NCBI RefSeq assembly: GCF_008326305.1
Contig: NZ_BIXY01000040.1
Coordinates: forward strand, 1 to 57,198
From: Dictyobacter arantiisoli
GTDB lineage: Bacteria > Chloroflexota > Ktedonobacteria > Ktedonobacterales > Ktedonobacteraceae
Length of the DNA: 57,198 bases
Direction of reading: 5' to 3'
The notes under the pieces were generated by a model, which was given only the letters and a program-made list of their open reading frames with translations, did no database searches and was not told where the DNA came from. Shown one piece after another: positions 1 to 57,198 of this stretch. Each line of letters starts with the position of its first letter. Position 1 is the stretch's first letter. Both the position numbers and the translations under genes were made by a program.

Positions 1-103
1 GGATAGGCGGGCCGCTTGCCTGTCATGGCGACGCGATGCTGACTTCTTCTCATCTCTTTTGCTCCTTCTGCTTTGATCTTTCTCCTTTCTTTATCGGCAT
101 TCT

Positions 104-146
104 GATGGGAATCAAACACTATCTGACAAAGTGTTTGATTCCCATC
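104..146. repeat. 17-bp inverted repeat with 9-nt loop
   Basis: The arms at 104-120 and 130-146 are perfect inverted copies around a 9-nt loop. No T-run follows on either strand, so it is not a clear intrinsic terminator. It lies beyond the recF terminator hairpin, near the window edge. The rest of 1-296 holds no gene that I can see. Confidence 0.6.
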
Positions 147-190
147 ACCATCGGGATACCTGCTGGCAGGCGCATGCGCGCCTGCGCCCT

Positions 191-249
191 TTTTTATTAT
201 GTGATGTAGAAAAGGTTCTTCGAACCTTTTCTACATCACATAATAAAAA
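191..249 (-). terminator. recF terminator hairpin (28-bp perfect stem)
   Basis: The arms 191-218 and 222-249 pair perfectly around a 3-nt loop, and the stem ends in A/T runs. It lies about 50 nt after the recF stop codon in the direction of recF transcription. It is preceded on the minus strand by a GC-rich motif (255-274) that also occurs before the hairpin at 4756-4834. Confidence 0.75.
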
Positions 250-296
250 TCTGTTTGAGCACCGCAGGTGCGAAAACTCATGCACCATGATCTTCG

Positions 297-1496
297 CTAA
301 TACTCCTCGGATACAGTGAGAGTGCCATTGGAGACGCGATAGCGTCGAAAGCGGCGCGCCAGTTCATCGGGAAAACCTTCGAGTTCAGTCGCGGTCAACA
401 GGACCTGTTGATATGAGGCAATCTGGCAGAGAAGATATTCTCTACGCTGAGCATCCAGTTCGCTGAAGACATCATCGAGGAGAAGGATCGGTTGGTCACC
501 GGTAGTATTATGCATAAAAGCTAATTCTGACAGTTTAGCGGCCAGGGCAGCGGTGCGCTGCTGGCCCCGCGAGCCATAGGAGAGCATATTGACGCCATTG
601 ACGCGAAATTCCAGATCATCACGATGAGGGCCACGCAAGCAAACCCCCTGATAAATCTCTTTTTTACGCACCGCATGTAGCTGCTCCATGTAATGTCCAG
701 GCGCTTCCAGGGGATTCCAGTCAACATCGACCTGGAATGAAGGATGGTAGATGATACGCAATTCTTCCCGCCCACCACTGATCGCCTGCTGGAACTGATT
801 GGCCTGCTCATTGAGCGCCTTAACCATCCGCACACGCTCATAGATGATCTGATTGGCGAGCTGCACCAATTGCTCATCCAGATAGTTCAACATCTGTGGA
901 TCTTCTTGATTTTCACGCACACGTTTCAGTAACGCTGAACGCTGGGTGACAAGCTTGCGATATTTGATGAGGGCAACGCTATAGAGCGGTCGCACCTGGC
1001 ATAAGGCCCGGTCCAAAAACTTACGCCGCTCCTCGGGGGCTCCATCCACCAGATGCAAGTCGGTAGGAGCAAACATCACCACTTTCATCTGTCCAATAAA
1101 ATCGACGGTTCGCTTGGGCGCGCCATTGACTTTATAGCGCTTGCGAGGCGCATGGGCAGGCAACTCAATGCTGCGGGCCGATGACGATGATCCAACCGTA
1201 GCGGGTATCAGTGCAGGTGAAGGGTCCAGCAAGGTAATCTCAAGTTGAGCCTGGCCTTCCTGCCGCTGCAACATCCCATCCAGATGCGCAACATGGGCTG
1301 GTGCCGACCAGCTAACAACCTCACGATCACTGGAGGCATGAAACGAGGTTCCTGTCGCAAGCATACTGACAGCTTCTAATAGATTGGTCTTACCCTGCGC
1401 ATTCTCCCCATGGAACAGGAACAAACCTGGTCCCAGGGATACCTCCAACTGCTCATAATTGCGAAAATCGGCCAAAGTGAGGCGAGAAAGATACAT
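297..1496 (-). CDS. recF: DNA replication/repair protein RecF
   Basis: RecF is an SMC-like ATPase that helps load RecA at single-strand gaps in the RecFOR pathway. The 399-residue product has the family's N-terminal opening and a Walker A motif GENAQGKT at residues 30-37. The ABC-type signature SYGSRGQQRTAALA is at 306-319 and Walker B ILLLDDVFSELD at 337-348. It is slightly longer than the usual 360-370 residues, mainly through a Ser/Ala-rich insertion near 92-115. It follows dnaN on the same strand with a gap of about 130 nt, the common dnaN-recF order, and ends before a strong hairpin at 191-249. dnaA and gyrB are not in view. Confidence 0.97.
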   Translation of the reverse strand: MYLSRLTLADFRNYEQLEVSLGPGLFLFHGENAQGKTNLLEAVSMLATGTSFHASSDREVVSWSAPAHVAHLDGMLQRQEGQAQLEITLLDPSPALIPATVGSSSSARSIELPAHAPRKRYKVNGAPKRTVDFIGQMKVVMFAPTDLHLVDGAPEERRKFLDRALCQVRPLYSVALIKYRKLVTQRSALLKRVRENQEDPQMLNYLDEQLVQLANQIIYERVRMVKALNEQANQFQQAISGGREELRIIYHPSFQVDVDWNPLEAPGHYMEQLHAVRKKEIYQGVCLRGPHRDDLEFRVNGVNMLSYGSRGQQRTAALAAKLSELAFMHNTTGDQPILLLDDVFSELDAQRREYLLCQIASYQQVLLTATELEGFPDELARRFRRYRVSNGTLTVSEEY

Positions 1497-1628
1497 GCAC
1501 CCATCCGTGGAGAGAAAATTTGATCAACAATGAGAGAAAAAGGGCGAGGGTCTGCCTCGCCCTATAGAACTATTCTTAGTACCCACGCTAATCCAGGAAA
1601 TTGTATCCAGATGCAGGACCACACAATG

Positions 1629-2765
1629 CTAGCGATTGGTACTCATGGGCATAATGACATAGGTATAATCAGCGGCGCTGACAGGCTTTACGACACCAGG
1701 GCGAGCGGCAGAAGTGACTTCTAGCGCGACTTCAGGTGTGTCCAGAATGCTCAGGACATCGGTCAGATAGCGCACGTTGAAGATAATCTCTTGGTCCGGA
1801 CCATCCACAGCCGCATTAATTGTTGTGACGTTATTCCCAATATCTTCTGCCGTAGCTTCGAGGGTTAACGAACCAGCTTCAACACCATCGCCACCGCTCG
1901 AAATCTTAATGCGGGTAATATTGGAGCTATCGCGGGCAAATGGGGTAACGCGCTTCACAGCCGCTGCAAACTCTTTGGTCTCAATCACGGCACGTGTGGC
2001 ATGCTCGCGGGGAATAGCCGCTTTAATATTGGGAAACGTCCCTTCGATCAGGCGGGATACCAGATCAACATGCTCGGTATGGAAGAGCACCTGGCTGCGG
2101 TTGGGCGTTACGACCATCTGAACAGCTCCCTCGGAGGGTAAGATGCGCGCCAGTTCGCTCAGGGTACGGGCCGGGATCAAAATGGAGCTATGGCTGCTGA
2201 CATGTCCGGGCAAACCAGAGACACGTAAGGCCAGGCGGAAGGCATCCGCCGCCGCGAAAGAAACCTGCTCATTCGCCACCTCGACCAGCACACCCGTCAA
2301 AACGGGACGTGAGTCATCGTCAGCCGCCGCAAAGACGACCTGCGCGATCATATCTTTGAGCAAGTTGGCATCCAGCAGGATGGGCTCCTCATCGCCTTCT
2401 GCACTGGGGATCAGAGGAAATTCCGAAGGGTCCATGCCTTTAATATTGGCATTGCTTCCAGGACTCTTCACATTCACATCATAAGAGTCTTCAGCCACCG
2501 TCAGCTCTACCTGATCCTGGCGTAAGCTGCTCACCAGATCAATAAATGTCTTCGCAGGCACCGTTGTGGTGCCATTTTCGATGATCTCAGCATCAATCAG
2601 ACAATTAATACCAATTTCCAGATTTGTCGCAGAGAGCTTCAGGCTCCCCTGCTCAGTTGACAATAAAATATTTGCCAGGATTGGGAGCGTGCTCCGGCTT
2701 GAGACTGCATGACTCACTGTAGAGAGACCACGGCTCAAATCCTGTTGCTTACATTTGATTTTCAC
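1629..2765 (-). CDS. dnaN: DNA polymerase III subunit beta (sliding clamp)
   Basis: The product is the ring-shaped clamp that tethers the replicative polymerase to DNA. It shows the three-domain DnaN sequence, from KCKQQDLSRGL near the N terminus to the C-terminal VKPVSAADYTYVIMPM, which is the family's conserved end. I prefer the GTG start at 2765 (378 residues) because GGAGGAA lies 8 nt upstream. An in-frame TTG at 2792 would add nine residues but has no Shine-Dalgarno site. A promoter candidate at 2813-2842 places the transcript start about 40 nt before the GTG. recF follows downstream on the same strand. Confidence 0.96.
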   Translation of the reverse strand: MKIKCKQQDLSRGLSTVSHAVSSRSTLPILANILLSTEQGSLKLSATNLEIGINCLIDAEIIENGTTTVPAKTFIDLVSSLRQDQVELTVAEDSYDVNVKSPGSNANIKGMDPSEFPLIPSAEGDEEPILLDANLLKDMIAQVVFAAADDDSRPVLTGVLVEVANEQVSFAAADAFRLALRVSGLPGHVSSHSSILIPARTLSELARILPSEGAVQMVVTPNRSQVLFHTEHVDLVSRLIEGTFPNIKAAIPREHATRAVIETKEFAAAVKRVTPFARDSSNITRIKISSGGDGVEAGSLTLEATAEDIGNNVTTINAAVDGPDQEIIFNVRYLTDVLSILDTPEVALEVTSAARPGVVKPVSAADYTYVIMPMSTNR

Positions 2766-2812
2766 GAAAGATGTTCCTCCAGACACAACCAAAACGCAGA
2801 CTTTTCCACGTT

Positions 2813-2842
2813 AGTATAGCGCATGTTGATCTCGATTGTAAA
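2813..2842 (-). promoter_or_regulatory. Sigma70-type promoter of dnaN
   Basis: On the minus strand, TTTACA (2842-2837) is separated by 18 nt from TATACT (2818-2813). The expected transcript start is about 40 nt upstream of the dnaN GTG. Confidence 0.55.
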
Positions 2843-3249
2843 CGCGAGCGCGCCAAGTCATACCTACTCTTTTTATAGTACCTCATATGACCTACTACCT
2901 GCATCTTCACGCAAGGCGCTCCTTTCAAAAGCGGCATGATGGGCTGGACGATGAAGGATAACAGAGGGAGCGAGGACGTAGTCCTTGATCTGAGGTGTGA
3001 AGCGCTGTCCTGCGTTTTTCGTTTATGCACGCATTCCCTCTTTGCAATCCTGTTCTGATAGGAAAATAAAAAAGAACCATAGTCCTACTCTAAACGCAAA
3101 TTGGAGGACGGAAACATACACACCATGTCACGTAGTGCTATAATACACTTATCTGCGCAGAGAGGCCCATACACTTACGCTCTGGATGAGTCCAGGGGGC
3201 CATCACTGTATGCCATGTTGTTTTTGAGAGACGAGGGGATGATGCTTCC
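2843..3249. other. Intergenic region between divergent dnaN and receiver/plsX operons
   Basis: Apart from the dnaN promoter and the extended -10 box at 3136-3144, I see no gene here. There is no cluster of DnaA boxes, so I do not call an origin despite the neighbouring dnaN and recF. The short reading frames crossing it lack ribosome sites and family features. Confidence 0.5.
3136..3144 (+). promoter_or_regulatory. Extended -10 promoter element before receiver/plsX
   Basis: TGCTATAAT is a perfect extended -10 box about 105 nt upstream of the receiver gene. No good -35 hexamer is at the expected spacing, which fits an extended -10 promoter. Confidence 0.5.
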
Positions 3250-3636
3250 ATGGCCAAAAAAATTCTTATAATGGACGATGATCCAACAATCGCTGATCTT
3301 CTCACCGAAGCCCTGGCAGACGAGGGATATGAGACATTTATGACTACCCAGAGTCTGCGCTTCTATGACGCGGTTCGTGAACACCAACCCGACCTTGTCA
3401 TGCTCGATCTTATGATGCCCTATCTGGATGGGCGTGATGAACTCAAATTGATGGCAATGGCGGTTGAACGTCAGGTGCCGGTAATTGTCGTAACCGCCTT
3501 CCTGAGTGCTAGCAACGAAGAGCAAGCCTTCCGCGAAGCCGGTGTAGTGCATATCGTCTATAAACCATTTGACCTCGACAAGCTGGTAGAGCTGGTCAAA
3601 GAAACTATCGGAGAGCCGGAGGGAAGAAAAGCATGA
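3250..3636 (+). CDS. Single-domain response regulator (CheY-like receiver)
   Basis: The 128-residue protein is a stand-alone receiver with no output domain. The acidic pocket is MDDDP at residues 8-12, the phospho-acceptor is D53 in MLDLMMP, the switch threonine is T82, and the conserved lysine is K105 in YKPF. It should take a phosphoryl group from an unseen histidine kinase and act through protein contacts. Its stop codon overlaps the plsX start (ATGA, 3633-3636), so the two are translationally coupled. Its partner and any link to phospholipid synthesis are unknown. Confidence 0.88.
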   Translation: MAKKILIMDDDPTIADLLTEALADEGYETFMTTQSLRFYDAVREHQPDLVMLDLMMPYLDGRDELKLMAMAVERQVPVIVVTAFLSASNEEQAFREAGVVHIVYKPFDLDKLVELVKETIGEPEGRKA

Positions 3637-4712
3637 GTGCTTCCGAAAGTGCTCCTATTCGCGTGGCCCTTGATGCAATGGGTGGCGATAAAGCACCTGG
3701 TGAGATCGTTTTAGGCGCGGTACAGGCGGCCCGTGAATATGGCATCGGGGTCTATCTGGTTGGACGGGAAGAGGCCATTCGCGCCGAACTCGCGAAACAT
3801 GATACCACGGGACTCGATCTGCCTATCATCCATACAGATGAAGTTATTGAAATGGATGATCATCCAGCTACTGCTGTCCGACGCAAGAAAAACGCATCGA
3901 TGGTGCTGGCATTACAACTGGTACGCGATGGGAAGGCACTGGGAGCAGTCTCGGCTGGCAATAGTGGCGCGATGATGGCGGCATCCCTCTTTACCCTTAA
4001 GCGTATCCCGGGTGTGGATAGACCCGCCCTTGGTGGTGTCTTTGCGACGAAAAATAGCCCCTGTATGGTTATCGATATGGGAGCAAACACGGACTGCAAA
4101 CCTGAATATTTACAACAATTTGCCCTGATGGGCTCTATTTATATGGAGCGCATCTTCAAGATTTCCTCGCCTCGTGTCGGGCTCCTGGCGAATGGCGAAG
4201 AAGAGACCAAAGGCAATCAGCAAGTCATCGAAACTCACCAATTGCTGAAAAAAGATGCGGCTCTGTTAGGCCTCAATTTTATTGGCAATGTCGAGGGACG
4301 CGACATCCCTGCTGACGCCGTCGATATCGTGGTCTGTGATGGCTTTGTCGGCAACATTGTACTCAAATTGAGTGAAGGACTGGCCGAGACAATCCTGGGA
4401 TTGATACGCGAACAAATGACCAGTACCATCTGGGCCAAACTGGCTGCGGCAGTCCTCAAACCACGTTTGCGCAAAGTTTTTAAGAAACTAGACTATGCTG
4501 AATATGGCGGTGTGCCACTGCTAGGAGTCAATGGATCGGCGATCATTTCACACGGACGCTCCAATGCCAAGGCCATCAAAAATGCTATCCGCGTGGCCCG
4601 TCAGACAGCTGAAACAGGCGTAGCCGAGGCTATTGCTGAAGGATTGGCAAAATTGGAAAAGGACAGGCCAGCGTCCGCACAGGCAGAAAAGATGCCACAA
4701 ACAGAAGCCTGA
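3633..4712 (+). CDS. plsX: Phosphate acyltransferase PlsX
   Basis: PlsX converts acyl-ACP and phosphate into acyl-phosphate, the acyl donor for PlsY in the first step of phospholipid synthesis. It acts as a peripheral membrane enzyme. The 359-residue sequence shows the family opening VALDAMGGDKAPGEIV, the ADHPATAVRRKK-like segment, VSAGNSGAMMA, and ANGEEETKGN in the middle. The C-terminal stretch YGGVPLLGVNGSAIISHG is also typical. It overlaps the upstream receiver gene by 4 nt and ends before a shared bidirectional hairpin. The usual neighbours fabH, fabD, acpP and rpmF are absent. Confidence 0.97.
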   Translation: MSASESAPIRVALDAMGGDKAPGEIVLGAVQAAREYGIGVYLVGREEAIRAELAKHDTTGLDLPIIHTDEVIEMDDHPATAVRRKKNASMVLALQLVRDGKALGAVSAGNSGAMMAASLFTLKRIPGVDRPALGGVFATKNSPCMVIDMGANTDCKPEYLQQFALMGSIYMERIFKISSPRVGLLANGEEETKGNQQVIETHQLLKKDAALLGLNFIGNVEGRDIPADAVDIVVCDGFVGNIVLKLSEGLAETILGLIREQMTSTIWAKLAAAVLKPRLRKVFKKLDYAEYGGVPLLGVNGSAIISHGRSNAKAIKNAIRVARQTAETGVAEAIAEGLAKLEKDRPASAQAEKMPQTEA

Positions 4713-4755
4713 ACACCATAATATATAAAAATCTTCGCACCTCTGTGCTCAAAAA

Positions 4756-4834
4756 GATTTTTATAAAGGATGAAAGCATTGAGGATCATGTGTATTGTGC
4801 ATGGTCCCCAATGCTTTCATCCTTTATAAAAATC
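4756..4834. terminator. Bidirectional terminator between plsX and the pho regulator
   Basis: The 26-nt arms 4756-4781 and 4809-4834 are perfectly complementary, and an inner 8-bp helix closes a short loop after one mismatch. It sits between convergent genes. On the minus strand a T-run follows directly. It is preceded on the plus strand by the motif at 4732-4750, which is shared with the recF terminator. Confidence 0.8.
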
Positions 4835-4854
4835 AAAAGAAAAAGAAGGTTGCT

Positions 4855-5601
4855 TTAAAGGCGGAATACGTAGCCGACACCACGAACAGTCTGGATGAGT
4901 TTTGGGCTGGCCGGTTCTTCTTCGAGCTTCTCACGGAGCCAGCGCACATGGACATCCACGGTCCGTGTGTCACCCGCATAGTCATAGCCCCAGACATTGT
5001 GGAGCAGTTGATCACGAGTCAACACGGTTCCCCGGTTACGCATCAAGTAGGTCAACAGATCGAATTGCTTGGGCTGTAACTCTAGCTCCTGCTCACGGCA
5101 AATAACGCGCCGACCTGCCAGGTCTATCCGCAAAGGGCCAGCGGTCAGTTCATTACGTGGGAGGCGCGGGGTCATCCCATCAGTGCTATCATCCAATGGG
5201 ATGGCACGGCCATCAGTGCCGGTAGGATAATCGACGCGACGAAGCAGGGCACGAACACGAGCCAACAATTCACGTCTTCCAAAGGGTTTGGTGACATAAT
5301 CATCAGCTCCCACTTCCAGGCCAACCACGCGATCAATCTCATCACCTTTCGCGGTCAGCATAATAATGGGTACGGTCGCGGTGCGCTGCTCACGCCGCAG
5401 TTGACGACAGACCTCCAATCCATCGATGCCCGGCAACATAATATCGAGCACGATCAGATCGGGTTCCTCACGGCGGGCGATCTCAAGGGCACTCAGACCA
5501 TCCATAGCCATCACGACCTGGTAGCCAGATTGCTCTAGATTATACACAATCGTTTCAACCAGAACCGCCTCATCATCCACAACGAGTATTTTACGCGCCA
5601 C
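4855..5601 (-). CDS. PhoB/PhoP-type response regulator of the pst operon
   Basis: This is an OmpR-family regulator. It has an N-terminal receiver (D9, D10, phospho-acceptor D53, K105, numbered from the GTG start) and a C-terminal winged-helix DNA-binding domain from about residue 145 to the end. The domain ends in the typical RTVDVHVRWLREKLE and TVRGVGYVF. It is the last gene of the pst operon, immediately after pstB, so a PhoB/PhoP role is likely. A TTG at 5625 opens the frame, but GTG at 5601 has AGGAGG five nt upstream and starts directly at the receiver sequence, so I chose the GTG (248 residues). No phoR-type kinase gene or phoU is visible. Confidence 0.9.
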   Translation of the reverse strand: MARKILVVDDEAVLVETIVYNLEQSGYQVVMAMDGLSALEIARREEPDLIVLDIMLPGIDGLEVCRQLRREQRTATVPIIMLTAKGDEIDRVVGLEVGADDYVTKPFGRRELLARVRALLRRVDYPTGTDGRAIPLDDSTDGMTPRLPRNELTAGPLRIDLAGRRVICREQELELQPKQFDLLTYLMRNRGTVLTRDQLLHNVWGYDYAGDTRTVDVHVRWLREKLEEEPASPKLIQTVRGVGYVFRL

Positions 5602-5627
5602 AACGGCCTCCTGCCTGCTGCTCAATC

Positions 5628-6533
5628 CTAGCCGAAACGTCCACTGATATAATCTTCAGTTTCTTTATGGTGGGGATGCTCAAAAATATCAGCAGTCGAG
5701 GCCACTTCAACCAGCTTACCACTCAGGAAAAAGCCAGTAAAGTGCGACACACGCGAAGCTTGTTGCATATTATGAGTTACGATGACAATCGTGTAGTCTT
5801 TGACCAGTTCAGTGATCATCTCTTCGATTTTCAGGGTCGCGATTGGATCCAGGGCCGAGCAAGGCTCGTCCATCAGGAGGACTTCGGGTTCTACGGCCAG
5901 CGCACGAGCGATACACAGACGCTGCTGCTGTCCACCAGAGAGACCAAGGGCCGAAGTATTCAAACGATCCTTCACTTCATCCCAGAGGGCAGCCCCATGC
6001 AGGCTCTTCTCTACGCGCTCCTTGATAACGTTTTGAGGCTTCCCCTGTACTTTCAGGCCGTAGGCGACATTTTCAAAGATGGATTTCGGAAAGGTATTTG
6101 CACGCTGAAAGACCATACCAATGCGCTGGCGTAACAGCACAACATCGGTTTTAGGATCGTAGATATTAAAGCCATCAAAGTTCGCCAGGCCCTCAACACG
6201 AGCGCCGGGAACCAGATCGTTCATGCGGTTCAATGTGCGCAGGAAAGTCGATTTGCCACAACCTGATGGACCAATCAATGCCGTCACCTGACGATCACGA
6301 ATTGGCAATGAGACATCATAGAGAGCCTGCTTGGCTCCATAGAAAAAGTTGGTATGCTGGACATCTATTTTTGTAGTGGCATCGGTTTTTAAGGTCTTCG
6401 TTGGATCAAATGAGCCCATATGTTGGGCCTCTTTTGATACCTCTGGTAAATTCTCAACCTGTGTCTTATTCAAAGGATTAATCTCAACCTCGTTTTGTGC
6501 CAGATAGGCAGGTCTCTGAGATTGCTTCTCCAT
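5628..6533 (-). CDS. pstB: Phosphate ABC transporter ATP-binding protein
   Basis: PstB powers high-affinity phosphate import through PstA and PstC. Walker [10 protein letters not shown] is at residues 88-96, the ABC signature LSGGQQQR at 198-205 and Walker B LLMDEP at 219-224. The [17 protein letters not shown]-loop region matches PstB. At 301 residues it carries an N-terminal extension of about 50 residues beyond the usual 250-270. The ATG at 6533 has AAAGGAG five nt upstream, so the extension is probably translated. The regulator gene starts about 27 nt downstream. Confidence 0.96.
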
Positions 6534-6572
6534 TACGGCTCCTTTAAAGTTCTACCCTATTAATAGGACATG

Positions 6573-6797
6573 TTAAACCAGGGGATATTCTTTATGTAGT
6601 GGAATCGCAGCATCGACAATCATCCGATCATCGACAACAATCAAACGAATGTACCGTCCAGCTAACGCCTTACTGATAAAGTATGGACGTCCCTCGTAGG
6701 AAATATGACCACTTCTCGCTACTTTGCGCGAATAGATGCTTGCACCTTCGGGCAGGGTCATATTATCCGACATGCTATTTGCAGAAAGATTTATCAT
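6573..6797 (-). CDS. Small protein of unknown function inside the pst operon
   Basis: I do not recognise a named family with certainty. The 74-residue product has a segment GHISYEGRPYFISKALAG followed by alternating hydrophobic strands. This resembles the small beta-barrel found at the C terminus of IS481/Mu-type transposases; that resemblance is from memory. The frame opens at 6833, but ATG at 6797 has AAGGA 7 nt upstream and is preferred. It lies between pstA and pstB on the same strand with gaps of about 80 and 40 nt, so it is probably co-transcribed. It could be a domesticated domain, an operon-specific accessory, or a remnant. Confidence 0.6.
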   Translation of the reverse strand: MINLSANSMSDNMTLPEGASIYSRKVARSGHISYEGRPYFISKALAGRYIRLIVVDDRMIVDAAIPLHKEYPLV

Positions 6798-6876
6798 TAT
6801 CTGATCCTTACTTCTCATGGTTTGGTACCACATTTAGCACACACATGTATCAAGGTCAGTTCACAATGCCTTACTG

Positions 6877-7809
6877 CTAGGCAGCCATGACTTTGCGCTG
6901 GATAAGGCGACCAATTGAGCGTGAACCAATATTGATAACCAGTAAAATGATAATGAGCAACGCTGCTGATCCCGCTGAAACAGCATTCGCAACATTGTCA
7001 GGAATAGTTCCAGCACCAACGGTCTTTAAATACCAGATATGAATGGTCAGGTTATCTGTACTGATCATGGGATTCAAAGTATAGACGTTGGAGGGATTGG
7101 ATGAGCCCATCGTGAAAATGAGGGCCGCCGCCTCCGCGATGACTTTACCTGCCGAGAGGACGATGCCGGTGATGATACCGGGCAGCGACGATGGCAGTAC
7201 CACGGTCCGAATCATATGCCATTTGGTTGAACCCAACGCCAATCCGCCTTCACGTTGCTCACGTGCAACGGAGGTCAGGGCGTCTTCAAACAGGCGCAAC
7301 GCCACAGGAAAGTTCAGGCAAAGCAGAGTTAAAGTACCGGTCAGGCGTGTCAGGCCCAGATGTAAGACAGTGGCGAAAACCAGATAGCCAAACAGGCCCA
7401 GTACCAGCGATGGAACACCGGCCAGTGTCTCAGCCGCGAAATGGATCACCGTCACTAATGGCCCCTGGCGCGCATATTCCACCAGGTAGATCGCCGCTGC
7501 CAGTGCAATCGGCACCAGAATGATCTCAGAGAGAATCAGCAAGTAAAGGGTATTAAAGATCTGCTGACCCACGGTCCCCGTACCAGTGCTGCCATAAAAG
7601 TCTGGATTGATAAGATAGGGAATACCATCCCAGAGAACCTTGATCACGATGAGAATAAACAGCAGTGCGCCCAGGAGCGTGATTAACGCGAGAATGCCAC
7701 TGGCAATATTGTTTTTGAGATGGAGCCGCTGCGTCAGACGCTCTAACGACAGTAAGCGCTGCCTCTCATCACTCTCAACAGAAGTCGAGATCTGTTGCTG
7801 AGCACTCAT
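6877..7809 (-). CDS. pstA: Phosphate ABC transporter permease PstA
   Basis: PstA forms half of the membrane channel for phosphate import. The 310-residue protein has about six hydrophobic segments. The EAA-type cytoplasmic loop lies around ALGSTKWHMIRTVVLPSSLPG, and IAEAAALIFTMG follows as in the PstA family. Its ATG overlaps the pstC stop (7806-7809), showing translational coupling. The N-terminal ~35 residues are hydrophilic and charged. Confidence 0.95.
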   Translation of the reverse strand: MSAQQQISTSVESDERQRLLSLERLTQRLHLKNNIASGILALITLLGALLFILIVIKVLWDGIPYLINPDFYGSTGTGTVGQQIFNTLYLLILSEIILVPIALAAAIYLVEYARQGPLVTVIHFAAETLAGVPSLVLGLFGYLVFATVLHLGLTRLTGTLTLLCLNFPVALRLFEDALTSVAREQREGGLALGSTKWHMIRTVVLPSSLPGIITGIVLSAGKVIAEAAALIFTMGSSNPSNVYTLNPMISTDNLTIHIWYLKTVGAGTIPDNVANAVSAGSAALLIIILLVINIGSRSIGRLIQRKVMAA

Positions 7810-8771
7810 TTGTATACACTCCTACTCGCAATATAGCGGCTCACGCAGATGAACAAGAATGAGATGATCAAGAGCACAAAGCCGAGCATAAAGTAGCCAT
7901 TGCGCTCGGTACCGGATGCTTCACTGAAATAGAGCACAATCGCGTTGGTGATATTGATATTAGGTTGGAATAACACACTCGGTGTCAACAGTTTAGCTGG
8001 CAGGTGAATGTCACCACCCAGCACCATACTGACCGCCAGGGCCTCGCCAATCGCGCGCGTCATACCCAGCACAATAGCTGTACCCAGCCCGGTTGCAGCG
8101 GCTGGAAGGACTGCATCCTTCATCATCTGCCAGCGGGTAGAGCCCAGTGCCAGACTGGCCTCGCGCACACTATCAGGAACCGCTCTCAGCGCATCAATGG
8201 AGACGCTGACAACCGTGGGGAGAATCATAATAACCAGAATCAAGGTGGCCGCAGCCCAACCGTTACCTGCATTGGCTGCCGAAGGCGCGATAGGAGCCGC
8301 GATATTTGCGATCCAGGGAACCAGGACGACCAGACCCAGGAAACCAATCACCACCGATGGAACCCCCGTAAACACCTCTAAGAGCGGGCGTAGCAGGGCA
8401 TTCACCCATCTGGGGGCCATCTCAGTCATATACAGGGCCATTCCAAAACCGATAGGCGCCACAATGATGATGGAGAGCAGGGTCGTTACAACGGAGCCGA
8501 GGATGAAGCCAAGCGCACCATAGCTGGGGGAATCAGCAGAGGGATCCCAGCTGCTACTGGTAAAAAAGTTTCTGGCAGCGGGATCCTTGAACATCTGTAA
8601 TCCGTTGATGCCCAGGAAAACAAAAACGCCGAAAATAATCACGACAACCAGAACAGCACAAACGAAAAAAATTCCGCGTGCAATCTGATCGCTCAAGCGA
8701 CCTCGGCGGGTTCCGATACTCCTGGCTGTATTCGTGTTTTCGGTCTTTACATTTACACTATTAGCCGCCAC
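7806..8771 (-). CDS. pstC: Phosphate ABC transporter permease PstC
   Basis: PstC is the second channel subunit. It has about six membrane segments and the EAA loop EASLALGSTRWQMMKDAVLP, followed by TRAIGEALAVSMVLGG, which is diagnostic of PstC. A TTG at 8780 opens the frame but directly abuts AAGGAG. The GTG at 8771 sits 9 nt after that site and is the better start, giving 321 residues. A hairpin at 8828-8857 separates it from pstS. Confidence 0.95.
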   Translation of the reverse strand: MAANSVNVKTENTNTARSIGTRRGRLSDQIARGIFFVCAVLVVVIIFGVFVFLGINGLQMFKDPAARNFFTSSSWDPSADSPSYGALGFILGSVVTTLLSIIIVAPIGFGMALYMTEMAPRWVNALLRPLLEVFTGVPSVVIGFLGLVVLVPWIANIAAPIAPSAANAGNGWAAATLILVIMILPTVVSVSIDALRAVPDSVREASLALGSTRWQMMKDAVLPAAATGLGTAIVLGMTRAIGEALAVSMVLGGDIHLPAKLLTPSVLFQPNINITNAIVLYFSEASGTERNGYFMLGFVLLIISFLFICVSRYIASRSVYK

Positions 8772-8827
8772 AATGCACAACTCCTTGTTGGGAACACTCT
8801 TGAAACAATCTGTAATCGTGAGAGATC

Positions 8828-8857
8828 CCCTGGAACAGTCAGCCGGCTGTTCCAGGG
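8828..8857 (-). promoter_or_regulatory. Intercistronic hairpin between pstS and pstC
   Basis: Arms 8828-8838 and 8847-8857 (11 bp) flank an 8-nt loop in the pstS-pstC gap. No T-run follows on the minus strand. This suits an mRNA stabiliser or partial attenuator favouring pstS rather than a full terminator. Confidence 0.5.
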
Positions 8858-8893
8858 AAATCCCCTTGGTAGCAGTTGCGTTTCCGTTTCCGC

Positions 8894-9838
8894 TTACTTG
8901 GCAGCGGCAGGAGTCTTGGCTGCAATGGCATCTGCGCTAACCGCGCTCAGGTCCATGAAGCCGTCCTTCTGACGCAGGCTGGCTGCATCAGCACTCTTGA
9001 CATAATCGATGAAGGATTTGGCCAGGCCAGTCGCATCACCTTTGGTGTACATGTGCTCGATATTCCAGAATTTGTAGGTGTTGGTTTTGACGTTGTCCTG
9101 GGTAGGAGCGGCACCGTCGATGCTAACAGTGGTCAGGCTATGCTTGGTCGCAAAATCGATGGTGTCATAAGCAATCGCACCGGACTTGCTGCCAACGTTC
9201 GAGGCAACATCACCAGAGCTCTTGGCGGTGATATGGTTGGCACCGGAGATGGTCTCAGGCGTAGCGAGAATGTATTTCTCGAAAGTGTTGCGGGTACCGG
9301 AGCCAGAAGCACGGCTGATCACAGTGATCGCCAGATCTGGGCCACCAACCTGTTTCCAGTTGGTTACTTTACCAGTGTAAATATCTTTAATCTGAGCTGA
9401 TGTCAGGTTGGTGACACCAGTCACGTCTTTGCTGATAATGACAGAGAAGATAACAACAGCAACCTGGTTGTCTGTCAAATCTTTGTACTCAGGATTTTTT
9501 GTCAGACTGACGAAATTGTCGGAACTACCGATGTTTAAGCTACCATCATGAGCCCCTTTTAAGCCAGCGCCACTGCCTGTCAACTGCGTTGTGATGGTCG
9601 CGCCGGAACAAGCTGCCTGATAAGCCTTTGCAGCATCCTGTACCAGGGGTCCCAGAGCGGTCGAGCCACCAGTGGCCAGGTTCCCTGTCGCACAATTAAT
9701 GCTGCTGGTTTTAGCGGCTACAGTAGGGGTCGAAGTGCTCGGTGTTGAACCACCAGTGCTTGAACCACAAGCTACTACAAATACACTCAGCATTGCCAAA
9801 GCAGTTAAAAGGAACGCAATGCGCCACTTCTTTAACAT
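8894..9838 (-). CDS. pstS: Phosphate-binding lipoprotein PstS
   Basis: PstS captures phosphate outside the membrane and hands it to PstCA. The 314-residue protein starts with a lipoprotein signal: KK, a hydrophobic core, then VVACGSS with lipidated C24. A Ser/Thr/Gly-rich linker follows. Phosphate-site signatures are TGSGAGLKG and SRASGSGTRNTF. The open frame extends to 9952, but ATG 9838 has AGGAG upstream and begins the signal peptide, so it is chosen. A two-repeat Pho box candidate is about 140 nt upstream. Confidence 0.96.
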   Translation of the reverse strand: MLKKWRIAFLLTALAMLSVFVVACGSSTGGSTPSTSTPTVAAKTSSINCATGNLATGGSTALGPLVQDAAKAYQAACSGATITTQLTGSGAGLKGAHDGSLNIGSSDNFVSLTKNPEYKDLTDNQVAVVIFSVIISKDVTGVTNLTSAQIKDIYTGKVTNWKQVGGPDLAITVISRASGSGTRNTFEKYILATPETISGANHITAKSSGDVASNVGSKSGAIAYDTIDFATKHSLTTVSIDGAAPTQDNVKTNTYKFWNIEHMYTKGDATGLAKSFIDYVKSADAASLRQKDGFMDLSAVSADAIAAKTPAAAK

Positions 9839-9979
9839 AAATACTCCTACTCTCCTGATGAGAGTTCTGAAAAATATTTGATCAGAAAATAAAAAGAAGA
9901 TTCCAGATATAGACCTTCTTTCGCTATCGTTGCCGTATTCATAAATTAGCATTTGAGAATTAACTATGCTTTATGGATA

Positions 9980-9996
9980 TGTTAATTTAGTGTTAA
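9980..9996 (-). promoter_or_regulatory. Candidate Pho box upstream of pstS
   Basis: On the minus strand TTAACA (9996-9991), five nt, then TTAACA (9985-9980) give two direct repeats on an 11-bp period. This is the arrangement known for PhoP boxes in Gram-positive bacteria. It is 142 nt before the pstS start, and a PhoB/PhoP-type gene closes the operon. Binding is inferred. Confidence 0.6.
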
Positions 9997-10176
9997 AATT
10001 CATCAGTTTTTGTTTATTTCTCCAGGTAGAAGAAATATTGGTGCTCAAAAGAGCCTTCTCGGTTTACGATATTGCCCTCAATGTAATATCCTTTAGCTTT
10101 TATCCCAAAATCCCATTCCCGACATATCCTGGTATAAAGCTACGTAAAAAAGATAGGCGCCGCAGAGATAAAAAGC

Positions 10177-10227
10177 GCCCATCCATCATCTGAAAGGCTT
10201 AAAAACTCTTTCAGATGATGGATGGGC
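10177..10227 (-). terminator. Terminator of the KGG-repeat gene
   Basis: Perfect 20-bp arms 10177-10196 and 10208-10227 flank an 11-nt loop. On the minus strand the hairpin is followed by GCTTTTTATC. It lies 32 nt after the stop codon of the KGG-repeat gene. Confidence 0.85.
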
Positions 10228-10258
10228 ATATATATATATTTGCTAACAGCGATATTGA

Positions 10259-10678
10259 TTATTCAGTAGTATCCAGGGCTTGTTCTTCTGCTTTTTTCTT
10301 ATTGCGTTTTGCCGAACCCCCTAATTTGCCGATGCGGCGATAGAAATCCGGCCCCTGGCGAGCCTTGGTTGTATTACCACCCTTCTTCCCCATGGCGGAA
10401 AAATGTTTGACACCGTATTTATTCACGTTCGCCTGACCACCTTTTTGGGCAATCTTACGATAATACTCACTGCCACGCTTCTCTCTGAGCGTTGTGCCTC
10501 CCATTTTTCCGATACGACGATAGTAATCATCACCATAACGATCTCGTACCGTACTTCCTCCCTTATGACCAGCTTCCGACATTAACATAGGTACGGGTTT
10601 CACATCATCTTCAGACAACATCACACTAACCCTTTCCCCGGACTGAGTAGCCAGGCACTCTATAGGCGCTTGCACCAT
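10259..10678 (-). CDS. KGG-repeat (Con-10-like) general stress protein
   Basis: The product is a small, basic, very hydrophilic protein of 139 residues. About five repeats of the KGG type are visible, such as GHKGGST, GKMGGTT, AQKGGQA, GKKGGNT and GKLGGSA, each followed by a charged YYRRIG-like helix. Such proteins are known as stress-induced, largely disordered proteins in bacteria and fungi; the molecular role is unclear. The start is uncertain. ATG 10678 has only a distant purine stretch, whereas ATG 10621 has AAAGGG 8 nt upstream and would give 120 residues without losing a repeat. A consensus promoter at 10775-10804 precedes it. Confidence 0.85.
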   Translation of the reverse strand: MVQAPIECLATQSGERVSVMLSEDDVKPVPMLMSEAGHKGGSTVRDRYGDDYYRRIGKMGGTTLREKRGSEYYRKIAQKGGQANVNKYGVKHFSAMGKKGGNTTKARQGPDFYRRIGKLGGSAKRNKKKAEEQALDTTE

Positions 10679-10774
10679 TTACACGACGCAGCTTCCACCA
10701 CACACAATACATCTACATGTTCTGAAATAGCGCATAGGAACATGCCGTTAGAACAGTGATAATTCTGTGTTTAG

Positions 10775-10804
10775 AGTATACTGGATAAATTCTCTTTTTG
10801 TCAA
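10775..10804 (-). promoter_or_regulatory. Consensus sigma70-type promoter of the KGG-repeat gene
   Basis: On the minus strand a perfect TTGACA (10804-10799) is followed after 18 nt by TATACT (10780-10775). It is about 100 nt upstream of the KGG-repeat frame. Confidence 0.7.
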
Positions 10805-10934
10805 TAAGCCAGGAATATAATCATCTAATGTACTACTATGCTTATGATGTAACCATAGAAAGTGCATCCTTATGCTGTAACCTGAAATATATGCTATAAA
10901 TCAAAAAATCCTGCACTCGAAATTGACTATTGAA

Positions 10935-10979
10935 ATAATAAAAAGTGAGCAACCAGAGAGGTTGCTCACTTTTTATTAT
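10935..10979. terminator. rplY terminator
   Basis: Perfect 20-bp arms 10935-10954 and 10960-10979 with a 5-nt loop carry A and T runs at the base. It lies 23 nt after the rplY stop and can act in both directions. Confidence 0.88.
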
Positions 10980-11001
10980 CCCATTTGCTAAGGAAAATCG
11001 C

Positions 11002-11637
11002 TTATTTCCCTTCTTCGGTTGTGGCGGCAGGAGCAGCTACAGGGGTCTCAGCAGCCGGAACTATCTCTGGGACCTCCAGACGTGGAGCAGACACCTTAAC
11101 AATCGGCTCTGCGGGATCTGTGAGCAGTGAGTAATTGGCTGGCAACTTTACATCGCTGGCATGCAGTACATCATCAAATTCAGCCAGTGAGGAGATATCC
11201 ACATCCAGGGTATCGACGATATCAGATACGGAACATTCAACACCCAGGGCCTCTACCAGATGCAATAACACGCCACCCTGGATTTTTACACCGGGTGCCT
11301 CGCCCACAAAATTCAGAGGAATTTTGACTTCAAGTTTCTCTTGCACATCGACGCGCGAAAAGTCGATGTGAATGATGTTCCCGGTCACTGGATCACGTTG
11401 TACGTGACGTACCAGCACTGTCTCGGCAGCGGCATCAGGCAGGTGCAAGGAAATTATATTGCGCAGTCCATGTTCACGGCGAACACGATCAAAAGTCACA
11501 GCATCAACCTGAACGGGAGCTGAGTTTTGCTTATGTCCATAAATGTTGGCCGGGATCAGTCCCGCTTTGCGCAGACGATTGTTTCCTTTACCCAAAACCG
11601 TACGTGGAGCCACTTCTAATACTGTTTGCTTTGCCAT
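11002..11637 (-). CDS. rplY: 50S ribosomal protein L25 (Ctc type)
   Basis: L25/Ctc binds 5S rRNA in the large subunit; the long form is linked to general stress in Gram-positives. The 211-residue protein has the N-terminal L25 domain (RTVLGKGNNRLRKAGLIPANIYG and on to about 95) and the C-terminal TL5/Ctc beta domain to about 185. An Ala/Pro/Glu-rich tail ends it. The ATG at 11637 has GGAGGAA seven nt upstream. It is a single-gene unit with its own terminator. Confidence 0.95.
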   Translation of the reverse strand: MAKQTVLEVAPRTVLGKGNNRLRKAGLIPANIYGHKQNSAPVQVDAVTFDRVRREHGLRNIISLHLPDAAAETVLVRHVQRDPVTGNIIHIDFSRVDVQEKLEVKIPLNFVGEAPGVKIQGGVLLHLVEALGVECSVSDIVDTLDVDISSLAEFDDVLHASDVKLPANYSLLTDPAEPIVKVSAPRLEVPEIVPAAETPVAAPAATTEEGK

Positions 11638-11838
11638 AACTAACTTCCTCCTCTTTCCGTTATAACCATCTATTTAGTCCACAGAAGCTGGGCATCCTGG
11701 CAGACAGGCAACAGATCTGTTGTGATAAGCACCGGACCAAATGAAAAGTTATGCTATCGTTTTCTGAAATCCTCTCAGTCCATTCCCTATACAGAGGCCA
11801 TCTATTCATCTATCTCACTATCGGCAGACTGATGAGAA

Positions 11839-13599
11839 CTACTTCTTACTTCTTCTTACGTGAAAGAAGGTCACTAACGCTTCAAAATCTTTAGTATTGA
11901 GTACATCGCTGGCACGTAACCATCCTTTGCGGGCAACCCCTATACCATAGCGCATATCATCTATTCCCACAAGCGCATGGGCATCTGGATCAATTGGAAT
12001 CTGGATCCCTTTATCACGGGCCTTACGCACATAGCGCCAATCCAGATCGAGTCGTGAGGGATGTGCATTGATCTCAATACACGTTCCATGTTCGGCCGCT
12101 GCCTCAATAACCTGATCTAGATCCAGAGGATAACCAGGACGTCCTAACAGGATGCGCCCGGTCGAATGTCCAATGATATCGACGTAGGGATTGGCAATAG
12201 CCCGCAACATGCGCTGTGTCTGTTCTGCTTGAGGAAGATTAAAATTGCTGTGGATCGAGGCCACGACAAAGTCCAGACTGGCAAGGGTCTCATCGTCAAA
12301 ATCCAGCGTGCCATCACGCAGAATATCGCACTCGGTCCCTTTCAGAATATGGAAACGTCCAGCGAATTCTTCATTCAACCTGTCAATTTCTTCGCCCTGA
12401 CGCTTAAGATCATCTGCATGTAGGCCGTTAGCATAGGAGGCTAACTTACTATGATCGGTCAAGCCCATGTAGCTATAGCCACGCGCTATGCACGCCTCAG
12501 CCATCTCACGGATGCTATTCTGACCATCACTCCAGGTGGAGTGGACATGCAATACCCCGCGTAGATCGCTCTCCTGTACCAGGGTAGGCAGGGCATGGCG
12601 GGCTGCTGCATCGATCTCGCCAGTATCCTCGCGTAACTCAGGCTCGACATAATCCATCTGCAAAGCAGCATAGATATCAGCCTCAGTTTTGCAGGGGATT
12701 AACGTCTCCTGACCATCCTTCATCTGAAAGAGTCCATAATCATTGATCGTCATATCCATGCTCAACGCACGCCGACGCAGTGGAATATGATGCTCACGTG
12801 ATCCTGTAAAATGATGCAAGGTATAGGGAAACTGGCTATCGCCTACCACACGCAGATCCATGGCGATCCCACTTTGCAAAATGACGCTGGACTTCGTTTC
12901 GCCCTTGCCCGTAATCGCTTTGACGGATGGTTGGCTGGTAAAGAAATCCATCAGTGCACGTCGTACATCACTGCCCGCCTGGTCATCCACACTCAGCACC
13001 ATATCGATATCTTTGACCGTCTCACGCCGTCGTCGCAGGCTGCCAGCTATCTGGAGCCTTACCACGCCCGGTTGTTCGACCAGAGCCGCGCGAATACGCT
13101 CGCCCTCCGCCTCACCGACGCTATATAAATAGCGATCCGCATGCTGACTTACGAACTCCAGCCCCTGCAAGATCTTATCCTGAGTCTTCTTGCCAAAACC
13201 CGGCAGGTGAGCCACCTTATCATCCTTACACGCCTGCTCAAGCTCTGCCAGACTGGTTACATTCACCTGTTGATAGATCAAATTGATACGCTTGGGGCCC
13301 AGACCTGGAATACGTAGCATATCCAATTTCACCTGAGGAGTATTTGCCACCAGCTCATCATAAAAAGCGATATGCTCAGTCGTCACTGCCTCTTCAATAC
13401 GCTTGATCAGCGTTGGGCCCAGGCCAGGCGTCCCTTTCAATTTTCCCTCGCGGACCAGTTGTCCAATCTCGCCTTCCAGTGAGCCAACAGCGCGGGCGGC
13501 ATTCTCATAAGCTCGGATCTCAAAGCTGTTGCTCCCCTCTTTCAATGTCAACAGGACAGCAATCTCTTCCAGCAAAGCAGCGACTTGATTCTTATCCAT
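11839..13599 (-). CDS. polX: DNA polymerase/3'-5' exonuclease PolX
   Basis: Bacterial family X polymerases fill short gaps in base-excision repair, and their PHP domain supplies nuclease activity. The 586-residue protein has two helix-hairpin-helix motifs (LKGTPGLGPTLIKR near 54-67 and LRIPGLGPKRI near 95-105). The nucleotidyltransferase motif is GS at 186-187 with DID at 197-199. A PHP domain follows, starting at H351 and H353 in HVHSTWSDG, with further metal ligands in LTDHS and EINAHPSR. It follows an unknown gene with a 54-nt gap and is probably co-transcribed with it. Confidence 0.95.
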   Translation of the reverse strand: MDKNQVAALLEEIAVLLTLKEGSNSFEIRAYENAARAVGSLEGEIGQLVREGKLKGTPGLGPTLIKRIEEAVTTEHIAFYDELVANTPQVKLDMLRIPGLGPKRINLIYQQVNVTSLAELEQACKDDKVAHLPGFGKKTQDKILQGLEFVSQHADRYLYSVGEAEGERIRAALVEQPGVVRLQIAGSLRRRRETVKDIDMVLSVDDQAGSDVRRALMDFFTSQPSVKAITGKGETKSSVILQSGIAMDLRVVGDSQFPYTLHHFTGSREHHIPLRRRALSMDMTINDYGLFQMKDGQETLIPCKTEADIYAALQMDYVEPELREDTGEIDAAARHALPTLVQESDLRGVLHVHSTWSDGQNSIREMAEACIARGYSYMGLTDHSKLASYANGLHADDLKRQGEEIDRLNEEFAGRFHILKGTECDILRDGTLDFDDETLASLDFVVASIHSNFNLPQAEQTQRMLRAIANPYVDIIGHSTGRILLGRPGYPLDLDQVIEAAAEHGTCIEINAHPSRLDLDWRYVRKARDKGIQIPIDPDAHALVGIDDMRYGIGVARKGWLRASDVLNTKDFEALVTFFHVRRSKK

Positions 13600-13653
13600 A
13601 AAACCCTCTCAAGGCAGATAATAGATAATAGGTGCTCAAAATCATTCACGGTG

Positions 13654-14118
13654 CTAGATGCGCATATCAAAGAACTCTGGTGCTTGCGCAGATACTTCAA
13701 AAGGATGGCGGCCCTTTAGATCCCGGGCGAGATAGCGTTTACAATCAAAATGAGCAAGCAGCCAGCAATAGAGATCCTTTTGCACAAACACCGCATCCCA
13801 CGGCTTCTCCTCGCCCATATCCAGCACCTGATTGCAAACAAAGCAGCGGGCCATTCCGGCCACGACGGCCCGTTCAAACCACGTCAACACAAATTCATGC
13901 ATATCGTCCAGATTCATCATATCCAACGCTTCATCTGGATAGCCAAACAGGACCGGATCAGGACACTCACGAAAATCATGGCTTGCACGGCTCAATGCTA
14001 GCAATGGTGCTCGGACAGAAATTTTAACCTCATCCTGCTCAGGATCTTCAGCAGACGAGAGAATATTGGTCAAGAGTAACCCTTCGCGGGCAAACCAGAT
14101 TAAAAGTTCGTTTCGCAT
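13654..14118 (-). CDS. Hypothetical protein upstream of polX
   Basis: I do not recognise this family. The 154-residue product has no signal peptide or membrane segment. A CFVC pair sits in the middle (ARCFVCNQVLDMGEE), and a second cysteine cluster follows in DLYCWLLAHFDCKRY; these could bind zinc, but no full four-ligand pattern is evident. The ATG at 14118 lacks a clear Shine-Dalgarno site. It is upstream of and close to polX, which suggests co-expression only. Codon use and amino acid composition look normal, so I take it as a real gene. Confidence 0.65.
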   Translation of the reverse strand: MRNELLIWFAREGLLLTNILSSAEDPEQDEVKISVRAPLLALSRASHDFRECPDPVLFGYPDEALDMMNLDDMHEFVLTWFERAVVAGMARCFVCNQVLDMGEEKPWDAVFVQKDLYCWLLAHFDCKRYLARDLKGRHPFEVSAQAPEFFDMRI

Positions 14119-14266
14119 ACCACTATTCTATAACATTGCACTGCTCAAAGCGCGCTATGTCGCTCCCACGAAGAACCGCCATCAGCATTGCCAGATCAAT
14201 ATTTAATAATGTATAAATGGAAGACAGGCAATAGTTGCCGATCTTTAGCACAGTAAAGGCTGCATC

Positions 14267-14881
14267 ATGCAAGTATTACAGACAGAAAATAAGCCCACCA
14301 GTAAAAAGCTCCTGCTCATCTGGACCAGTATTGGTCTGCAATCATTTGGTGGCGGTGCCACCACGGTCCTCCTGATCCAGCGTGAATTCATCGAGAAACG
14401 TAGCTGGCTGAGCAACGAAGATTTCGCCCACTTATGGAATCTTTGCCTGCTGGCCCCTGGTATTAATCTCATTGCTATTACTATTCTGATTGGGAAGAAG
14501 CTAGGCGGAACTGCTGGTATCTTTTATTCACTTTTTGGTCTCCTCTTTCCCAGCGCACTGATCACCTGCTTTATCGCGGCTGGCTTTCAACAGATAGAAC
14601 ATCTGCATGCTGTACAAGCCATTCTCAAAGGCGTCGTGCCCGCCACGGCTGGAATTATGCTGCTGGTAAGCGTCAATTTTGCGTATCCACAGCTCCGTCT
14701 CGCCTACAAAGAGGGGCCGCTTAACCTGCTGCTCTGTTTGCTACTGATCATCTTCTGTAGCGTTGCGATTTTCCTACAGGTGCCCGTCTTTGTCGCCCTG
14801 AGCATTACCGCCATCCTGGGCATCCTCTGCTTTACCCGTCCTCTCTTCAAAAAGAAAGCTGTCATACAAGAGCATGATTAA
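14267..14881 (+). CDS. Chromate transporter family protein, N-terminal half (ChrA-type)
   Basis: Short CHR-family proteins work as pairs that together equal one full ChrA. This 204-residue member has the family start (IWTSIGLQSFGGGATTVLLIQREFIEKRSWL, read in parts) and the LAPGINLIAI segment in place of the usual PGP motif. About five or six membrane helices are visible. It overlaps the next gene by 8 nt. Chromate efflux is the known family activity, but the native substrate here is unknown. AAAGG lies seven nt before the ATG. Confidence 0.88.
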   Translation: MQVLQTENKPTSKKLLLIWTSIGLQSFGGGATTVLLIQREFIEKRSWLSNEDFAHLWNLCLLAPGINLIAITILIGKKLGGTAGIFYSLFGLLFPSALITCFIAAGFQQIEHLHAVQAILKGVVPATAGIMLLVSVNFAYPQLRLAYKEGPLNLLLCLLLIIFCSVAIFLQVPVFVALSITAILGILCFTRPLFKKKAVIQEHD

Positions 14882-15386
14882 TCCAATGATTTATTTCTTT
14901 CTTTTCTTCAAAGCTACGATCTTCTCATCTGGTGGCTTCAGCAATCTCCCGAGTCTGCATCAGGATCTTACTGCCCGTGCCTGGGCACCTGAAGCAGATT
15001 TTGGAGAATCACTCTCCATTGGGCAGGTGACGCCCGGCCCCAATGGTTTATGGGTTATCGTCCTGGGCTATTTAAGCTATGGCTTTCTCGGAGCCCTGCT
15101 GGCATTAATAGCCATCACAATACCACCTTTCTTTGTCCTGCTGATCGCAGCCATCTATACTCGCCTGGAGCATCAGCGCTGGATACCTGGCCTGATGCGT
15201 GGCATCTCGCTAGCCGTCGTTGGCACCTTCCTGACCGTCTTCTGGACCATCAGCAAGCCATCGAGCGGAGACTGGCATAGCTGGCTGATCTGCCTGGTAG
15301 CATTTGGGATGGCCTTCAGCCGTCGCATCAATATCCTCATTATTTTGATCATCGCCGCTATTGCAGGTTTCCTACTTTACCGCTAA
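14874..15386 (+). CDS. Chromate transporter family protein, C-terminal half (ChrA-type)
   Basis: This 170-residue membrane protein is the second half of the split CHR transporter. It shows FFKATIFSSGGFSNLPSL, then the conserved LSIGQVTPGPNGLWV, followed by four or so hydrophobic helices. Its start lies within the preceding gene (8-nt overlap), so the two are coupled and probably form a heterodimer. Confidence 0.88.
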   Translation: MINPMIYFFLFFKATIFSSGGFSNLPSLHQDLTARAWAPEADFGESLSIGQVTPGPNGLWVIVLGYLSYGFLGALLALIAITIPPFFVLLIAAIYTRLEHQRWIPGLMRGISLAVVGTFLTVFWTISKPSSGDWHSWLICLVAFGMAFSRRINILIILIIAAIAGFLLYR

Positions 15387-15565
15387 GACCGCATCCGACG
15401 CATAGATGCATCGACCTACCGTTTTTCTGCATCTGTTTCGAAATTTGTATCGTACTAAACACGGAGATCATAAATAAATTTGTGATTAGGAAGAAGATTA
15501 GTAAAGGCTCCAATCACGAACAACACAAAAGGTATCGTTGATTAAATTACTAAGGAGATTTGAAC

Positions 15566-15868
15566 ATGTTAGTACAAGCTTTGGTTCTTGGCGCAGCCTT
15601 TAGTCCAACAGGTCTTATTATCTGGCTGATTATCGGCCTGATTGCCGGTTTCGTCGCCAGCCGTGTCATGCGTGGTGGTGGCTATGGAGTCATTGGGGAT
15701 ATCATTGTAGGTCTGGTCGGGGCATTCATTGGTGGTATCCTTGCTAACTTGTTGATCCCCGATGCCAACTTTGGCTTGATTGGTAGCATCATCGTATCGA
15801 TCATCGGTGCGTGTATCCTGATTGCGATTCTGCGTGCCGTTGCACCTGGTAGCCGCCGCCGTCTATAA
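15566..15868 (+). CDS. GlsB/YeaQ/YmgE family membrane protein
   Basis: The 100-residue protein has three hydrophobic segments rich in glycine: LIIWLIIGLIAGFVASRVM, then GVIGDIIVGLVGAFIGGILA, then GSIIVSIIGACILIAIL. This is the pattern of the family once called transglycosylase-associated. Family members are often stress-induced and of unknown function. The frame opens with TTG at 15560, but ATG 15566 has AGGAG eight nt upstream. Confidence 0.88.
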   Translation: MLVQALVLGAAFSPTGLIIWLIIGLIAGFVASRVMRGGGYGVIGDIIVGLVGAFIGGILANLLIPDANFGLIGSIIVSIIGACILIAILRAVAPGSRRRL

Positions 15869-15936
15869 ATCTTACTCCAAAAAGTTGTATAGACGTTACT
15901 AATATTGCTCAAACCTATCGATAGAGATAAGCAAAA

Positions 15937-15988
15937 GAGCAAGGGGGCATTGCACGGAGCGTAAGCGCGAGTCAATGCCCCCTTGCTC
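15937..15988. terminator. Hairpin between the GlsB-type gene and rarA
   Basis: Perfect 16-bp arms 15937-15952 and 15973-15988 flank a 20-nt loop between two convergent genes. It has no T-run, so factor-independent termination is uncertain. I see no gene in the remaining 15989-16190. Confidence 0.6.
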
Positions 15989-16190
15989 GTACGACTCTCT
16001 CGCCCCAACGCTCTGCACTGTTCCCTGAGAGGGATGTTGGGGTGGCAATGGCCTACGGGCGGGATACTCGTACGAGGAACGGAGCACGGGCCTGCGCTGC
16101 GCTTCGTGCCGTGCCTACATCTTCCATCATATCTACCGATTCCTCATATTTTCTCTTTATTGAAGCGGTATTGCCCGTGAAGAGTGGTTG

Positions 16191-17636
16191 CTACGGGTGG
16201 GTATTGTCCGATGGTGAGGAACGCCGGAGCTCCAGCCACTTTTGGATACTCGCCTCTTTCCCCTGCCGCCCGGGTTCATAGAAATGCCGTCCCTGCAAGC
16301 GTTCAGGGAGATATTCCTGGACTTTAGCAGCTGGTGGACGCTCTGGATCAGTAATCTCCGCATCCTGATAATAGTTATGGGCATATTTATAATCTTTACC
16401 ATAGCCTAGATTCTTCATGAGAGAAGTCGGGGCATTGCGAATCCACATCGGCACGGGATCAATCTGACCGCCAATAATCTCGGCGCGAATCTGATTATAG
16501 GCATTATAGACCGAATTGCTCTTGGGGGCCGCAGCGAGATAGGCCACAGCCTCAGCCAGGATTACTCCCGCTTCAGGCATGCCCACAAAATGAACTCCCT
16601 GCTGGGCTGCGACACAGATTGACAACGCCTGCGGGTCGGCCAATCCAATATCTTCCGCGGCCATACGCACCACGCGACGAGCGATATACAAAGGATCTTC
16701 GCCTGCCTCAAGCATACGTATCAACCAGTACAGACTTCCATCGGGATCAGAGCCACGGACCGACTTATGCAGAGCTGAAATCATATCATAATGCTGATCA
16801 CCGCCCTTATCATAGAGCAGGGCACGATGCTGCATGGCATCCTCGATCATCTCCGTCGTCAACTGCACAGGTTCGGCCTGATTAGCGGAAGTGCGCAACT
16901 CGCCACATCCCTGCACCGCGAGATCCAGGATATTTAAAGCAGTCCGAGCATCGCCATTGGCAAACACAGCAATCTGATGCAACACGGTATCCTCTACCAT
17001 CACATTCCATGTCTCCAATCCGCGCTCCTTATCTTCAAGCGCGCGCCGCAAAATCGCCACCAGTTGTTCAGCGGTCAATTCCTGTAACACGAAGACCCGG
17101 GAACGCGACAGCAGGGCTGAATTGACCTCGAAACTGGGATTCTCAGTCGTCGCGCCAATCAGCGTGACCACTCCGCGCTCAACATGTGGCAAAACCGCAT
17201 CCTGCTGCGCCTTATTAAAACGATGGATCTCATCCACAAAGAGGATAGTGCGCTGTTTGGAAAATTGTCGCAGCTTACTGGCCTCATCCACGACACGCCG
17301 CAGATCAGCCACCCCGGCCGAAACCGCGCTCAGCGTCACAAAACGCGCATGCGTTAACCGTGCCACCGATTCCGCCAACGTCGTCTTGCCACTCCCAGGA
17401 GGTCCCCAGAAAATAATCGAAGGAATACGATCCGATTCAATAATGCGGCGTAACAGCTTACCAGGTCCCAGTAAATGCTCCTGCCCGATAATTTCATCGA
17501 GAGAGCGAGGGCGCATACGGGAAGCCAGTGGCTCGCCGCTGGCTGCTGATGCCTCCTCTGAGACTGGCTTGCGTGAAACTGGAGTTGGTTTTTCCTGAGG
17601 TGTCTCATCAGAACCGAAGAGAGACGATTGATGCAT
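16191..17636 (-). CDS. rarA: Replication-associated recombination protein RarA (MgsA)
   Basis: RarA is a clamp-loader-like AAA+ ATPase that acts at stalled replication forks. The 481-residue protein has Walker A GPPGSGKT at 78-85, Walker B DEIH at 135-138, and sensor 1 GATTENPSFE. The C-terminal oligomerisation domain includes ALHKSVRGSDPDGSLYWLIRM. An N-terminal peptide MHQSSLFG resembles a clamp-binding motif. I chose ATG 17636 over 17669 because GGAG lies seven nt upstream. The DMT permease gene is 90 nt upstream on the same strand. Confidence 0.95.
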   Translation of the reverse strand: MHQSSLFGSDETPQEKPTPVSRKPVSEEASAASGEPLASRMRPRSLDEIIGQEHLLGPGKLLRRIIESDRIPSIIFWGPPGSGKTTLAESVARLTHARFVTLSAVSAGVADLRRVVDEASKLRQFSKQRTILFVDEIHRFNKAQQDAVLPHVERGVVTLIGATTENPSFEVNSALLSRSRVFVLQELTAEQLVAILRRALEDKERGLETWNVMVEDTVLHQIAVFANGDARTALNILDLAVQGCGELRTSANQAEPVQLTTEMIEDAMQHRALLYDKGGDQHYDMISALHKSVRGSDPDGSLYWLIRMLEAGEDPLYIARRVVRMAAEDIGLADPQALSICVAAQQGVHFVGMPEAGVILAEAVAYLAAAPKSNSVYNAYNQIRAEIIGGQIDPVPMWIRNAPTSLMKNLGYGKDYKYAHNYYQDAEITDPERPPAAKVQEYLPERLQGRHFYEPGRQGKEASIQKWLELRRSSPSDNTHP

Positions 17637-17726
17637 CAAAATACTCCGTGGGCAGCTATACGATAGCACATTTCATTCATATCTTCTTACATAATTATAT
17701 CACTGCTCGTCCCGCTTCATTGCGGA

Positions 17727-18608
17727 TCACAGATTGACCAGAAAGATGCCCAGGAAAATAATCACAATACCAAGCCATTGCGAGCGATACAGACGTTCAC
17801 GCAAGAAAATCCAGGCCAGCAAGACCGTGACGGCACTGTAGAGTGAGGATAACATGGTGACAAGCGAGATCTGACCCTGTAACATACCAGTTGTATACGC
17901 GATATATGCCAATGTATCGAATAAGCCAGTAGCCAGCAAAGGCCACCAGACGCTCCCACGTGGGACGGCCAGGGATTGTCTGGTGATTGGAGCACAGACC
18001 AACAACACACATGGCGTCATCAAGCGGATAAACCAGATCGGTGTCAGATTCCCAAGGCCAGGAGTGACAAAAAAGCCCAGGAGCCAGAAGGTCAAACCAT
18101 AGCCCAGAGAAGCCACCAGGGCCAGAAGAATGCCTTGCAATGCGCCACCTCGTAAGTGCAAGAGAGCGCGTAAAGAGCCACGCTTGCGTCCAGCAGGCGT
18201 TGAACAGACAATCACGCCCAGCAAAACCAGCACAACCGCGAGGCCCTGGAGCGCCGTCATAACCTCGCCGCTTAACAATGCCAGTACCACTGTTACCGCC
18301 GCATAGCTTGAAGCAATCGGCGATACAAGCGTCAAAGTCCCTATCTCAAAAGCTCGATAGAGAGCAAAGGAGCTAACAATATTCAGTAGCACCGCCAGCA
18401 CAGCCCAGCACCAGATCTGCCAGGAACTATGCGTCAACACATGTTGTAACTCACCAGTGGATAATAAATAGAGTGTCAGGCCTCCCAGACCGACAAATTG
18501 CTGATAGCAGAGAGTACGTAAAGTGCCAATACGATGAGTTGAAGTACGCGCCAGAAAATCGCCCAGGCCCCAAAAAACAGCCGCAAATAATCCATAGAAT
18601 ATTCCCAT
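17727..18608 (-). CDS. EamA/DMT superfamily transporter
   Basis: The 293-residue protein has about ten hydrophobic helices in two EamA-type halves. The first begins at FYGLFAAVFWGLGDFLAR and the second near GILLALVASLGYGLTFWLLG. The family exports or imports small metabolites; no substrate can be assigned. The ATG has no visible Shine-Dalgarno site, and an A/T-rich TAGAAT lies just upstream, so a very short leader is possible. It is divergent from the hydrolase gene at 18754. Confidence 0.88.
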   Translation of the reverse strand: MGIFYGLFAAVFWGLGDFLARTSTHRIGTLRTLCYQQFVGLGGLTLYLLSTGELQHVLTHSSWQIWCWAVLAVLLNIVSSFALYRAFEIGTLTLVSPIASSYAAVTVVLALLSGEVMTALQGLAVVLVLLGVIVCSTPAGRKRGSLRALLHLRGGALQGILLALVASLGYGLTFWLLGFFVTPGLGNLTPIWFIRLMTPCVLLVCAPITRQSLAVPRGSVWWPLLATGLFDTLAYIAYTTGMLQGQISLVTMLSSLYSAVTVLLAWIFLRERLYRSQWLGIVIIFLGIFLVNL

Positions 18609-18753
18609 GGAAATATTCTATCATGTTTAACTCGACCTTGAGGATGTCCTCTTTGTTTGATTTTTGACAGTTCTCATACAGAATCTTGACTTTTATAGAG
18701 TATTGTATAGGTATTAGCAGATATCTTTTGAGGGAAACAAAAGAGGTGAGTAT

Positions 18754-19668
18754 ATGCATGGTAAACGTTGGTTATTGACTGGATCATTGCTGGCAAGCAG
18801 TATTATTGGCTACACGGCAGCCTATCGGGAATGGCATCGTAAGGATCTGGCCCGCCTGATCGCTGGCAGCGAGGTGATCTCTACCAACCATGGCCCAATC
18901 GAATATCGCAAAATTGGATCTGGCCCAGCCGTATTATTGGCACATGGCACTCCCGGTGGCTATGATATGGGATTAGCTTTTACACAACTACTCTCTGACC
19001 CACACTATACCTATCTGGCAATCTCACGCCCGGGCTATTTGCGCACTCCGCTAGAAACAGGATTAACACCAGAAGAGCAGGCCGATGCCTATGCTGCCTT
19101 ATTGGATACATTAGGAATTCAACGGGCCACGATTGTCGGCATTTCCGGCGGCGGCCCATCTGCAATCCAATTCTCGCTACGCCATCCTGAGCGCTGTAGC
19201 AGCCTGATTATGGTCAGTGGTGTGGCGCAACACTATTCAGAGCAAGAGGTCTGGCAAACATTGCCTCTCTTCAAACGTCTCACAAAACAACTGTACAATA
19301 AACTGGTAGCCTTTGATCCTTTCATCTATACTATCTTACCCCTGGCAGGACTGCAACCTGCCGGTGCGGCTGCTACTGATCTGGTACGAACAGCCACACT
19401 CTATAGCCAGCGTCGGCGTGGTTATGAAAATGATATGCGTCAGTTTAGACAAATCACGCGCTATCCCTTAAAAAATATCTCAGTGCCCACTCTCGTTGTT
19501 CACGGCACCTCTGATGATGAAGTCCTCTTTGAGAATGCTGAAGCGTTAGCCAGCGAAGTACCACACGTGCGCCTGTTAGCCATCCCAGGCGGATCGCACA
19601 TGGCTTTTTATACCCATGCCAGCATCGTCATGCCTGCCATCAAAAACTTTCTCCAGCGTACATCCTGA
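18754..19668 (+). CDS. Alpha/beta hydrolase
   Basis: The 304-residue protein has an N-terminal hydrophobic stretch (residues 6-20) that could anchor it or act as a signal. An alpha/beta hydrolase fold follows. HGTPGG at 64-69 is the oxyanion region, the nucleophile is S131 in GISGGG, and the acid is D254 or D255 in HGTSDDEV. The catalytic histidine is H282 in GGSHM. The substrate is unknown. GAGGTGA precedes the ATG. Confidence 0.87.
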   Translation: MHGKRWLLTGSLLASSIIGYTAAYREWHRKDLARLIAGSEVISTNHGPIEYRKIGSGPAVLLAHGTPGGYDMGLAFTQLLSDPHYTYLAISRPGYLRTPLETGLTPEEQADAYAALLDTLGIQRATIVGISGGGPSAIQFSLRHPERCSSLIMVSGVAQHYSEQEVWQTLPLFKRLTKQLYNKLVAFDPFIYTILPLAGLQPAGAAATDLVRTATLYSQRRRGYENDMRQFRQITRYPLKNISVPTLVVHGTSDDEVLFENAEALASEVPHVRLLAIPGGSHMAFYTHASIVMPAIKNFLQRTS

Positions 19669-19870
19669 AAAATCTCATTTCTTTTCTTATTCAGCCTGGA
19701 ACTGGCATCCCTGTCACCTATATTCGGCATCCCCTGACACTCGTCAAATGGAAAACGATGAGGCGACAGCCTCTTGACTCAGAGCTATTTGGTGGTCCCG
19801 AAGTGCATCTCCTTTCCGATCGACTGACCGAAGGTAGATGCGAAAGCATCGTTGTCGATCGGAATACAAA

Positions 19871-19950
19871 GACATCGGGCCCCAATATTTTCTCTCTCCT
19901 CCGAACCACCGTAGGCGGCAAGTAAAACAAGCAAAACGGGAAAATAGAAA
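19871..19950. repeat. Dispersed ~80-bp repeat, copy 1
   Basis: The segment from GACATC through CCTCCGAACCACC and CAAGCAAAACGG matches 22497-22577 in the same orientation, with about three quarters of positions identical by eye. A small GC stem lies inside. The rest of 19669-20180 is A/T-rich toward the right and shows no gene. Confidence 0.6.
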
Positions 19951-20180
19951 ATTCTGATAAAATTTACTGTAGGGTTGATAAAACATCATTTTAATGATAA
20001 ACTGCTTACATAGTCGATAATGTTTGTAAATACTGAAACAGCAAAATACTTTGAATAACGATTGGAGGTTTTATACGCAAATAGCAATATATTGCTATCT
20101 AGCTTTCTAATAATTATATTTTTTTTATATGCTATAAATTTAAAACGTGCATTTTGCATTTAGTAGTGAGAATCACTTAC

Positions 20181-21353
20181 ATGGATACATTTTACAATCG
20201 TATTGCGCGCTACACCCGTTTATTCTCTTATGTGGTGCTTGCGATGACATTCCTTGCTCTCATAGTTTTTATTGGACAGTCCCATGCAGATACAGTTGCC
20301 CTTGGACAGAATGGACAGTCTGCCCCGCCTGCAAACAATGGTGGTGCTGGTACTTGCAAATCAATGTACGTCAACAATCTTGCCCTGGCGGCAGGACAAT
20401 CGGCCAACAATAGGATCTATGGTGAGTTATGTAATCCTCGTTATGGGGCCAGCCAGACGGTTGAGCTACTGGTTGCAGGCCTTACATACGACTATCAGTA
20501 TTGGGATTGGCCAAGTACCTCTCAGAATCCACAGGGGTCTCAAGACTATTCGGCTGTACGATATTTTACTGGCTATTACAATCCCGCCGGTATTGGCTAT
20601 AGCACATTCAGTATTGATCGCATTGGGATCGGTCTGAGTTCACATCCTGTGAGCACTGATGTTAATCTGGCTTCGAATACCTATATCCTGCATCAGATTG
20701 TATCCCGATTAAAAGCTGGTCTCATTGGTAACACCAAATTCCATCGTGTACTCCTGATTGGTCACTCTTTTGGTTCCCGTGTCTCCCTTACAGAGGCTGC
20801 AACCTATCACGATGTGAATGGCGTTGTGCTTACTGGTGCACTGCATGATCAGAATCCCAATGTAACGACGATCGCTCCCGCTATAGAGGCTAGCTCTGAT
20901 CCCGCTTTTGCCAGCATGAATCTAGACTCCGGTTACCTTACTAATGGACCAGGTTCTATCCAGGCAGCGTTCTACTATAAGCCTGGTACATACAGCGATG
21001 CGAACGTCATTGCGTACAATAATCAGATCAAGCAAACGATGACCGTATCAGAGTTGGTCAACCTTAAAGCTGCACTCACAAGTACTCTCTCAAGGCAGAT
21101 CAATGTGCCGGTTCTGTTAGTCGTAGGACAAGAGGACTTGCTTTCCTGCGTCGATGCGGTGAATTGCTCAAGCTCTGCGACGGTCTATCAAGAGGAGGCT
21201 TCTTTCTACTCACCACAGGCCCAGTTGCAAGTGCGTGTTATTCCGAATACAGGCCATGACCTGAACCTGCATTATTCAGCACATACAACCTATGCAACAA
21301 TTATGCGGTGGGCACTGGCACACGTTGCTCCCCGTAGTGATCTGGATGCTTGA
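20181..21353 (+). CDS. Secreted alpha/beta hydrolase
   Basis: The product of about 390 residues has a signal peptide: basic start, hydrophobic core at about 14-31, and a likely cleavage after QSHA at residue 36. The nucleophile elbow is GHSFGS with S196. The acid is probably in VVGQEDLLS and the histidine in NTGHDLN. Several cysteines (such as C59, C84 and a pair near SCVDAVNCS) suggest disulfides outside the cell. It may be a lipase or esterase, but the substrate cannot be assigned. The frame opens with TTG at 20154; ATG 20181 starts the signal peptide and is preferred. The region upstream is A/T-rich. Confidence 0.82.
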   Translation: MDTFYNRIARYTRLFSYVVLAMTFLALIVFIGQSHADTVALGQNGQSAPPANNGGAGTCKSMYVNNLALAAGQSANNRIYGELCNPRYGASQTVELLVAGLTYDYQYWDWPSTSQNPQGSQDYSAVRYFTGYYNPAGIGYSTFSIDRIGIGLSSHPVSTDVNLASNTYILHQIVSRLKAGLIGNTKFHRVLLIGHSFGSRVSLTEAATYHDVNGVVLTGALHDQNPNVTTIAPAIEASSDPAFASMNLDSGYLTNGPGSIQAAFYYKPGTYSDANVIAYNNQIKQTMTVSELVNLKAALTSTLSRQINVPVLLVVGQEDLLSCVDAVNCSSSATVYQEEASFYSPQAQLQVRVIPNTGHDLNLHYSAHTTYATIMRWALAHVAPRSDLDA

Positions 21354-21521
21354 TGTAAGCCTGTGACTCCCATGGGATGCGTAACGAGATGAATGCAAAC
21401 AAGATGTATCGTGCAATGCGGCTTCTGAAGTCATCTTGATCATAGCACTTGCTTGTGGCAATAGGATGGGCAATGGTCTAGGGCCACTTCCTTTGATCGT
21501 GCATTTCGTTGCTCATTCCGT

Positions 21522-22179
21522 GTGCGCCGTGTCGCGCTTGATTGTATCCCTGGTGCAACCAGGAAGTACTCAGAAGGAGGTACTTGGATCACCCAACCTA
21601 CCTGGATCCGAAAGGTGAAGGGGAAAATAGCATGTTGTGGAGTGCGGCGATCAGCTGAAGATATGTAGGCTGATGAGCTGCAAGATCCGCGCACTATGGC
21701 GAGAGCTAGACTGCCCAAAGCCCAATTCTTAGAGGAGTATGCGCACTCCCATCGACATCATATCTGAAGTCGATGCCATCCTGAACAGAGATTGCCACGG
21801 GAGATCACTGTTCCTTCTGCTGGATGGACGATGGCCAATGAGGTCATTAAAAGGAATGAGAGGCTGCCTACGGTGCGCTCGATACGTACAGTCAGGACGA
21901 AACACGGGATGCCCTAAAAGGCGCGAGCCTCATGGGCACGGAGCGGTCATAGTAGTCAGACCTGGGGAAAGCCCAGGACAAGGCGAAGGGCCGCAGGATG
22001 GACGGAAGCCAGCCGGGAGGCGTGCGAGATGCACGAAAGCCAAAACGGTGTCACTTCCAGCCGCCATCAGGCGGAAATCCATCTGGAAAGCCACGTGCAT
22101 GGAAAGCGTGCATGCGTGGTTTGGGGAAGGGCGGATGGAAAAGGGTCTGAAAAGATACCTCGCCAGCCGCCTATTCCAC
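21522..22179 (+). mobile_element. ORF-less group II intron (658 nt)
   Basis: The element begins GTGCGCC, the group II 5' consensus. The upstream exon TTCCGT (IBS1, 21516-21521) pairs with ACGGGA (EBS1, 21797-21802), with one G-U pair, in the loop of a GAACAG/CTGTTC stem. GCTCA (IBS2, 21511-21515) pairs with TGAGC (EBS2, 21674-21678). Domain IV is only a short stem (21994-22002 with 22078-22085), leaving no room for a reverse transcriptase. Domain V (22088-22122) has the AGC triad opposite GTT, a two-nt bulge and a GAAA-type cap. Domain VI has a bulged A at 22173 and the intron ends CCTATTCCAC. The stretch 21934-21996 recalls domains II-III of the lactococcal LtrB intron. Splicing or mobility would need a protein encoded elsewhere. 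Confidence 0.85.
22088..22179 (+). ncRNA. Group II intron domains V and VI
   Basis: Domain V: lower helix 22088-22096 with 22114-22122, containing A22089-G22090-C22091 opposite T22121-T22120-G22119. The bulge is A22112-T22113, and the upper helix is 22097-22101 with 22107-22111. The loop is GAAAG, one base longer than the usual tetraloop. Domain VI: GGAAG-GGCGG (22125-22134) pairs with CCGCC-T and TTCC (22167-22177), leaving A22173 unpaired six nt before the 3' end. Confidence 0.85.
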
Positions 22180-22311
22180 GGGAACAGGTGCGACGTGGGA
22201 TGCACTATTCCTGTGCATGGCTGAATTGACGTTTGGCTGGAACTATTCGACGCTTGTCGCTCTGGCTGAACATTCCAGTTAGCCGTCCCTCCTCCAGCGG
22301 CTCGAAAACAC

Positions 22312-22344
22312 AAAAAAGAGCCATCATGACGATGACTCTTTTTA
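22312..22344 (-). terminator. tRNA-Asn terminator
   Basis: On the minus strand an A-run, GAG-CATC stem with two mismatches and a T-run lie 5 nt after the tRNA 3' end. The structure is a typical intrinsic terminator. Confidence 0.75.
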
Positions 22345-22348
22345 AAAA

Positions 22349-22420
22349 CTCCTTGGGTAGGATTCGAACCTACAACCAATCGGTTAACAGCCGATTGCTC
22401 TACCGTTGAGCTATCAAGGA
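22349..22420 (-). tRNA. tRNA-Asn (anticodon GTT)
   Basis: A 72-nt cloverleaf can be drawn. The acceptor TCCTTGA pairs with CCAAGGA, with an A-C mismatch at pair 7. The D arm is GCTC/GAGC, the anticodon arm ATCGG-CTGTTAA-CCGAT with anticodon GTT, a 5-nt variable loop follows, and the T arm is GTAGG-TTCGAAT-CCTAC. The discriminator is G and CCA is not encoded. It reads AAC/AAT. Confidence 0.95.
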
Positions 22421-22446
22421 TCATTGCTCTCTCTAGAACATGACGC

Positions 22447-22475
22447 ATTGCATATGATCTGACGCGCTTTGTCAA
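22447..22475 (-). promoter_or_regulatory. Promoter candidate of tRNA-Asn
   Basis: A perfect TTGACA (22475-22470 on the minus strand) is followed after 17 nt by TGCAAT (22452-22447). The expected start is about 20 nt before the tRNA. Confidence 0.5.
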
Positions 22476-22496
22476 CATCTTTTTCTCCTTGACAGA

Positions 22497-22577
22497 GACA
22501 TCATGTCCCAATAGGTTTCCCTTCCTCCGAGCCGCCACAGGTGGCGAGTAAAAACAAGCAAAAAGGAAAAACTGAAA
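22497..22577. repeat. Dispersed ~80-bp repeat, copy 2
   Basis: This matches 19871-19950 in the same orientation and contains a CCGCC-aca-GGTGG stem. It lies just upstream of the tRNA promoter. It encodes nothing recognisable. Confidence 0.6.
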
Positions 22578-22596
22578 TGCCCTGCTCTTGACTGGG

Positions 22597-22736
22597 GAAC
22601 ATAATATGAGTCATCCCGGATTTTGATACCGTTGGGAAACCCTGTTACGAAACATCTTTTGAGCGTACTCACTCCAAATAGATGAGCACCGCGCAAGGGT
22701 TTCCCAACGGTATCGGGGGATGACTCATATATGTTC
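22597..22736. repeat. Long foldback (about 140 nt)
   Basis: An inner perfect 19-bp stem (22625-22643 with 22696-22714) is stacked under an outer 20-bp stem with one bulge (22597-22617 with 22717-22736). The loop is about 50 nt. It lies downstream of priA on the minus strand and could terminate priA or be a miniature inverted-repeat element. From 22737 to 22839 I see only a short GGGGC/GCCCC hairpin. Confidence 0.65.
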
Positions 22737-22839
22737 GCACCTATGGGGCTGCCGCCCCTTGTATCCCCGCTCTGGTCCATTCAAATAAACTTTGACAAAG
22801 CACTACGTTTTTCGGCATTTTCTCATTTTATGAGCGGAT

Positions 22840-25467
22840 TTAGAGGGTGCTTACAGGGTCAATGTCAATTTCCCAGTCGGGAGCGTCGATGACGCGTAGC
22901 AGGCGATGCAGATCTGGTCCGCGGGCAATGAGTTGCCAGCGGTATTTGTTGCGCACGCGTTCCATCAGGGCTGGAGCGGGTCCGACGATATCAGTATCTT
23001 CCAAGCCGAGGCGCTCAATCCATTGATGGAGTTGCTCGTAGAGTTGGATGGCTTCATTCTTGCTGCGTTGCTGATTTTCATGACTATAGGTAAATTTGAC
23101 AAAATGTCGAAATGGCGGATAACGATAGAGTTGCCGCGAGGCAATTTCAAGCTCATAGAAGCTGTGATAGTCATGATGCGAGGCCGTTTCGATGCTAAAA
23201 TGTTGTGGATTGAAGGTCTGGATGATAACTTTTCCAGCTTCAGTACCACGTCCAGCACGTCCTGCCACCTGGGTGAGCAGCGTAAAGGTTCGCTCGGTTG
23301 TTGCATAGTCAGGCAGGGCCAGCGCGATATCCGCTGAAACGACGCCAACCAGCGTAACACCTGGAAGATCCAATCCTTTTGCAATCATCTGGGTTCCAAT
23401 TAAAATATCAGCCTCGCGATTAGCAAAGCTATCCAGTAACTGTTCATGGGCCCGACGATTGCGGGCCGTATCCCGATCCCAACGTAACAGGCGTGCCTGC
23501 GGAAAGAGGCGCTGAATCGTCTCCTGGATCTTCTCTGTGCCTAATCCAAAATAGCGAATGCCGGAGCTTTTACACTGCGGGCAAAATTGGACAACCTTAT
23601 TCTGACGCCCACAATAGTGACACAGCAATATGTGCTCGGTTGAATGATAGGTCATCGGAATATCACAACGATCACACATCACGGTATAGCCACAATCGCG
23701 ACAGAGGATACAACTGGCAGCGCCACGACGATTGAGAAAGAGGATCGCTTGCTGCTGGCGCTCTAATACCTGCGTCAATTCCTCCTGCAAACGTCGACTG
23801 ATAATGCTGGTATTGCCAGCATGCAATTCGTTGCGCAAATCAACCACCTCGACAGGCGGCAGGCTCGCATTGATACGCCCCCGCAATTCCACCAGATGAT
23901 AGATGCCTTGCCGAGCGCGGTAAAAGGATTCCAGCGCGGGTGTGGCACTGCCCAGGACGATAGGAATGTGCAGAATTTCACCCAGCATCAATGCAGCATG
24001 CCGTGCATGATACGTCGGACGGCGTTCACCCTGTTTATAGGCTGCCTCATGCTCCTCGTCGATAATGATCAGGCCAGGATTTGGCAGGGGCGCAAAGAGG
24101 GCCGAGCGCGAGCCAATCACGACATCAACTTCGCCGGAACGAATACGTCGCCACTCATCATAGCGCTCGCCGATACTTAATTCGCTATGAATAATTGCCA
24201 CACGTTCCGGAAAACGTCCGGCCACACGCAACACGGCCTGCGTCGTCAGAGCAATCTCCGGCACCAGTATAATTCCCTGCTGACCCTGCTCGATGATCGC
24301 CGCCAGGGCTTGCAAATAGACCTCTGTCTTACCGCTACCGGTGATACCATGCAACAAGATGGGGCGTCCATCATACTCATCACCTACGATACAATTCACG
24401 GCATGCTGCTGATCCGGCGTGAGTTCCAGAGGTGTCGTCCCCAGGGCCAACGCCCTGCTAGCGAGAGGATCACGGCGTACCTCGATCTCCTCAAGCACCA
24501 GGATCTGCTCTTTGACCAACTGCTGCAACTGGGCCTGTGTCATACCACTGGCTTTACATAAGGCGTTGGCCGACCAGTGCACCTGCTCATCAGAATTGTG
24601 TAGCAAGAGATCAACTGCCGCCAGTTGATGCTGGGCGCGCAAGCTCTCTTTGTCCCGCTTCCCCAATTCCAGGGTAGCCGTCGCGCTCACCGCTTCCGGC
24701 GAGGCCCAGGGATTAACCAGCGTTTTCTGAGCGTCCTTTTTTCCGCGCGACCTGGGACGCATTATATGATCTGGAATGATCTGGACAGGAGCCAGAGGAG
24801 CGTTGCGCTCCGCCAGGATTGTCATACGCGCACGCCATTCATCCAGCACAGTATCCTTCGCCAGCAGCCGAACCACACGTTTAAAGCGAGCTTTGGCACG
24901 GGGCGCATCCAGCTCAGAGTTCTGCAGGAAGAGCTCATGTGAACGCGCCTCTTTCAGGACCGCCTTTGCCTGCTTAGGACCCAGCAATTCTTTGACACGC
25001 TCAACATCAATACTCCCCTCGGACAACAACAATCCAATCAAGGCACGTAGCTGTAGCGAGCCTTCCTGCAACGCAGTATCCAGCATCTTCCCATCATGAT
25101 CGGCAAGACGCAGTACCGCACGCGAGCGCTGCATCAAGCCAGGAGGCAACATCATCTGCGCCACATATGCCAGTGGTGTCACATAATAATCGGCCAACCA
25201 CTGCGCCAGTGCCATCTGATAAGGCTGAAGCGCCGGCAACGGGTCCAGGATGGTATGGAGTGGGCGCAATTCATCCCCTGGCTCAAGCTCCACCCACTCA
25301 TCCAGACTTGTCGTCCAGACAATGCCCTCGACCAGACGCTCACCATAGGGAACGGCAACCAATTGTCCCACCTGTAATTCAGCCACCAGCTCTTCGGGCA
25401 CTACATAGGTGAGCATTGAACGCTCACCCAGCCAGCTGGCGGCAGACGTTAAAACATCAGCAAGCAT
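22840..25467 (-). CDS. priA: Primosomal protein N' (PriA helicase)
   Basis: PriA recognises stalled forks and D-loops and restarts replication. The 875-residue protein has the 3' DNA-binding domain at the N terminus. Walker A GITGSGKT is at 374-381, the DEEH box at 470-473, and a zinc-binding cysteine set runs through C586, C589, C592, C598, C601, C616, C619, C629 and C632. The helicase C lobe carries GTQMIAKGLDLPGVTLVG and QVAGRAGRG. A linker near 236-275 is longer than usual. It starts 5 nt after the mutL stop, so the two form an operon. Confidence 0.97.
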   Translation of the reverse strand: MLADVLTSAASWLGERSMLTYVVPEELVAELQVGQLVAVPYGERLVEGIVWTTSLDEWVELEPGDELRPLHTILDPLPALQPYQMALAQWLADYYVTPLAYVAQMMLPPGLMQRSRAVLRLADHDGKMLDTALQEGSLQLRALIGLLLSEGSIDVERVKELLGPKQAKAVLKEARSHELFLQNSELDAPRAKARFKRVVRLLAKDTVLDEWRARMTILAERNAPLAPVQIIPDHIMRPRSRGKKDAQKTLVNPWASPEAVSATATLELGKRDKESLRAQHQLAAVDLLLHNSDEQVHWSANALCKASGMTQAQLQQLVKEQILVLEEIEVRRDPLASRALALGTTPLELTPDQQHAVNCIVGDEYDGRPILLHGITGSGKTEVYLQALAAIIEQGQQGIILVPEIALTTQAVLRVAGRFPERVAIIHSELSIGERYDEWRRIRSGEVDVVIGSRSALFAPLPNPGLIIIDEEHEAAYKQGERRPTYHARHAALMLGEILHIPIVLGSATPALESFYRARQGIYHLVELRGRINASLPPVEVVDLRNELHAGNTSIISRRLQEELTQVLERQQQAILFLNRRGAASCILCRDCGYTVMCDRCDIPMTYHSTEHILLCHYCGRQNKVVQFCPQCKSSGIRYFGLGTEKIQETIQRLFPQARLLRWDRDTARNRRAHEQLLDSFANREADILIGTQMIAKGLDLPGVTLVGVVSADIALALPDYATTERTFTLLTQVAGRAGRGTEAGKVIIQTFNPQHFSIETASHHDYHSFYELEIASRQLYRYPPFRHFVKFTYSHENQQRSKNEAIQLYEQLHQWIERLGLEDTDIVGPAPALMERVRNKYRWQLIARGPDLHRLLRVIDAPDWEIDIDPVSTL

Positions 25468-25472
25468 GTGGT

Positions 25473-27581
25473 TTAACGCCTCTCAAATGCGCGCGCCAGG
25501 GCCGTTAAACCAAAATGCACCATCGTAGGTCGACCATGACAACAACTAAAGGGAGCCTTCGTCTGCTCCAACTGCTCAAGCATCTCACGCATCTCACTCA
25601 CTGTCAGGAAGTAGTTTGCCTTAATGGCAGCCTTACACGCCACATTCGCCAACGCGCGCTCCTCCCAGGTGGAGGTATCACCCAGGCTCTCCGCCGAGGT
25701 CAGTTCAATTAACAACTCATGCAACGAATGGGCATTCATCTGCTTCACCAGCACGCTCGGTACAGCGCGAACTTCTAACATGCCAGAACGATCATCGACC
25801 GCCAGCTTAAAACCAATCTGCTCTAGCTGAGCCTGATGCTCTTCAATGGCTTCCACTTCCTGCGGCGACAATTCTAGCTGCATAGGTGTCAGCAGCAATT
25901 GAGATAGGGGCGTGCGGGCCTTCATCGTCGCAACCATGCGCTCCAGCAGGATACGCTCGTGGGCGGCATGCTGATCAATCAAATACATACCTCCCTCACC
26001 CTCGGTCACAATATAGCTCTGCGCAACCTGTCCCACTACGCGCAGCTTCGGCAGATGGCGTGCCGAGCGCGGATCAACGATATCTAGCGCCTGCCCAAAT
26101 GCTGGCTCACCGGCTGGCATCATTGAAGTCTGCTGCGGTACCTGCGCCGCCACCGTCTCACGCGCAGGTTGAATACTAACCGGAAGTTCTGCATACTCAT
26201 CCTGTACCTCTCCAGCCAGTTCCGCTTCTGATGCAAATTCAGCAGATGAAACTGCCGCTTGCTTTTTCCCGGGGCGGCCTGTTTTACCAGCAGGTTCATC
26301 GGCATGCACATGACTTTGCCACAGGCGTCCCAGTTGTGGTGGTCGGGTACCAGTCTCTTCTTCCGTAAAGGTCATCCAGGGATTGTCATTCGGGATAGCA
26401 TTTTGCGAGGGTACTGTTGCGCCAGGCTTGCTCTGATCGCCACCGCCGGTCTGATAGACCTCACCCGTCTCTTCATCAATCTCAATATTGCCCAGGCTCT
26501 CAAGCTTATCCTTGGAGGCTGGAGCCGCAAAAGAGCGCACCGGGGCAGCCTCCGATGGACCAGGTTCCCAGGCTGGCATCTCTGGCTCCGCAAGCAGGGC
26601 CGCACGTACAGCCCGCAGGATAGCTGCATAAACCCGTCGTTCCTTCAAGAAGCGAATCTCTGTCTTGGCTGGATGAACGTTGACGTCCAATACGGATGGA
26701 TCAATTTGAATATTGATGACCGCGATAGGATGTCGACCCGTGAGTAGCAATGAATGATAAGCACCTTCAACTGCCGAGGTCAGCATACGGCTCAAGACCC
26801 AACGGCGATTCACAAAGAAGGAGATGTGCTGGCGATTGCTTTTGTAGGCCGTCGGGCGGCTGGTATAGCCGGTTATTACTGGATAGGTGGAATCAGTTTG
26901 CTCTTCACTATGCACCGGAATCATCTGTTCCACGATCTGAAGGCCATATACCTCGACCAGCACGCTGGAGAGCTGACCATCGCCTGGTGTCGCGAAAATC
27001 TGGCGGCCATCGCTAAACACGTTAAAACGGATCTCTGGATAGGCCAGGGCATACTGCTCAAGCAAATGATGGCAGTGACTCACCTCGGTATTGCGACTCT
27101 TGATAAACTTGAGGCGCGCTGGAACGGCGCTGAACAGGTTCCGCACGGTAATAATCGTACCTTCAGGGGAGGCCGCCGCCGTCACCTCTGAGAATTGTCC
27201 ATTTTGCGCGCTTAGCTGGGAGCCCTGATCCAGAGCGCGGGGACGGCTCTGCAAGGTCACCTCGGCCACGGCAGCGATACTTGCCAGCGCCTCACCCCGG
27301 AAACCCAGCGAGTGAATATGTTCCAGATCATCAATAATAGAGACCTTACTGGTTGCATGGCGTGTCAGAGCAAGAGGAAGCTCATCGGGAGGAATGCCAC
27401 AACCATTGTCGGTAATGCGGATCAATTGTAGACCACCATGGCTCAAATCAACGCGGATCTGGGTTGCGCCCGCATCAATACTGTTCTCAATCAATTCTTT
27501 TACAACGGAGGCTGGCCGCTCTACCACTTCTCCCGCAGCAATTTTCGCCGCCACATCAGGCGCAAGTTGTCGAATGGGCAT
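25473..27581 (-). CDS. mutL: DNA mismatch repair protein MutL (endonuclease type)
   Basis: MutL links mismatch recognition by MutS to strand removal. GHKL ATPase motifs are E29/N33, DNGCG at 58-62 and GFRGEAL at 93-99. A long acidic, variable linker covers about 335-500. The C-terminal domain has the metal-dependent nuclease motif DQHAAHERILLE at 536-547, so this MutL should nick DNA itself. The ACK segment (648-650) and CCHGRP (680-685) complete the metal site; the second position of the latter is usually proline. The 702-residue gene is followed after 5 nt by priA. mutS is not in the window. Confidence 0.97.
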   Translation of the reverse strand: MPIRQLAPDVAAKIAAGEVVERPASVVKELIENSIDAGATQIRVDLSHGGLQLIRITDNGCGIPPDELPLALTRHATSKVSIIDDLEHIHSLGFRGEALASIAAVAEVTLQSRPRALDQGSQLSAQNGQFSEVTAAASPEGTIITVRNLFSAVPARLKFIKSRNTEVSHCHHLLEQYALAYPEIRFNVFSDGRQIFATPGDGQLSSVLVEVYGLQIVEQMIPVHSEEQTDSTYPVITGYTSRPTAYKSNRQHISFFVNRRWVLSRMLTSAVEGAYHSLLLTGRHPIAVINIQIDPSVLDVNVHPAKTEIRFLKERRVYAAILRAVRAALLAEPEMPAWEPGPSEAAPVRSFAAPASKDKLESLGNIEIDEETGEVYQTGGGDQSKPGATVPSQNAIPNDNPWMTFTEEETGTRPPQLGRLWQSHVHADEPAGKTGRPGKKQAAVSSAEFASEAELAGEVQDEYAELPVSIQPARETVAAQVPQQTSMMPAGEPAFGQALDIVDPRSARHLPKLRVVGQVAQSYIVTEGEGGMYLIDQHAAHERILLERMVATMKARTPLSQLLLTPMQLELSPQEVEAIEEHQAQLEQIGFKLAVDDRSGMLEVRAVPSVLVKQMNAHSLHELLIELTSAESLGDTSTWEERALANVACKAAIKANYFLTVSEMREMLEQLEQTKAPFSCCHGRPTMVHFGLTALARAFERR

Positions 27582-27863
27582 ATTTTATCTACTCCACAAA
27601 TCAGGCAGATCGTGTTTCTCTACAAAGGTGAGTAAGAACGAGTGTTCCTATGGCATTATAGCACAGTGTTCGCGTTCTATTGCCTCCAACGGGCCAATGG
27701 GGGACTTTTTAGATAGTGGTAATAATCAACCAAAAATGAGAACATTTGACGATACCGATCCATATGATGACGATGGAGACCCGGAATAGACGGGAAACTA
27801 CTGGACAATTCTCTCCCCCCCTGTTAGGATAAAGCAAAATGAAACAACCTGGAAGGAGAGCTT

Positions 27864-29234
27864 ATGACCCAGATCGAAACCTATATCACAGGACATAAAG
27901 ATCAATTTGTGGAGGATTTGAAAGCCTGGCTACGCATTCCCAGTATCAGTACGGCGCCCGAGCATAACGGTGACGTGCTGCGAGCGGCAGAATACGCAGT
28001 AGAGCAACTCAAACAACTCGGCATCAAACAGGCAGAACTCATCCCAACCCAGGGACATCCTCTGGTCTATGGTGAATGGTTGCAGGCAACAGGAAAGCCG
28101 ACATTACTCATCTATGGACACTATGATGTCCAGCCGGTTGATCCAATCGAACTATGGGAGAGCGCTCCATTTGAGCCGACCATTCGCAACGGCAACATCT
28201 ATAGTCGTGGAGCGGCCGACGATAAAGGGCAGGTGATGCTCGTCCTCAAAGCCCTGGAAACCCTTATGAGTGTCAATGGGGGTCTGCCTATCAACGTCAA
28301 AGTCCTCCTCGAAGGTGAAGAAGAGGCGGGCGGAGAATCCATCGAGCACTATATCAAAACATATCCCGAGCGCCTGAGCTGCGACGCCGCCTTTATTTGT
28401 GATACCCACATGCCCTCAACAGAGATACCAGCTCTGATCACCGGCCTGCGCGGCATCATTTATACCGAAGTTGAAGTCCACGGGGCGAGAGGGGATCTCC
28501 ACTCCGGCACCTATGGAGGTGTAGCGCCCAATCCATTGCACGCCCTTGCCATCATCATCAGTCGCTTGAAGGATGCGGATGGACATATTCATATTCCCGG
28601 TCTCTTTGACAACTACCAGAAACCGAAACACGAAGAAAAAGAATTCTGGGAACAAGATCCGCTGCATATGCATGAAGCCTTCTTACATGAAATGGGTGTC
28701 TCACAATTATCCGGTGAGCTAGAATATCCTCCCCTGGAACGTGTCAGCAGTCGTCCAACCCTGGAGGTTCACGGTATCACTGGAGGCTTCACGGGAGAAG
28801 GAGCCAAGACGGTTATCCCGGCCGTTGCTAAAGCAAAAATCAGTCTGCGCCTGCCACCAGACCTGCAATTGAAGTCCCAGGAAGTCTTCGAACTCTTCAA
28901 AAAAGCGGTGGCGGAAGTCGCGCCAACCGATGTCACGGTCAACGTCATCAATCTCCATGGCGGAGAAGGGGTACTCGTTGCGTCAGATACACAGGTCATG
29001 CAAGCCGCCTCAGCCGCCCTGGAAGAAGTCTACGGCAAATCACCGGTCTACCTCCGCGAAGGAGGCTCGATCCCGATAGCTGCTCTCTTCGATGAAATTC
29101 TCAATGTACCCGTTGTACTGATGGGATTCGGGTTACCAGATGACAATCTACACGCCCCCAACGAAAAATACGCACTCAGCCAATTTTTCAATGGCATCAG
29201 AACCGTTGTCAGCTTCCTGCAAAAACTGGCCTGA
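27864..29234 (+). CDS. M20 family dipeptidase/metallopeptidase
   Basis: The 456-residue enzyme belongs to the di-zinc M20 peptidases. Metal ligands and the catalytic residues are H86 and D88 in YGHYDVQPVD, D119 in GAADDKGQ, and E152/E153 in LEGEEEAGGES. A dimerisation (lid) domain covers roughly 190-330. It probably cleaves dipeptides or acylated amino acids in the cytoplasm, as no signal is present. AAGGAG precedes the ATG and a terminator follows. Confidence 0.93.
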   Translation: MTQIETYITGHKDQFVEDLKAWLRIPSISTAPEHNGDVLRAAEYAVEQLKQLGIKQAELIPTQGHPLVYGEWLQATGKPTLLIYGHYDVQPVDPIELWESAPFEPTIRNGNIYSRGAADDKGQVMLVLKALETLMSVNGGLPINVKVLLEGEEEAGGESIEHYIKTYPERLSCDAAFICDTHMPSTEIPALITGLRGIIYTEVEVHGARGDLHSGTYGGVAPNPLHALAIIISRLKDADGHIHIPGLFDNYQKPKHEEKEFWEQDPLHMHEAFLHEMGVSQLSGELEYPPLERVSSRPTLEVHGITGGFTGEGAKTVIPAVAKAKISLRLPPDLQLKSQEVFELFKKAVAEVAPTDVTVNVINLHGGEGVLVASDTQVMQAASAALEEVYGKSPVYLREGGSIPIAALFDEILNVPVVLMGFGLPDDNLHAPNEKYALSQFFNGIRTVVSFLQKLA

Positions 29235-29238
29235 CACT

Positions 29239-29283
29239 GGAATGGGAGCTTTATCTATTTTAAATAGGTGAGGCTCCCATTCC
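29239..29283 (+). terminator. Terminator of the M20 peptidase gene
   Basis: Arms 29239-29249 and 29273-29283 (11 bp) enclose a second small stem CTATTT/AAATAG. It starts 5 nt after the stop codon. Confidence 0.7.
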
Positions 29284-29404
29284 GTTTCTACACCTCGGGC
29301 CGCCGTATAGCTATGTAGCAGCTACGGTTCGTTTACACGTATGGAAGAGAGAATGGGGAGAATGGTACAGCATTGTACCGGGGGATGAGCAGCGATGTCG
29401 GGAC

Positions 29405-29656
29405 TCAGGATTGGACGGAATCGTAGGCTGTTTTTTGATCTCCGCGTTGGAGGAGATACCAACGCCGAAAGGCAACGATAGCCCAGATGCCTTCAACGAC
29501 ACCAAACGGCCACGTTCCTGCCAACCAGCCATAGGTTGAGGATGCGGCACAGGCACAGGCAAAGATCAGGACCCACCAGTGGGCACGATGTTCCAGGGCA
29601 TATGAGATCAACATTACTGAGACGGCACAAGCGCCAAAAATTGTCAATGTATCCAT
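29405..29656 (-). CDS. Small membrane protein of unknown function
   Basis: The 83-residue product has three hydrophobic segments: TLTIFGACAVSVMLISYAL, WWVLIFACACAASSTYGWLAG and PFGVVEGIWAIVAF. It ends in a charged tail FRRWYLLQRGDQ. The pattern resembles small conserved membrane proteins found in many bacteria, but I cannot name a function. The frame opens at ATG 29683; ATG 29656 has a weak AAAGAAAG upstream and begins at the first helix. Confidence 0.7.
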   Translation of the reverse strand: MDTLTIFGACAVSVMLISYALEHRAHWWVLIFACACAASSTYGWLAGTWPFGVVEGIWAIVAFRRWYLLQRGDQKTAYDSVQS

Positions 29657-29780
29657 CAAGCTACTTTCTTTGCTACTAATCATGAAATCATATACGTAAA
29701 ATGGTATGTTACAATAAATAAAGGACTAACCGCAGAACTCTTTAGCAAAAGAAAGCCTTAAGGATAAGGAGTGACTGGAT

Positions 29781-30557
29781 ATGACTGAGTATACATACAT
29801 CCTCACTGAGCGCGAACAGCGGGTGGGCATCGTTATCCTGAACCGTCCTAAAGAATTAAATGCCCTGAATTTCCAACTGGTTTCAGAGCTGGCTAACGCG
29901 CTGGAGGAGATGGATCGCGATGAGGCGATTGGCTGTATTGTGCTGACAGGCGCAGGGGATAAGGCTTTTGCCGCTGGCGCGGATATCAAGGAGATGGCGG
30001 ATAAAACGCCTATTGAGATGATGGGGGCGGGCTTTGAAGCCTGGCAACGTATTCGTAAAATCCATACTCCGATGATCGCCGCCGTAAATGGCTATGCGCT
30101 GGGCGGTGGCTGCGAGCTAGCCCTCCATTGCGATATGATTGTTGCATCCGAAAATGCCCGTTTTGGACAGCCAGAAATTCAACTGGGTATCATCCCTGGC
30201 GCGGGCGGGACACAGCGCCTGGCACGCGTGCTGGGGAAGTATCGTACCATGGAAATGGTGCTCACGGGCGCGACACTTCCCGCTCAGGAGCTGGCACAAT
30301 TAGGACTGATCAATCGAGTTGTCCCGGTTGGAGAACATCTGGTAGAAGCAGTCAAGCTGGCTCAAAAGGTGGCAAAACAGGCCCCACTGGCGGCTAGACT
30401 GGCGAAAGAGGCTGTCCTGGCTGCCTTTGAAACCTCTCTGGAAGGTGGACTGGATGTGGAGCGTAAAAACTTCTTCTTGCTCTTCTCCAGCCAGGATATG
30501 CGCGAAGGGATGCAAGCATTTATTGAGAAACGGCCCGCCGAGTTCCAGGGCAAGTAA
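29781..30557 (+). CDS. Enoyl-CoA hydratase/isomerase family protein (crotonase)
   Basis: The 258-residue protein matches short-chain enoyl-CoA hydratases, which add water to trans-2-enoyl-CoA in beta-oxidation. The oxyanion-hole segments are AAGADIKEM (64-72) and GYALGGGCELAL (104-115). The two catalytic glutamates are present as E112 and E132 (FGQPEIQLG). GIIPGAGGTQRL also fits. AAGGAG lies nine nt before the ATG. No other fatty-acid genes are adjacent. Confidence 0.93.
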   Translation: MTEYTYILTEREQRVGIVILNRPKELNALNFQLVSELANALEEMDRDEAIGCIVLTGAGDKAFAAGADIKEMADKTPIEMMGAGFEAWQRIRKIHTPMIAAVNGYALGGGCELALHCDMIVASENARFGQPEIQLGIIPGAGGTQRLARVLGKYRTMEMVLTGATLPAQELAQLGLINRVVPVGEHLVEAVKLAQKVAKQAPLAARLAKEAVLAAFETSLEGGLDVERKNFFLLFSSQDMREGMQAFIEKRPAEFQGK

Positions 30558-30600
30558 ACTTTTGAGACGGATCGCACCGAGGGCGCTCAGGAAAGTTTCT

Positions 30601-30668
30601 TTCTTCTGCGCTGCAAACATCTATGCTGAGCAGACGTTTGCAGCATAGATGTTTGCAGCACAGAAGAA
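30601..30668. terminator. Bidirectional terminator, 28-bp stem with one mismatch
   Basis: Arms 30601-30628 and 30641-30668 pair except at one position and flank a 12-nt loop. It sits between the convergent hydratase and NUDIX genes. Confidence 0.8.
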
Positions 30669-30682
30669 AATAATAGGCTAAA

Positions 30683-31144
30683 TCACACCACACGGTCACC
30701 ATGGAGTGCGGATGTATAAGCCTCCTGTAGTTTGGGAACTGTGTCATAATTGGTCAACTCGTCGGGTTCGATCCAACGCATGTCGACAGCTTCCCAATCT
30801 GTCTTGATCTGCTCCGGTGTCAGAACAGCAAACAAGAAAGGATGAACAGACCAATGCCGGCCCAGTTCCACGTCCCTATATTCAACAATCTGACCACGGC
30901 GCAGCATACGAACCTGAGTGCGCTGCAAACCTGTTTCTTCACCAATCTCAACGAACGCTTGCTCATCAGGCGACACATTGGGCTCGACAAAACCGCTGAT
31001 ACCAGCCCAATGCGCATGATAACTGCCCACGCGCTGGCTCCGTTGCACAATCAACAAACGTGGTGAAGGACTATCCTCACGCAACAAAAAGCAGCTTACA
31101 ACGTGGGTCGGACGCATAGTTTGAGAGGGACGTGATGAACTCAT
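30683..31144 (-). CDS. NUDIX domain protein with atypical Nudix box
   Basis: The 153-residue protein has a NUDIX fold. The box at residues 51-73 reads GFVEPNVSPDEQAFV then EIGEETGL. Compared with the consensus GX5EX7REUXEEXGU, the first Glu is V57 and the Arg is V65. E66, E69 and E70 are kept. The family hydrolyses nucleoside diphosphate-linked compounds; the substrate is unknown, and the substitutions may lower or change activity. ATG 31144 has AAGGAG six nt upstream, so it is preferred to ATG 31159. Confidence 0.88.
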   Translation of the reverse strand: MSSSRPSQTMRPTHVVSCFLLREDSPSPRLLIVQRSQRVGSYHAHWAGISGFVEPNVSPDEQAFVEIGEETGLQRTQVRMLRRGQIVEYRDVELGRHWSVHPFLFAVLTPEQIKTDWEAVDMRWIEPDELTNYDTVPKLQEAYTSALHGDRVV

Positions 31145-31325
31145 TCGCAACTCCTTCATTTATAATAATGACATAAACAACGCTTTTCTTGTATACTTAA
31201 GGGGCGCAGCATTCACGAATAACCTATGGGTAACTTTATGCCATCCAAATTTTCTCTCAATCTCGGCCAACAACGCTACACATCTGACTGAAGAGTATAT
31301 TACTTACATAGGAGCCTATCCTTGT

Positions 31326-32594
31326 ATGCAAGCACAAGATACAACAGCTATCCCGAGCGGATCAGTACAAGATACCGCTAGCCTGAAACAACTCTGGTCA
31401 GGCATGTTCAATGCATGGTGGAAAGCTGGTCGGGCTGTACTTCCCACCTTTCTGGTGACACGTCTCCTGTTGATTGTTTTGACCTATCTGGGCGGGGTCC
31501 TTTTTACTGTGCAAACCAACTCAACCTTCGCCCTGAACGGACAAAGTTTGCTCTACAACTGGTATCACTGGGACGCGATACGCAATCTGACTATCACCAC
31601 CCAGGGATACACCGATCCAGCCTATACAGCCCTCTTCCCGCTTTATCCGGTACTGATCCATCTCGTCAGCACTCCCTTGCATCTCGATATCTTACTCACC
31701 GGCATGCTGATCTCAAATATGGCCTTGCTGGGAGCATTTATGGTCCTGTTCCGTCTGGTGGAAGAGGAATTTGATGCTGGAACAGCGAAACGCTGTCTGC
31801 TCTATCTGGCCTTGTTTCCCAGCGCCTTATTCTTTTTTACCGCCTACAATAGCGCCCTCTTGCTCTTCTTTGTGGTCTTAAGTATCTATCTGCTTCGCCA
31901 TCAATCCTGGTGGCTGGCCGGTTGTATTGGTGGTTTAGCCACCCTGACCGACTTCACAGGGATATTCCTATTTGTCCTTTTCCTGTGCGAATTTTTCCGC
32001 CAGGAAGGATCTATCCTGCGCGAAAGCTGGAAGCAGCACAAGCAAGCAGGCTTTATTCTGGGCTTACCGCTGGTAGCCTCCCTGTTGATCCCTCTGGGGC
32101 TGGTTATCTATTGCTCTGCATTACGCAAGCCATTTCACGATCCTTTGATCTTCTGGCATGCGAATGCAGATAGCCGTCCGGCCCTGTTAGGAGGATTATT
32201 CACTGCTCTACATACGTTAGTCAGTGGTTCGTTGAACACATTTGCCGCCACTCACAGCATCTTTGAACTGCTTATCCTGCTGGCAATGCTCCTCTTGCTG
32301 TTTGCCAGTTGGAAAGGACGCGAACGCCTGGCACCCACGCAGTGGCCTTTGATTGTTTTTGGAGCGCTGGTTATCGTGTATGCTTTACTGGTACCCAATC
32401 AGCCAGGGGTCGCCTTTAGCCAGTATGATCCATTGCCATCTCTACAATATGCAGCCCTGATCTTCATACCGGGTTGGTTGATAATGGCACGCCTGGGACG
32501 CTATCCCTGGGTACATCAAAGCTATCTGTTATTCTCAACACCGCTGCTCGCATTCCTGGTCTTTCAAATGTTTAAAATGCTCTGGGCTATGTAA
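31326..32594 (+). CDS. PIG-V-like mannosyltransferase family membrane protein
   Basis: The 422-residue protein has about ten membrane helices. The segment WYHWDAIRNLTITTQGY after the first helix resembles the WDxxWYxxIAxxGY motif of PIG-V-type GT-C glycosyltransferases. LFPLYPVLIHL and LFPSALFFFTAYNSALLLF continue the family pattern. Such enzymes transfer mannose from a lipid-linked donor on the outer membrane face. The acceptor is unknown. It is a single gene, divergent from the NUDIX gene. Confidence 0.8.
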   Translation: MQAQDTTAIPSGSVQDTASLKQLWSGMFNAWWKAGRAVLPTFLVTRLLLIVLTYLGGVLFTVQTNSTFALNGQSLLYNWYHWDAIRNLTITTQGYTDPAYTALFPLYPVLIHLVSTPLHLDILLTGMLISNMALLGAFMVLFRLVEEEFDAGTAKRCLLYLALFPSALFFFTAYNSALLLFFVVLSIYLLRHQSWWLAGCIGGLATLTDFTGIFLFVLFLCEFFRQEGSILRESWKQHKQAGFILGLPLVASLLIPLGLVIYCSALRKPFHDPLIFWHANADSRPALLGGLFTALHTLVSGSLNTFAATHSIFELLILLAMLLLLFASWKGRERLAPTQWPLIVFGALVIVYALLVPNQPGVAFSQYDPLPSLQYAALIFIPGWLIMARLGRYPWVHQSYLLFSTPLLAFLVFQMFKMLWAM

Positions 32595-32623
32595 AATCTA
32601 AAAAATCTGATACATTTAAGAGA

Positions 32624-32699
32624 TATCCGCACTGACGCATCAAATTGATAGGCGAAAAGCCTGTCATGTCGTCGTTAAAAGATAATGCGTCTGCCGATA
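32624..32699 (+). other. Structured intergenic element
   Basis: An outer imperfect stem (32624-32640 with 32685-32699, 15 pairs with one mismatch and a two-nt bulge) encloses a TGATAGGC/GCCTGTCA hairpin at 32646-32666. The hairpin and following CATGtCGtCG resemble positions 2-34 of the window. Function unknown. Confidence 0.4.
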
Positions 32700-32806
32700 G
32701 ACTAGCAAACGTATTTCATTGAAAAATGGAAACATTATCAGAGCTATGGTATCACACAAAGAGTGCAAGTGCATGGGTCTTCACACCCAGGGCGCTCAAA
32801 ATATTG

Positions 32807-32860
32807 TTTAGTAGGTGTTGCAGAAAAAGTGTATAGCTTTTTTCTATAACACCTACTAAA
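32807..32860 (+). terminator. Hairpin after the PIG-V-like gene
   Basis: Arms 32807-32819 and 32848-32860 (13 bp) enclose a second A-rich/T-rich stem (AGAAAAAG with CTTTTTTCT). It is preceded by CTTCACACC...GGCGCTCAAAA, similar to the motif before two other hairpins in this window. I see nothing further in 32861-33083. Confidence 0.6.
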
Positions 32861-33083
32861 AAGGGTATAGGACGATGAGCATCTGCCCGCAGGTACGCAA
32901 TGTTCTCTGTAGCCCATCGGGAAAGGAGTCAGCAATGAAGCCGACAGCCAACGCACGGAGAGCTGAGAAATGCAGAATAGTGCTCAGCGCAAAGCAATGA
33001 CGTTTCATGACAAAAAGTCTAGAAATATATAATATAGGTGGATACTTCTACCACATATTTTGTATTTCATCCTAGTTTTCTCC

Positions 33084-33112
33084 TTGACGTATGGTTAACA
33101 CTCTTATATAGT
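33084..33112 (+). promoter_or_regulatory. Sigma70-type promoter of rny
   Basis: TTGACG (33084-33089), 17 nt, then TATAGT (33107-33112). The leader to the rny GTG would be about 115 nt. Confidence 0.65.
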
Positions 33113-33236
33113 ATGCTTGGCGCATAGTGCACTTTTGCATATTGCCCATGGTATAAAAAATGAACTCAAGTACATTAAAATAGTTTAATTCGAGCCTTTA
33201 TAGGCCTGATTACCTTTACATTGGAGGTAGGCCGAC

Positions 33237-34796
33237 GTGCAAATTTCGACTGCCTTTGCCATCATTATCTTTGCAATTCTGGTTGTAGGAGCTAGTGCAG
33301 CTCTGATGGCGGGCATATTCATAGGTTTAACGCGCAACAAAGCCTCTTATGAAGAAAAAATGCGTACTTTGAAAGAAATGAGCGAGCAGCGTTTATTTCA
33401 GGTACAAGAACAGCAGAGTATAGCTTTACGAGAAGCCCGCGATGAGACCTCCCAGATCCGCACAGCGATAGAACGAGATAATGCGGAACGGCGCACAGAA
33501 TTGCAGCGCCAGGAACGGCGCATTCAACAAAAAGAAGAGAACCTTGAGCGCAAAATGGATGCGCTTGAACAACGTGAACGGAAGCTCAATACCAAAGAAC
33601 GCAATCTGGATCAAACCCGTGAAGAGCTGGAACAGATAAAACTTCAGCAAACAGCCGAGCTCGAACGCATTGCAAAACTGACCGAAGACCAGGCACAAGA
33701 ACTCCTTCTTGCCCGCATTGAACAACAGGTACGCACCGAAGCGGTACTACGCACCCGCCGTATCGAGGAACAAGCCCGCGAGGAAGCCGAATCCAAGGCA
33801 CGTGAAATCATTACGCTCGCCATCCAACGCTGTGCTTCAGATCAGGTTGCGGAAGCAGTGGTTTCAGTTGTTCCGCTCCCCAATGATGAAATGAAAGGTC
33901 GTATTATTGGACGTGAGGGACGCAATATCCGCGCACTCGAAGCTGCAACCGGCGTTGATCTCATCATTGATGATACTCCTGAGGCAGTAATTCTCTCAGG
34001 CTTCGATCCGGTACGCCGTGAGATTGCACGAGTTGCATTGACAAAGTTAATCATGGATGGTCGTATCCATCCGGCACGCATTGAAGATGTGGTTGCCAAA
34101 GCCCGCCAGGAAGTGGATTTGATCGTACGTGAAGCAGGCGAAAACGCGGCTTTGGAAGCCAATGTACATGGTCTACAGCCTGAATTGCTCAAGATCCTGG
34201 GGCGCTTACGCTTCCGTACCAGTTACGGACAAAATGTATTGGCGCACTCGGTTGAGGTTTCGATCCTGGCTGCGACTATCGCACATGAGCTGGGGGCAGA
34301 TGTCAATGTCTGTAAGACGGCTGCCTTGCTCCATGATATGGGGAAAGCTATCGACCAGGAAGTGGAAGGTCCACACGCCATCATTGGTGGAGAGATAGCC
34401 AAACGCTTCGGGAAATCACCGAAGATCGTCCATGCCATGGTAGCTCACCACGCCACCGAGACTGAGCCTCAGACGTTAGAGGCTGCGATCGTGCAGGCCG
34501 CAGATGCCATCTCAGCTGCCCGTCCTGGGGCCAGAAGAGAGACGATTGATCTCTATATCAAACGTCTGGAAGGGCTTGAGCATATCGCAAACTCATTTAC
34601 AGGGGTCGAGAAATCCTTTGCTATCCAGGCTGGTCGTGAAGTACGCATTATCGTCAAACCTGAAGAGGTTGATGAATATGCAGCAGGACGCCTCGCCAGT
34701 GATATTGCACATAAAATTGAAGAAGATATGGATTATCCAGGACAAATCAAGATTTGTGTGGTACGCGAAACACGCTCCGTGGATTACGCACGCTAG
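33237..34796 (+). CDS. rny: Ribonuclease Y
   Basis: RNase Y is the membrane-bound endoribonuclease that starts mRNA decay in many bacteria lacking RNase E. The 519-residue protein has an N-terminal membrane helix (about 6-31), and a long charged coiled coil to about 200. The KH domain contains [12 protein letters not shown] at 221-232, and the HD domain has H366/D367 in LLHDMGK. The start is GTG with GGAGG nine nt upstream. A promoter precedes and a strong terminator follows. Confidence 0.97.
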
Positions 34797-34822
34797 TCGT
34801 TTGCTGCATGGATAGCCTGACT

Positions 34823-34874
34823 CTATGGTTGTAATAGATAACACAAATGTTGTTTATTACAACCATAGTTTTTT
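34823..34874 (+). terminator. rny intrinsic terminator
   Basis: Arms 34823-34836 and 34855-34868 (14 bp) are followed directly by TTTTTT. A small GCGCAG/CTGCGC hairpin at 34887-34908 lies in the next gene's leader. Confidence 0.9.
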
Positions 34875-34934
34875 ATTTACATTTGAGCGCAGCATTTCTG
34901 ATCTGCGCGTGATACGGGGAAAGAAAACAACTCG

Positions 34935-35819
34935 ATGACAAACATAGTTGATTTACATACCCATTCAACAGCCTCCGATGGCTTATATAGTCCCACTGAA
35001 CTCTTGCGGCAGGCCCATGCCGCCGGCCTCAAGACTCTGGCACTGACCGATCATGATAGTACCGAGGGGATTGAAGAGGCCAGAGGTGCCGCCAGTGAAC
35101 TAGGAATCGATTTTATTCCTGGGATCGAACTGAATACCGATGCCGATGGTGGAGAGATTCATGTCCTGGGCTATTTTCTAGAGTATGAGCGTCCGGCATT
35201 CCAGGCGATTCTCAAAACGCTACGCGACGCACGGGTACGGCGTGGACAACGCATCGTTGAACTGTTAAATGAGCAAGGCATTCAAATTTCCTGGGACCAT
35301 GTACGTGAACTGGCTCAGGGCTCCGTTGGTCGTCCCCATATCGCCAAAGCATTGCTGGAAGCGGGCTATGTACAATCCATTGGAGAGGCATTTGACACAT
35401 ATATCGGGACCAAAAGTCCAGCCTATGTGCCACGCTATAAGATTCTACCCGAGGATGCTGTGCGCCTGATCAATAGCGCTAATGGATTGGCCGTTATAGC
35501 GCATCCACTTACGACACCTGGATTGGAAACATTGCGTACGTGGCTACCTGGCCTGCAAAAAGCTGGCATGGTAGGATTAGAGACCTACTATGGTCCCTAT
35601 ACCCATAAAGATGAGGAGTCCCTGCTCTCGCTAGCCAGCCAGTATCGGCTCATTCCCACGGGAGGTAGCGATTTTCATGGACCGGGAATTCATCCAACAC
35701 CGCTCGGAGGACGCTTCGTACCACCCACGGCGGTTGAACGCCTGAAGGCTCTCCAGGCGGAACGACAGGGTACCATACCACCGACCTTTGAACTGCCACC
35801 ACCAGTCGAAGAGAAATAA
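34935..35819 (+). CDS. PHP domain phosphoesterase (RNase AM/YciV-like)
   Basis: The 294-residue protein is a PHP metallo-phosphoesterase. Metal ligands lie in DLHTHSTASDG (H8, H10), LTDHDS near 38-43, GIELNT, a histidine in VIAHP, and GGSDFHG near the C terminus. Related enzymes act as 5'-3' exonucleases that mature rRNA ends or hydrolyse 3',5'-bisphosphonucleotides. The position after rny fits an RNA-processing role but does not prove it. Confidence 0.9.
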   Translation: MTNIVDLHTHSTASDGLYSPTELLRQAHAAGLKTLALTDHDSTEGIEEARGAASELGIDFIPGIELNTDADGGEIHVLGYFLEYERPAFQAILKTLRDARVRRGQRIVELLNEQGIQISWDHVRELAQGSVGRPHIAKALLEAGYVQSIGEAFDTYIGTKSPAYVPRYKILPEDAVRLINSANGLAVIAHPLTTPGLETLRTWLPGLQKAGMVGLETYYGPYTHKDEESLLSLASQYRLIPTGGSDFHGPGIHPTPLGGRFVPPTAVERLKALQAERQGTIPPTFELPPPVEEK

Positions 35820-35840
35820 TACCAGATATTGTCCGGCCGC

Positions 35841-35895
35841 CTTTTTCCATCTCTGCCTATCCTGTCTCTCGACAGGGAAGAAGAGATGGAAAAGG
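35841..35895 (+). terminator. Terminator of the PHP gene
   Basis: CTTTTTCCATCTCT pairs with AGAGATGGAAAAGG with one bulge, and an inner CCTGTC-tctc-GACAGG stem closes it. It begins about 20 nt after the stop codon. Confidence 0.65.
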
Positions 35896-36032
35896 ATAAT
35901 ATACAACCGGGCAAGTCTATCCATGAAAGAAAAAGCTGAAGAAGGCTCTTGACTGAACAGGAAATAATAGGCCTGAGCATGCTACAATACAGAGAGAGAA
36001 ATGCAATAAAGCTACTCATAGAGGAGTAACAC

Positions 36033-36590
36033 GTGAGCCAGATAGCACGTTTAATGCGCACTCACCTATGGCTACATCAGATGCTCGAAACTACTGCTCT
36101 GGTCTGTCTATCACTCTTAATCATTCGCGTCACAGTTCAGGATTTTTATATCCGTGGGCACAGCATGGAACCAACCCTGCATGACCAGGAATCGATACTC
36201 GTCAGTAGAGCATCCTATCTCTTCCATCAGCCAGCACGTGGAGACATTATCGTATTCCACTATCCCCTGCATCCTCAGGATGACTATATCAAACGTGTCA
36301 TTGCCATTCCAGGGGATACAATTAGCATCCTCCAGCAAACCGTCATCATTAACGGAAACAAACTCAATGAAAAGTACATCGACAAAAATGATCTATCCAA
36401 TCCATTCCCCTCATTTCGCTCGCGTAAGATTGGAGCCAATCAATACTTTGTGATGGGAGATAATCGGGGCAGTAGTTCCGACTCGCGGCTCTGGGGAACT
36501 GTCCCACGCGCGGATATCATAGGAAAAGCCATTATTGTTTACTGGCCTCTGGAGGCCGATAATCTCGGCCTCCTCACCCATACTCAATAG
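36033..36590 (+). CDS. lepB: Signal peptidase I
   Basis: The enzyme removes signal peptides from exported proteins. The 185-residue protein has one membrane helix (about 20-35). The catalytic serine is S44 in GHSMEPTL and the lysine K87 in YIKRVIAIPGD. Box E is present as GDNRGSSSDSRLWG. The GTG start has GAGGAG eight nt upstream. The gene is convergent with the biotin carboxylase gene, 14 nt apart. Confidence 0.95.
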   Translation: MSQIARLMRTHLWLHQMLETTALVCLSLLIIRVTVQDFYIRGHSMEPTLHDQESILVSRASYLFHQPARGDIIVFHYPLHPQDDYIKRVIAIPGDTISILQQTVIINGNKLNEKYIDKNDLSNPFPSFRSRKIGANQYFVMGDNRGSSSDSRLWGTVPRADIIGKAIIVYWPLEADNLGLLTHTQ

Positions 36591-36604
36591 ATTACCTGCA
36601 AGGA

Positions 36605-38167
36605 TCAGACACGTCTTAAGCCTTCTTTGCGGCTCATATCGCGCCAGCGGCTCTGCTCGGTACCATCCTGCGTGGTGGATTGATAGCGGGCCTGCTCATG
36701 CAGACTTTGCTCCTGAAACAACAGGCCAGCACATAAGGCTGCGATCTGCTCAGCAGTAAATTCCTCACTGACTGGTGGAATGGTTGCAGTATGTCCATGT
36801 CCATCCCATTCTTCGGCAATGAAGTCGGTTGAGAGGTCGGCTGCGAGGAAACGTGGCTGCTCCAGGAGCCAGCGAACAAAGGGCAAGGTTGTACGCACAC
36901 CGACGATTTGATACTCCTCAACAGCCCGGCGTAGACGTGCGATGGCCTGGGTGCGATCCCTTCCCCAGACGATAAGCTTGGAGAGCAATGGATCGTAATA
37001 GAGTGGTATCTGCAGGCCCGCATAGAGACTACTATCCACGCGCACACCAGGACCAGAGGGTTCCTGCAATGCCTGTATCGTTCCGGTCGCAGGTAAGAAA
37101 TGATTGGCCGGATCTTCAGCAGAGATGCGACACTCAATCGCAGTGCCGCGAAAGAGCACCTCCTCCTGTGTAAAGGAGAGCGGCAGGCCAGCCGCCACCC
37201 GTAACTGCTCCTGAACCAGATCAATCTCGGTACACCACTCGGTGACTGGATGCTCGACCTGAATACGTGCATTGACCTCCAGAAAATAAAAATTGCCCTC
37301 GGGTCCCAGCAAAAACTCCGCTGTACCAGCGTTGACATATTCGATAGAGTGCACCAGATTGAGTGTCGCCGTGGTCATCTGCGCACGCAATGTCTCATCC
37401 ACAACCGGCGAAGGCGACTCCTCAAGCAGTTTCTGGTGGCGGCGCTGAATACTGCATTCACGCTCTCCCAGATGGACCGCATGACCATGGGCATCGGCGA
37501 TAAACTGTACCTCGATATGGCGGGCAGGCATAATCGCCTTCTCCAGATAGACACGATTGTCACCAAAGGCAGTCTGCGCCTCGCTACGTGCGCTACGCAA
37601 GGCTGCCAGCAACTCATGTGGCTCACGTACCAGGCGAATCCCTTTTCCACCACCACCTGCCGCAGCCTTTAGCAGGAGAGGATAGCCCAGACGCTGTGCA
37701 CTGGCCTGAATCTCATCATCATCCGCATTATCGGTCAATGCCCCCGGAACAATCGGTACGCCAGCCGCCTGGGCAGCACGCCGTGCCGCCGTTTTCTCAC
37801 CCATCGCACGTTGCGCTGCCGCAGAGGGACCCACAAAAATCAAACCCGCCTGCCGACACGCATCCACAAACGCTGCATTCTCCGCCAGAAAGCCATAACC
37901 TGGATGTATAGCCTGCGCACCCGCCTCTTGCGCTACCGCGAGCAAACGTGGAATATTCAAATAGCTCTGTGCCGCCGCTGCCGGACCAATAGCATATGCC
38001 TCATCCGCCATACGCACATGTAAAGCATCCCGATCCACATCACTATAGACGGCCACGCTCTGTAAGCCCAGCTCGCGGCATGCTCGAATCACCCGTAGCG
38101 CAATCTCACCTCGATTCGCAATCAACACCTTCTGAAAAGGCCAATCAGCCACCGAAAGACGTTCCAT
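36605..38167 (-). CDS. accC: Acetyl/propionyl-CoA carboxylase, biotin carboxylase subunit
   Basis: The enzyme carboxylates biotin on a carrier protein using ATP and bicarbonate. The 520-residue product has the N domain VLIANRGEIALRVIRACRELG, the ATP-grasp glycine loop AAAGGGGKGIR and the catalytic segment EVNARIQVEHPVTE. A C domain follows, then a tail of about 70 residues that lacks the MKM biotinyl site. The gene symbol is by function; the enzyme could serve a propionyl-CoA carboxylase. ATG 38167 has AAAGGAG eight nt upstream and is preferred to 38218. No BCCP or carboxyltransferase gene is nearby. Confidence 0.92.
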   Translation of the reverse strand: MERLSVADWPFQKVLIANRGEIALRVIRACRELGLQSVAVYSDVDRDALHVRMADEAYAIGPAAAAQSYLNIPRLLAVAQEAGAQAIHPGYGFLAENAAFVDACRQAGLIFVGPSAAAQRAMGEKTAARRAAQAAGVPIVPGALTDNADDDEIQASAQRLGYPLLLKAAAGGGGKGIRLVREPHELLAALRSARSEAQTAFGDNRVYLEKAIMPARHIEVQFIADAHGHAVHLGERECSIQRRHQKLLEESPSPVVDETLRAQMTTATLNLVHSIEYVNAGTAEFLLGPEGNFYFLEVNARIQVEHPVTEWCTEIDLVQEQLRVAAGLPLSFTQEEVLFRGTAIECRISAEDPANHFLPATGTIQALQEPSGPGVRVDSSLYAGLQIPLYYDPLLSKLIVWGRDRTQAIARLRRAVEEYQIVGVRTTLPFVRWLLEQPRFLAADLSTDFIAEEWDGHGHTATIPPVSEEFTAEQIAALCAGLLFQEQSLHEQARYQSTTQDGTEQSRWRDMSRKEGLRRV

Positions 38168-38443
38168 GAAGAAGGCTCCTTTCCACCAGACATGGTAGTT
38201 CGTGTTCATTGCAATCATAGTACCATCATTCGCGCAACATCACCTACCCTGTATGTTTTTTCTTGAGAAGATTACAAAAAACATGCTATTAGCAAATAAA
38301 GGCTATGGATGGATAAAAATTTGGTTTTTCAAAAATGAAGGGTAGACTGAATAGTAACTGCTACCATCGTCAGGTAGCAGCATATGTTGCTCCGTGCGGA
38401 TATGTTGAGGTGTTCTGGTGTCTGAGGAGGAGCCGAACTAGCT

Positions 38444-40582
38444 ATGTTCAAATTGTTATCTACTATGCAGATTTCCCGCCGTCTCTTGCTAGCATTTTTG
38501 CTCGCGGCGGTCATACCTGGCATTGTTATTTCCACACTCGGTTTCACCTTTTTAAGAGCCCAGGCCGAGCGTAATCAGATCATTCGCATAAATATTAGCG
38601 CATTCAAGTCTGCCACCACGGCAGGAAGTTACTTATCTGAGCTCAATTCACTACTCGTAACCACTTATTTAGAACAATATCAAAGCCGGCCCGTGCTGGA
38701 TAGAACGCCGGATGATGCAAAGATTCAACACATCTATGAGAATAACCGCCTCTTTGAAGCCACGCTTCATCATTTCAAACGAAATTATAGCTTGCTTACA
38801 TCCCTGCGGATGCGCGACACATTACATATACTCAGAACCAATCATCTAGATGCGTCACTTCCCTTGCAACAACAGCAGGATCTAGATCAAATCTCGTATG
38901 TGCTCTGGCCCGATTATCAAGCAGCTCAGGCGCTTGCTATTGCGGCCCTTAAACAAAAAATGCCGCTAGCCAGAGCCCATCCATTGATTGCCAGCGCCAA
39001 TAGTGCTTATACCATTCTCGCCACGAAATGGGACGAGATTGTCAATATCATGGATCAAATCAATACACGTATGATCGCTACTACTCCAACGCGCACCAAT
39101 GAGATCGCCTTTATGGTCGTCATGGCCTTTTTCGGCATTATTATGCTGGTAGTGATTATTGGCACAACCACATATCGCTCCATCATGCTACCACTACAAC
39201 AAATAACGCTCCTGACGCGGAGAGTCGCACAAGGTGATCTCCATGCTCGTGCTCCTATTACAGCACATGATGAAATTTCACTCGTGGCTGCTTCAATCAA
39301 TAAGATGCTCAATAGTATCATGGTCGTAATCGAAGAGATGCAAACGCAGAGTGACGTTACGCAAGGACATATTGCGCGTCTGGTTTCGGAGGTGCGGGGG
39401 ATCGCGGATGGAGATTTGAGTATCCAGACCGGAGTTAGTGATACCTCAGTAGGTATACTGGCAGACACCTTTAACTATATTATCGAAGAATTAGGAAGCG
39501 TGGTAGTGCGTATCAAAGAGGTAGCGCATAAGGTCGCCATCTCCTCTAGTGGCGTTTTGGACTATCTGGCAGAGACGGTAGATAGCAACAACATTCAATT
39601 GCAACAGATGAGTAAGGCCAGTGCTGAAATTGAGACAATGGCAATCTCAAGCCGTGCAGTAACCGAGCGAGCCCAGGTTCTCTATGAGGTGGCGCGCGAC
39701 GCACGTCAGGAGGTCCAGCGAGGAGATAAAGCAACTGAAAAGATTGTGAGCGGCATGGAGCGCATCAATACTCACGTCCAGACTGTCTGTGGCAAAGCGC
39801 AGCTACTGGACGAACACGCGCGGCATATCGATGAAATCATTGAGATTATTTCCGGCATTGCCCATCAGACTAACCGGCTGGCCCTGGACGCAGCCATTCA
39901 ATCCGCTATAGCAGGAGAAAGTAACCAGGGCTTTGGTGCCATAGCCTCCGACATCCGACGACTATCCGAACGTACCAAGGACCAGGCAACGTTAATCACC
40001 CATCTCGTACGCGATATCTGTGAGGAGGCTGGCAACATAACTACAGCCATGCGCACCATAGAAAAAGAAAGTCACCTTGGCATCCGTCTCAGCAAAGAGG
40101 CGAGATGCGCGCTTGAAGCTGTCTCCGGCGCAGTAGAACAGCAGGCCCGTGAAATCGAAAACATCAATGCGATGTCGCTTCAGCAACTGCAATCATCCCG
40201 TATCGTGATACAGATCATGCAGGAATCTACAACATCCACGCAACGCAATAGTACCAGAACTCGTGAGGCATCCCATACAGTTGAAGGACTGGCACACCAG
40301 GTAGATCATCTCCGACTCTCGGTAGAAATCTTCAAATTGCGCTACAACCAGACCTATTATGTTGTTCCCAGGACGAATCACAGCAAAGGCATCCCATTGA
40401 CAGTCAATGACATCTTTAATCCTGACAATCCAATACTCAATAAGGTGCCCCTTTATCATGGGCACCATGCGCCCATCGGCCATCCCACCTTTCCCGCATC
40501 AACCGCCGATTATGCCAGAACCGGCGTGCCCAAAACTGAGCAAGAGAAACCAGATAGCCATAATAACAAAACGCTTTCCTGA
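38444..40582 (+). CDS. Methyl-accepting chemotaxis-like receptor with degenerate tip
   Basis: The 712-residue protein has a membrane helix at about 13-36, an extracytoplasmic helical sensor domain, and a second helix at 221-243. Two HAMP-type segments follow (about 244-296 and 308-358), then a long coiled coil. The hairpin tip at 471-497 reads GIAHQTNRLALDAAIQS then AIAGESNQGF. Compared with canonical receptors, the tip Asn is D482, Glu is Q486 and the trimer-contact Arg is I489. A low-complexity C-terminal tail follows. No che genes are near, so it may signal outside chemotaxis. GGAGGAG lies 12 nt before the ATG. Confidence 0.87.
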   Translation: MFKLLSTMQISRRLLLAFLLAAVIPGIVISTLGFTFLRAQAERNQIIRINISAFKSATTAGSYLSELNSLLVTTYLEQYQSRPVLDRTPDDAKIQHIYENNRLFEATLHHFKRNYSLLTSLRMRDTLHILRTNHLDASLPLQQQQDLDQISYVLWPDYQAAQALAIAALKQKMPLARAHPLIASANSAYTILATKWDEIVNIMDQINTRMIATTPTRTNEIAFMVVMAFFGIIMLVVIIGTTTYRSIMLPLQQITLLTRRVAQGDLHARAPITAHDEISLVAASINKMLNSIMVVIEEMQTQSDVTQGHIARLVSEVRGIADGDLSIQTGVSDTSVGILADTFNYIIEELGSVVVRIKEVAHKVAISSSGVLDYLAETVDSNNIQLQQMSKASAEIETMAISSRAVTERAQVLYEVARDARQEVQRGDKATEKIVSGMERINTHVQTVCGKAQLLDEHARHIDEIIEIISGIAHQTNRLALDAAIQSAIAGESNQGFGAIASDIRRLSERTKDQATLITHLVRDICEEAGNITTAMRTIEKESHLGIRLSKEARCALEAVSGAVEQQAREIENINAMSLQQLQSSRIVIQIMQESTTSTQRNSTRTREASHTVEGLAHQVDHLRLSVEIFKLRYNQTYYVVPRTNHSKGIPLTVNDIFNPDNPILNKVPLYHGHHAPIGHPTFPASTADYARTGVPKTEQEKPDSHNNKTLS

Positions 40583-40598
40583 CGCCAATCAAGCCTCC

Positions 40599-40648
40599 GC
40601 ATGTTCATTAGCTATTCACCAAAATTGGTGAATAGCTAATGAACATGC
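40599..40648. terminator. Bidirectional terminator, 24-bp near-perfect palindrome
   Basis: Arms 40599-40622 and 40625-40648 are perfectly complementary. It serves the convergent receptor and methyltransferase genes. The last codons and stop of the methyltransferase gene (40636-40648) lie inside the right arm. Confidence 0.8.
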
Positions 40649-41481
40649 GCATTCTGACGTACAGTCTCATAGAGGATAATTCCAGTTGCCATCGCCACAT
40701 TCAATGACTCCACGTCATTTGCCAGTGGAATGCTCACTGAGAGCGTCGCCAGGGCATGGGCCTGCGCAGAAGGGCCATGGGCCTCGTTACCAACGATTAA
40801 AGCAAAAGGCTGCGTCAGATCCTGAGCAAAATACATTTGATCACTACCAGCCTCCGCCAAGAAGACACGCGGCTGGCCTGCGCAATGCGCAGTTATGTGC
40901 TCAGCAATTTCATCCCATGTTACATGGGCCTCTACAGGCAACGCCACATGCGCACCAGCGGCTGCACGCACCACCTTGGGACTATAATGATCAACACAAT
41001 GAGCGGTCAACACAACCCGCTCCACATCAGCCGCCAGGGCGGTACGCAGGATAGTTCCCATATTCCCTGGATCAGCCAGATCATCCAAAATCAGCAGGCA
41101 GGGGCGTTGCACTTGAGGACGTCGAGCCTGTATCTGAGCACACGCTAATGTCTCCAACGTCAGGACGCTAACCACACCCTGAGAGGTTTGAGCTTCGCCC
41201 AGAGCCTCAATTACACGCTCGCTCACTTCAATCAGTTGCGTAGCAGGATGAATCGTTATCAGAAGCAGCAAGCGTTCCAGCAGTGCGGCTCCTTCAGAGG
41301 TACGTTGCAGCAAAGCAGGCTCGTAATAGATTTCAGTGGGCCAGAGCTGAGCATTCAGTAAAGCCTCAAGTAAATGCGGACCCTCCATCAAGAAAAGGCC
41401 ACTTTTTTTGCGCCCACGCGACGTATGTAATGTTTGGAGCTTGCTAATGCGTGAATTAGAGGGACTGGTAATGAGAGTCAT
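40636..41481 (-). CDS. TrmH/SpoU family RNA 2'-O-methyltransferase
   Basis: The 281-residue protein is a SPOUT methyltransferase that probably modifies rRNA. The N-terminal substrate domain includes SRISKLQTLHTSRGRKKSG and FLMEGPHLLEALL. The three SpoU motifs are DPGNMGTILRTA, IVGNEAHG and IPLANDVESLNVAMATGI. The last forms the trefoil knot that binds S-adenosylmethionine. ATG 41481 has GAGGA four nt upstream; the in-frame start at 41511 lies inside the rplT terminator. It is downstream of rpmI-rplT beyond that terminator. Confidence 0.92.
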   Translation of the reverse strand: MTLITSPSNSRISKLQTLHTSRGRKKSGLFLMEGPHLLEALLNAQLWPTEIYYEPALLQRTSEGAALLERLLLLITIHPATQLIEVSERVIEALGEAQTSQGVVSVLTLETLACAQIQARRPQVQRPCLLILDDLADPGNMGTILRTALAADVERVVLTAHCVDHYSPKVVRAAAGAHVALPVEAHVTWDEIAEHITAHCAGQPRVFLAEAGSDQMYFAQDLTQPFALIVGNEAHGPSAQAHALATLSVSIPLANDVESLNVAMATGIILYETVRQNAHVH

Positions 41482-41490
41482 ACATTCCTC

Positions 41491-41539
41491 AAAAAAAAAC
41501 AAAGGACCCACCCTATCACAACGGACAGGCGGGTCCTTT
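41491..41539 (-). terminator. rpmI-rplT operon terminator
   Basis: Arms 41501-41512 and 41528-41539 (11 pairs, one mismatch) are followed on the minus strand by TTTGTTTTTTTTT. It ends just upstream of the methyltransferase start, which would therefore need read-through or its own promoter. Confidence 0.88.
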
Positions 41540-41555
41540 ACGTATGAAAATGCTA

Positions 41556-41915
41556 CTATGCTTTGGCAGCATCCAGAGCTGTTTTCACAAGTGTACCAAA
41601 GGCGGCGATATCATTGACAGCCAACTCGGCCAGAATCTTGCGATCAACATCAATATTAGCAACGTGCAAAGCATTCATCAACTGGCTATAGCTCACACCA
41701 TGCATACGAGCAGCAGCATTGATACGGATAATCCACAGACGGCGCATGTCGCGTTTGCGGTTACGGCGGTCACGGTACATGTACGCCATTGAGCGCATGA
41801 CTGACTCATGAGCGGGGCGGAACACATTACGGCGCGTACCACGGTGGCCTTCCGCAAGTTGCATTATCTTTTTATGTTTTTTGTGGGAAGTTACTCCACG
41901 TTTTACTCTTGGCAT
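41556..41915 (-). CDS. rplT: 50S ribosomal protein L20
   Basis: L20 is an early assembly protein of the large subunit and in many bacteria represses its own operon by binding the leader. The 119-residue sequence is typical: [18 protein letters not shown], then a basic helix [16 protein letters not shown], then the globular domain to the end. AAGGA precedes the ATG. It follows rpmI by 37 nt. Confidence 0.98.
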
Positions 41916-41952
41916 GTTCTTTCCTTAATCCTTTATCAATCTCAACTACAAC

Positions 41953-42159
41953 TTAGAATGCGTAAGGTAACAAGCGTTTCAGACGGCGTGTATCGGCAGT
42001 AGCCAGCGGAAACAACTTGTCCATGGAACGAACAGCCTGAGGCGACTTATTGCGGCGCAAGTGGTTGATAGCAATTTTACGACGCAAGACTTTACCGCCA
42101 GCGGTCACTTTGACGCGCTTGGCCATAGCTTTGTGTGTTTTTAACTTCTGCTTTGGCAT
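41953..42159 (-). CDS. rpmI: 50S ribosomal protein L35
   Basis: L35 is a small basic protein; the 68 residues start MPKQKLKTHKAMAKR and end KRLLPYAF. The open frame runs back to 42237, but MPKQKLKTHK is the family N terminus and AAAGA precedes it. The usual upstream infC is absent: a promoter lies about 200 nt upstream and then comes an unrelated membrane-protein gene. Confidence 0.97.
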   Translation of the reverse strand: MPKQKLKTHKAMAKRVKVTAGGKVLRRKIAINHLRRNKSPQAVRSMDKLFPLATADTRRLKRLLPYAF

Positions 42160-42361
42160 AGCTCTTTCTTTCCTTATGGGCAGGGCAACGTTTATTTGTG
42201 CAACTTCTAGCGTCTCACCCTCTGTCACAAGCACCATTAAGGACCTATCAACAGTAGGAAAAAGGACGTAGAAAATGATTGAAAACCCTTCAATCTACCA
42301 GCACATCTATCAAAGGCGAAGAGAAGCCTTTTTCAAGAAAAATCCCCCGCACGCGGCGTGT

Positions 42362-42390
42362 ATTATAACATACCCATCCTCAATCAGCAA
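42362..42390 (-). promoter_or_regulatory. Promoter candidate of rpmI-rplT
   Basis: On the minus strand TTGCTG (42390-42385), 17 nt, then a perfect TATAAT (42367-42362). The leader to rpmI would be about 195 nt, long enough for the L20 autoregulatory structures known in other bacteria. I cannot show those structures here. Confidence 0.55.
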
Positions 42391-42425
42391 GGGCCATAGC
42401 AGAGGGAAAATCGCTGCACCCTCTC

Positions 42426-44129
42426 TTAATAAGGACGAGAGGCCCAGGGGGGATGTTCGATGGGAAAGGTAGGGCTATTGTTATCATCTTCCAGAGGTTG
42501 ATTTGAGCGACCAAGCGCCATTTGCCAGGTGGCATAAAAGAAGATACACCAACCCCAGAGCAGGCAGGGGATGCCAATTACAGCCAGCCCCTGTCCGGTC
42601 CAGACATCGGGCCACTGCCAGAAGTAATAGCTCGCTAATGCTCCCAGCATAAGCAGTAGCGCACCCCATGCTGTTTTGCGACTCGCTGAACTGAGGGCCA
42701 ATACGATGGGTACGAAGAGATAACAGGGCCAGTATAACGGCTGCAAGATAGCCCAGAGCAGCAATAACCAGCCGCAACATTGCAGCATCGTCTCGATACT
42801 ATTGGCGAACCAGAGAGAGAAGAAGAGATAACAACCGATAATTGTCAGGGCTCCTAAGGACCAGTTCTGGGGCAGGATGAGCCAGGATAAGTTGGCGGGT
42901 AGATGGACAGGCATGTTCAGAATGGCGGCATCCAGAGAGTTGATGGCATGTGCTTGCCAGAAGATGTCGCGCAGGTTTAAGAGGATACCTATCACTCCCC
43001 AGCCCTTCCAATAGGGAATGTAAGCCAGAAAAATGACCAGAACGGTGACAACCAGCATGCCCAGGGCACAAAGGAAGAACCAGCCACAGCCTTGCAAGCT
43101 GGCACGGCGCAACGCGAAGACAAATAAGAGCGGCAAGATGATCAAAGCATAGGGACAGACCAGAAAGGCCAACAAAGCACAAACCCAGCTCAAAACGTTG
43201 GCTCCGCGCTGCAAACAGAACAGCGCTAACAAGAGAAAAGAGACCAACAAGATCTCTGGATGGACCAGTGCAACACCGACCAGGAGAACCAGGGGATTCC
43301 AGGCGTAGCTCAGCGTCACGCCAAGACGTTGCAGTGGCTTCTGGTTGGAGGTGAAATTCCAGAGCAAAATGGCATTAAATATATGCACTCCCAGGGCCAA
43401 TACACGCCAGGATAGAATCATCTGGGCGGGATCAGAACGCGAGATCAGTGCAATCAATATACTCAGATCCATCCATAGCGGTCCTACACTGCCGGGCGTA
43501 AAAGATGGCTGGGCGGGCAAGTAGTTCAGCAGAATTTGTACAGGATCATGTGCCAGCAGTGCACTATGCGCGATATAAGGATTGAGATAATAGAATTCGA
43601 CCATCCGACCATAGAGACCTGAGACCAACATGGTACGCGTCAACTCGTTGAGGGAGAGCGGGGCAATGACCATTGTCACCGCAAAGAGGATACTAAAGAA
43701 CAGAATCAAGCCGAAGAGCGGGCCCAGATAAAGCGTCGAACGAATAAGAATACGCCGACCAGCCCAATTTCCAGCCAATACCGCCAGCCAGATACAGAAA
43801 AGAGATGCACCTAACAGGACAAGCAATGGATACAGATGTCCATACAGCAGGCCGTGCCAGGGAAACCACGATAAGTTTACATAAGGAATCCAATCGAGAC
43901 GCTGATAGGCCCATGTCAGCCCCGGCCAGAACTGCTCCCAATCATGTCGCAGTGGATCAACCTTCGCCCCACGGCCAGCCAGCCAGGGGTACAGTGCCAG
44001 ATAGCAGAGCTCCAGAGAGCAGCCCAACACTACCAGCAGAAAAAAGGTCAGGCGACGTGCCCTGACCTGCCTCCGCAAAACTGACACATCACGCACAGGA
44101 TAGATTGCCAATGTATTCACCGCAGGCAT
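42426..44129 (-). CDS. Large multi-spanning membrane protein, possible GT-C glycosyltransferase
   Basis: The 567-residue protein has about 11-13 hydrophobic helices separated by short loops. WQWPDVWTGQGLAVIG and SYAWNPLVLLVGVALVHPE lie in loops. The latter resembles the 'NP...HxE' region of polyprenol-phosphate-mannose-dependent transferases (GT87-like), but I cannot confirm a family. It has no close operon partner. A hydrophilic tail ends it. Confidence 0.7.
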   Translation of the reverse strand: MPAVNTLAIYPVRDVSVLRRQVRARRLTFFLLVVLGCSLELCYLALYPWLAGRGAKVDPLRHDWEQFWPGLTWAYQRLDWIPYVNLSWFPWHGLLYGHLYPLLVLLGASLFCIWLAVLAGNWAGRRILIRSTLYLGPLFGLILFFSILFAVTMVIAPLSLNELTRTMLVSGLYGRMVEFYYLNPYIAHSALLAHDPVQILLNYLPAQPSFTPGSVGPLWMDLSILIALISRSDPAQMILSWRVLALGVHIFNAILLWNFTSNQKPLQRLGVTLSYAWNPLVLLVGVALVHPEILLVSFLLLALFCLQRGANVLSWVCALLAFLVCPYALIILPLLFVFALRRASLQGCGWFFLCALGMLVVTVLVIFLAYIPYWKGWGVIGILLNLRDIFWQAHAINSLDAAILNMPVHLPANLSWLILPQNWSLGALTIIGCYLFFSLWFANSIETMLQCCGWLLLLWAILQPLYWPCYLFVPIVLALSSASRKTAWGALLLMLGALASYYFWQWPDVWTGQGLAVIGIPCLLWGWCIFFYATWQMALGRSNQPLEDDNNSPTFPIEHPPWASRPY

Positions 44130-44237
44130 CGCAGCTGCTCCTTATCGAAAGATTTCTCTGAATTTTTCTCACGCTGCTATCAATTCAGCGTTCGTCTATC
44201 TATGCCAGGTTACCGCTTGCGTCGCTCCGCGAACGAA

Positions 44238-44333
44238 GGCGCTGTTTCTGTATGGAAATATACTCAATAATATCCTGACAATAGTATGAGCTATTGTGTA
44301 TACCCTGTCAATAAAGCAAACGCAGACAGCGCC
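44238..44333 (+). other. Foldable intergenic segment
   Basis: GGCGCTGT (44238-44245) pairs with ACAGCGCC (44326-44333), and CAATAG (44279-44284) with CTATTG (44291-44296) inside. It lies between divergent genes and before a 40-bp palindrome. I see no protein gene in 44130-44578. Confidence 0.35.
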
Positions 44334-44402
44334 TCTTTCTAGCCCCCTTCTTTCCGCCCTCCACCAATAAACACATACTCTTCTACCCATATATGTAACA
44401 GG

Positions 44403-44442
44403 AAACGTAGGTGTGGGCCGACGTCGGCCCACACCTACGTTT
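44403..44442. terminator. Perfect 40-bp palindrome between divergent genes
   Basis: Positions 44403-44422 are the exact reverse complement of 44423-44442, with no spacer. On the plus strand the stem ends in TTTT. Neither flanking gene is transcribed into it, so it would terminate an unseen transcript or be a protein-binding site. Confidence 0.55.
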
Positions 44443-44578
44443 TGTACGTTTTTAAAAGTAGGAAGATAGTCATGTTTTAGGGCAAAGAAAGGCGAGCATT
44501 TCCAGATTACCAACTTGTGCCAGTATAAAAAGAATAGGACCATAGAAAACAGTAGTAAAGTTGTACACCTCGGCTCTA

Positions 44579-44607
44579 TTGTCAGACATGGGGAACAGTG
44601 CTATAAT
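44579..44607 (+). promoter_or_regulatory. Sigma70-type promoter of the rpsF operon
   Basis: TTGTCA (44579-44584), 17 nt, then perfect TATAAT (44602-44607) with an extended TGC before it. The leader to rpsF would be about 255 nt. Confidence 0.75.
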
Positions 44608-44634
44608 GCGTGGTATTGATGGCTTCCACAGGCT

Positions 44635-44735
44635 AGCGGACAGATTTTATGTTTATATCAATCCGCTCGTTTGGCTTGCCCACAAGCGAGAGGGAGCATC
44701 ACTGCCACCCACGAATATCGTGGGACGATTTTTTT
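44635..44735 (+). promoter_or_regulatory. Structured rpsF leader with internal intrinsic terminator
   Basis: Within the leader, AGCGGA (44635-44640) pairs with TCCGCT (44662-44667). A hairpin around GCTTG/CAAGC follows at 44674-44687. Then CCCACGA (44708-44714) pairs with TCGTGGG (44718-44724), followed by ACGATTTTTTT. This is a terminator about 100 nt into the transcript and 130 nt before rpsF, so attenuation is likely. The ligand is unknown. Confidence 0.6.
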
Positions 44736-44868
44736 ACTGAGGCCGCAAATAGGTAAAATAAACTTACTAGCGGCATCTGAGTTTAGCATCAAGTATGTAT
44801 TGATGCTCCACCTGCTCGGGCAGAAAGTTCTCTGACCACGAGCACACCCAGAGGAAGGAGGTGGCTTC

Positions 44869-45384
44869 ATGAGTCGAGATTACGAATTAGGCGTAGTCTT
44901 CAGTCCAGAAGCCAGCGAAGAGGAGACACGATCAGTATTAGATCGTATCGAACAGATCGTCGCTAAACATGAAGGTCACATTGTAAAGGTTAATCAGTGG
45001 GGACGTCGCCGTCTGGCTTATCCCATTGACCGCCACCGCGATGGAATTTATGTGTTCCTTGATATGGTTCTGACTCCTGAGACCGTGATTGAAATCGAAC
45101 GTACCCTGAAGGTTTCGGAGATTGTTCTGCGCGAAATGGTTCGCAAACGCGATCCCAAAGCCGTCCAGAAAGAGCGCGAAGAGCGCGAAGCACGTGCTGC
45201 CGCTGCCGCCGCCGCTGCTGAAGCAGCCGAAAAGGCTCCTGAAGCAACGGAGACACCATCTGCAGAAGAAGCTTCAGCAGAGCCAGTAGCCGAAGAAAAC
45301 CCGGCTGAAGAGGCTGCTGCTCCCGCAACCGACGAGACCGCTGCCCCTGTTGCGACCAGCAACGAAGAGCAGGTTCAGGCATAA
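44869..45384 (+). CDS. rpsF: 30S ribosomal protein S6
   Basis: S6 pairs with S18 on the small-subunit platform. Residues 1-100 match S6 (MSRDYELGVVFSPEASEEE, WGRRRLAYPIDRHRDGIYV). A low-complexity Ala/Glu/Pro-rich tail of about 70 residues follows, longer than in most S6 proteins. GGAGG lies seven nt before the ATG. It leads the rpsF-ssb-rpsR operon. Confidence 0.96.
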   Translation: MSRDYELGVVFSPEASEEETRSVLDRIEQIVAKHEGHIVKVNQWGRRRLAYPIDRHRDGIYVFLDMVLTPETVIEIERTLKVSEIVLREMVRKRDPKAVQKEREEREARAAAAAAAAEAAEKAPEATETPSAEEASAEPVAEENPAEEAAAPATDETAAPVATSNEEQVQA

Positions 45385-45496
45385 TTGGTCGGCATTGCCG
45401 TTCCAGAATGCTGAAAAATGAGACGTTTGGGTGCATTCGATGAAATCTCTCTGCATCAGGTTGAGGTTGTACAACACGTCGAAAGGATTTTGAGTC

Positions 45497-45898
45497 ATGA
45501 ACAAAATTATGCTGATCGGGAATCTCGGAAAAGATCCTGATATGAGCTACACAACCAACGGTACTGCCGTAACGAAATTTTCGTTGGCCGTGACCCGTCG
45601 TGGCAAATCTGCTAGCGGCGAGCGCGAGACAGATTGGTTTAATATCGTTGCCTGGAGTCAACTGGCAGAGACGTGTAACAACTACCTGAAAAAAGGTCAA
45701 AAAGTGTTTGTTGAGGGCCGCCTGGATCAGCGCCGCTATACCGATAAAGATGGTGTTAGCCGCACTGCTATCGATGTGGTCATCAATGACATGGAAATGC
45801 TGACACCTAAGAATCAACAACCGAGCAATACTAGCTCCGGTAGCGATTCCTATAACGTGGCCGATGACCTTGGAGATTTAGAGGATCACCCCTTCTAG
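45497..45898 (+). CDS. ssb: Single-stranded DNA-binding protein
   Basis: The 133-residue SSB has an OB fold from MNKIMLIGNLGKDP to about residue 103. A short linker precedes the acidic interaction tail DDLGDLEDHPF, a variant of the usual DDDIPF end. It coats single-stranded DNA and recruits repair proteins, including PriA and RecJ, which are also in this window. It lies between rpsF and rpsR, its classical position. Confidence 0.97.
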   Translation: MNKIMLIGNLGKDPDMSYTTNGTAVTKFSLAVTRRGKSASGERETDWFNIVAWSQLAETCNNYLKKGQKVFVEGRLDQRRYTDKDGVSRTAIDVVINDMEMLTPKNQQPSNTSSGSDSYNVADDLGDLEDHPF

Positions 45899-45915
45899 AT
45901 TGAAGGAGAAAGACT

Positions 45916-46194
45916 GTGCAGAGACCATCAGGTCCACGTCGTGAGCGACGTGAGCGTGGCGAGCGCTCTTCTCGCCGCAAAATTTGTCAATTTTGCCACG
46001 ACCACGTACGAGAAATCGACTACAAAGATGCAAGCCGCTTCGTGAAACGATACATTTCTGATCGTGGAAAGATCGAGCCTCGCCGCAAGACGGGCACCTG
46101 CGCCAAGCATCAGCGTGGTTTGAGCACTGCAATCAAGCAGGCCCGCTTTATGGCCCTGCTCCCCTATACTGCAGAACATATGCGTGGGATGTAA
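45916..46194 (+). CDS. rpsR: 30S ribosomal protein S18
   Basis: The 92-residue protein has a basic N-terminal extension and the S18 core: [18 protein letters not shown], then [17 protein letters not shown], a feature of the family. The CXXC plus a further Cys and His suggest a zinc-containing form. The start is GTG with AAGGAG seven nt upstream. It is 17 nt after ssb. Confidence 0.97.
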
Positions 46195-46229
46195 TACCCT
46201 ATTGTTACTCCCTGCTTGTAGCTGATGAG

Positions 46230-46271
46230 GGATCTGGAGCAGTGAACTATACAAGGTTCCGCTCCAGATCC
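46230..46271 (+). terminator. Hairpin after rpsR
   Basis: Arms 46230-46240 and 46261-46271 (11 bp) enclose a smaller GAAC/GTTC stem. No T-run follows. I see no gene in 46272-46536. Confidence 0.55.
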
Positions 46272-46536
46272 TTCGGGGTCCGACCTGCTCAATACTCTGT
46301 AGCACGGAAATTCAGTTTTTATTTGTAGCGAGAAGATAGTTCTCAATCCATAGGACAAACTGACACCGATACACGCGATCCGTTTCCAGGCAACTCTTCT
46401 GCGAGGTGTTGACATGTACAACAAGCAGAAGCGTGAAGCGACCGCAACCACCCTATTTGTGTGTATCGTGCAACCCGTGCCGGGGAGAGGGTTTTCCTGA
46501 TGGCACAAGCCAGGGATATCCACGTTGGAGGTTTTG

Positions 46537-47967
46537 ATGAAAAATCAAACGGCGCGTCGGCCTGAAGGTAAAGGCACCACGCGTTCTGCCCGAAGCAAAT
46601 ACAATAACAAGCAAACGGCGCATGTTGAAGCCCGGCGCGATGGTCAGCCCCTTATTTTTGGCTGGGGAGGCCACCTGAGCCGTGCTCAAAAGACACAGCT
46701 TCAACGTCTGGGTGTCTGGACATTTATTGGCTTCATTACGTTCCTCATCATTGTCGTAATCGCCGCATTCTGGATCAATTTCAACATTATCATTCCGAAT
46801 TTGTCGGTTGCAAATGTCAACGGCCAAACCATTCCCCAATCTGATTACCGTAAACTGGTAGCCCTCAAAGGTCAGATCGCAGAGAATACCTTTAAAGGGC
46901 GCAATGGCACCCTGGCCCAGGAAGCAAGCATAAAGACAAAATCAACGGATCAGCAAAAAGTGGTGGATGCCGATACGAAGAAGGTGAATGATCTGACGAC
47001 ACAGATCAAAGCTCTTCCAAAGAATTCGAATCAGCTCACTGACCTCCAGAATCAGCTTACCGCAGCAAAAACACAGCAGACCAGTGATCAGAAAATCAAA
47101 TCAAATTACGACAGTCAGTATGCTTCCCTCAATCAGACCGACCAACTTCAGGAACAGCTCTTTACCCAATCGCAAATTGGTACCGAGAGCGTGCAATGGC
47201 TGCAGGAAGATATTGTCATTCGTAACTGGCTGTCCAAACAAAGCACAGCCATTCAGAATAAGGTTAATCCTACCAGTAACTCGGTCAATCAAGCCTTGAA
47301 TGCAGTGAAGGCAAACTTGCCCCGAGGCACAACCTACAACGGTTTCCTGCAGAACTCCAATGTCAGTGATGCGGATTTACAGTCGATGATGACCCTGATT
47401 CAGCGCCGCAATAATATGCAGAACTATCTGGCTTCGCAGATTACTTCGCCAACACGTCAGGTTCAGGCGCGTGACATCACATTGAGCACACAGTCAGCGG
47501 CTGCAAATATCTTAAAGCAACTCAAAGCCAATGGCGACTTCAATGCGCTCGCCAAAGCTCAATCCCTGGATAGTAACACGAAAACCAAGGGTGGTGAGCT
47601 TGGTTGGTTAGCTCCTGGTCAATATATGTTGAGTGATGGTGCCAATACAGCCGCCACTGTGGATAGCTGGATCTCTGATCCTGCCCGTACAGCGAATGAG
47701 CTCAGTCCAGTGCTGTCAGAAAACGGGACATTCCACATTGTACAGATCGAAAATATTGACCCATCACACGCGATTGACAGCGCCACATTGAAATCCCTGC
47801 AAGGGAATGCCCTGAAGTATTGGATCGAAGTCCAGAAGGTTCATGGCGTGAAGTTCAGTGATCCCGATTCGACCATGTTGTTTGATGCCTCCAACGTGCC
47901 GAGCTGGATTCCTCAATCACCGCCAACGACCCCGACACCTCAGATCGGTAGTACAACAGGTCAGTAA
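46537..47967 (+). CDS. Membrane-anchored parvulin-type peptidyl-prolyl isomerase (PrsA/SurA-like)
   Basis: The 476-residue protein has a basic cytoplasmic N terminus, one membrane helix (about 61-84), a helical chaperone-like region with a Gln/Asn/Lys-rich coiled segment, and a parvulin domain. The parvulin part is seen in RQVQARDITLST, GDFNALAKAQSLD and KGGELGWLAPGQ. A Pro/Thr-rich tail ends it. It probably folds exported proteins on the outer face. The ATG has GGAGG five nt upstream; a TTG 12 nt earlier overlaps that site. Confidence 0.85.
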   Translation: MKNQTARRPEGKGTTRSARSKYNNKQTAHVEARRDGQPLIFGWGGHLSRAQKTQLQRLGVWTFIGFITFLIIVVIAAFWINFNIIIPNLSVANVNGQTIPQSDYRKLVALKGQIAENTFKGRNGTLAQEASIKTKSTDQQKVVDADTKKVNDLTTQIKALPKNSNQLTDLQNQLTAAKTQQTSDQKIKSNYDSQYASLNQTDQLQEQLFTQSQIGTESVQWLQEDIVIRNWLSKQSTAIQNKVNPTSNSVNQALNAVKANLPRGTTYNGFLQNSNVSDADLQSMMTLIQRRNNMQNYLASQITSPTRQVQARDITLSTQSAAANILKQLKANGDFNALAKAQSLDSNTKTKGGELGWLAPGQYMLSDGANTAATVDSWISDPARTANELSPVLSENGTFHIVQIENIDPSHAIDSATLKSLQGNALKYWIEVQKVHGVKFSDPDSTMLFDASNVPSWIPQSPPTTPTPQIGSTTGQ

Positions 47968-47993
47968 ACACAACTTTGTTATCCATGTTGTAG

Positions 47994-48117
47994 GAGCATT
48001 TTTCGAAGCATCTTATAAATGACGGATAGATTGGTCAGCGCACTGCAAACCAGGGACTGACCAATCGATCTGATCCCGTAGCGCTCATGCCTACGCAGCA
48101 GGTGCGGAAAAATGCTC
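47994..48117. repeat. Nested inverted repeats before hemW
   Basis: An outer 11-bp stem (47994-48004 with 48107-48117) encloses a 10-bp hairpin GATTGGTCAG/CTGACCAATC (48029-48038 with 48057-48066). It could end the foldase transcript or be a structured RNA. Confidence 0.5.
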
Positions 48118-48173
48118 TCTATCCATTTTAGGCACACCCATCAGGCATACAATTAAGGGATAAAATAACACCC

Positions 48174-49412
48174 ATGACGTCCATCGAAACACAGATACAA
48201 CAACAGCCACGCGTACCTCAATCTCTTTTACAGATGACTGAACCAATTCAGGACCTCCTGGAAACAGCTTCTCTCTACCTCCATGTTCCATTTTGTCATA
48301 CCCGTTGTTTCTATTGTGATTTCAATACCTTTGCGGGCATGCTCCCACTGCGAGAGCCCTATGTCCGGGCCCTGCTCACCGAAATAGCGTTGGCCGGTCA
48401 GCAGGCGCAACATGAAGATGGACGTAAACGCCGTTCACGCACAATCTTTCTGGGCGGGGGTACTCCAAGCCTGTTAAATGTCAATCAGATCACGCGTATA
48501 CTTACCGCCTGCTTCCAATCTTTCGCGGTTGACGAAAATGCAGAGATCACCATGGAGGCCAATCCAGGTACACTCAATCAGGAACAACTCCAGGGCATTC
48601 GCAAAGTGGGTATCAATCGTTTGAGTATGGGCGCGCAGAGCATGGATGCAAAATTGCTCAAAACGCTAGGCCGTATTCATTCGCCAGCAGAGATCGTCCA
48701 GGCCGTTCGCTTCGCACGTGCCGCTGGCTTCTCATCTATCAATCTAGATTTTATGTTTGGATTACCAGAGCAGACCATGCAGCATTGGCAAGAGACACTC
48801 AAGCAGGCTCTCGATCTGCGACCCGAACATCTTTCACTCTATTCACTGATCGTCGAAGAGGGTACGCCTTTTATGGATTGGTTTAAAGAGGGACGTATCA
48901 TTCCCGGCGATGAAGATCTCTGCGCAGATATGTATGAGTACGCGGACGAGCTGTTGCGGCAGGCTGGCTATGTCAATTATGAAATTTCTAACTGGGCGCT
49001 CCCCGGCTATCATAGCCAGCATAATCTTACCTACTGGCAAAATCTGCCTTATATCGGCATGGGTACGGGCGCGGCCTCCAGTTTTGCCAATCGGCGTTTT
49101 TCAAACGAACGCGAGCCCGCCACTTATATCAAAACGCTCAAAAGCGGTCGCCTGCCGGAGGTTGAAAGCGAAATCGTGGAGCATGCACAGGCCATGTCCG
49201 AGACAGCGTTTCTCGGCCTGCGCACCGCGATGGGAATCCATCTCCCCACCTTTGAAACGCGCTTCAAAGAAACATTTGCACAATTTGTGGGCAACCGCCT
49301 GCAACGCGTCGAAGAGGCGGGCTTATTAGAATATGAAGATGGCTGGCTACGCTTGAGTGACCGTGGACGTCTGCTGGGCAACGAGGTCTTTATGCGCCTG
49401 CTACCAGAATAA
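48174..49412 (+). CDS. hemW: Radical SAM protein HemW (coproporphyrinogen oxidase-like)
   Basis: HemW binds heme and an iron-sulfur cluster and is related to HemN but is thought to act in heme delivery. The 412-residue protein has the radical SAM cluster cysteines C41, C45 and C48 (CHTRCFYCDF). FLGGGTPSLL, EANPGTLNQEQL and HNLTYWQ are the family motifs. It lacks the fourth nearby cysteine of true HemN. The start has only a weak, distant ribosome site. Confidence 0.93.
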   Translation: MTSIETQIQQQPRVPQSLLQMTEPIQDLLETASLYLHVPFCHTRCFYCDFNTFAGMLPLREPYVRALLTEIALAGQQAQHEDGRKRRSRTIFLGGGTPSLLNVNQITRILTACFQSFAVDENAEITMEANPGTLNQEQLQGIRKVGINRLSMGAQSMDAKLLKTLGRIHSPAEIVQAVRFARAAGFSSINLDFMFGLPEQTMQHWQETLKQALDLRPEHLSLYSLIVEEGTPFMDWFKEGRIIPGDEDLCADMYEYADELLRQAGYVNYEISNWALPGYHSQHNLTYWQNLPYIGMGTGAASSFANRRFSNEREPATYIKTLKSGRLPEVESEIVEHAQAMSETAFLGLRTAMGIHLPTFETRFKETFAQFVGNRLQRVEEAGLLEYEDGWLRLSDRGRLLGNEVFMRLLPE

Positions 49413-49449
49413 CGACCATTGCCTGAGTTACCAGTAAGGAAAGAGACAC

Positions 49450-51297
49450 GTGGAATTATCATCTCATCTGGCGGCCACATGGGAAATAAAGCCCAGACTT
49501 GACGACGCCTTTTTTGCGGAACTAAAACATACAAATATTACCCCGATCCAGGCACAATTACTTGCCAATCGAGGCATACACGACATAAAAGAAATGCAGG
49601 CTTTCATTGCTGCCAGCTATGAGGACACACGCGATCCCCTGACATTGATTGATATGCCACGTGCCGTTGCACGTATACTGCAAGCTATCGAACAAGAAGA
49701 ACATATTACTGTCTATGGGGACTATGATGCAGATGGCGTGACCTCTTCGGCCCTGCTCTATCGCGTATTACGTCAGCTTAAACATCCCACTGCCGAACTG
49801 GATCATTACATTCCCAATCGCCTCAAAAATGGCTGTGGACTCAACGACAACGCTATCGAAATATTCAAAAAACGTGGAACCAGATTGATTATCACGACCG
49901 ATTGCGCTAGCTCGGATGTCAGTCAGGTAGAACTGGCGAATAGCCTGGGCATAGATATCATTATTACTGACCATCACCATCCACCAACGGAATTACCAAA
50001 GGCGTATGCCATGGTCAATCCCTGGCGTCCAGACTGCAATTACGGCGAGCGCAACCTGTGTGGTGTCGGTATAGCCTTTAAGCTAGCACAGGCTCTCTAT
50101 CGGGCATATAAACGGCCCACAGAGGAGGAAATGGAACTGCTCGATCTGGTTGCCATCGGCACAATTGCAGATATCGCTCCCTTGCTGGGTGAAAACCATA
50201 CTTATGTACGGTTGGGATTAGAACGCTTAAATGCTACCCGCAAACCTGGCCTCCAGGCCTTGATCCGTAACGCCAATCTGCAACCGGGCAAGATTCGTGA
50301 GCGCGATATCGCCTTTGGTATCGCGCCCTGTATTAACGCTGCCGGGCGGATGAAGGAGGCCAGTATTGCCTTTGAGCTGCTGGTGACTGATGATAGCGCT
50401 GAAGCAGAGCGGATCGCGGAAGAGCTTAAGCAACTGAACATCCAGCGTCAGCAAGAGACTGAAGTTTTGGTAAATACGGTGCGCGAACAGGCCAGCAATT
50501 ATCCCAATGACGCCGTAGTCCTGGTCCATGGTGAAAACTGGCACGAGGGTATTATCGGTCTGGTAGCAGGCAAGATGGCCGAAGAGCTGGATAAACCGGT
50601 CCTCGTCCTCAGTGATGATCCAGAAAGACAGACCAGCAGAGGATCAGCGCGGAGTCAGAAGGGCTTTAATATCATTGAGGCGCTACGGGACTTTAGTTCG
50701 CAACTGGAGCGCTATGGCGGTCATAAGCAGGCAGCTGGATTTACTATTCTCAGTGAGCGCGTTGAAACATTGCGTGCCCATCTCTTACGCTGGCAGAAAA
50801 ATGATGGGGCCACCACAGCCTTGATCGATGGCAGTAATATGCCAGATCCCACTGGCATTGTCACCGAACAGGAAAGTAGCGAAACCGCGCCGCCCCTTAC
50901 TCCCCGCATGGTAGATCTGACCATCACACAAATGAGCAAGCTTGATTATAAAACGTATAAGGAGCTACGCCAGCTCGCTCCATTTGGGGCAGGGAATCCA
51001 GAGCCACTCTTCGCGATAGAACGTCTGCGCCTGCTCAATGCGCGGGCCAGCGGCCCCAATCGACAGAATATGCTCATGCGCCTGGCAGTCCCGCAAAAAG
51101 GAAGTGACCCGCAAACAGCACAGCAGCCTTCCAGACAAGAGATACTGCCCAATGGTATCTATACACGTGGGGCCAGCGAGATAGCCCGCTTCCAGAATGT
51201 CAACGAGGTTGATGTGATCTTTCGTCTCAGCTCAGCCGAAAACGACAGCAAACCAGATGTCTGGCTCAAGATTCTGGATGTTGAGCCATCCAACTAA
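49450..51297 (+). CDS. recJ: Single-stranded-DNA-specific exonuclease RecJ
   Basis: RecJ degrades 5' single strands in recombination and mismatch repair. The 615-residue protein has the DHH-family motifs VYGDYDADGVTSS, TDCASSD and ITDHHHPP, and the GGHKQAAGF motif of the DHHA1 domain. An OB-like C-terminal region completes it. It is slightly longer than the usual 560-570. The GTG start has AAGGAAAG upstream, 38 nt after hemW. Confidence 0.95.
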   Translation: MELSSHLAATWEIKPRLDDAFFAELKHTNITPIQAQLLANRGIHDIKEMQAFIAASYEDTRDPLTLIDMPRAVARILQAIEQEEHITVYGDYDADGVTSSALLYRVLRQLKHPTAELDHYIPNRLKNGCGLNDNAIEIFKKRGTRLIITTDCASSDVSQVELANSLGIDIIITDHHHPPTELPKAYAMVNPWRPDCNYGERNLCGVGIAFKLAQALYRAYKRPTEEEMELLDLVAIGTIADIAPLLGENHTYVRLGLERLNATRKPGLQALIRNANLQPGKIRERDIAFGIAPCINAAGRMKEASIAFELLVTDDSAEAERIAEELKQLNIQRQQETEVLVNTVREQASNYPNDAVVLVHGENWHEGIIGLVAGKMAEELDKPVLVLSDDPERQTSRGSARSQKGFNIIEALRDFSSQLERYGGHKQAAGFTILSERVETLRAHLLRWQKNDGATTALIDGSNMPDPTGIVTEQESSETAPPLTPRMVDLTITQMSKLDYKTYKELRQLAPFGAGNPEPLFAIERLRLLNARASGPNRQNMLMRLAVPQKGSDPQTAQQPSRQEILPNGIYTRGASEIARFQNVNEVDVIFRLSSAENDSKPDVWLKILDVEPSN

Positions 51298-51427
51298 CCT
51301 CACAGCAGAGGCCAGCCATGTAACATCGCATGGTTGGCCTCTTACTAAAGAATTCAATAATATGAATATGACTACGGAAAAAAACATTCGTTCAATGATA
51401 CAGTAGCCTGGCGGCTTCATCAAATGC

Positions 51428-52681
51428 TTACGGATAAATGCCCCGCAACTCGGTAGCTTCAGCCACACGACTCACAGCTAACAGATACGCGCCCATACGC
51501 AAATTGGTCTCTTGCTCCTGCGACTTTTGTAGCACTGCCTCAAATGAACGAGACATAATGGCATCCAGGCGCTGATTGATCTCAGCTTCTGACCAGAAGA
51601 AATGCTGAAGATCCTGGACCCATTCAAAGTAACTCACCGTCACACCACCCGCATTCGCCAGAATGTCCGGTATCACCAGGACCCCATTCTCATTGAGGAT
51701 ATGATCGGCCTCAGTGGTTGTTGGACCGTTGGCGGCTTCAATGACCACACGGGCCTGTACACGGGCCGCATTCGCACCCGTAATCTGATTCTCAAGGGCT
51801 GCCGGAATGAGGATATCACAGGGCAGTTCCAGCAACTCGGCATTCGAGACTGGCTCGACGCCAGGCAGGCCGCGTAGATTACCATGTTCCCGTGAAAAAC
51901 GCATTGCCGTTGGAACATCGATACCATGAGGATTATACACACCACCACTGACATCACTTAATCCAATCACCTTACAGCCCAGTTCATGCAACAAACGGGC
52001 ACTGATACCACCGACGTTTCCAAAGCCCTGGATCACCACCGAGGACTGTTCAGGAACCATACCGAGATGGCGCATAGCGGCCTTCGTCACTACCAGTACT
52101 CCGCGTGCAGTCGCCTCCAGACGTCCTTCGCTCCCGCCGATTGCCAGTGGCTTCCCCGTAATCGCCGCCGGGACCGAATAACCCTGATGCATTGAATAGG
52201 TATCCATCATCCAGGCCATAATCTGTGGGTTGGTATTCATATCAGGAGCGGGAATGTCACTATTGGGACCCATCAGAATGGAAATCTCGGTCGCATAACG
52301 ACGGCTGAGGCGCTCAATCTCGCCGCGCGACATCTGATGGGGATCACAGATTACCCCCCCCTTCGCACCACCAAAAGGAATATTCACGACCGCACATTTC
52401 CACGTCATCCACATTGCCAGAGCCCGCACCTCATCGAGAGACACTTGAGGACTAAAACGAATGCCTCCCTTGGCCGGACCACGATTAATGTTATGCTGTA
52501 CTCGATAGCCAGTAAAAACCTGGACATCGCCATTGTCTAAGCGTACAGGAAAATTCACGCTAAGCTCGCGTTTAGGAGCCCGGAGAATTGTACGCATCGC
52601 CTGCGATAATCCCAGACGATCAGCCGCCTCATCAAATTGCGCGACGGCCACAGCATAAGGACTCACAAAATCGACAACCAT
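51428..52681 (-). CDS. gdhA: Glu/Leu/Phe/Val dehydrogenase (glutamate dehydrogenase)
   Basis: The enzyme interconverts glutamate and 2-oxoglutarate with ammonia. The 417-residue length and motifs fit hexameric GDH: RGPAKGGIRFSP, the catalytic region WKCAVVNIPFGGAKGGV, PAPDMNTN, and the nucleotide-binding GFGNVGG. Glutamate is the likely substrate, although leucine dehydrogenases are relatives. AGGAGG lies 11 nt before the ATG, with a CCTGAC/GTCAGG hairpin just upstream. A terminator-like hairpin lies in the leader. Confidence 0.93.
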   Translation of the reverse strand: MVVDFVSPYAVAVAQFDEAADRLGLSQAMRTILRAPKRELSVNFPVRLDNGDVQVFTGYRVQHNINRGPAKGGIRFSPQVSLDEVRALAMWMTWKCAVVNIPFGGAKGGVICDPHQMSRGEIERLSRRYATEISILMGPNSDIPAPDMNTNPQIMAWMMDTYSMHQGYSVPAAITGKPLAIGGSEGRLEATARGVLVVTKAAMRHLGMVPEQSSVVIQGFGNVGGISARLLHELGCKVIGLSDVSGGVYNPHGIDVPTAMRFSREHGNLRGLPGVEPVSNAELLELPCDILIPAALENQITGANAARVQARVVIEAANGPTTTEADHILNENGVLVIPDILANAGGVTVSYFEWVQDLQHFFWSEAEINQRLDAIMSRSFEAVLQKSQEQETNLRMGAYLLAVSRVAEATELRGIYP

Positions 52682-52702
52682 AATAAACGGAACCTCCTCT
52701 TA

Positions 52703-52721
52703 CCTGACCCGAAAAGTCAGG
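52703..52721 (-). promoter_or_regulatory. Hairpin next to the gdhA ribosome site
   Basis: CCTGAC/GTCAGG pairs around a 7-nt loop four nt upstream of the AGGAGG (52698-52693). It could influence translation initiation. Confidence 0.4.
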
Positions 52722-52801
52722 CTGCTACGTCGCATGAAAAGCATCATTGCTTCCCTCTCACCACATGCTAAGTTCCCGATAATAAGATACCTGGTAACGG
52801 T

Positions 52802-52824
52802 AAAAACCCGCCCATCCGGGCGGG
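52802..52824 (-). terminator. Terminator-like hairpin in the gdhA leader
   Basis: On the minus strand CCCGCCC, a 4-nt loop, GGGCGGG and TTTTT make an intrinsic terminator. No gene ends nearby, so it lies in the gdhA leader (about 120 nt before the ATG), just after the promoter candidate. Confidence 0.65.
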
Positions 52825-52849
52825 CTCGCGTATAGTCCATATAACCTAC

Positions 52850-52879
52850 AGTATAGCATCAATCCTTAAATACTATCAA
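52850..52879 (-). promoter_or_regulatory. Promoter candidate of gdhA
   Basis: On the minus strand TTGATA (52879-52874), 18 nt, then TATACT (52855-52850). The terminator-like hairpin would begin about 20 nt after the transcript start. Confidence 0.5.
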
Positions 52880-53364
52880 GTCAACAAGTCCATAATTATC
52901 TCGCTTCTCAGACGATATATAATAAAATTATTATTCACAAAACAACTTATAGTAACGAAAACTATCACGGCTAAAATAAGAGTTTTATTTTTTACAGGAT
53001 ATAATTCCATGTATTATCGTATTTTCTGGCGAAAAGAGCCTCTTCCACGCAGGCACGTATCCCCCAGGCGATACACAGCCATTCCTGGTCATCCAATCAC
53101 CTGAACACGGTTTGCCTGTGGACAGACAGGGACTTTCAACACGCCTGGCGAGCGGCTCGCCAGCGCGCTTCATCCTGTTGTAGCTCACAAAATTATGTAA
53201 AAAGTATCTACTACAGCAGCAGAGGAGAGCATAGACAAATTTACTGAGCAGTGCATATAATGGAAAAGAACACCTCTATCGCTATACAGCGAGGCGGTTT
53301 TATGGCATTGTATCTGAGTACAGTATTTATCTGTGTTTGAAGGGGAGTCGAGGTATACACTTTT
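52880..53364. other. Intergenic region before the arginase gene
   Basis: The left half is A/T-rich. A CTGGCGAGC/GCTCGCCAG hairpin lies near 53143-53161, and a weaker stem near 53275-53300. I see no gene and no clear promoter for the arginase. Confidence 0.4.
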
Positions 53365-54258
53365 ATGCGCATTCGTGTTATAGGAGCACCCATTGATTTA
53401 GGTGCAGACCGTCGTGGCGTTGACATCGGACCACGAGCTATCCGCTACGCAGGCTTAAACGATCAACTACACAGGCTTGGTCATACAGTCAATGATGTCG
53501 GGAATCTCGATGTTCCCCTGCCTGAAAACCAGCCCACCGGCAATCCCCGCTTAAAATATCTTGAGCCAATCACAAAACTGGCCGAAGATCTGGCCCACAC
53601 TGTATCAGATGCCCTGGCCGAGCAAGAATTTCCTTTAATCCTGGGTGGTGACCATAGCATGGCATTGGGATCAATCAGCGGAGTAGCATCCAAGCATAAA
53701 AACCTGGGAGTCATCTGGGTAGATGCCCATGCCGATTTCAATATCGAATCCACTACCCCTTCCGGCAATATTCACGGCATGATCCTGGCTGCCCTCGCTG
53801 GTTTAGGAGAAGAGCAACTGGTCAATGTATGCGGCTGGGCTCCCAAAATTGATAAGAACAAAATCGTTATCCTGGGCGCACGCGATCTGGATGAAGGTGA
53901 ACAAAGGCTGCTACGAGAACAGCATATCCACGTCTTCACCATGTCGGATATTGATCGGCGCGGCATCGCCACCGTTATGCAGCAAGCGATTGAGATCGCA
54001 GGGGCGGATAATGGTCCGATCCATCTCAGCCTGGACCTCGACTCCCTCGATCCCAAGGAGGCCCCCGGTGTTGGCACCCCGGTACGGGGAGGACTCAGCT
54101 ATCGTGAGGCCCATTTTGCCATGGAAATGCTTGCGGAAAGCGCACGTCTGGTCTCAATGGACGTTGTAGAAGTCAACTCTATTTTGGATCGCGAAAACGC
54201 CACCGCTCAACTTGCCGTTGAGCTCACACTCTCAGCCCTGGGCAAAAAGATCCTCTAA
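53365..54258 (+). CDS. rocF: Arginase
   Basis: Arginase splits arginine to ornithine and urea with a two-manganese centre. The 297-residue protein has all metal motifs: GGDHS with H97, DAHADFN with D120, H122 and D124, and SLDLDSLDP with D224 and D226. The N terminus GAPIDLGADRRGVDIGP is that of arginases rather than agmatinases. It lies between gdhA and the aminotransferase gene, which suggests nitrogen metabolism. Confidence 0.95.
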   Translation: MRIRVIGAPIDLGADRRGVDIGPRAIRYAGLNDQLHRLGHTVNDVGNLDVPLPENQPTGNPRLKYLEPITKLAEDLAHTVSDALAEQEFPLILGGDHSMALGSISGVASKHKNLGVIWVDAHADFNIESTTPSGNIHGMILAALAGLGEEQLVNVCGWAPKIDKNKIVILGARDLDEGEQRLLREQHIHVFTMSDIDRRGIATVMQQAIEIAGADNGPIHLSLDLDSLDPKEAPGVGTPVRGGLSYREAHFAMEMLAESARLVSMDVVEVNSILDRENATAQLAVELTLSALGKKIL

Positions 54259-54432
54259 TGGTGAAAGCTTATCCCATCAGTACGCTTTCCAGGCGGGAGT
54301 ACGAGGAACCGCAACTTTTATAGATAATCCTCACATTGTATAAATGTCTCGTAGGCGTTATCATCAGGTCATTGCAGATATATATCCATGAGGTTTTAAT
54401 ACATCTTCTAGCACTCGATCACAACATTGGAG

Positions 54433-54441
54433 AAGGAGGAG
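54433..54441 (+). promoter_or_regulatory. Strong but displaced Shine-Dalgarno site before ilvE
   Basis: AAGGAGGAG lies 38 nt before the ilvE ATG, too far for normal initiation. An in-frame stop at 54450-54452 rules out an earlier ilvE start. A GTG at 54458 opens an 18-codon overlapping frame. Confidence 0.5.
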
Positions 54442-54464
54442 ACGATAAGTAGCAACAGTGCGGC

Positions 54465-54473
54465 TTATCCACA
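54465..54473 (+). other. Single DnaA-box consensus TTATCCACA
   Basis: This 9-mer is the classical DnaA box, seven nt before the ilvE start. It is isolated, so it may be chance. Confidence 0.3.
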
Positions 54474-54479
54474 AAAATA

Positions 54480-55415
54480 ATGGACGCAAAAATACTTTAC
54501 ATGAACGGTGAATACCTTCCAGCCGAGCGTGGTTTCATTTCAGTACGTACCCACGCGTTTGCCTACGGAACCGGTGTGTTTGAAGGCATTCGCGGTTACT
54601 GGAATGCCGAGACCAAACAGGTCTATTTATTCCGTCTGCGTGAGCACTATCAGCGCCTGCTCAATTCCTGCAAGATCCTGCGTATGAGCCTGCCCTATTC
54701 GGTTGATGAACTCATCGCCAGCAGCGTGGAGTTGGTCAAACGCAACGATCAACACGAAGATGTGTACCAGCGCCCGGTAGCCTATAAGAGCAACGAGATC
54801 ATTGGCGTCCGTCTGAACGGCCTTACTGATGACTATATCCTCACCTCCGAGCCTCTAGGTGATTACGTAAGCACTGGCGGCCTACGCTGCGGTGTCTCAT
54901 CCTGGAGACGTATTGATGATAACGCCATTCCTGCACGTGCCAAAGTCACTGGCAGTTATGTCAATGCCGCCTTTGCCAAAACGGAAGCCCTCCAGAACGG
55001 CTTTGACGAGGCTATCATGCTCAATCATGACGGACACGTCTCCGAAGGTAGCGCGGAAAACATCTTCTTGATTCATAATGGAGAGATCATCACCCCGGCA
55101 CCTTCAGAAAACATCCTGTTGGGTATCACCCGTGAGACCGTCATTCAGTTAGCGAAAAACGAACTGGGACTCACTGTACACGAACGCCAGATCGACCGTA
55201 CCGAACTCTATACAGCAGACGAAATCTTACTTTGTGGCACCGGCGCTCAGATTGCTCCGGTCATCGAAGTGGATCATAATCCCGTAGGGAACGGGCAAGT
55301 AGGACCGATCAGCCAGAAGCTCCAGAACCTCTACATTGACATCGTCCGCGGACGTAATCCCAAATATCTCGACTGGTGCACGCCAGTCTACGCTGAAGTC
55401 GCTGCCCAGCGTTAA
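54480..55415 (+). CDS. ilvE: Branched-chain amino acid aminotransferase
   Basis: This PLP enzyme makes valine, leucine and isoleucine from their keto acids with glutamate. The 311-residue protein has the fold-type IV signature: YGTGVFEGIRGYW, the PLP lysine K155 in ARAKVTGSYVN, and EGSAENIFL followed by GITRETV. The ATG has no adjacent ribosome site; the only strong one is 38 nt upstream. A 22-bp terminator follows. Confidence 0.95.
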   Translation: MDAKILYMNGEYLPAERGFISVRTHAFAYGTGVFEGIRGYWNAETKQVYLFRLREHYQRLLNSCKILRMSLPYSVDELIASSVELVKRNDQHEDVYQRPVAYKSNEIIGVRLNGLTDDYILTSEPLGDYVSTGGLRCGVSSWRRIDDNAIPARAKVTGSYVNAAFAKTEALQNGFDEAIMLNHDGHVSEGSAENIFLIHNGEIITPAPSENILLGITRETVIQLAKNELGLTVHERQIDRTELYTADEILLCGTGAQIAPVIEVDHNPVGNGQVGPISQKLQNLYIDIVRGRNPKYLDWCTPVYAEVAAQR

Positions 55416-55434
55416 GCTTGCAAGCAGACATAGA

Positions 55435-55488
55435 AAGAGAGCCAGGGACAGATAATTGCTCAGCTTATTATCTGTCCCTGGCTCTCTT
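55435..55488 (+). terminator. ilvE terminator
   Basis: Arms 55435-55456 and 55467-55488 pair perfectly (22 bp) around a 10-nt loop, 20 nt after the stop codon. No gene is evident in 55489-55684. Confidence 0.8.
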
Positions 55489-55684
55489 CATAGTAGGCCT
55501 TTGCGCCGATAGGGAGGCGGTTGATTTTCGTTGAAGTGCCTGTTTCCTCTTTGTGCTCATAGCGTTTATTGCTCCATCTGAGATATTTCCGTTCGCGAAG
55601 ACGTTGAACCCATGCCCTGGCCATTGCCTCCACGATCTCTGTATGAGGCAATGAGACCTCGCTGTCGTAAGCTCCTTTCCAAGA

Positions 55685-55767
55685 TTACTCGTAGCGCAAC
55701 AGTTCGCGGATGTGCAGGCGTGACGCGGTGAGAGCCAGACCCACGCAGGCCAACGCGCGACTCTTCT
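55685..55767 (-). pseudogene. C-terminal remnant of an FtsX-like ABC permease
   Basis: Directly after the lipoprotein stop, the minus strand reads ALACVGLALTASRLHIRE then LLRYE and a stop at 55685. This matches the end of the permease at 56458 (ALNAAHLRIADILRYE). Only about 25 codons remain and there is no start codon or ribosome site, so it is a decayed or recombined copy. Confidence 0.65.
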
Positions 55768-56280
55768 CTATGCACCAATTCTGATTTCGCTATTATATGT
55801 CAAGGTTGCATGAGCGCTATTCACCTTCTGAGACAAGATGTAGAATCCGGCTTTCAGGTTTTTATCCAACTGAAAGTCATATTGGTACGTTTTATTCGTC
55901 CAATCATCTGTTTGAATCACAGGCATCGACTTGACGATGGTTCCAGTCACGCCTTGCGGTGTCATCGCCTTCTTCATAGCATCCATTGTCGCGTATGGCC
56001 CTCTCAGATCCGCGTAGATGCTCACAGGCGAGGCGGAAGATTCAGTTGAGTCGCTAGCGGCCAGGGAAGTCCACTTGAGCGAAAATGAAGCGCCTGAATT
56101 GAAGGTGTAGAACTCCTCGCCCGCTTGCGTCCCAGTCCCTGATAGATTCTTTGTAAAATTTTCATAATTATAGGTTTTATGGGGAGTGCCACAACTACAC
56201 AGCACAAGCAGAATCATCACACATAACAGACTGGTAGTCAGAGCAAACGGATGACGAAGCTTTGAAGGTGCGATAAACAT
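55768..56280 (-). CDS. Lipoprotein of unknown function
   Basis: The 170-residue product has a lipoprotein signal: basic start, hydrophobic core, then LCSC with lipidated C30. The mature part is rich in Ser, Thr and Tyr with alternating beta-type sequence, such as GASFSLKWTSLAA and KTYQYDFQLDKNLKAGFY. I do not recognise a family. AAGGAG lies nine nt before the ATG. It sits between two permease fragments, so it may accompany an FtsX/MacB-type ABC system. A terminator separates it from the upstream permease. Confidence 0.75.
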   Translation of the reverse strand: MFIAPSKLRHPFALTTSLLCVMILLVLCSCGTPHKTYNYENFTKNLSGTGTQAGEEFYTFNSGASFSLKWTSLAASDSTESSASPVSIYADLRGPYATMDAMKKAMTPQGVTGTIVKSMPVIQTDDWTNKTYQYDFQLDKNLKAGFYILSQKVNSAHATLTYNSEIRIGA

Positions 56281-56355
56281 ATCTTATTTCTCCTTAGGCA
56301 TGGTTCAGAATGAGCTCAGATCAATGTGACAACTTTGAACAACCCACACTGTGAA

Positions 56356-56400
56356 AAATAAATCCTGAGAGGGCCTCCTGAGCGGCTTCAGGATTTATTT
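56356..56400 (-). terminator. Terminator after the FtsX-like permease
   Basis: Arms 56356-56368 and 56388-56400 (13 bp) enclose a GC-rich inner stem. On the minus strand the stem ends in TTTATTTTTC. Confidence 0.75.
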
Positions 56401-56457
56401 GTGGGTGTTTCCATCGTTCACAACTGTCACATCCATTTGAACCTTGCCTTATATTTT

Positions 56458-57138
56458 TTATTCATAGCGCAGGATATCGGCAATGCGCAGATGAGCGGCA
56501 TTCAACGCAGGCCCAATACTGGCAATAGACATGATACCCATAATGACCACGAACATCTCAACAATCACCAGAGGATCAAAGGCGAAGGAAACTGATAATA
56601 GGACACGATTCAGAAAGTACACAAATCCATAGGCTGCGGGGATACCCAACAAGACCCCAAGAACCCAGGCCAATATCGAGAGCGACGCACCCTCAATCCA
56701 GAATACGCCTGCAACATTGCGCCCCGTGGCTCCCATTGAACGCCAGATGCCAATCTCGCGACTGCGTTCTAAGACCGACGTTGTCAACAGATTAATCAGC
56801 GTGAGCAAGCCAACGCAGCCAATCAAAGAGGCAAAAGCATAGAGCAGCAACGACACTGGTTGAAACTGATTTTGTGCTTGCTCGATAATAGCTTGCATGG
56901 CAAGCACATTTCCATTCAGATTGTCCTGCGTCAAGGTCACACCGATACTACGCGTCAATCGATCAACCATATTGCTACTGCGATCAGTTGCCTGTATAAT
57001 CAAACTTGAGGCTTGATCAGTGGGAACCTTATTAAACTGATTTAGCCCAGAAACGCTAGTGATTCCGACCCCTAAGAACTTATCCGAAAACCTACAAGGA
57101 GGAAACGCGATCACATTGTTGAAAGCAAATGAGCGCAC
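56458..57138 (-). CDS. FtsX-like ABC permease, N terminus missing
   Basis: The 226 residues correspond to the end of a MacB/FtsX-type permease: part of the extracytoplasmic domain (SGLNQFNKVPTDQASSLIIQ), then three membrane helices. The loop LERSREIGIWRSMGATGRNV is the family signature. It ends in DILRYE. The start used is GTG 57138. The frame is open only to a TGA at 57190-57192, so the expected first helix and about 150 residues are absent in frame. The gene is therefore truncated, frameshifted, or decayed near the window edge. Confidence 0.7.
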   Translation of the reverse strand: MRSFAFNNVIAFPPCRFSDKFLGVGITSVSGLNQFNKVPTDQASSLIIQATDRSSNMVDRLTRSIGVTLTQDNLNGNVLAMQAIIEQAQNQFQPVSLLLYAFASLIGCVGLLTLINLLTTSVLERSREIGIWRSMGATGRNVAGVFWIEGASLSILAWVLGVLLGIPAAYGFVYFLNRVLLSVSFAFDPLVIVEMFVVIMGIMSIASIGPALNAAHLRIADILRYE

Positions 57139-57198
57139 AAGCCAAGCACAACAAGGTCTGATAGGAACGCGGGCGCTTCTCCCAGCGGATCAGCAGAC

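Follow-up and report, generated by a model that had tools for sequence, protein, structure and literature searches.

A compact ORF-less group II intron in the terminal inverted repeat of a MITE: comparative evidence from a Ktedonobacteria genome

By comparison with its relatives, a 658-nt stretch of a Ktedonobacteria genome (G000, a 7.2-Mb assembly split into 256 contigs) reads as a structurally intact group II intron of the group IIA, or mitochondrial-like (LtrB-like), class; it carries no maturase gene and, on the same kind of comparison, interrupts a MITE within the right one of its terminal inverted repeats. We use "the window" for the whole stretch of DNA analysed (57,198 nt). We regard as likely an explanation in which a group IIA intron that has lost its ORF sits in this repeat and is, as we propose, spliced and retrohomed by a maturase supplied in trans. 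ORF-less group II introns are already known as a kind of element; the target is what is unusual. The terminal repeat of a MITE/IS family appears to be an unusually clean target and one unreported within the literature searched, in which group II introns at the terminal repeats of transposons did not turn up, though such reports may exist elsewhere.

The intron and its domains lie on the plus strand as follows.
21522-22179, +: ORF-less group II intron, 658 nt, GTGCGCC...CAC (RF00029, homologous ends, covariation-supported fold)
about 21522-21907, +: domain I (DI), covariation-supported fold
21910-21938, +: DII, covariation-supported fold
21943-21994, +: DIII, covariation-supported fold
about 21995-22085, +: DIV, about 90 nt
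22088-22122, +: DV, covariation-supported fold
22125-22177, +: DVI, covariation-supported fold
22173, +: bulged branch-point A of DVI, 7 nt before the 3' end

Rfam models gave two matches over the whole window, a tRNA-Asn and RF00029 (group II DV-DVI); the latter, at 22086-22179 with 51.1 bits (gathering threshold 40), answers in the affirmative the domain V check proposed by an earlier, sequence-only reading of this DNA. The Rfam model D1D4-1 matches at 21912-21991 (DIII) with 24.5 bits (cut-off 35), appearing at permissive thresholds only. Of 29 family genomes covered by a DNA search, 19 gave copies of the intron. In most of these copies the local alignment begins with the first intron base (GTGCGCC), and the 3' end of a 660-nt copy in G016 (L088:3124-3783) matches base 658 (22179), so that the coordinates and both ends given by the sequence-only reading stand, as does its description of a compact ORF-less group II intron. 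Copies with mapped ends comprise six ORF-less ones of 642-739 nt and four distinct ORF-bearing ones of 2399-2441 nt. The termini read 5' GUGYG and 3' AY and are accompanied by EBS-IBS pairing. The 658-nt RNA folds 5.3 SD better than shuffles. Compensatory changes are seen at 108 of 130 pairs in DI-DIII (RNAalifold, 18 copies, a pair being counted if both sides change in at least one sequence) and at 24 of 32 pairs in DV-DVI (13 copies); kinship among the copies inflates these counts, but distinct pair types per position are still numerous. The catalytic AGC of DV is the same in 13/13 copies, and the bulged A of DVI and the AC 3' end, both noticed earlier in the letters, are borne out in the fold. 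Gene callers would report false proteins at this locus, for example at 21739-22224.

The intron's guide sequences were located by a covariation scan in which 28 copies were aligned and near-duplicates dropped, leaving 23; each intron position was compared with exon positions -6 to -1 or with windows further upstream, and exons shuffled among copies served as the null.
21516-21521, +: IBS1 TTCCGT, 6/6 pairs with EBS1, one of them G-U
21797-21802 (intron 276-281), +: EBS1 ACGGGA, covariation scan z=8.8
21510-21515, +: IBS2 TGCTCA, 5/6 pairs with EBS2 (the MITE consensus TGCGCA pairs 6/6)
21740-21745 (intron 219-224), +: EBS2 TGCGCA, in the loop of a 4-5 bp hairpin, covariation scan z=9.5
21796, +: delta (C), pairing with delta-prime G22180

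The six-pair IBS1-EBS1 match that had been proposed at 21797-21802 came out at the top of this unbiased scan as the best partner of IBS1, with 5.13/6 pairs against 2.6 expected and 0/5000 permutations as good. The earlier EBS2 fared differently: 21674-21678 does match 21511-21515 over five pairs in the letters, but it shows no covariation in several registers across the 23 copies (z=1.5; 427/5000 permutations as good) and was rejected, the best match for IBS2 (21510-21515) being 21740-21745 (0/5000 permutations). The base 5' of EBS1 forms a Watson-Crick pair with the first base of the 3' exon in 10/10 distinct copies for which both ends are known, which points to group IIA; delta-delta' is the signature of that group, for which recognition by EBS1/EBS2 together with delta-delta' is described (PMC3898094). 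We also considered a class C intron, a kind that inserts after terminators, because the 5' exon has inverted ends. It was rejected, since an EBS2 is present and the inverted ends belong to a transposon; the sole strong terminator serves tRNA-Asn and lies on the opposite strand, 130 nt downstream of the intron.

The surroundings of the intron contain the following features.
20181-21353, +: alpha/beta-hydrolase gene upstream of the intron (Pfam Abhydrolase_6; G007 homologue 91% identical)
21369-21521, +: MITE split by the intron: left end, body and right terminal repeat up to CCGT (homologous G007 copies)
22180-22182, +: GGG, the final three bases of the MITE right terminal repeat, 3' of the intron (uninterrupted copies; IS ends)
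22313-22343, -: terminator of tRNA-Asn
22349-22420, -: tRNA-Asn(GTT) (Rfam), on the strand opposite to the intron

The sequence-only reading had put the intron between a hydrolase gene and tRNA-Asn; the location is right, but the MITE, 3 bp inside the end of which the intron lies, was passed over. One G007 homologue of 21369-21521 (L128) is a MITE of 192 bp whose 23-nt terminal repeats are perfect (CCCACGGGATGCGCAACGAGATG / CATCTCGTTGCGCATCCCGTGGG), and further copies lie at L086 and L129. Uninterrupted copies read CATCCCGT-GGG, the empty site; in the window the right repeat reads CATTCCGT, followed by the intron and then by GGG, a split of CCGT|GGG. The earlier breakpoints of 21521/22180, set up to be checked against empty sites, thus agree with the paralogous MITE copies. 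No empty orthologous locus was found: the G007 hydrolase homologue keeps the left part of the MITE and is rearranged after 21462, and in other members of the genus the region around tRNA-Asn stops short of the intron site, so the empty site rests on the paralogs. No clear target duplication is visible around the MITE copy in the window, of which only GGG lies beyond the 3' end of the intron. A 2.3-kb IS that encodes a 693-aa putative transposase (a weak DDE_Tnp_1_6 match, below cut-off) is bounded by this terminal repeat as well, and autonomous copies of this IS in G008 end at the same GGG. Separately, 22605-22735 of the window, between tRNA-Asn and a downstream helicase-like gene, holds a long imperfect inverted repeat (GAGTCATCCC..GATACCGTTGGGAAACCC / GGGTTTCCCAACGGTATCGGGGGATGACTC) that resembles another MITE.

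Neither within DIV, which is about 90 nt long as had been read, nor next to the intron did we find a maturase or RT ORF. A sister copy in G007 (L087) is 84% identical over DI-DIII, and its RT ORF begins in DIV. DIV of the window copy retains GGGAGGCGTGCGAGATGCACGAAAGCC, which can be aligned to the ORF start of relatives (GGTACGTGAGATGCGTAATGCCG). Together, the ORF at the same point in L087 and this remnant indicate derivation from an ORF-bearing intron by deletion.
22029-22031, +: remnant start codon ATG, preceded by GGGAGG at 22015-22020
22022-22034, +: DIVa-like hairpin GUGC-GAGAU-GCAC, overlapping the remnant start codon; covaries

Other copies retain other pieces of the ORF: nine codons (MRSAETVLS) are left before DV in L097, and in L103 an N-terminal remnant is fused to a C-terminal HNH remnant. 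ORF-less and ORF-bearing copies are interleaved on a tree whose deeper branches are poorly supported, which suggests that the ORF was lost more than once. We rejected one candidate for the cognate full-length intron, on C166 (93% identical over the first 125 nt), since its RT belongs to a different intron; that RT is only 45% identical to the relevant IEP, and its host intron is apparently nested in the 5' fragment. At this locus (L031, own genome, C166), positions 1660-1803 hold a 5' fragment with 93% identity to the window intron; an intron that encodes an RT and starts GTGCGCCC apparently interrupts it, and the contig ends within the RT.

Dependence on a protein acting in trans is the best reading of four observations: no RT in or near the intron, ORF-start remnants in DIV, a conserved DIVa-like hairpin, and related full-length maturase genes elsewhere. 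Among 12 distinct ORF-less and ORF-bearing copies, 91.7% of hairpin cells are paired, with 13 double changes and 0/500 shuffles as good, the 13-mers having been aligned by a hand-picked register that makes the test somewhat favourable. In LtrB the corresponding DIV region is the primary LtrA-binding site. LtrA-like IEPs with RT, maturase and HNH domains are absent from the window copy and present in related introns of its own genome and genus. The sequence-only reading had proposed searching the genome for copies and for a matching maturase. Copies were found in family genomes, as described above; in the 256-contig assembly of the own genome we saw no maturase more than 66% identical to the IEP of the nearest ORF-bearing relative. 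That best match, the C181 maturase (592 aa, RT + maturase + HNH domains, 66% identical to the L087 IEP over 302 aa), aligns with LtrA over its full length at 404 bits, and the C1 maturase of the same genome (606 aa) is 60% identical to the L087 IEP. C181 would be the best candidate driver and C1 the second; we infer that one or the other may serve the window intron, and at only 66% identity the driver would need relaxed specificity.

The intron lies 168 nt from the hydrolase stop codon on the same strand, and would fall in the 3' untranslated region of that gene. A sigma-70-like promoter was sought near the intron and not found; with the intron 3' of the hydrolase on the same strand, transcription would come only by read-through. 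In the mechanism we propose, the RNA would be made by read-through of the hydrolase transcript, and the maturase of another intron would bind the retained DIVa-like hairpin and aid folding and splicing, leaving ligated exons ...GCTCATTCCGT-GGGAACAGG. The maturase would then carry the intron by retrohoming into TGCGCATCCCGT^GGG sites, which are transposon ends. Such an insertion would spare genes and cut the transposon from its terminal 3 bp.

One could instead suppose a relic, that is, a genuine and once mobile intron supplied in trans, now inactive for want of a matching maturase in the genome; we find this rather unlikely. Consistent with it, there is a single copy with these guides, the genome's nearest counterpart to the maturase of the closest ORF-bearing relative shares 66% identity with it, the host MITE end carries two substitutions against the consensus, and the DV loop has five bases (GAAAG) rather than four. 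Yet the five-base loop also occurs in the intact G016 copy, EBS1 still pairs 6/6 with its own exon, and the window copy forms 155 of 162 consensus pairs (125/130 in DI-DIII, 30/32 in DV-DVI), including the catalytic AGC pairs of DV, and keeps the branch A.

It is improbable that the match between guides and MITE is coincidental and reflects a chance ectopic insertion with no special relation to the transposon. EBS1 ACGGGA is the exact complement of the MITE consensus TCCCGT, and EBS2, EBS1 and delta together match the repeat consensus TGCGCA-TCCCGT^G at 13/13 positions; by chance, an exact match of 13 nt to the consensus end of this repeat, which is present in tens of copies, would arise at about 4^-13 per site. 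The L128 end gives a 12/12 EBS match and a C-G delta pair. Ends within two mismatches of the target number 22 in the window's genome and 70 in G007, against 0 for a reversed control pattern. In favour of coincidence, one occupied site is known: we detected no copy of the intron in any of the 22 near-copies of the repeat in its own genome, and found no second copy with the window intron's guides and no other occupied MITE or IS end. The local exon, with two substitutions relative to the consensus, also pairs slightly worse than the consensus does (11/12 with EBS2 and EBS1, plus delta). Against it stands the fact that close relatives sit at transposon ends too. Since the recognition letters match the end repeat exactly, the intron looks like a parasite of a DNA transposon that works with a borrowed protein.

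The nearest copies follow a different conserved exon, ...CTGGTGACAGCTTACGT. At L088 (G016 C1:199500-205500), two copies, at 1194-1633 (-) and 3124-3783 (+), face outwards from the two ends of a single element, which has inverted repeats at its interior ends and carries a 169-aa protein without a Pfam match. In G007, an empty 0.4-kb element has TCTGCCCCTGGTGACAGCTTACGT-AGCTATACCCC at both ends (element B ends TTACGT-AGC). The conserved exon, the outward-facing pair and the empty ends together indicate that close relatives home to another element's terminal repeat; the end sequence of element B hints that it may be a member of IS66. The guides of the window copy differ from those of the element-B relatives, and its lineage probably descends from relatives homing to TTACGT^AGC, with the host transposon switched by changed guide loops.

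Splicing with no protein, or with a host protein, would make an intron-encoded maturase unnecessary. The fold is complete, and self-splicing in vitro at high salt is established for some group II introns; we nonetheless think this quite improbable, because ORF-bearing relatives encode maturases and because ORF-less copies have retained the DIVa-like hairpin, with covariation, a sign that a protein may still bind it. That the element is no group II intron at all, merely a chance fold or a false protein gene, is refuted by covariation and homologous ends, finds no point in its favour and has next to no credibility.

Several relatives lie in nested or clustered arrangements. Three levels of nesting are seen at L087 (G007 C1:8724000-8730000, 1589-4583): in the outer, window-like intron, a second intron interrupts the RT ORF directly after the YADD codons; the EBS1 of this second intron pairs 6/6 with GATGAT, its RT ORF is likewise broken after YADD, and a third intron, with an Rfam D1D4-7 match, adjoins the broken ORF of the second. 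These introns appear to target RT active-site codons of other introns. At L104 (G015 C1:880500-884500, 1367-2260), a HEARO RNA (RF02033), from the family that provides IscB-type elements with guide RNAs, is followed after about 5 nt by the start of an ORF-less intron. Four DV-DVI matches within 2 kb at L138 (G014 C10:1918000-1921500) form an intron cluster or nest, and two in G000 (C134:6948-7037 and 7234-7322), 0.3 kb apart behind one RT gene, suggest a nested or tandem intron.

Known systems share parts of this arrangement. The group IIA intron Ll.LtrB has the same 5' GTGCGCC, EBS1/EBS2 with delta-delta', and a DIV hairpin around the ORF start; in contrast to Ll.LtrB/LtrA, the window copy has no ORF, its target is a transposon terminal repeat and its host belongs to Chloroflexota. 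The ORF-less TeI3 introns of Thermosynechococcus elongatus are driven by TeI4 maturases, with trans mobilisation assayed, and one family homes to the insertion element ISEL1 while others home into introns (PMC2882425). Like the window intron, they are compact, with the ORF deleted in DIV and good EBS/IBS pairing; N- and C-terminal ORF remnants persist in TeI3, an ORF-start remnant in the window copy. They differ in structural class (PMC2882425 names EcI5-like rather than LtrA-like IEP relatives) and in having a single ORF loss, whereas the ORF-less relatives of the window intron are scattered on a poorly resolved tree; here, moreover, the target is a terminal repeat and trans action is a proposal. 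RmInt1 of Sinorhizobium meliloti has as its natural target the high-copy ISRm2011-2, the spread of which it blocks (PMC5894124), but unlike the window intron it encodes its own maturase, inserts within ISRm2011-2 and is of group IIB. The archaeal ORF-less and nested introns of Dai and Zimmerly 2003 (cited in PMC3236041 and PMC8919778) resemble the window intron's relatives in having ORF-less copies beside RT-encoding ones that home into related intron ORFs; they are of another lineage, and the window copy itself is not nested. Ktedonobacter racemifer, of the same bacterial class as the window's host, has 34 group II RT/maturase/HNH genes in a count of RT genes alone (PMC3236041), and we found no paper in the literature searched that describes its ORF-less intron RNAs, guides or targets.

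Chloroflexota thus gains a fully mapped ORF-less group IIA intron, each of whose recognition elements has covariation support, and transposon ends emerge as a possible home for such introns: a safe, abundant and non-genic target. Intron retargeting and shared maturases are steps thought to precede a common splicing machinery, and copies with and without an ORF, at two or more target transposons, offer a natural system for the study of retargeting and of one maturase serving several introns. We tentatively entertain, as a possibility that falls somewhat short of even, a Ktedonobacteria group IIA lineage specialised on the terminal inverted repeats of DNA transposons and MITEs, which would retarget by rewriting its guide loops, repeatedly shed its maturase genes and exploit the maturases of other introns. 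If this is true, transposons bear immobilising RNA parasites at their ends.
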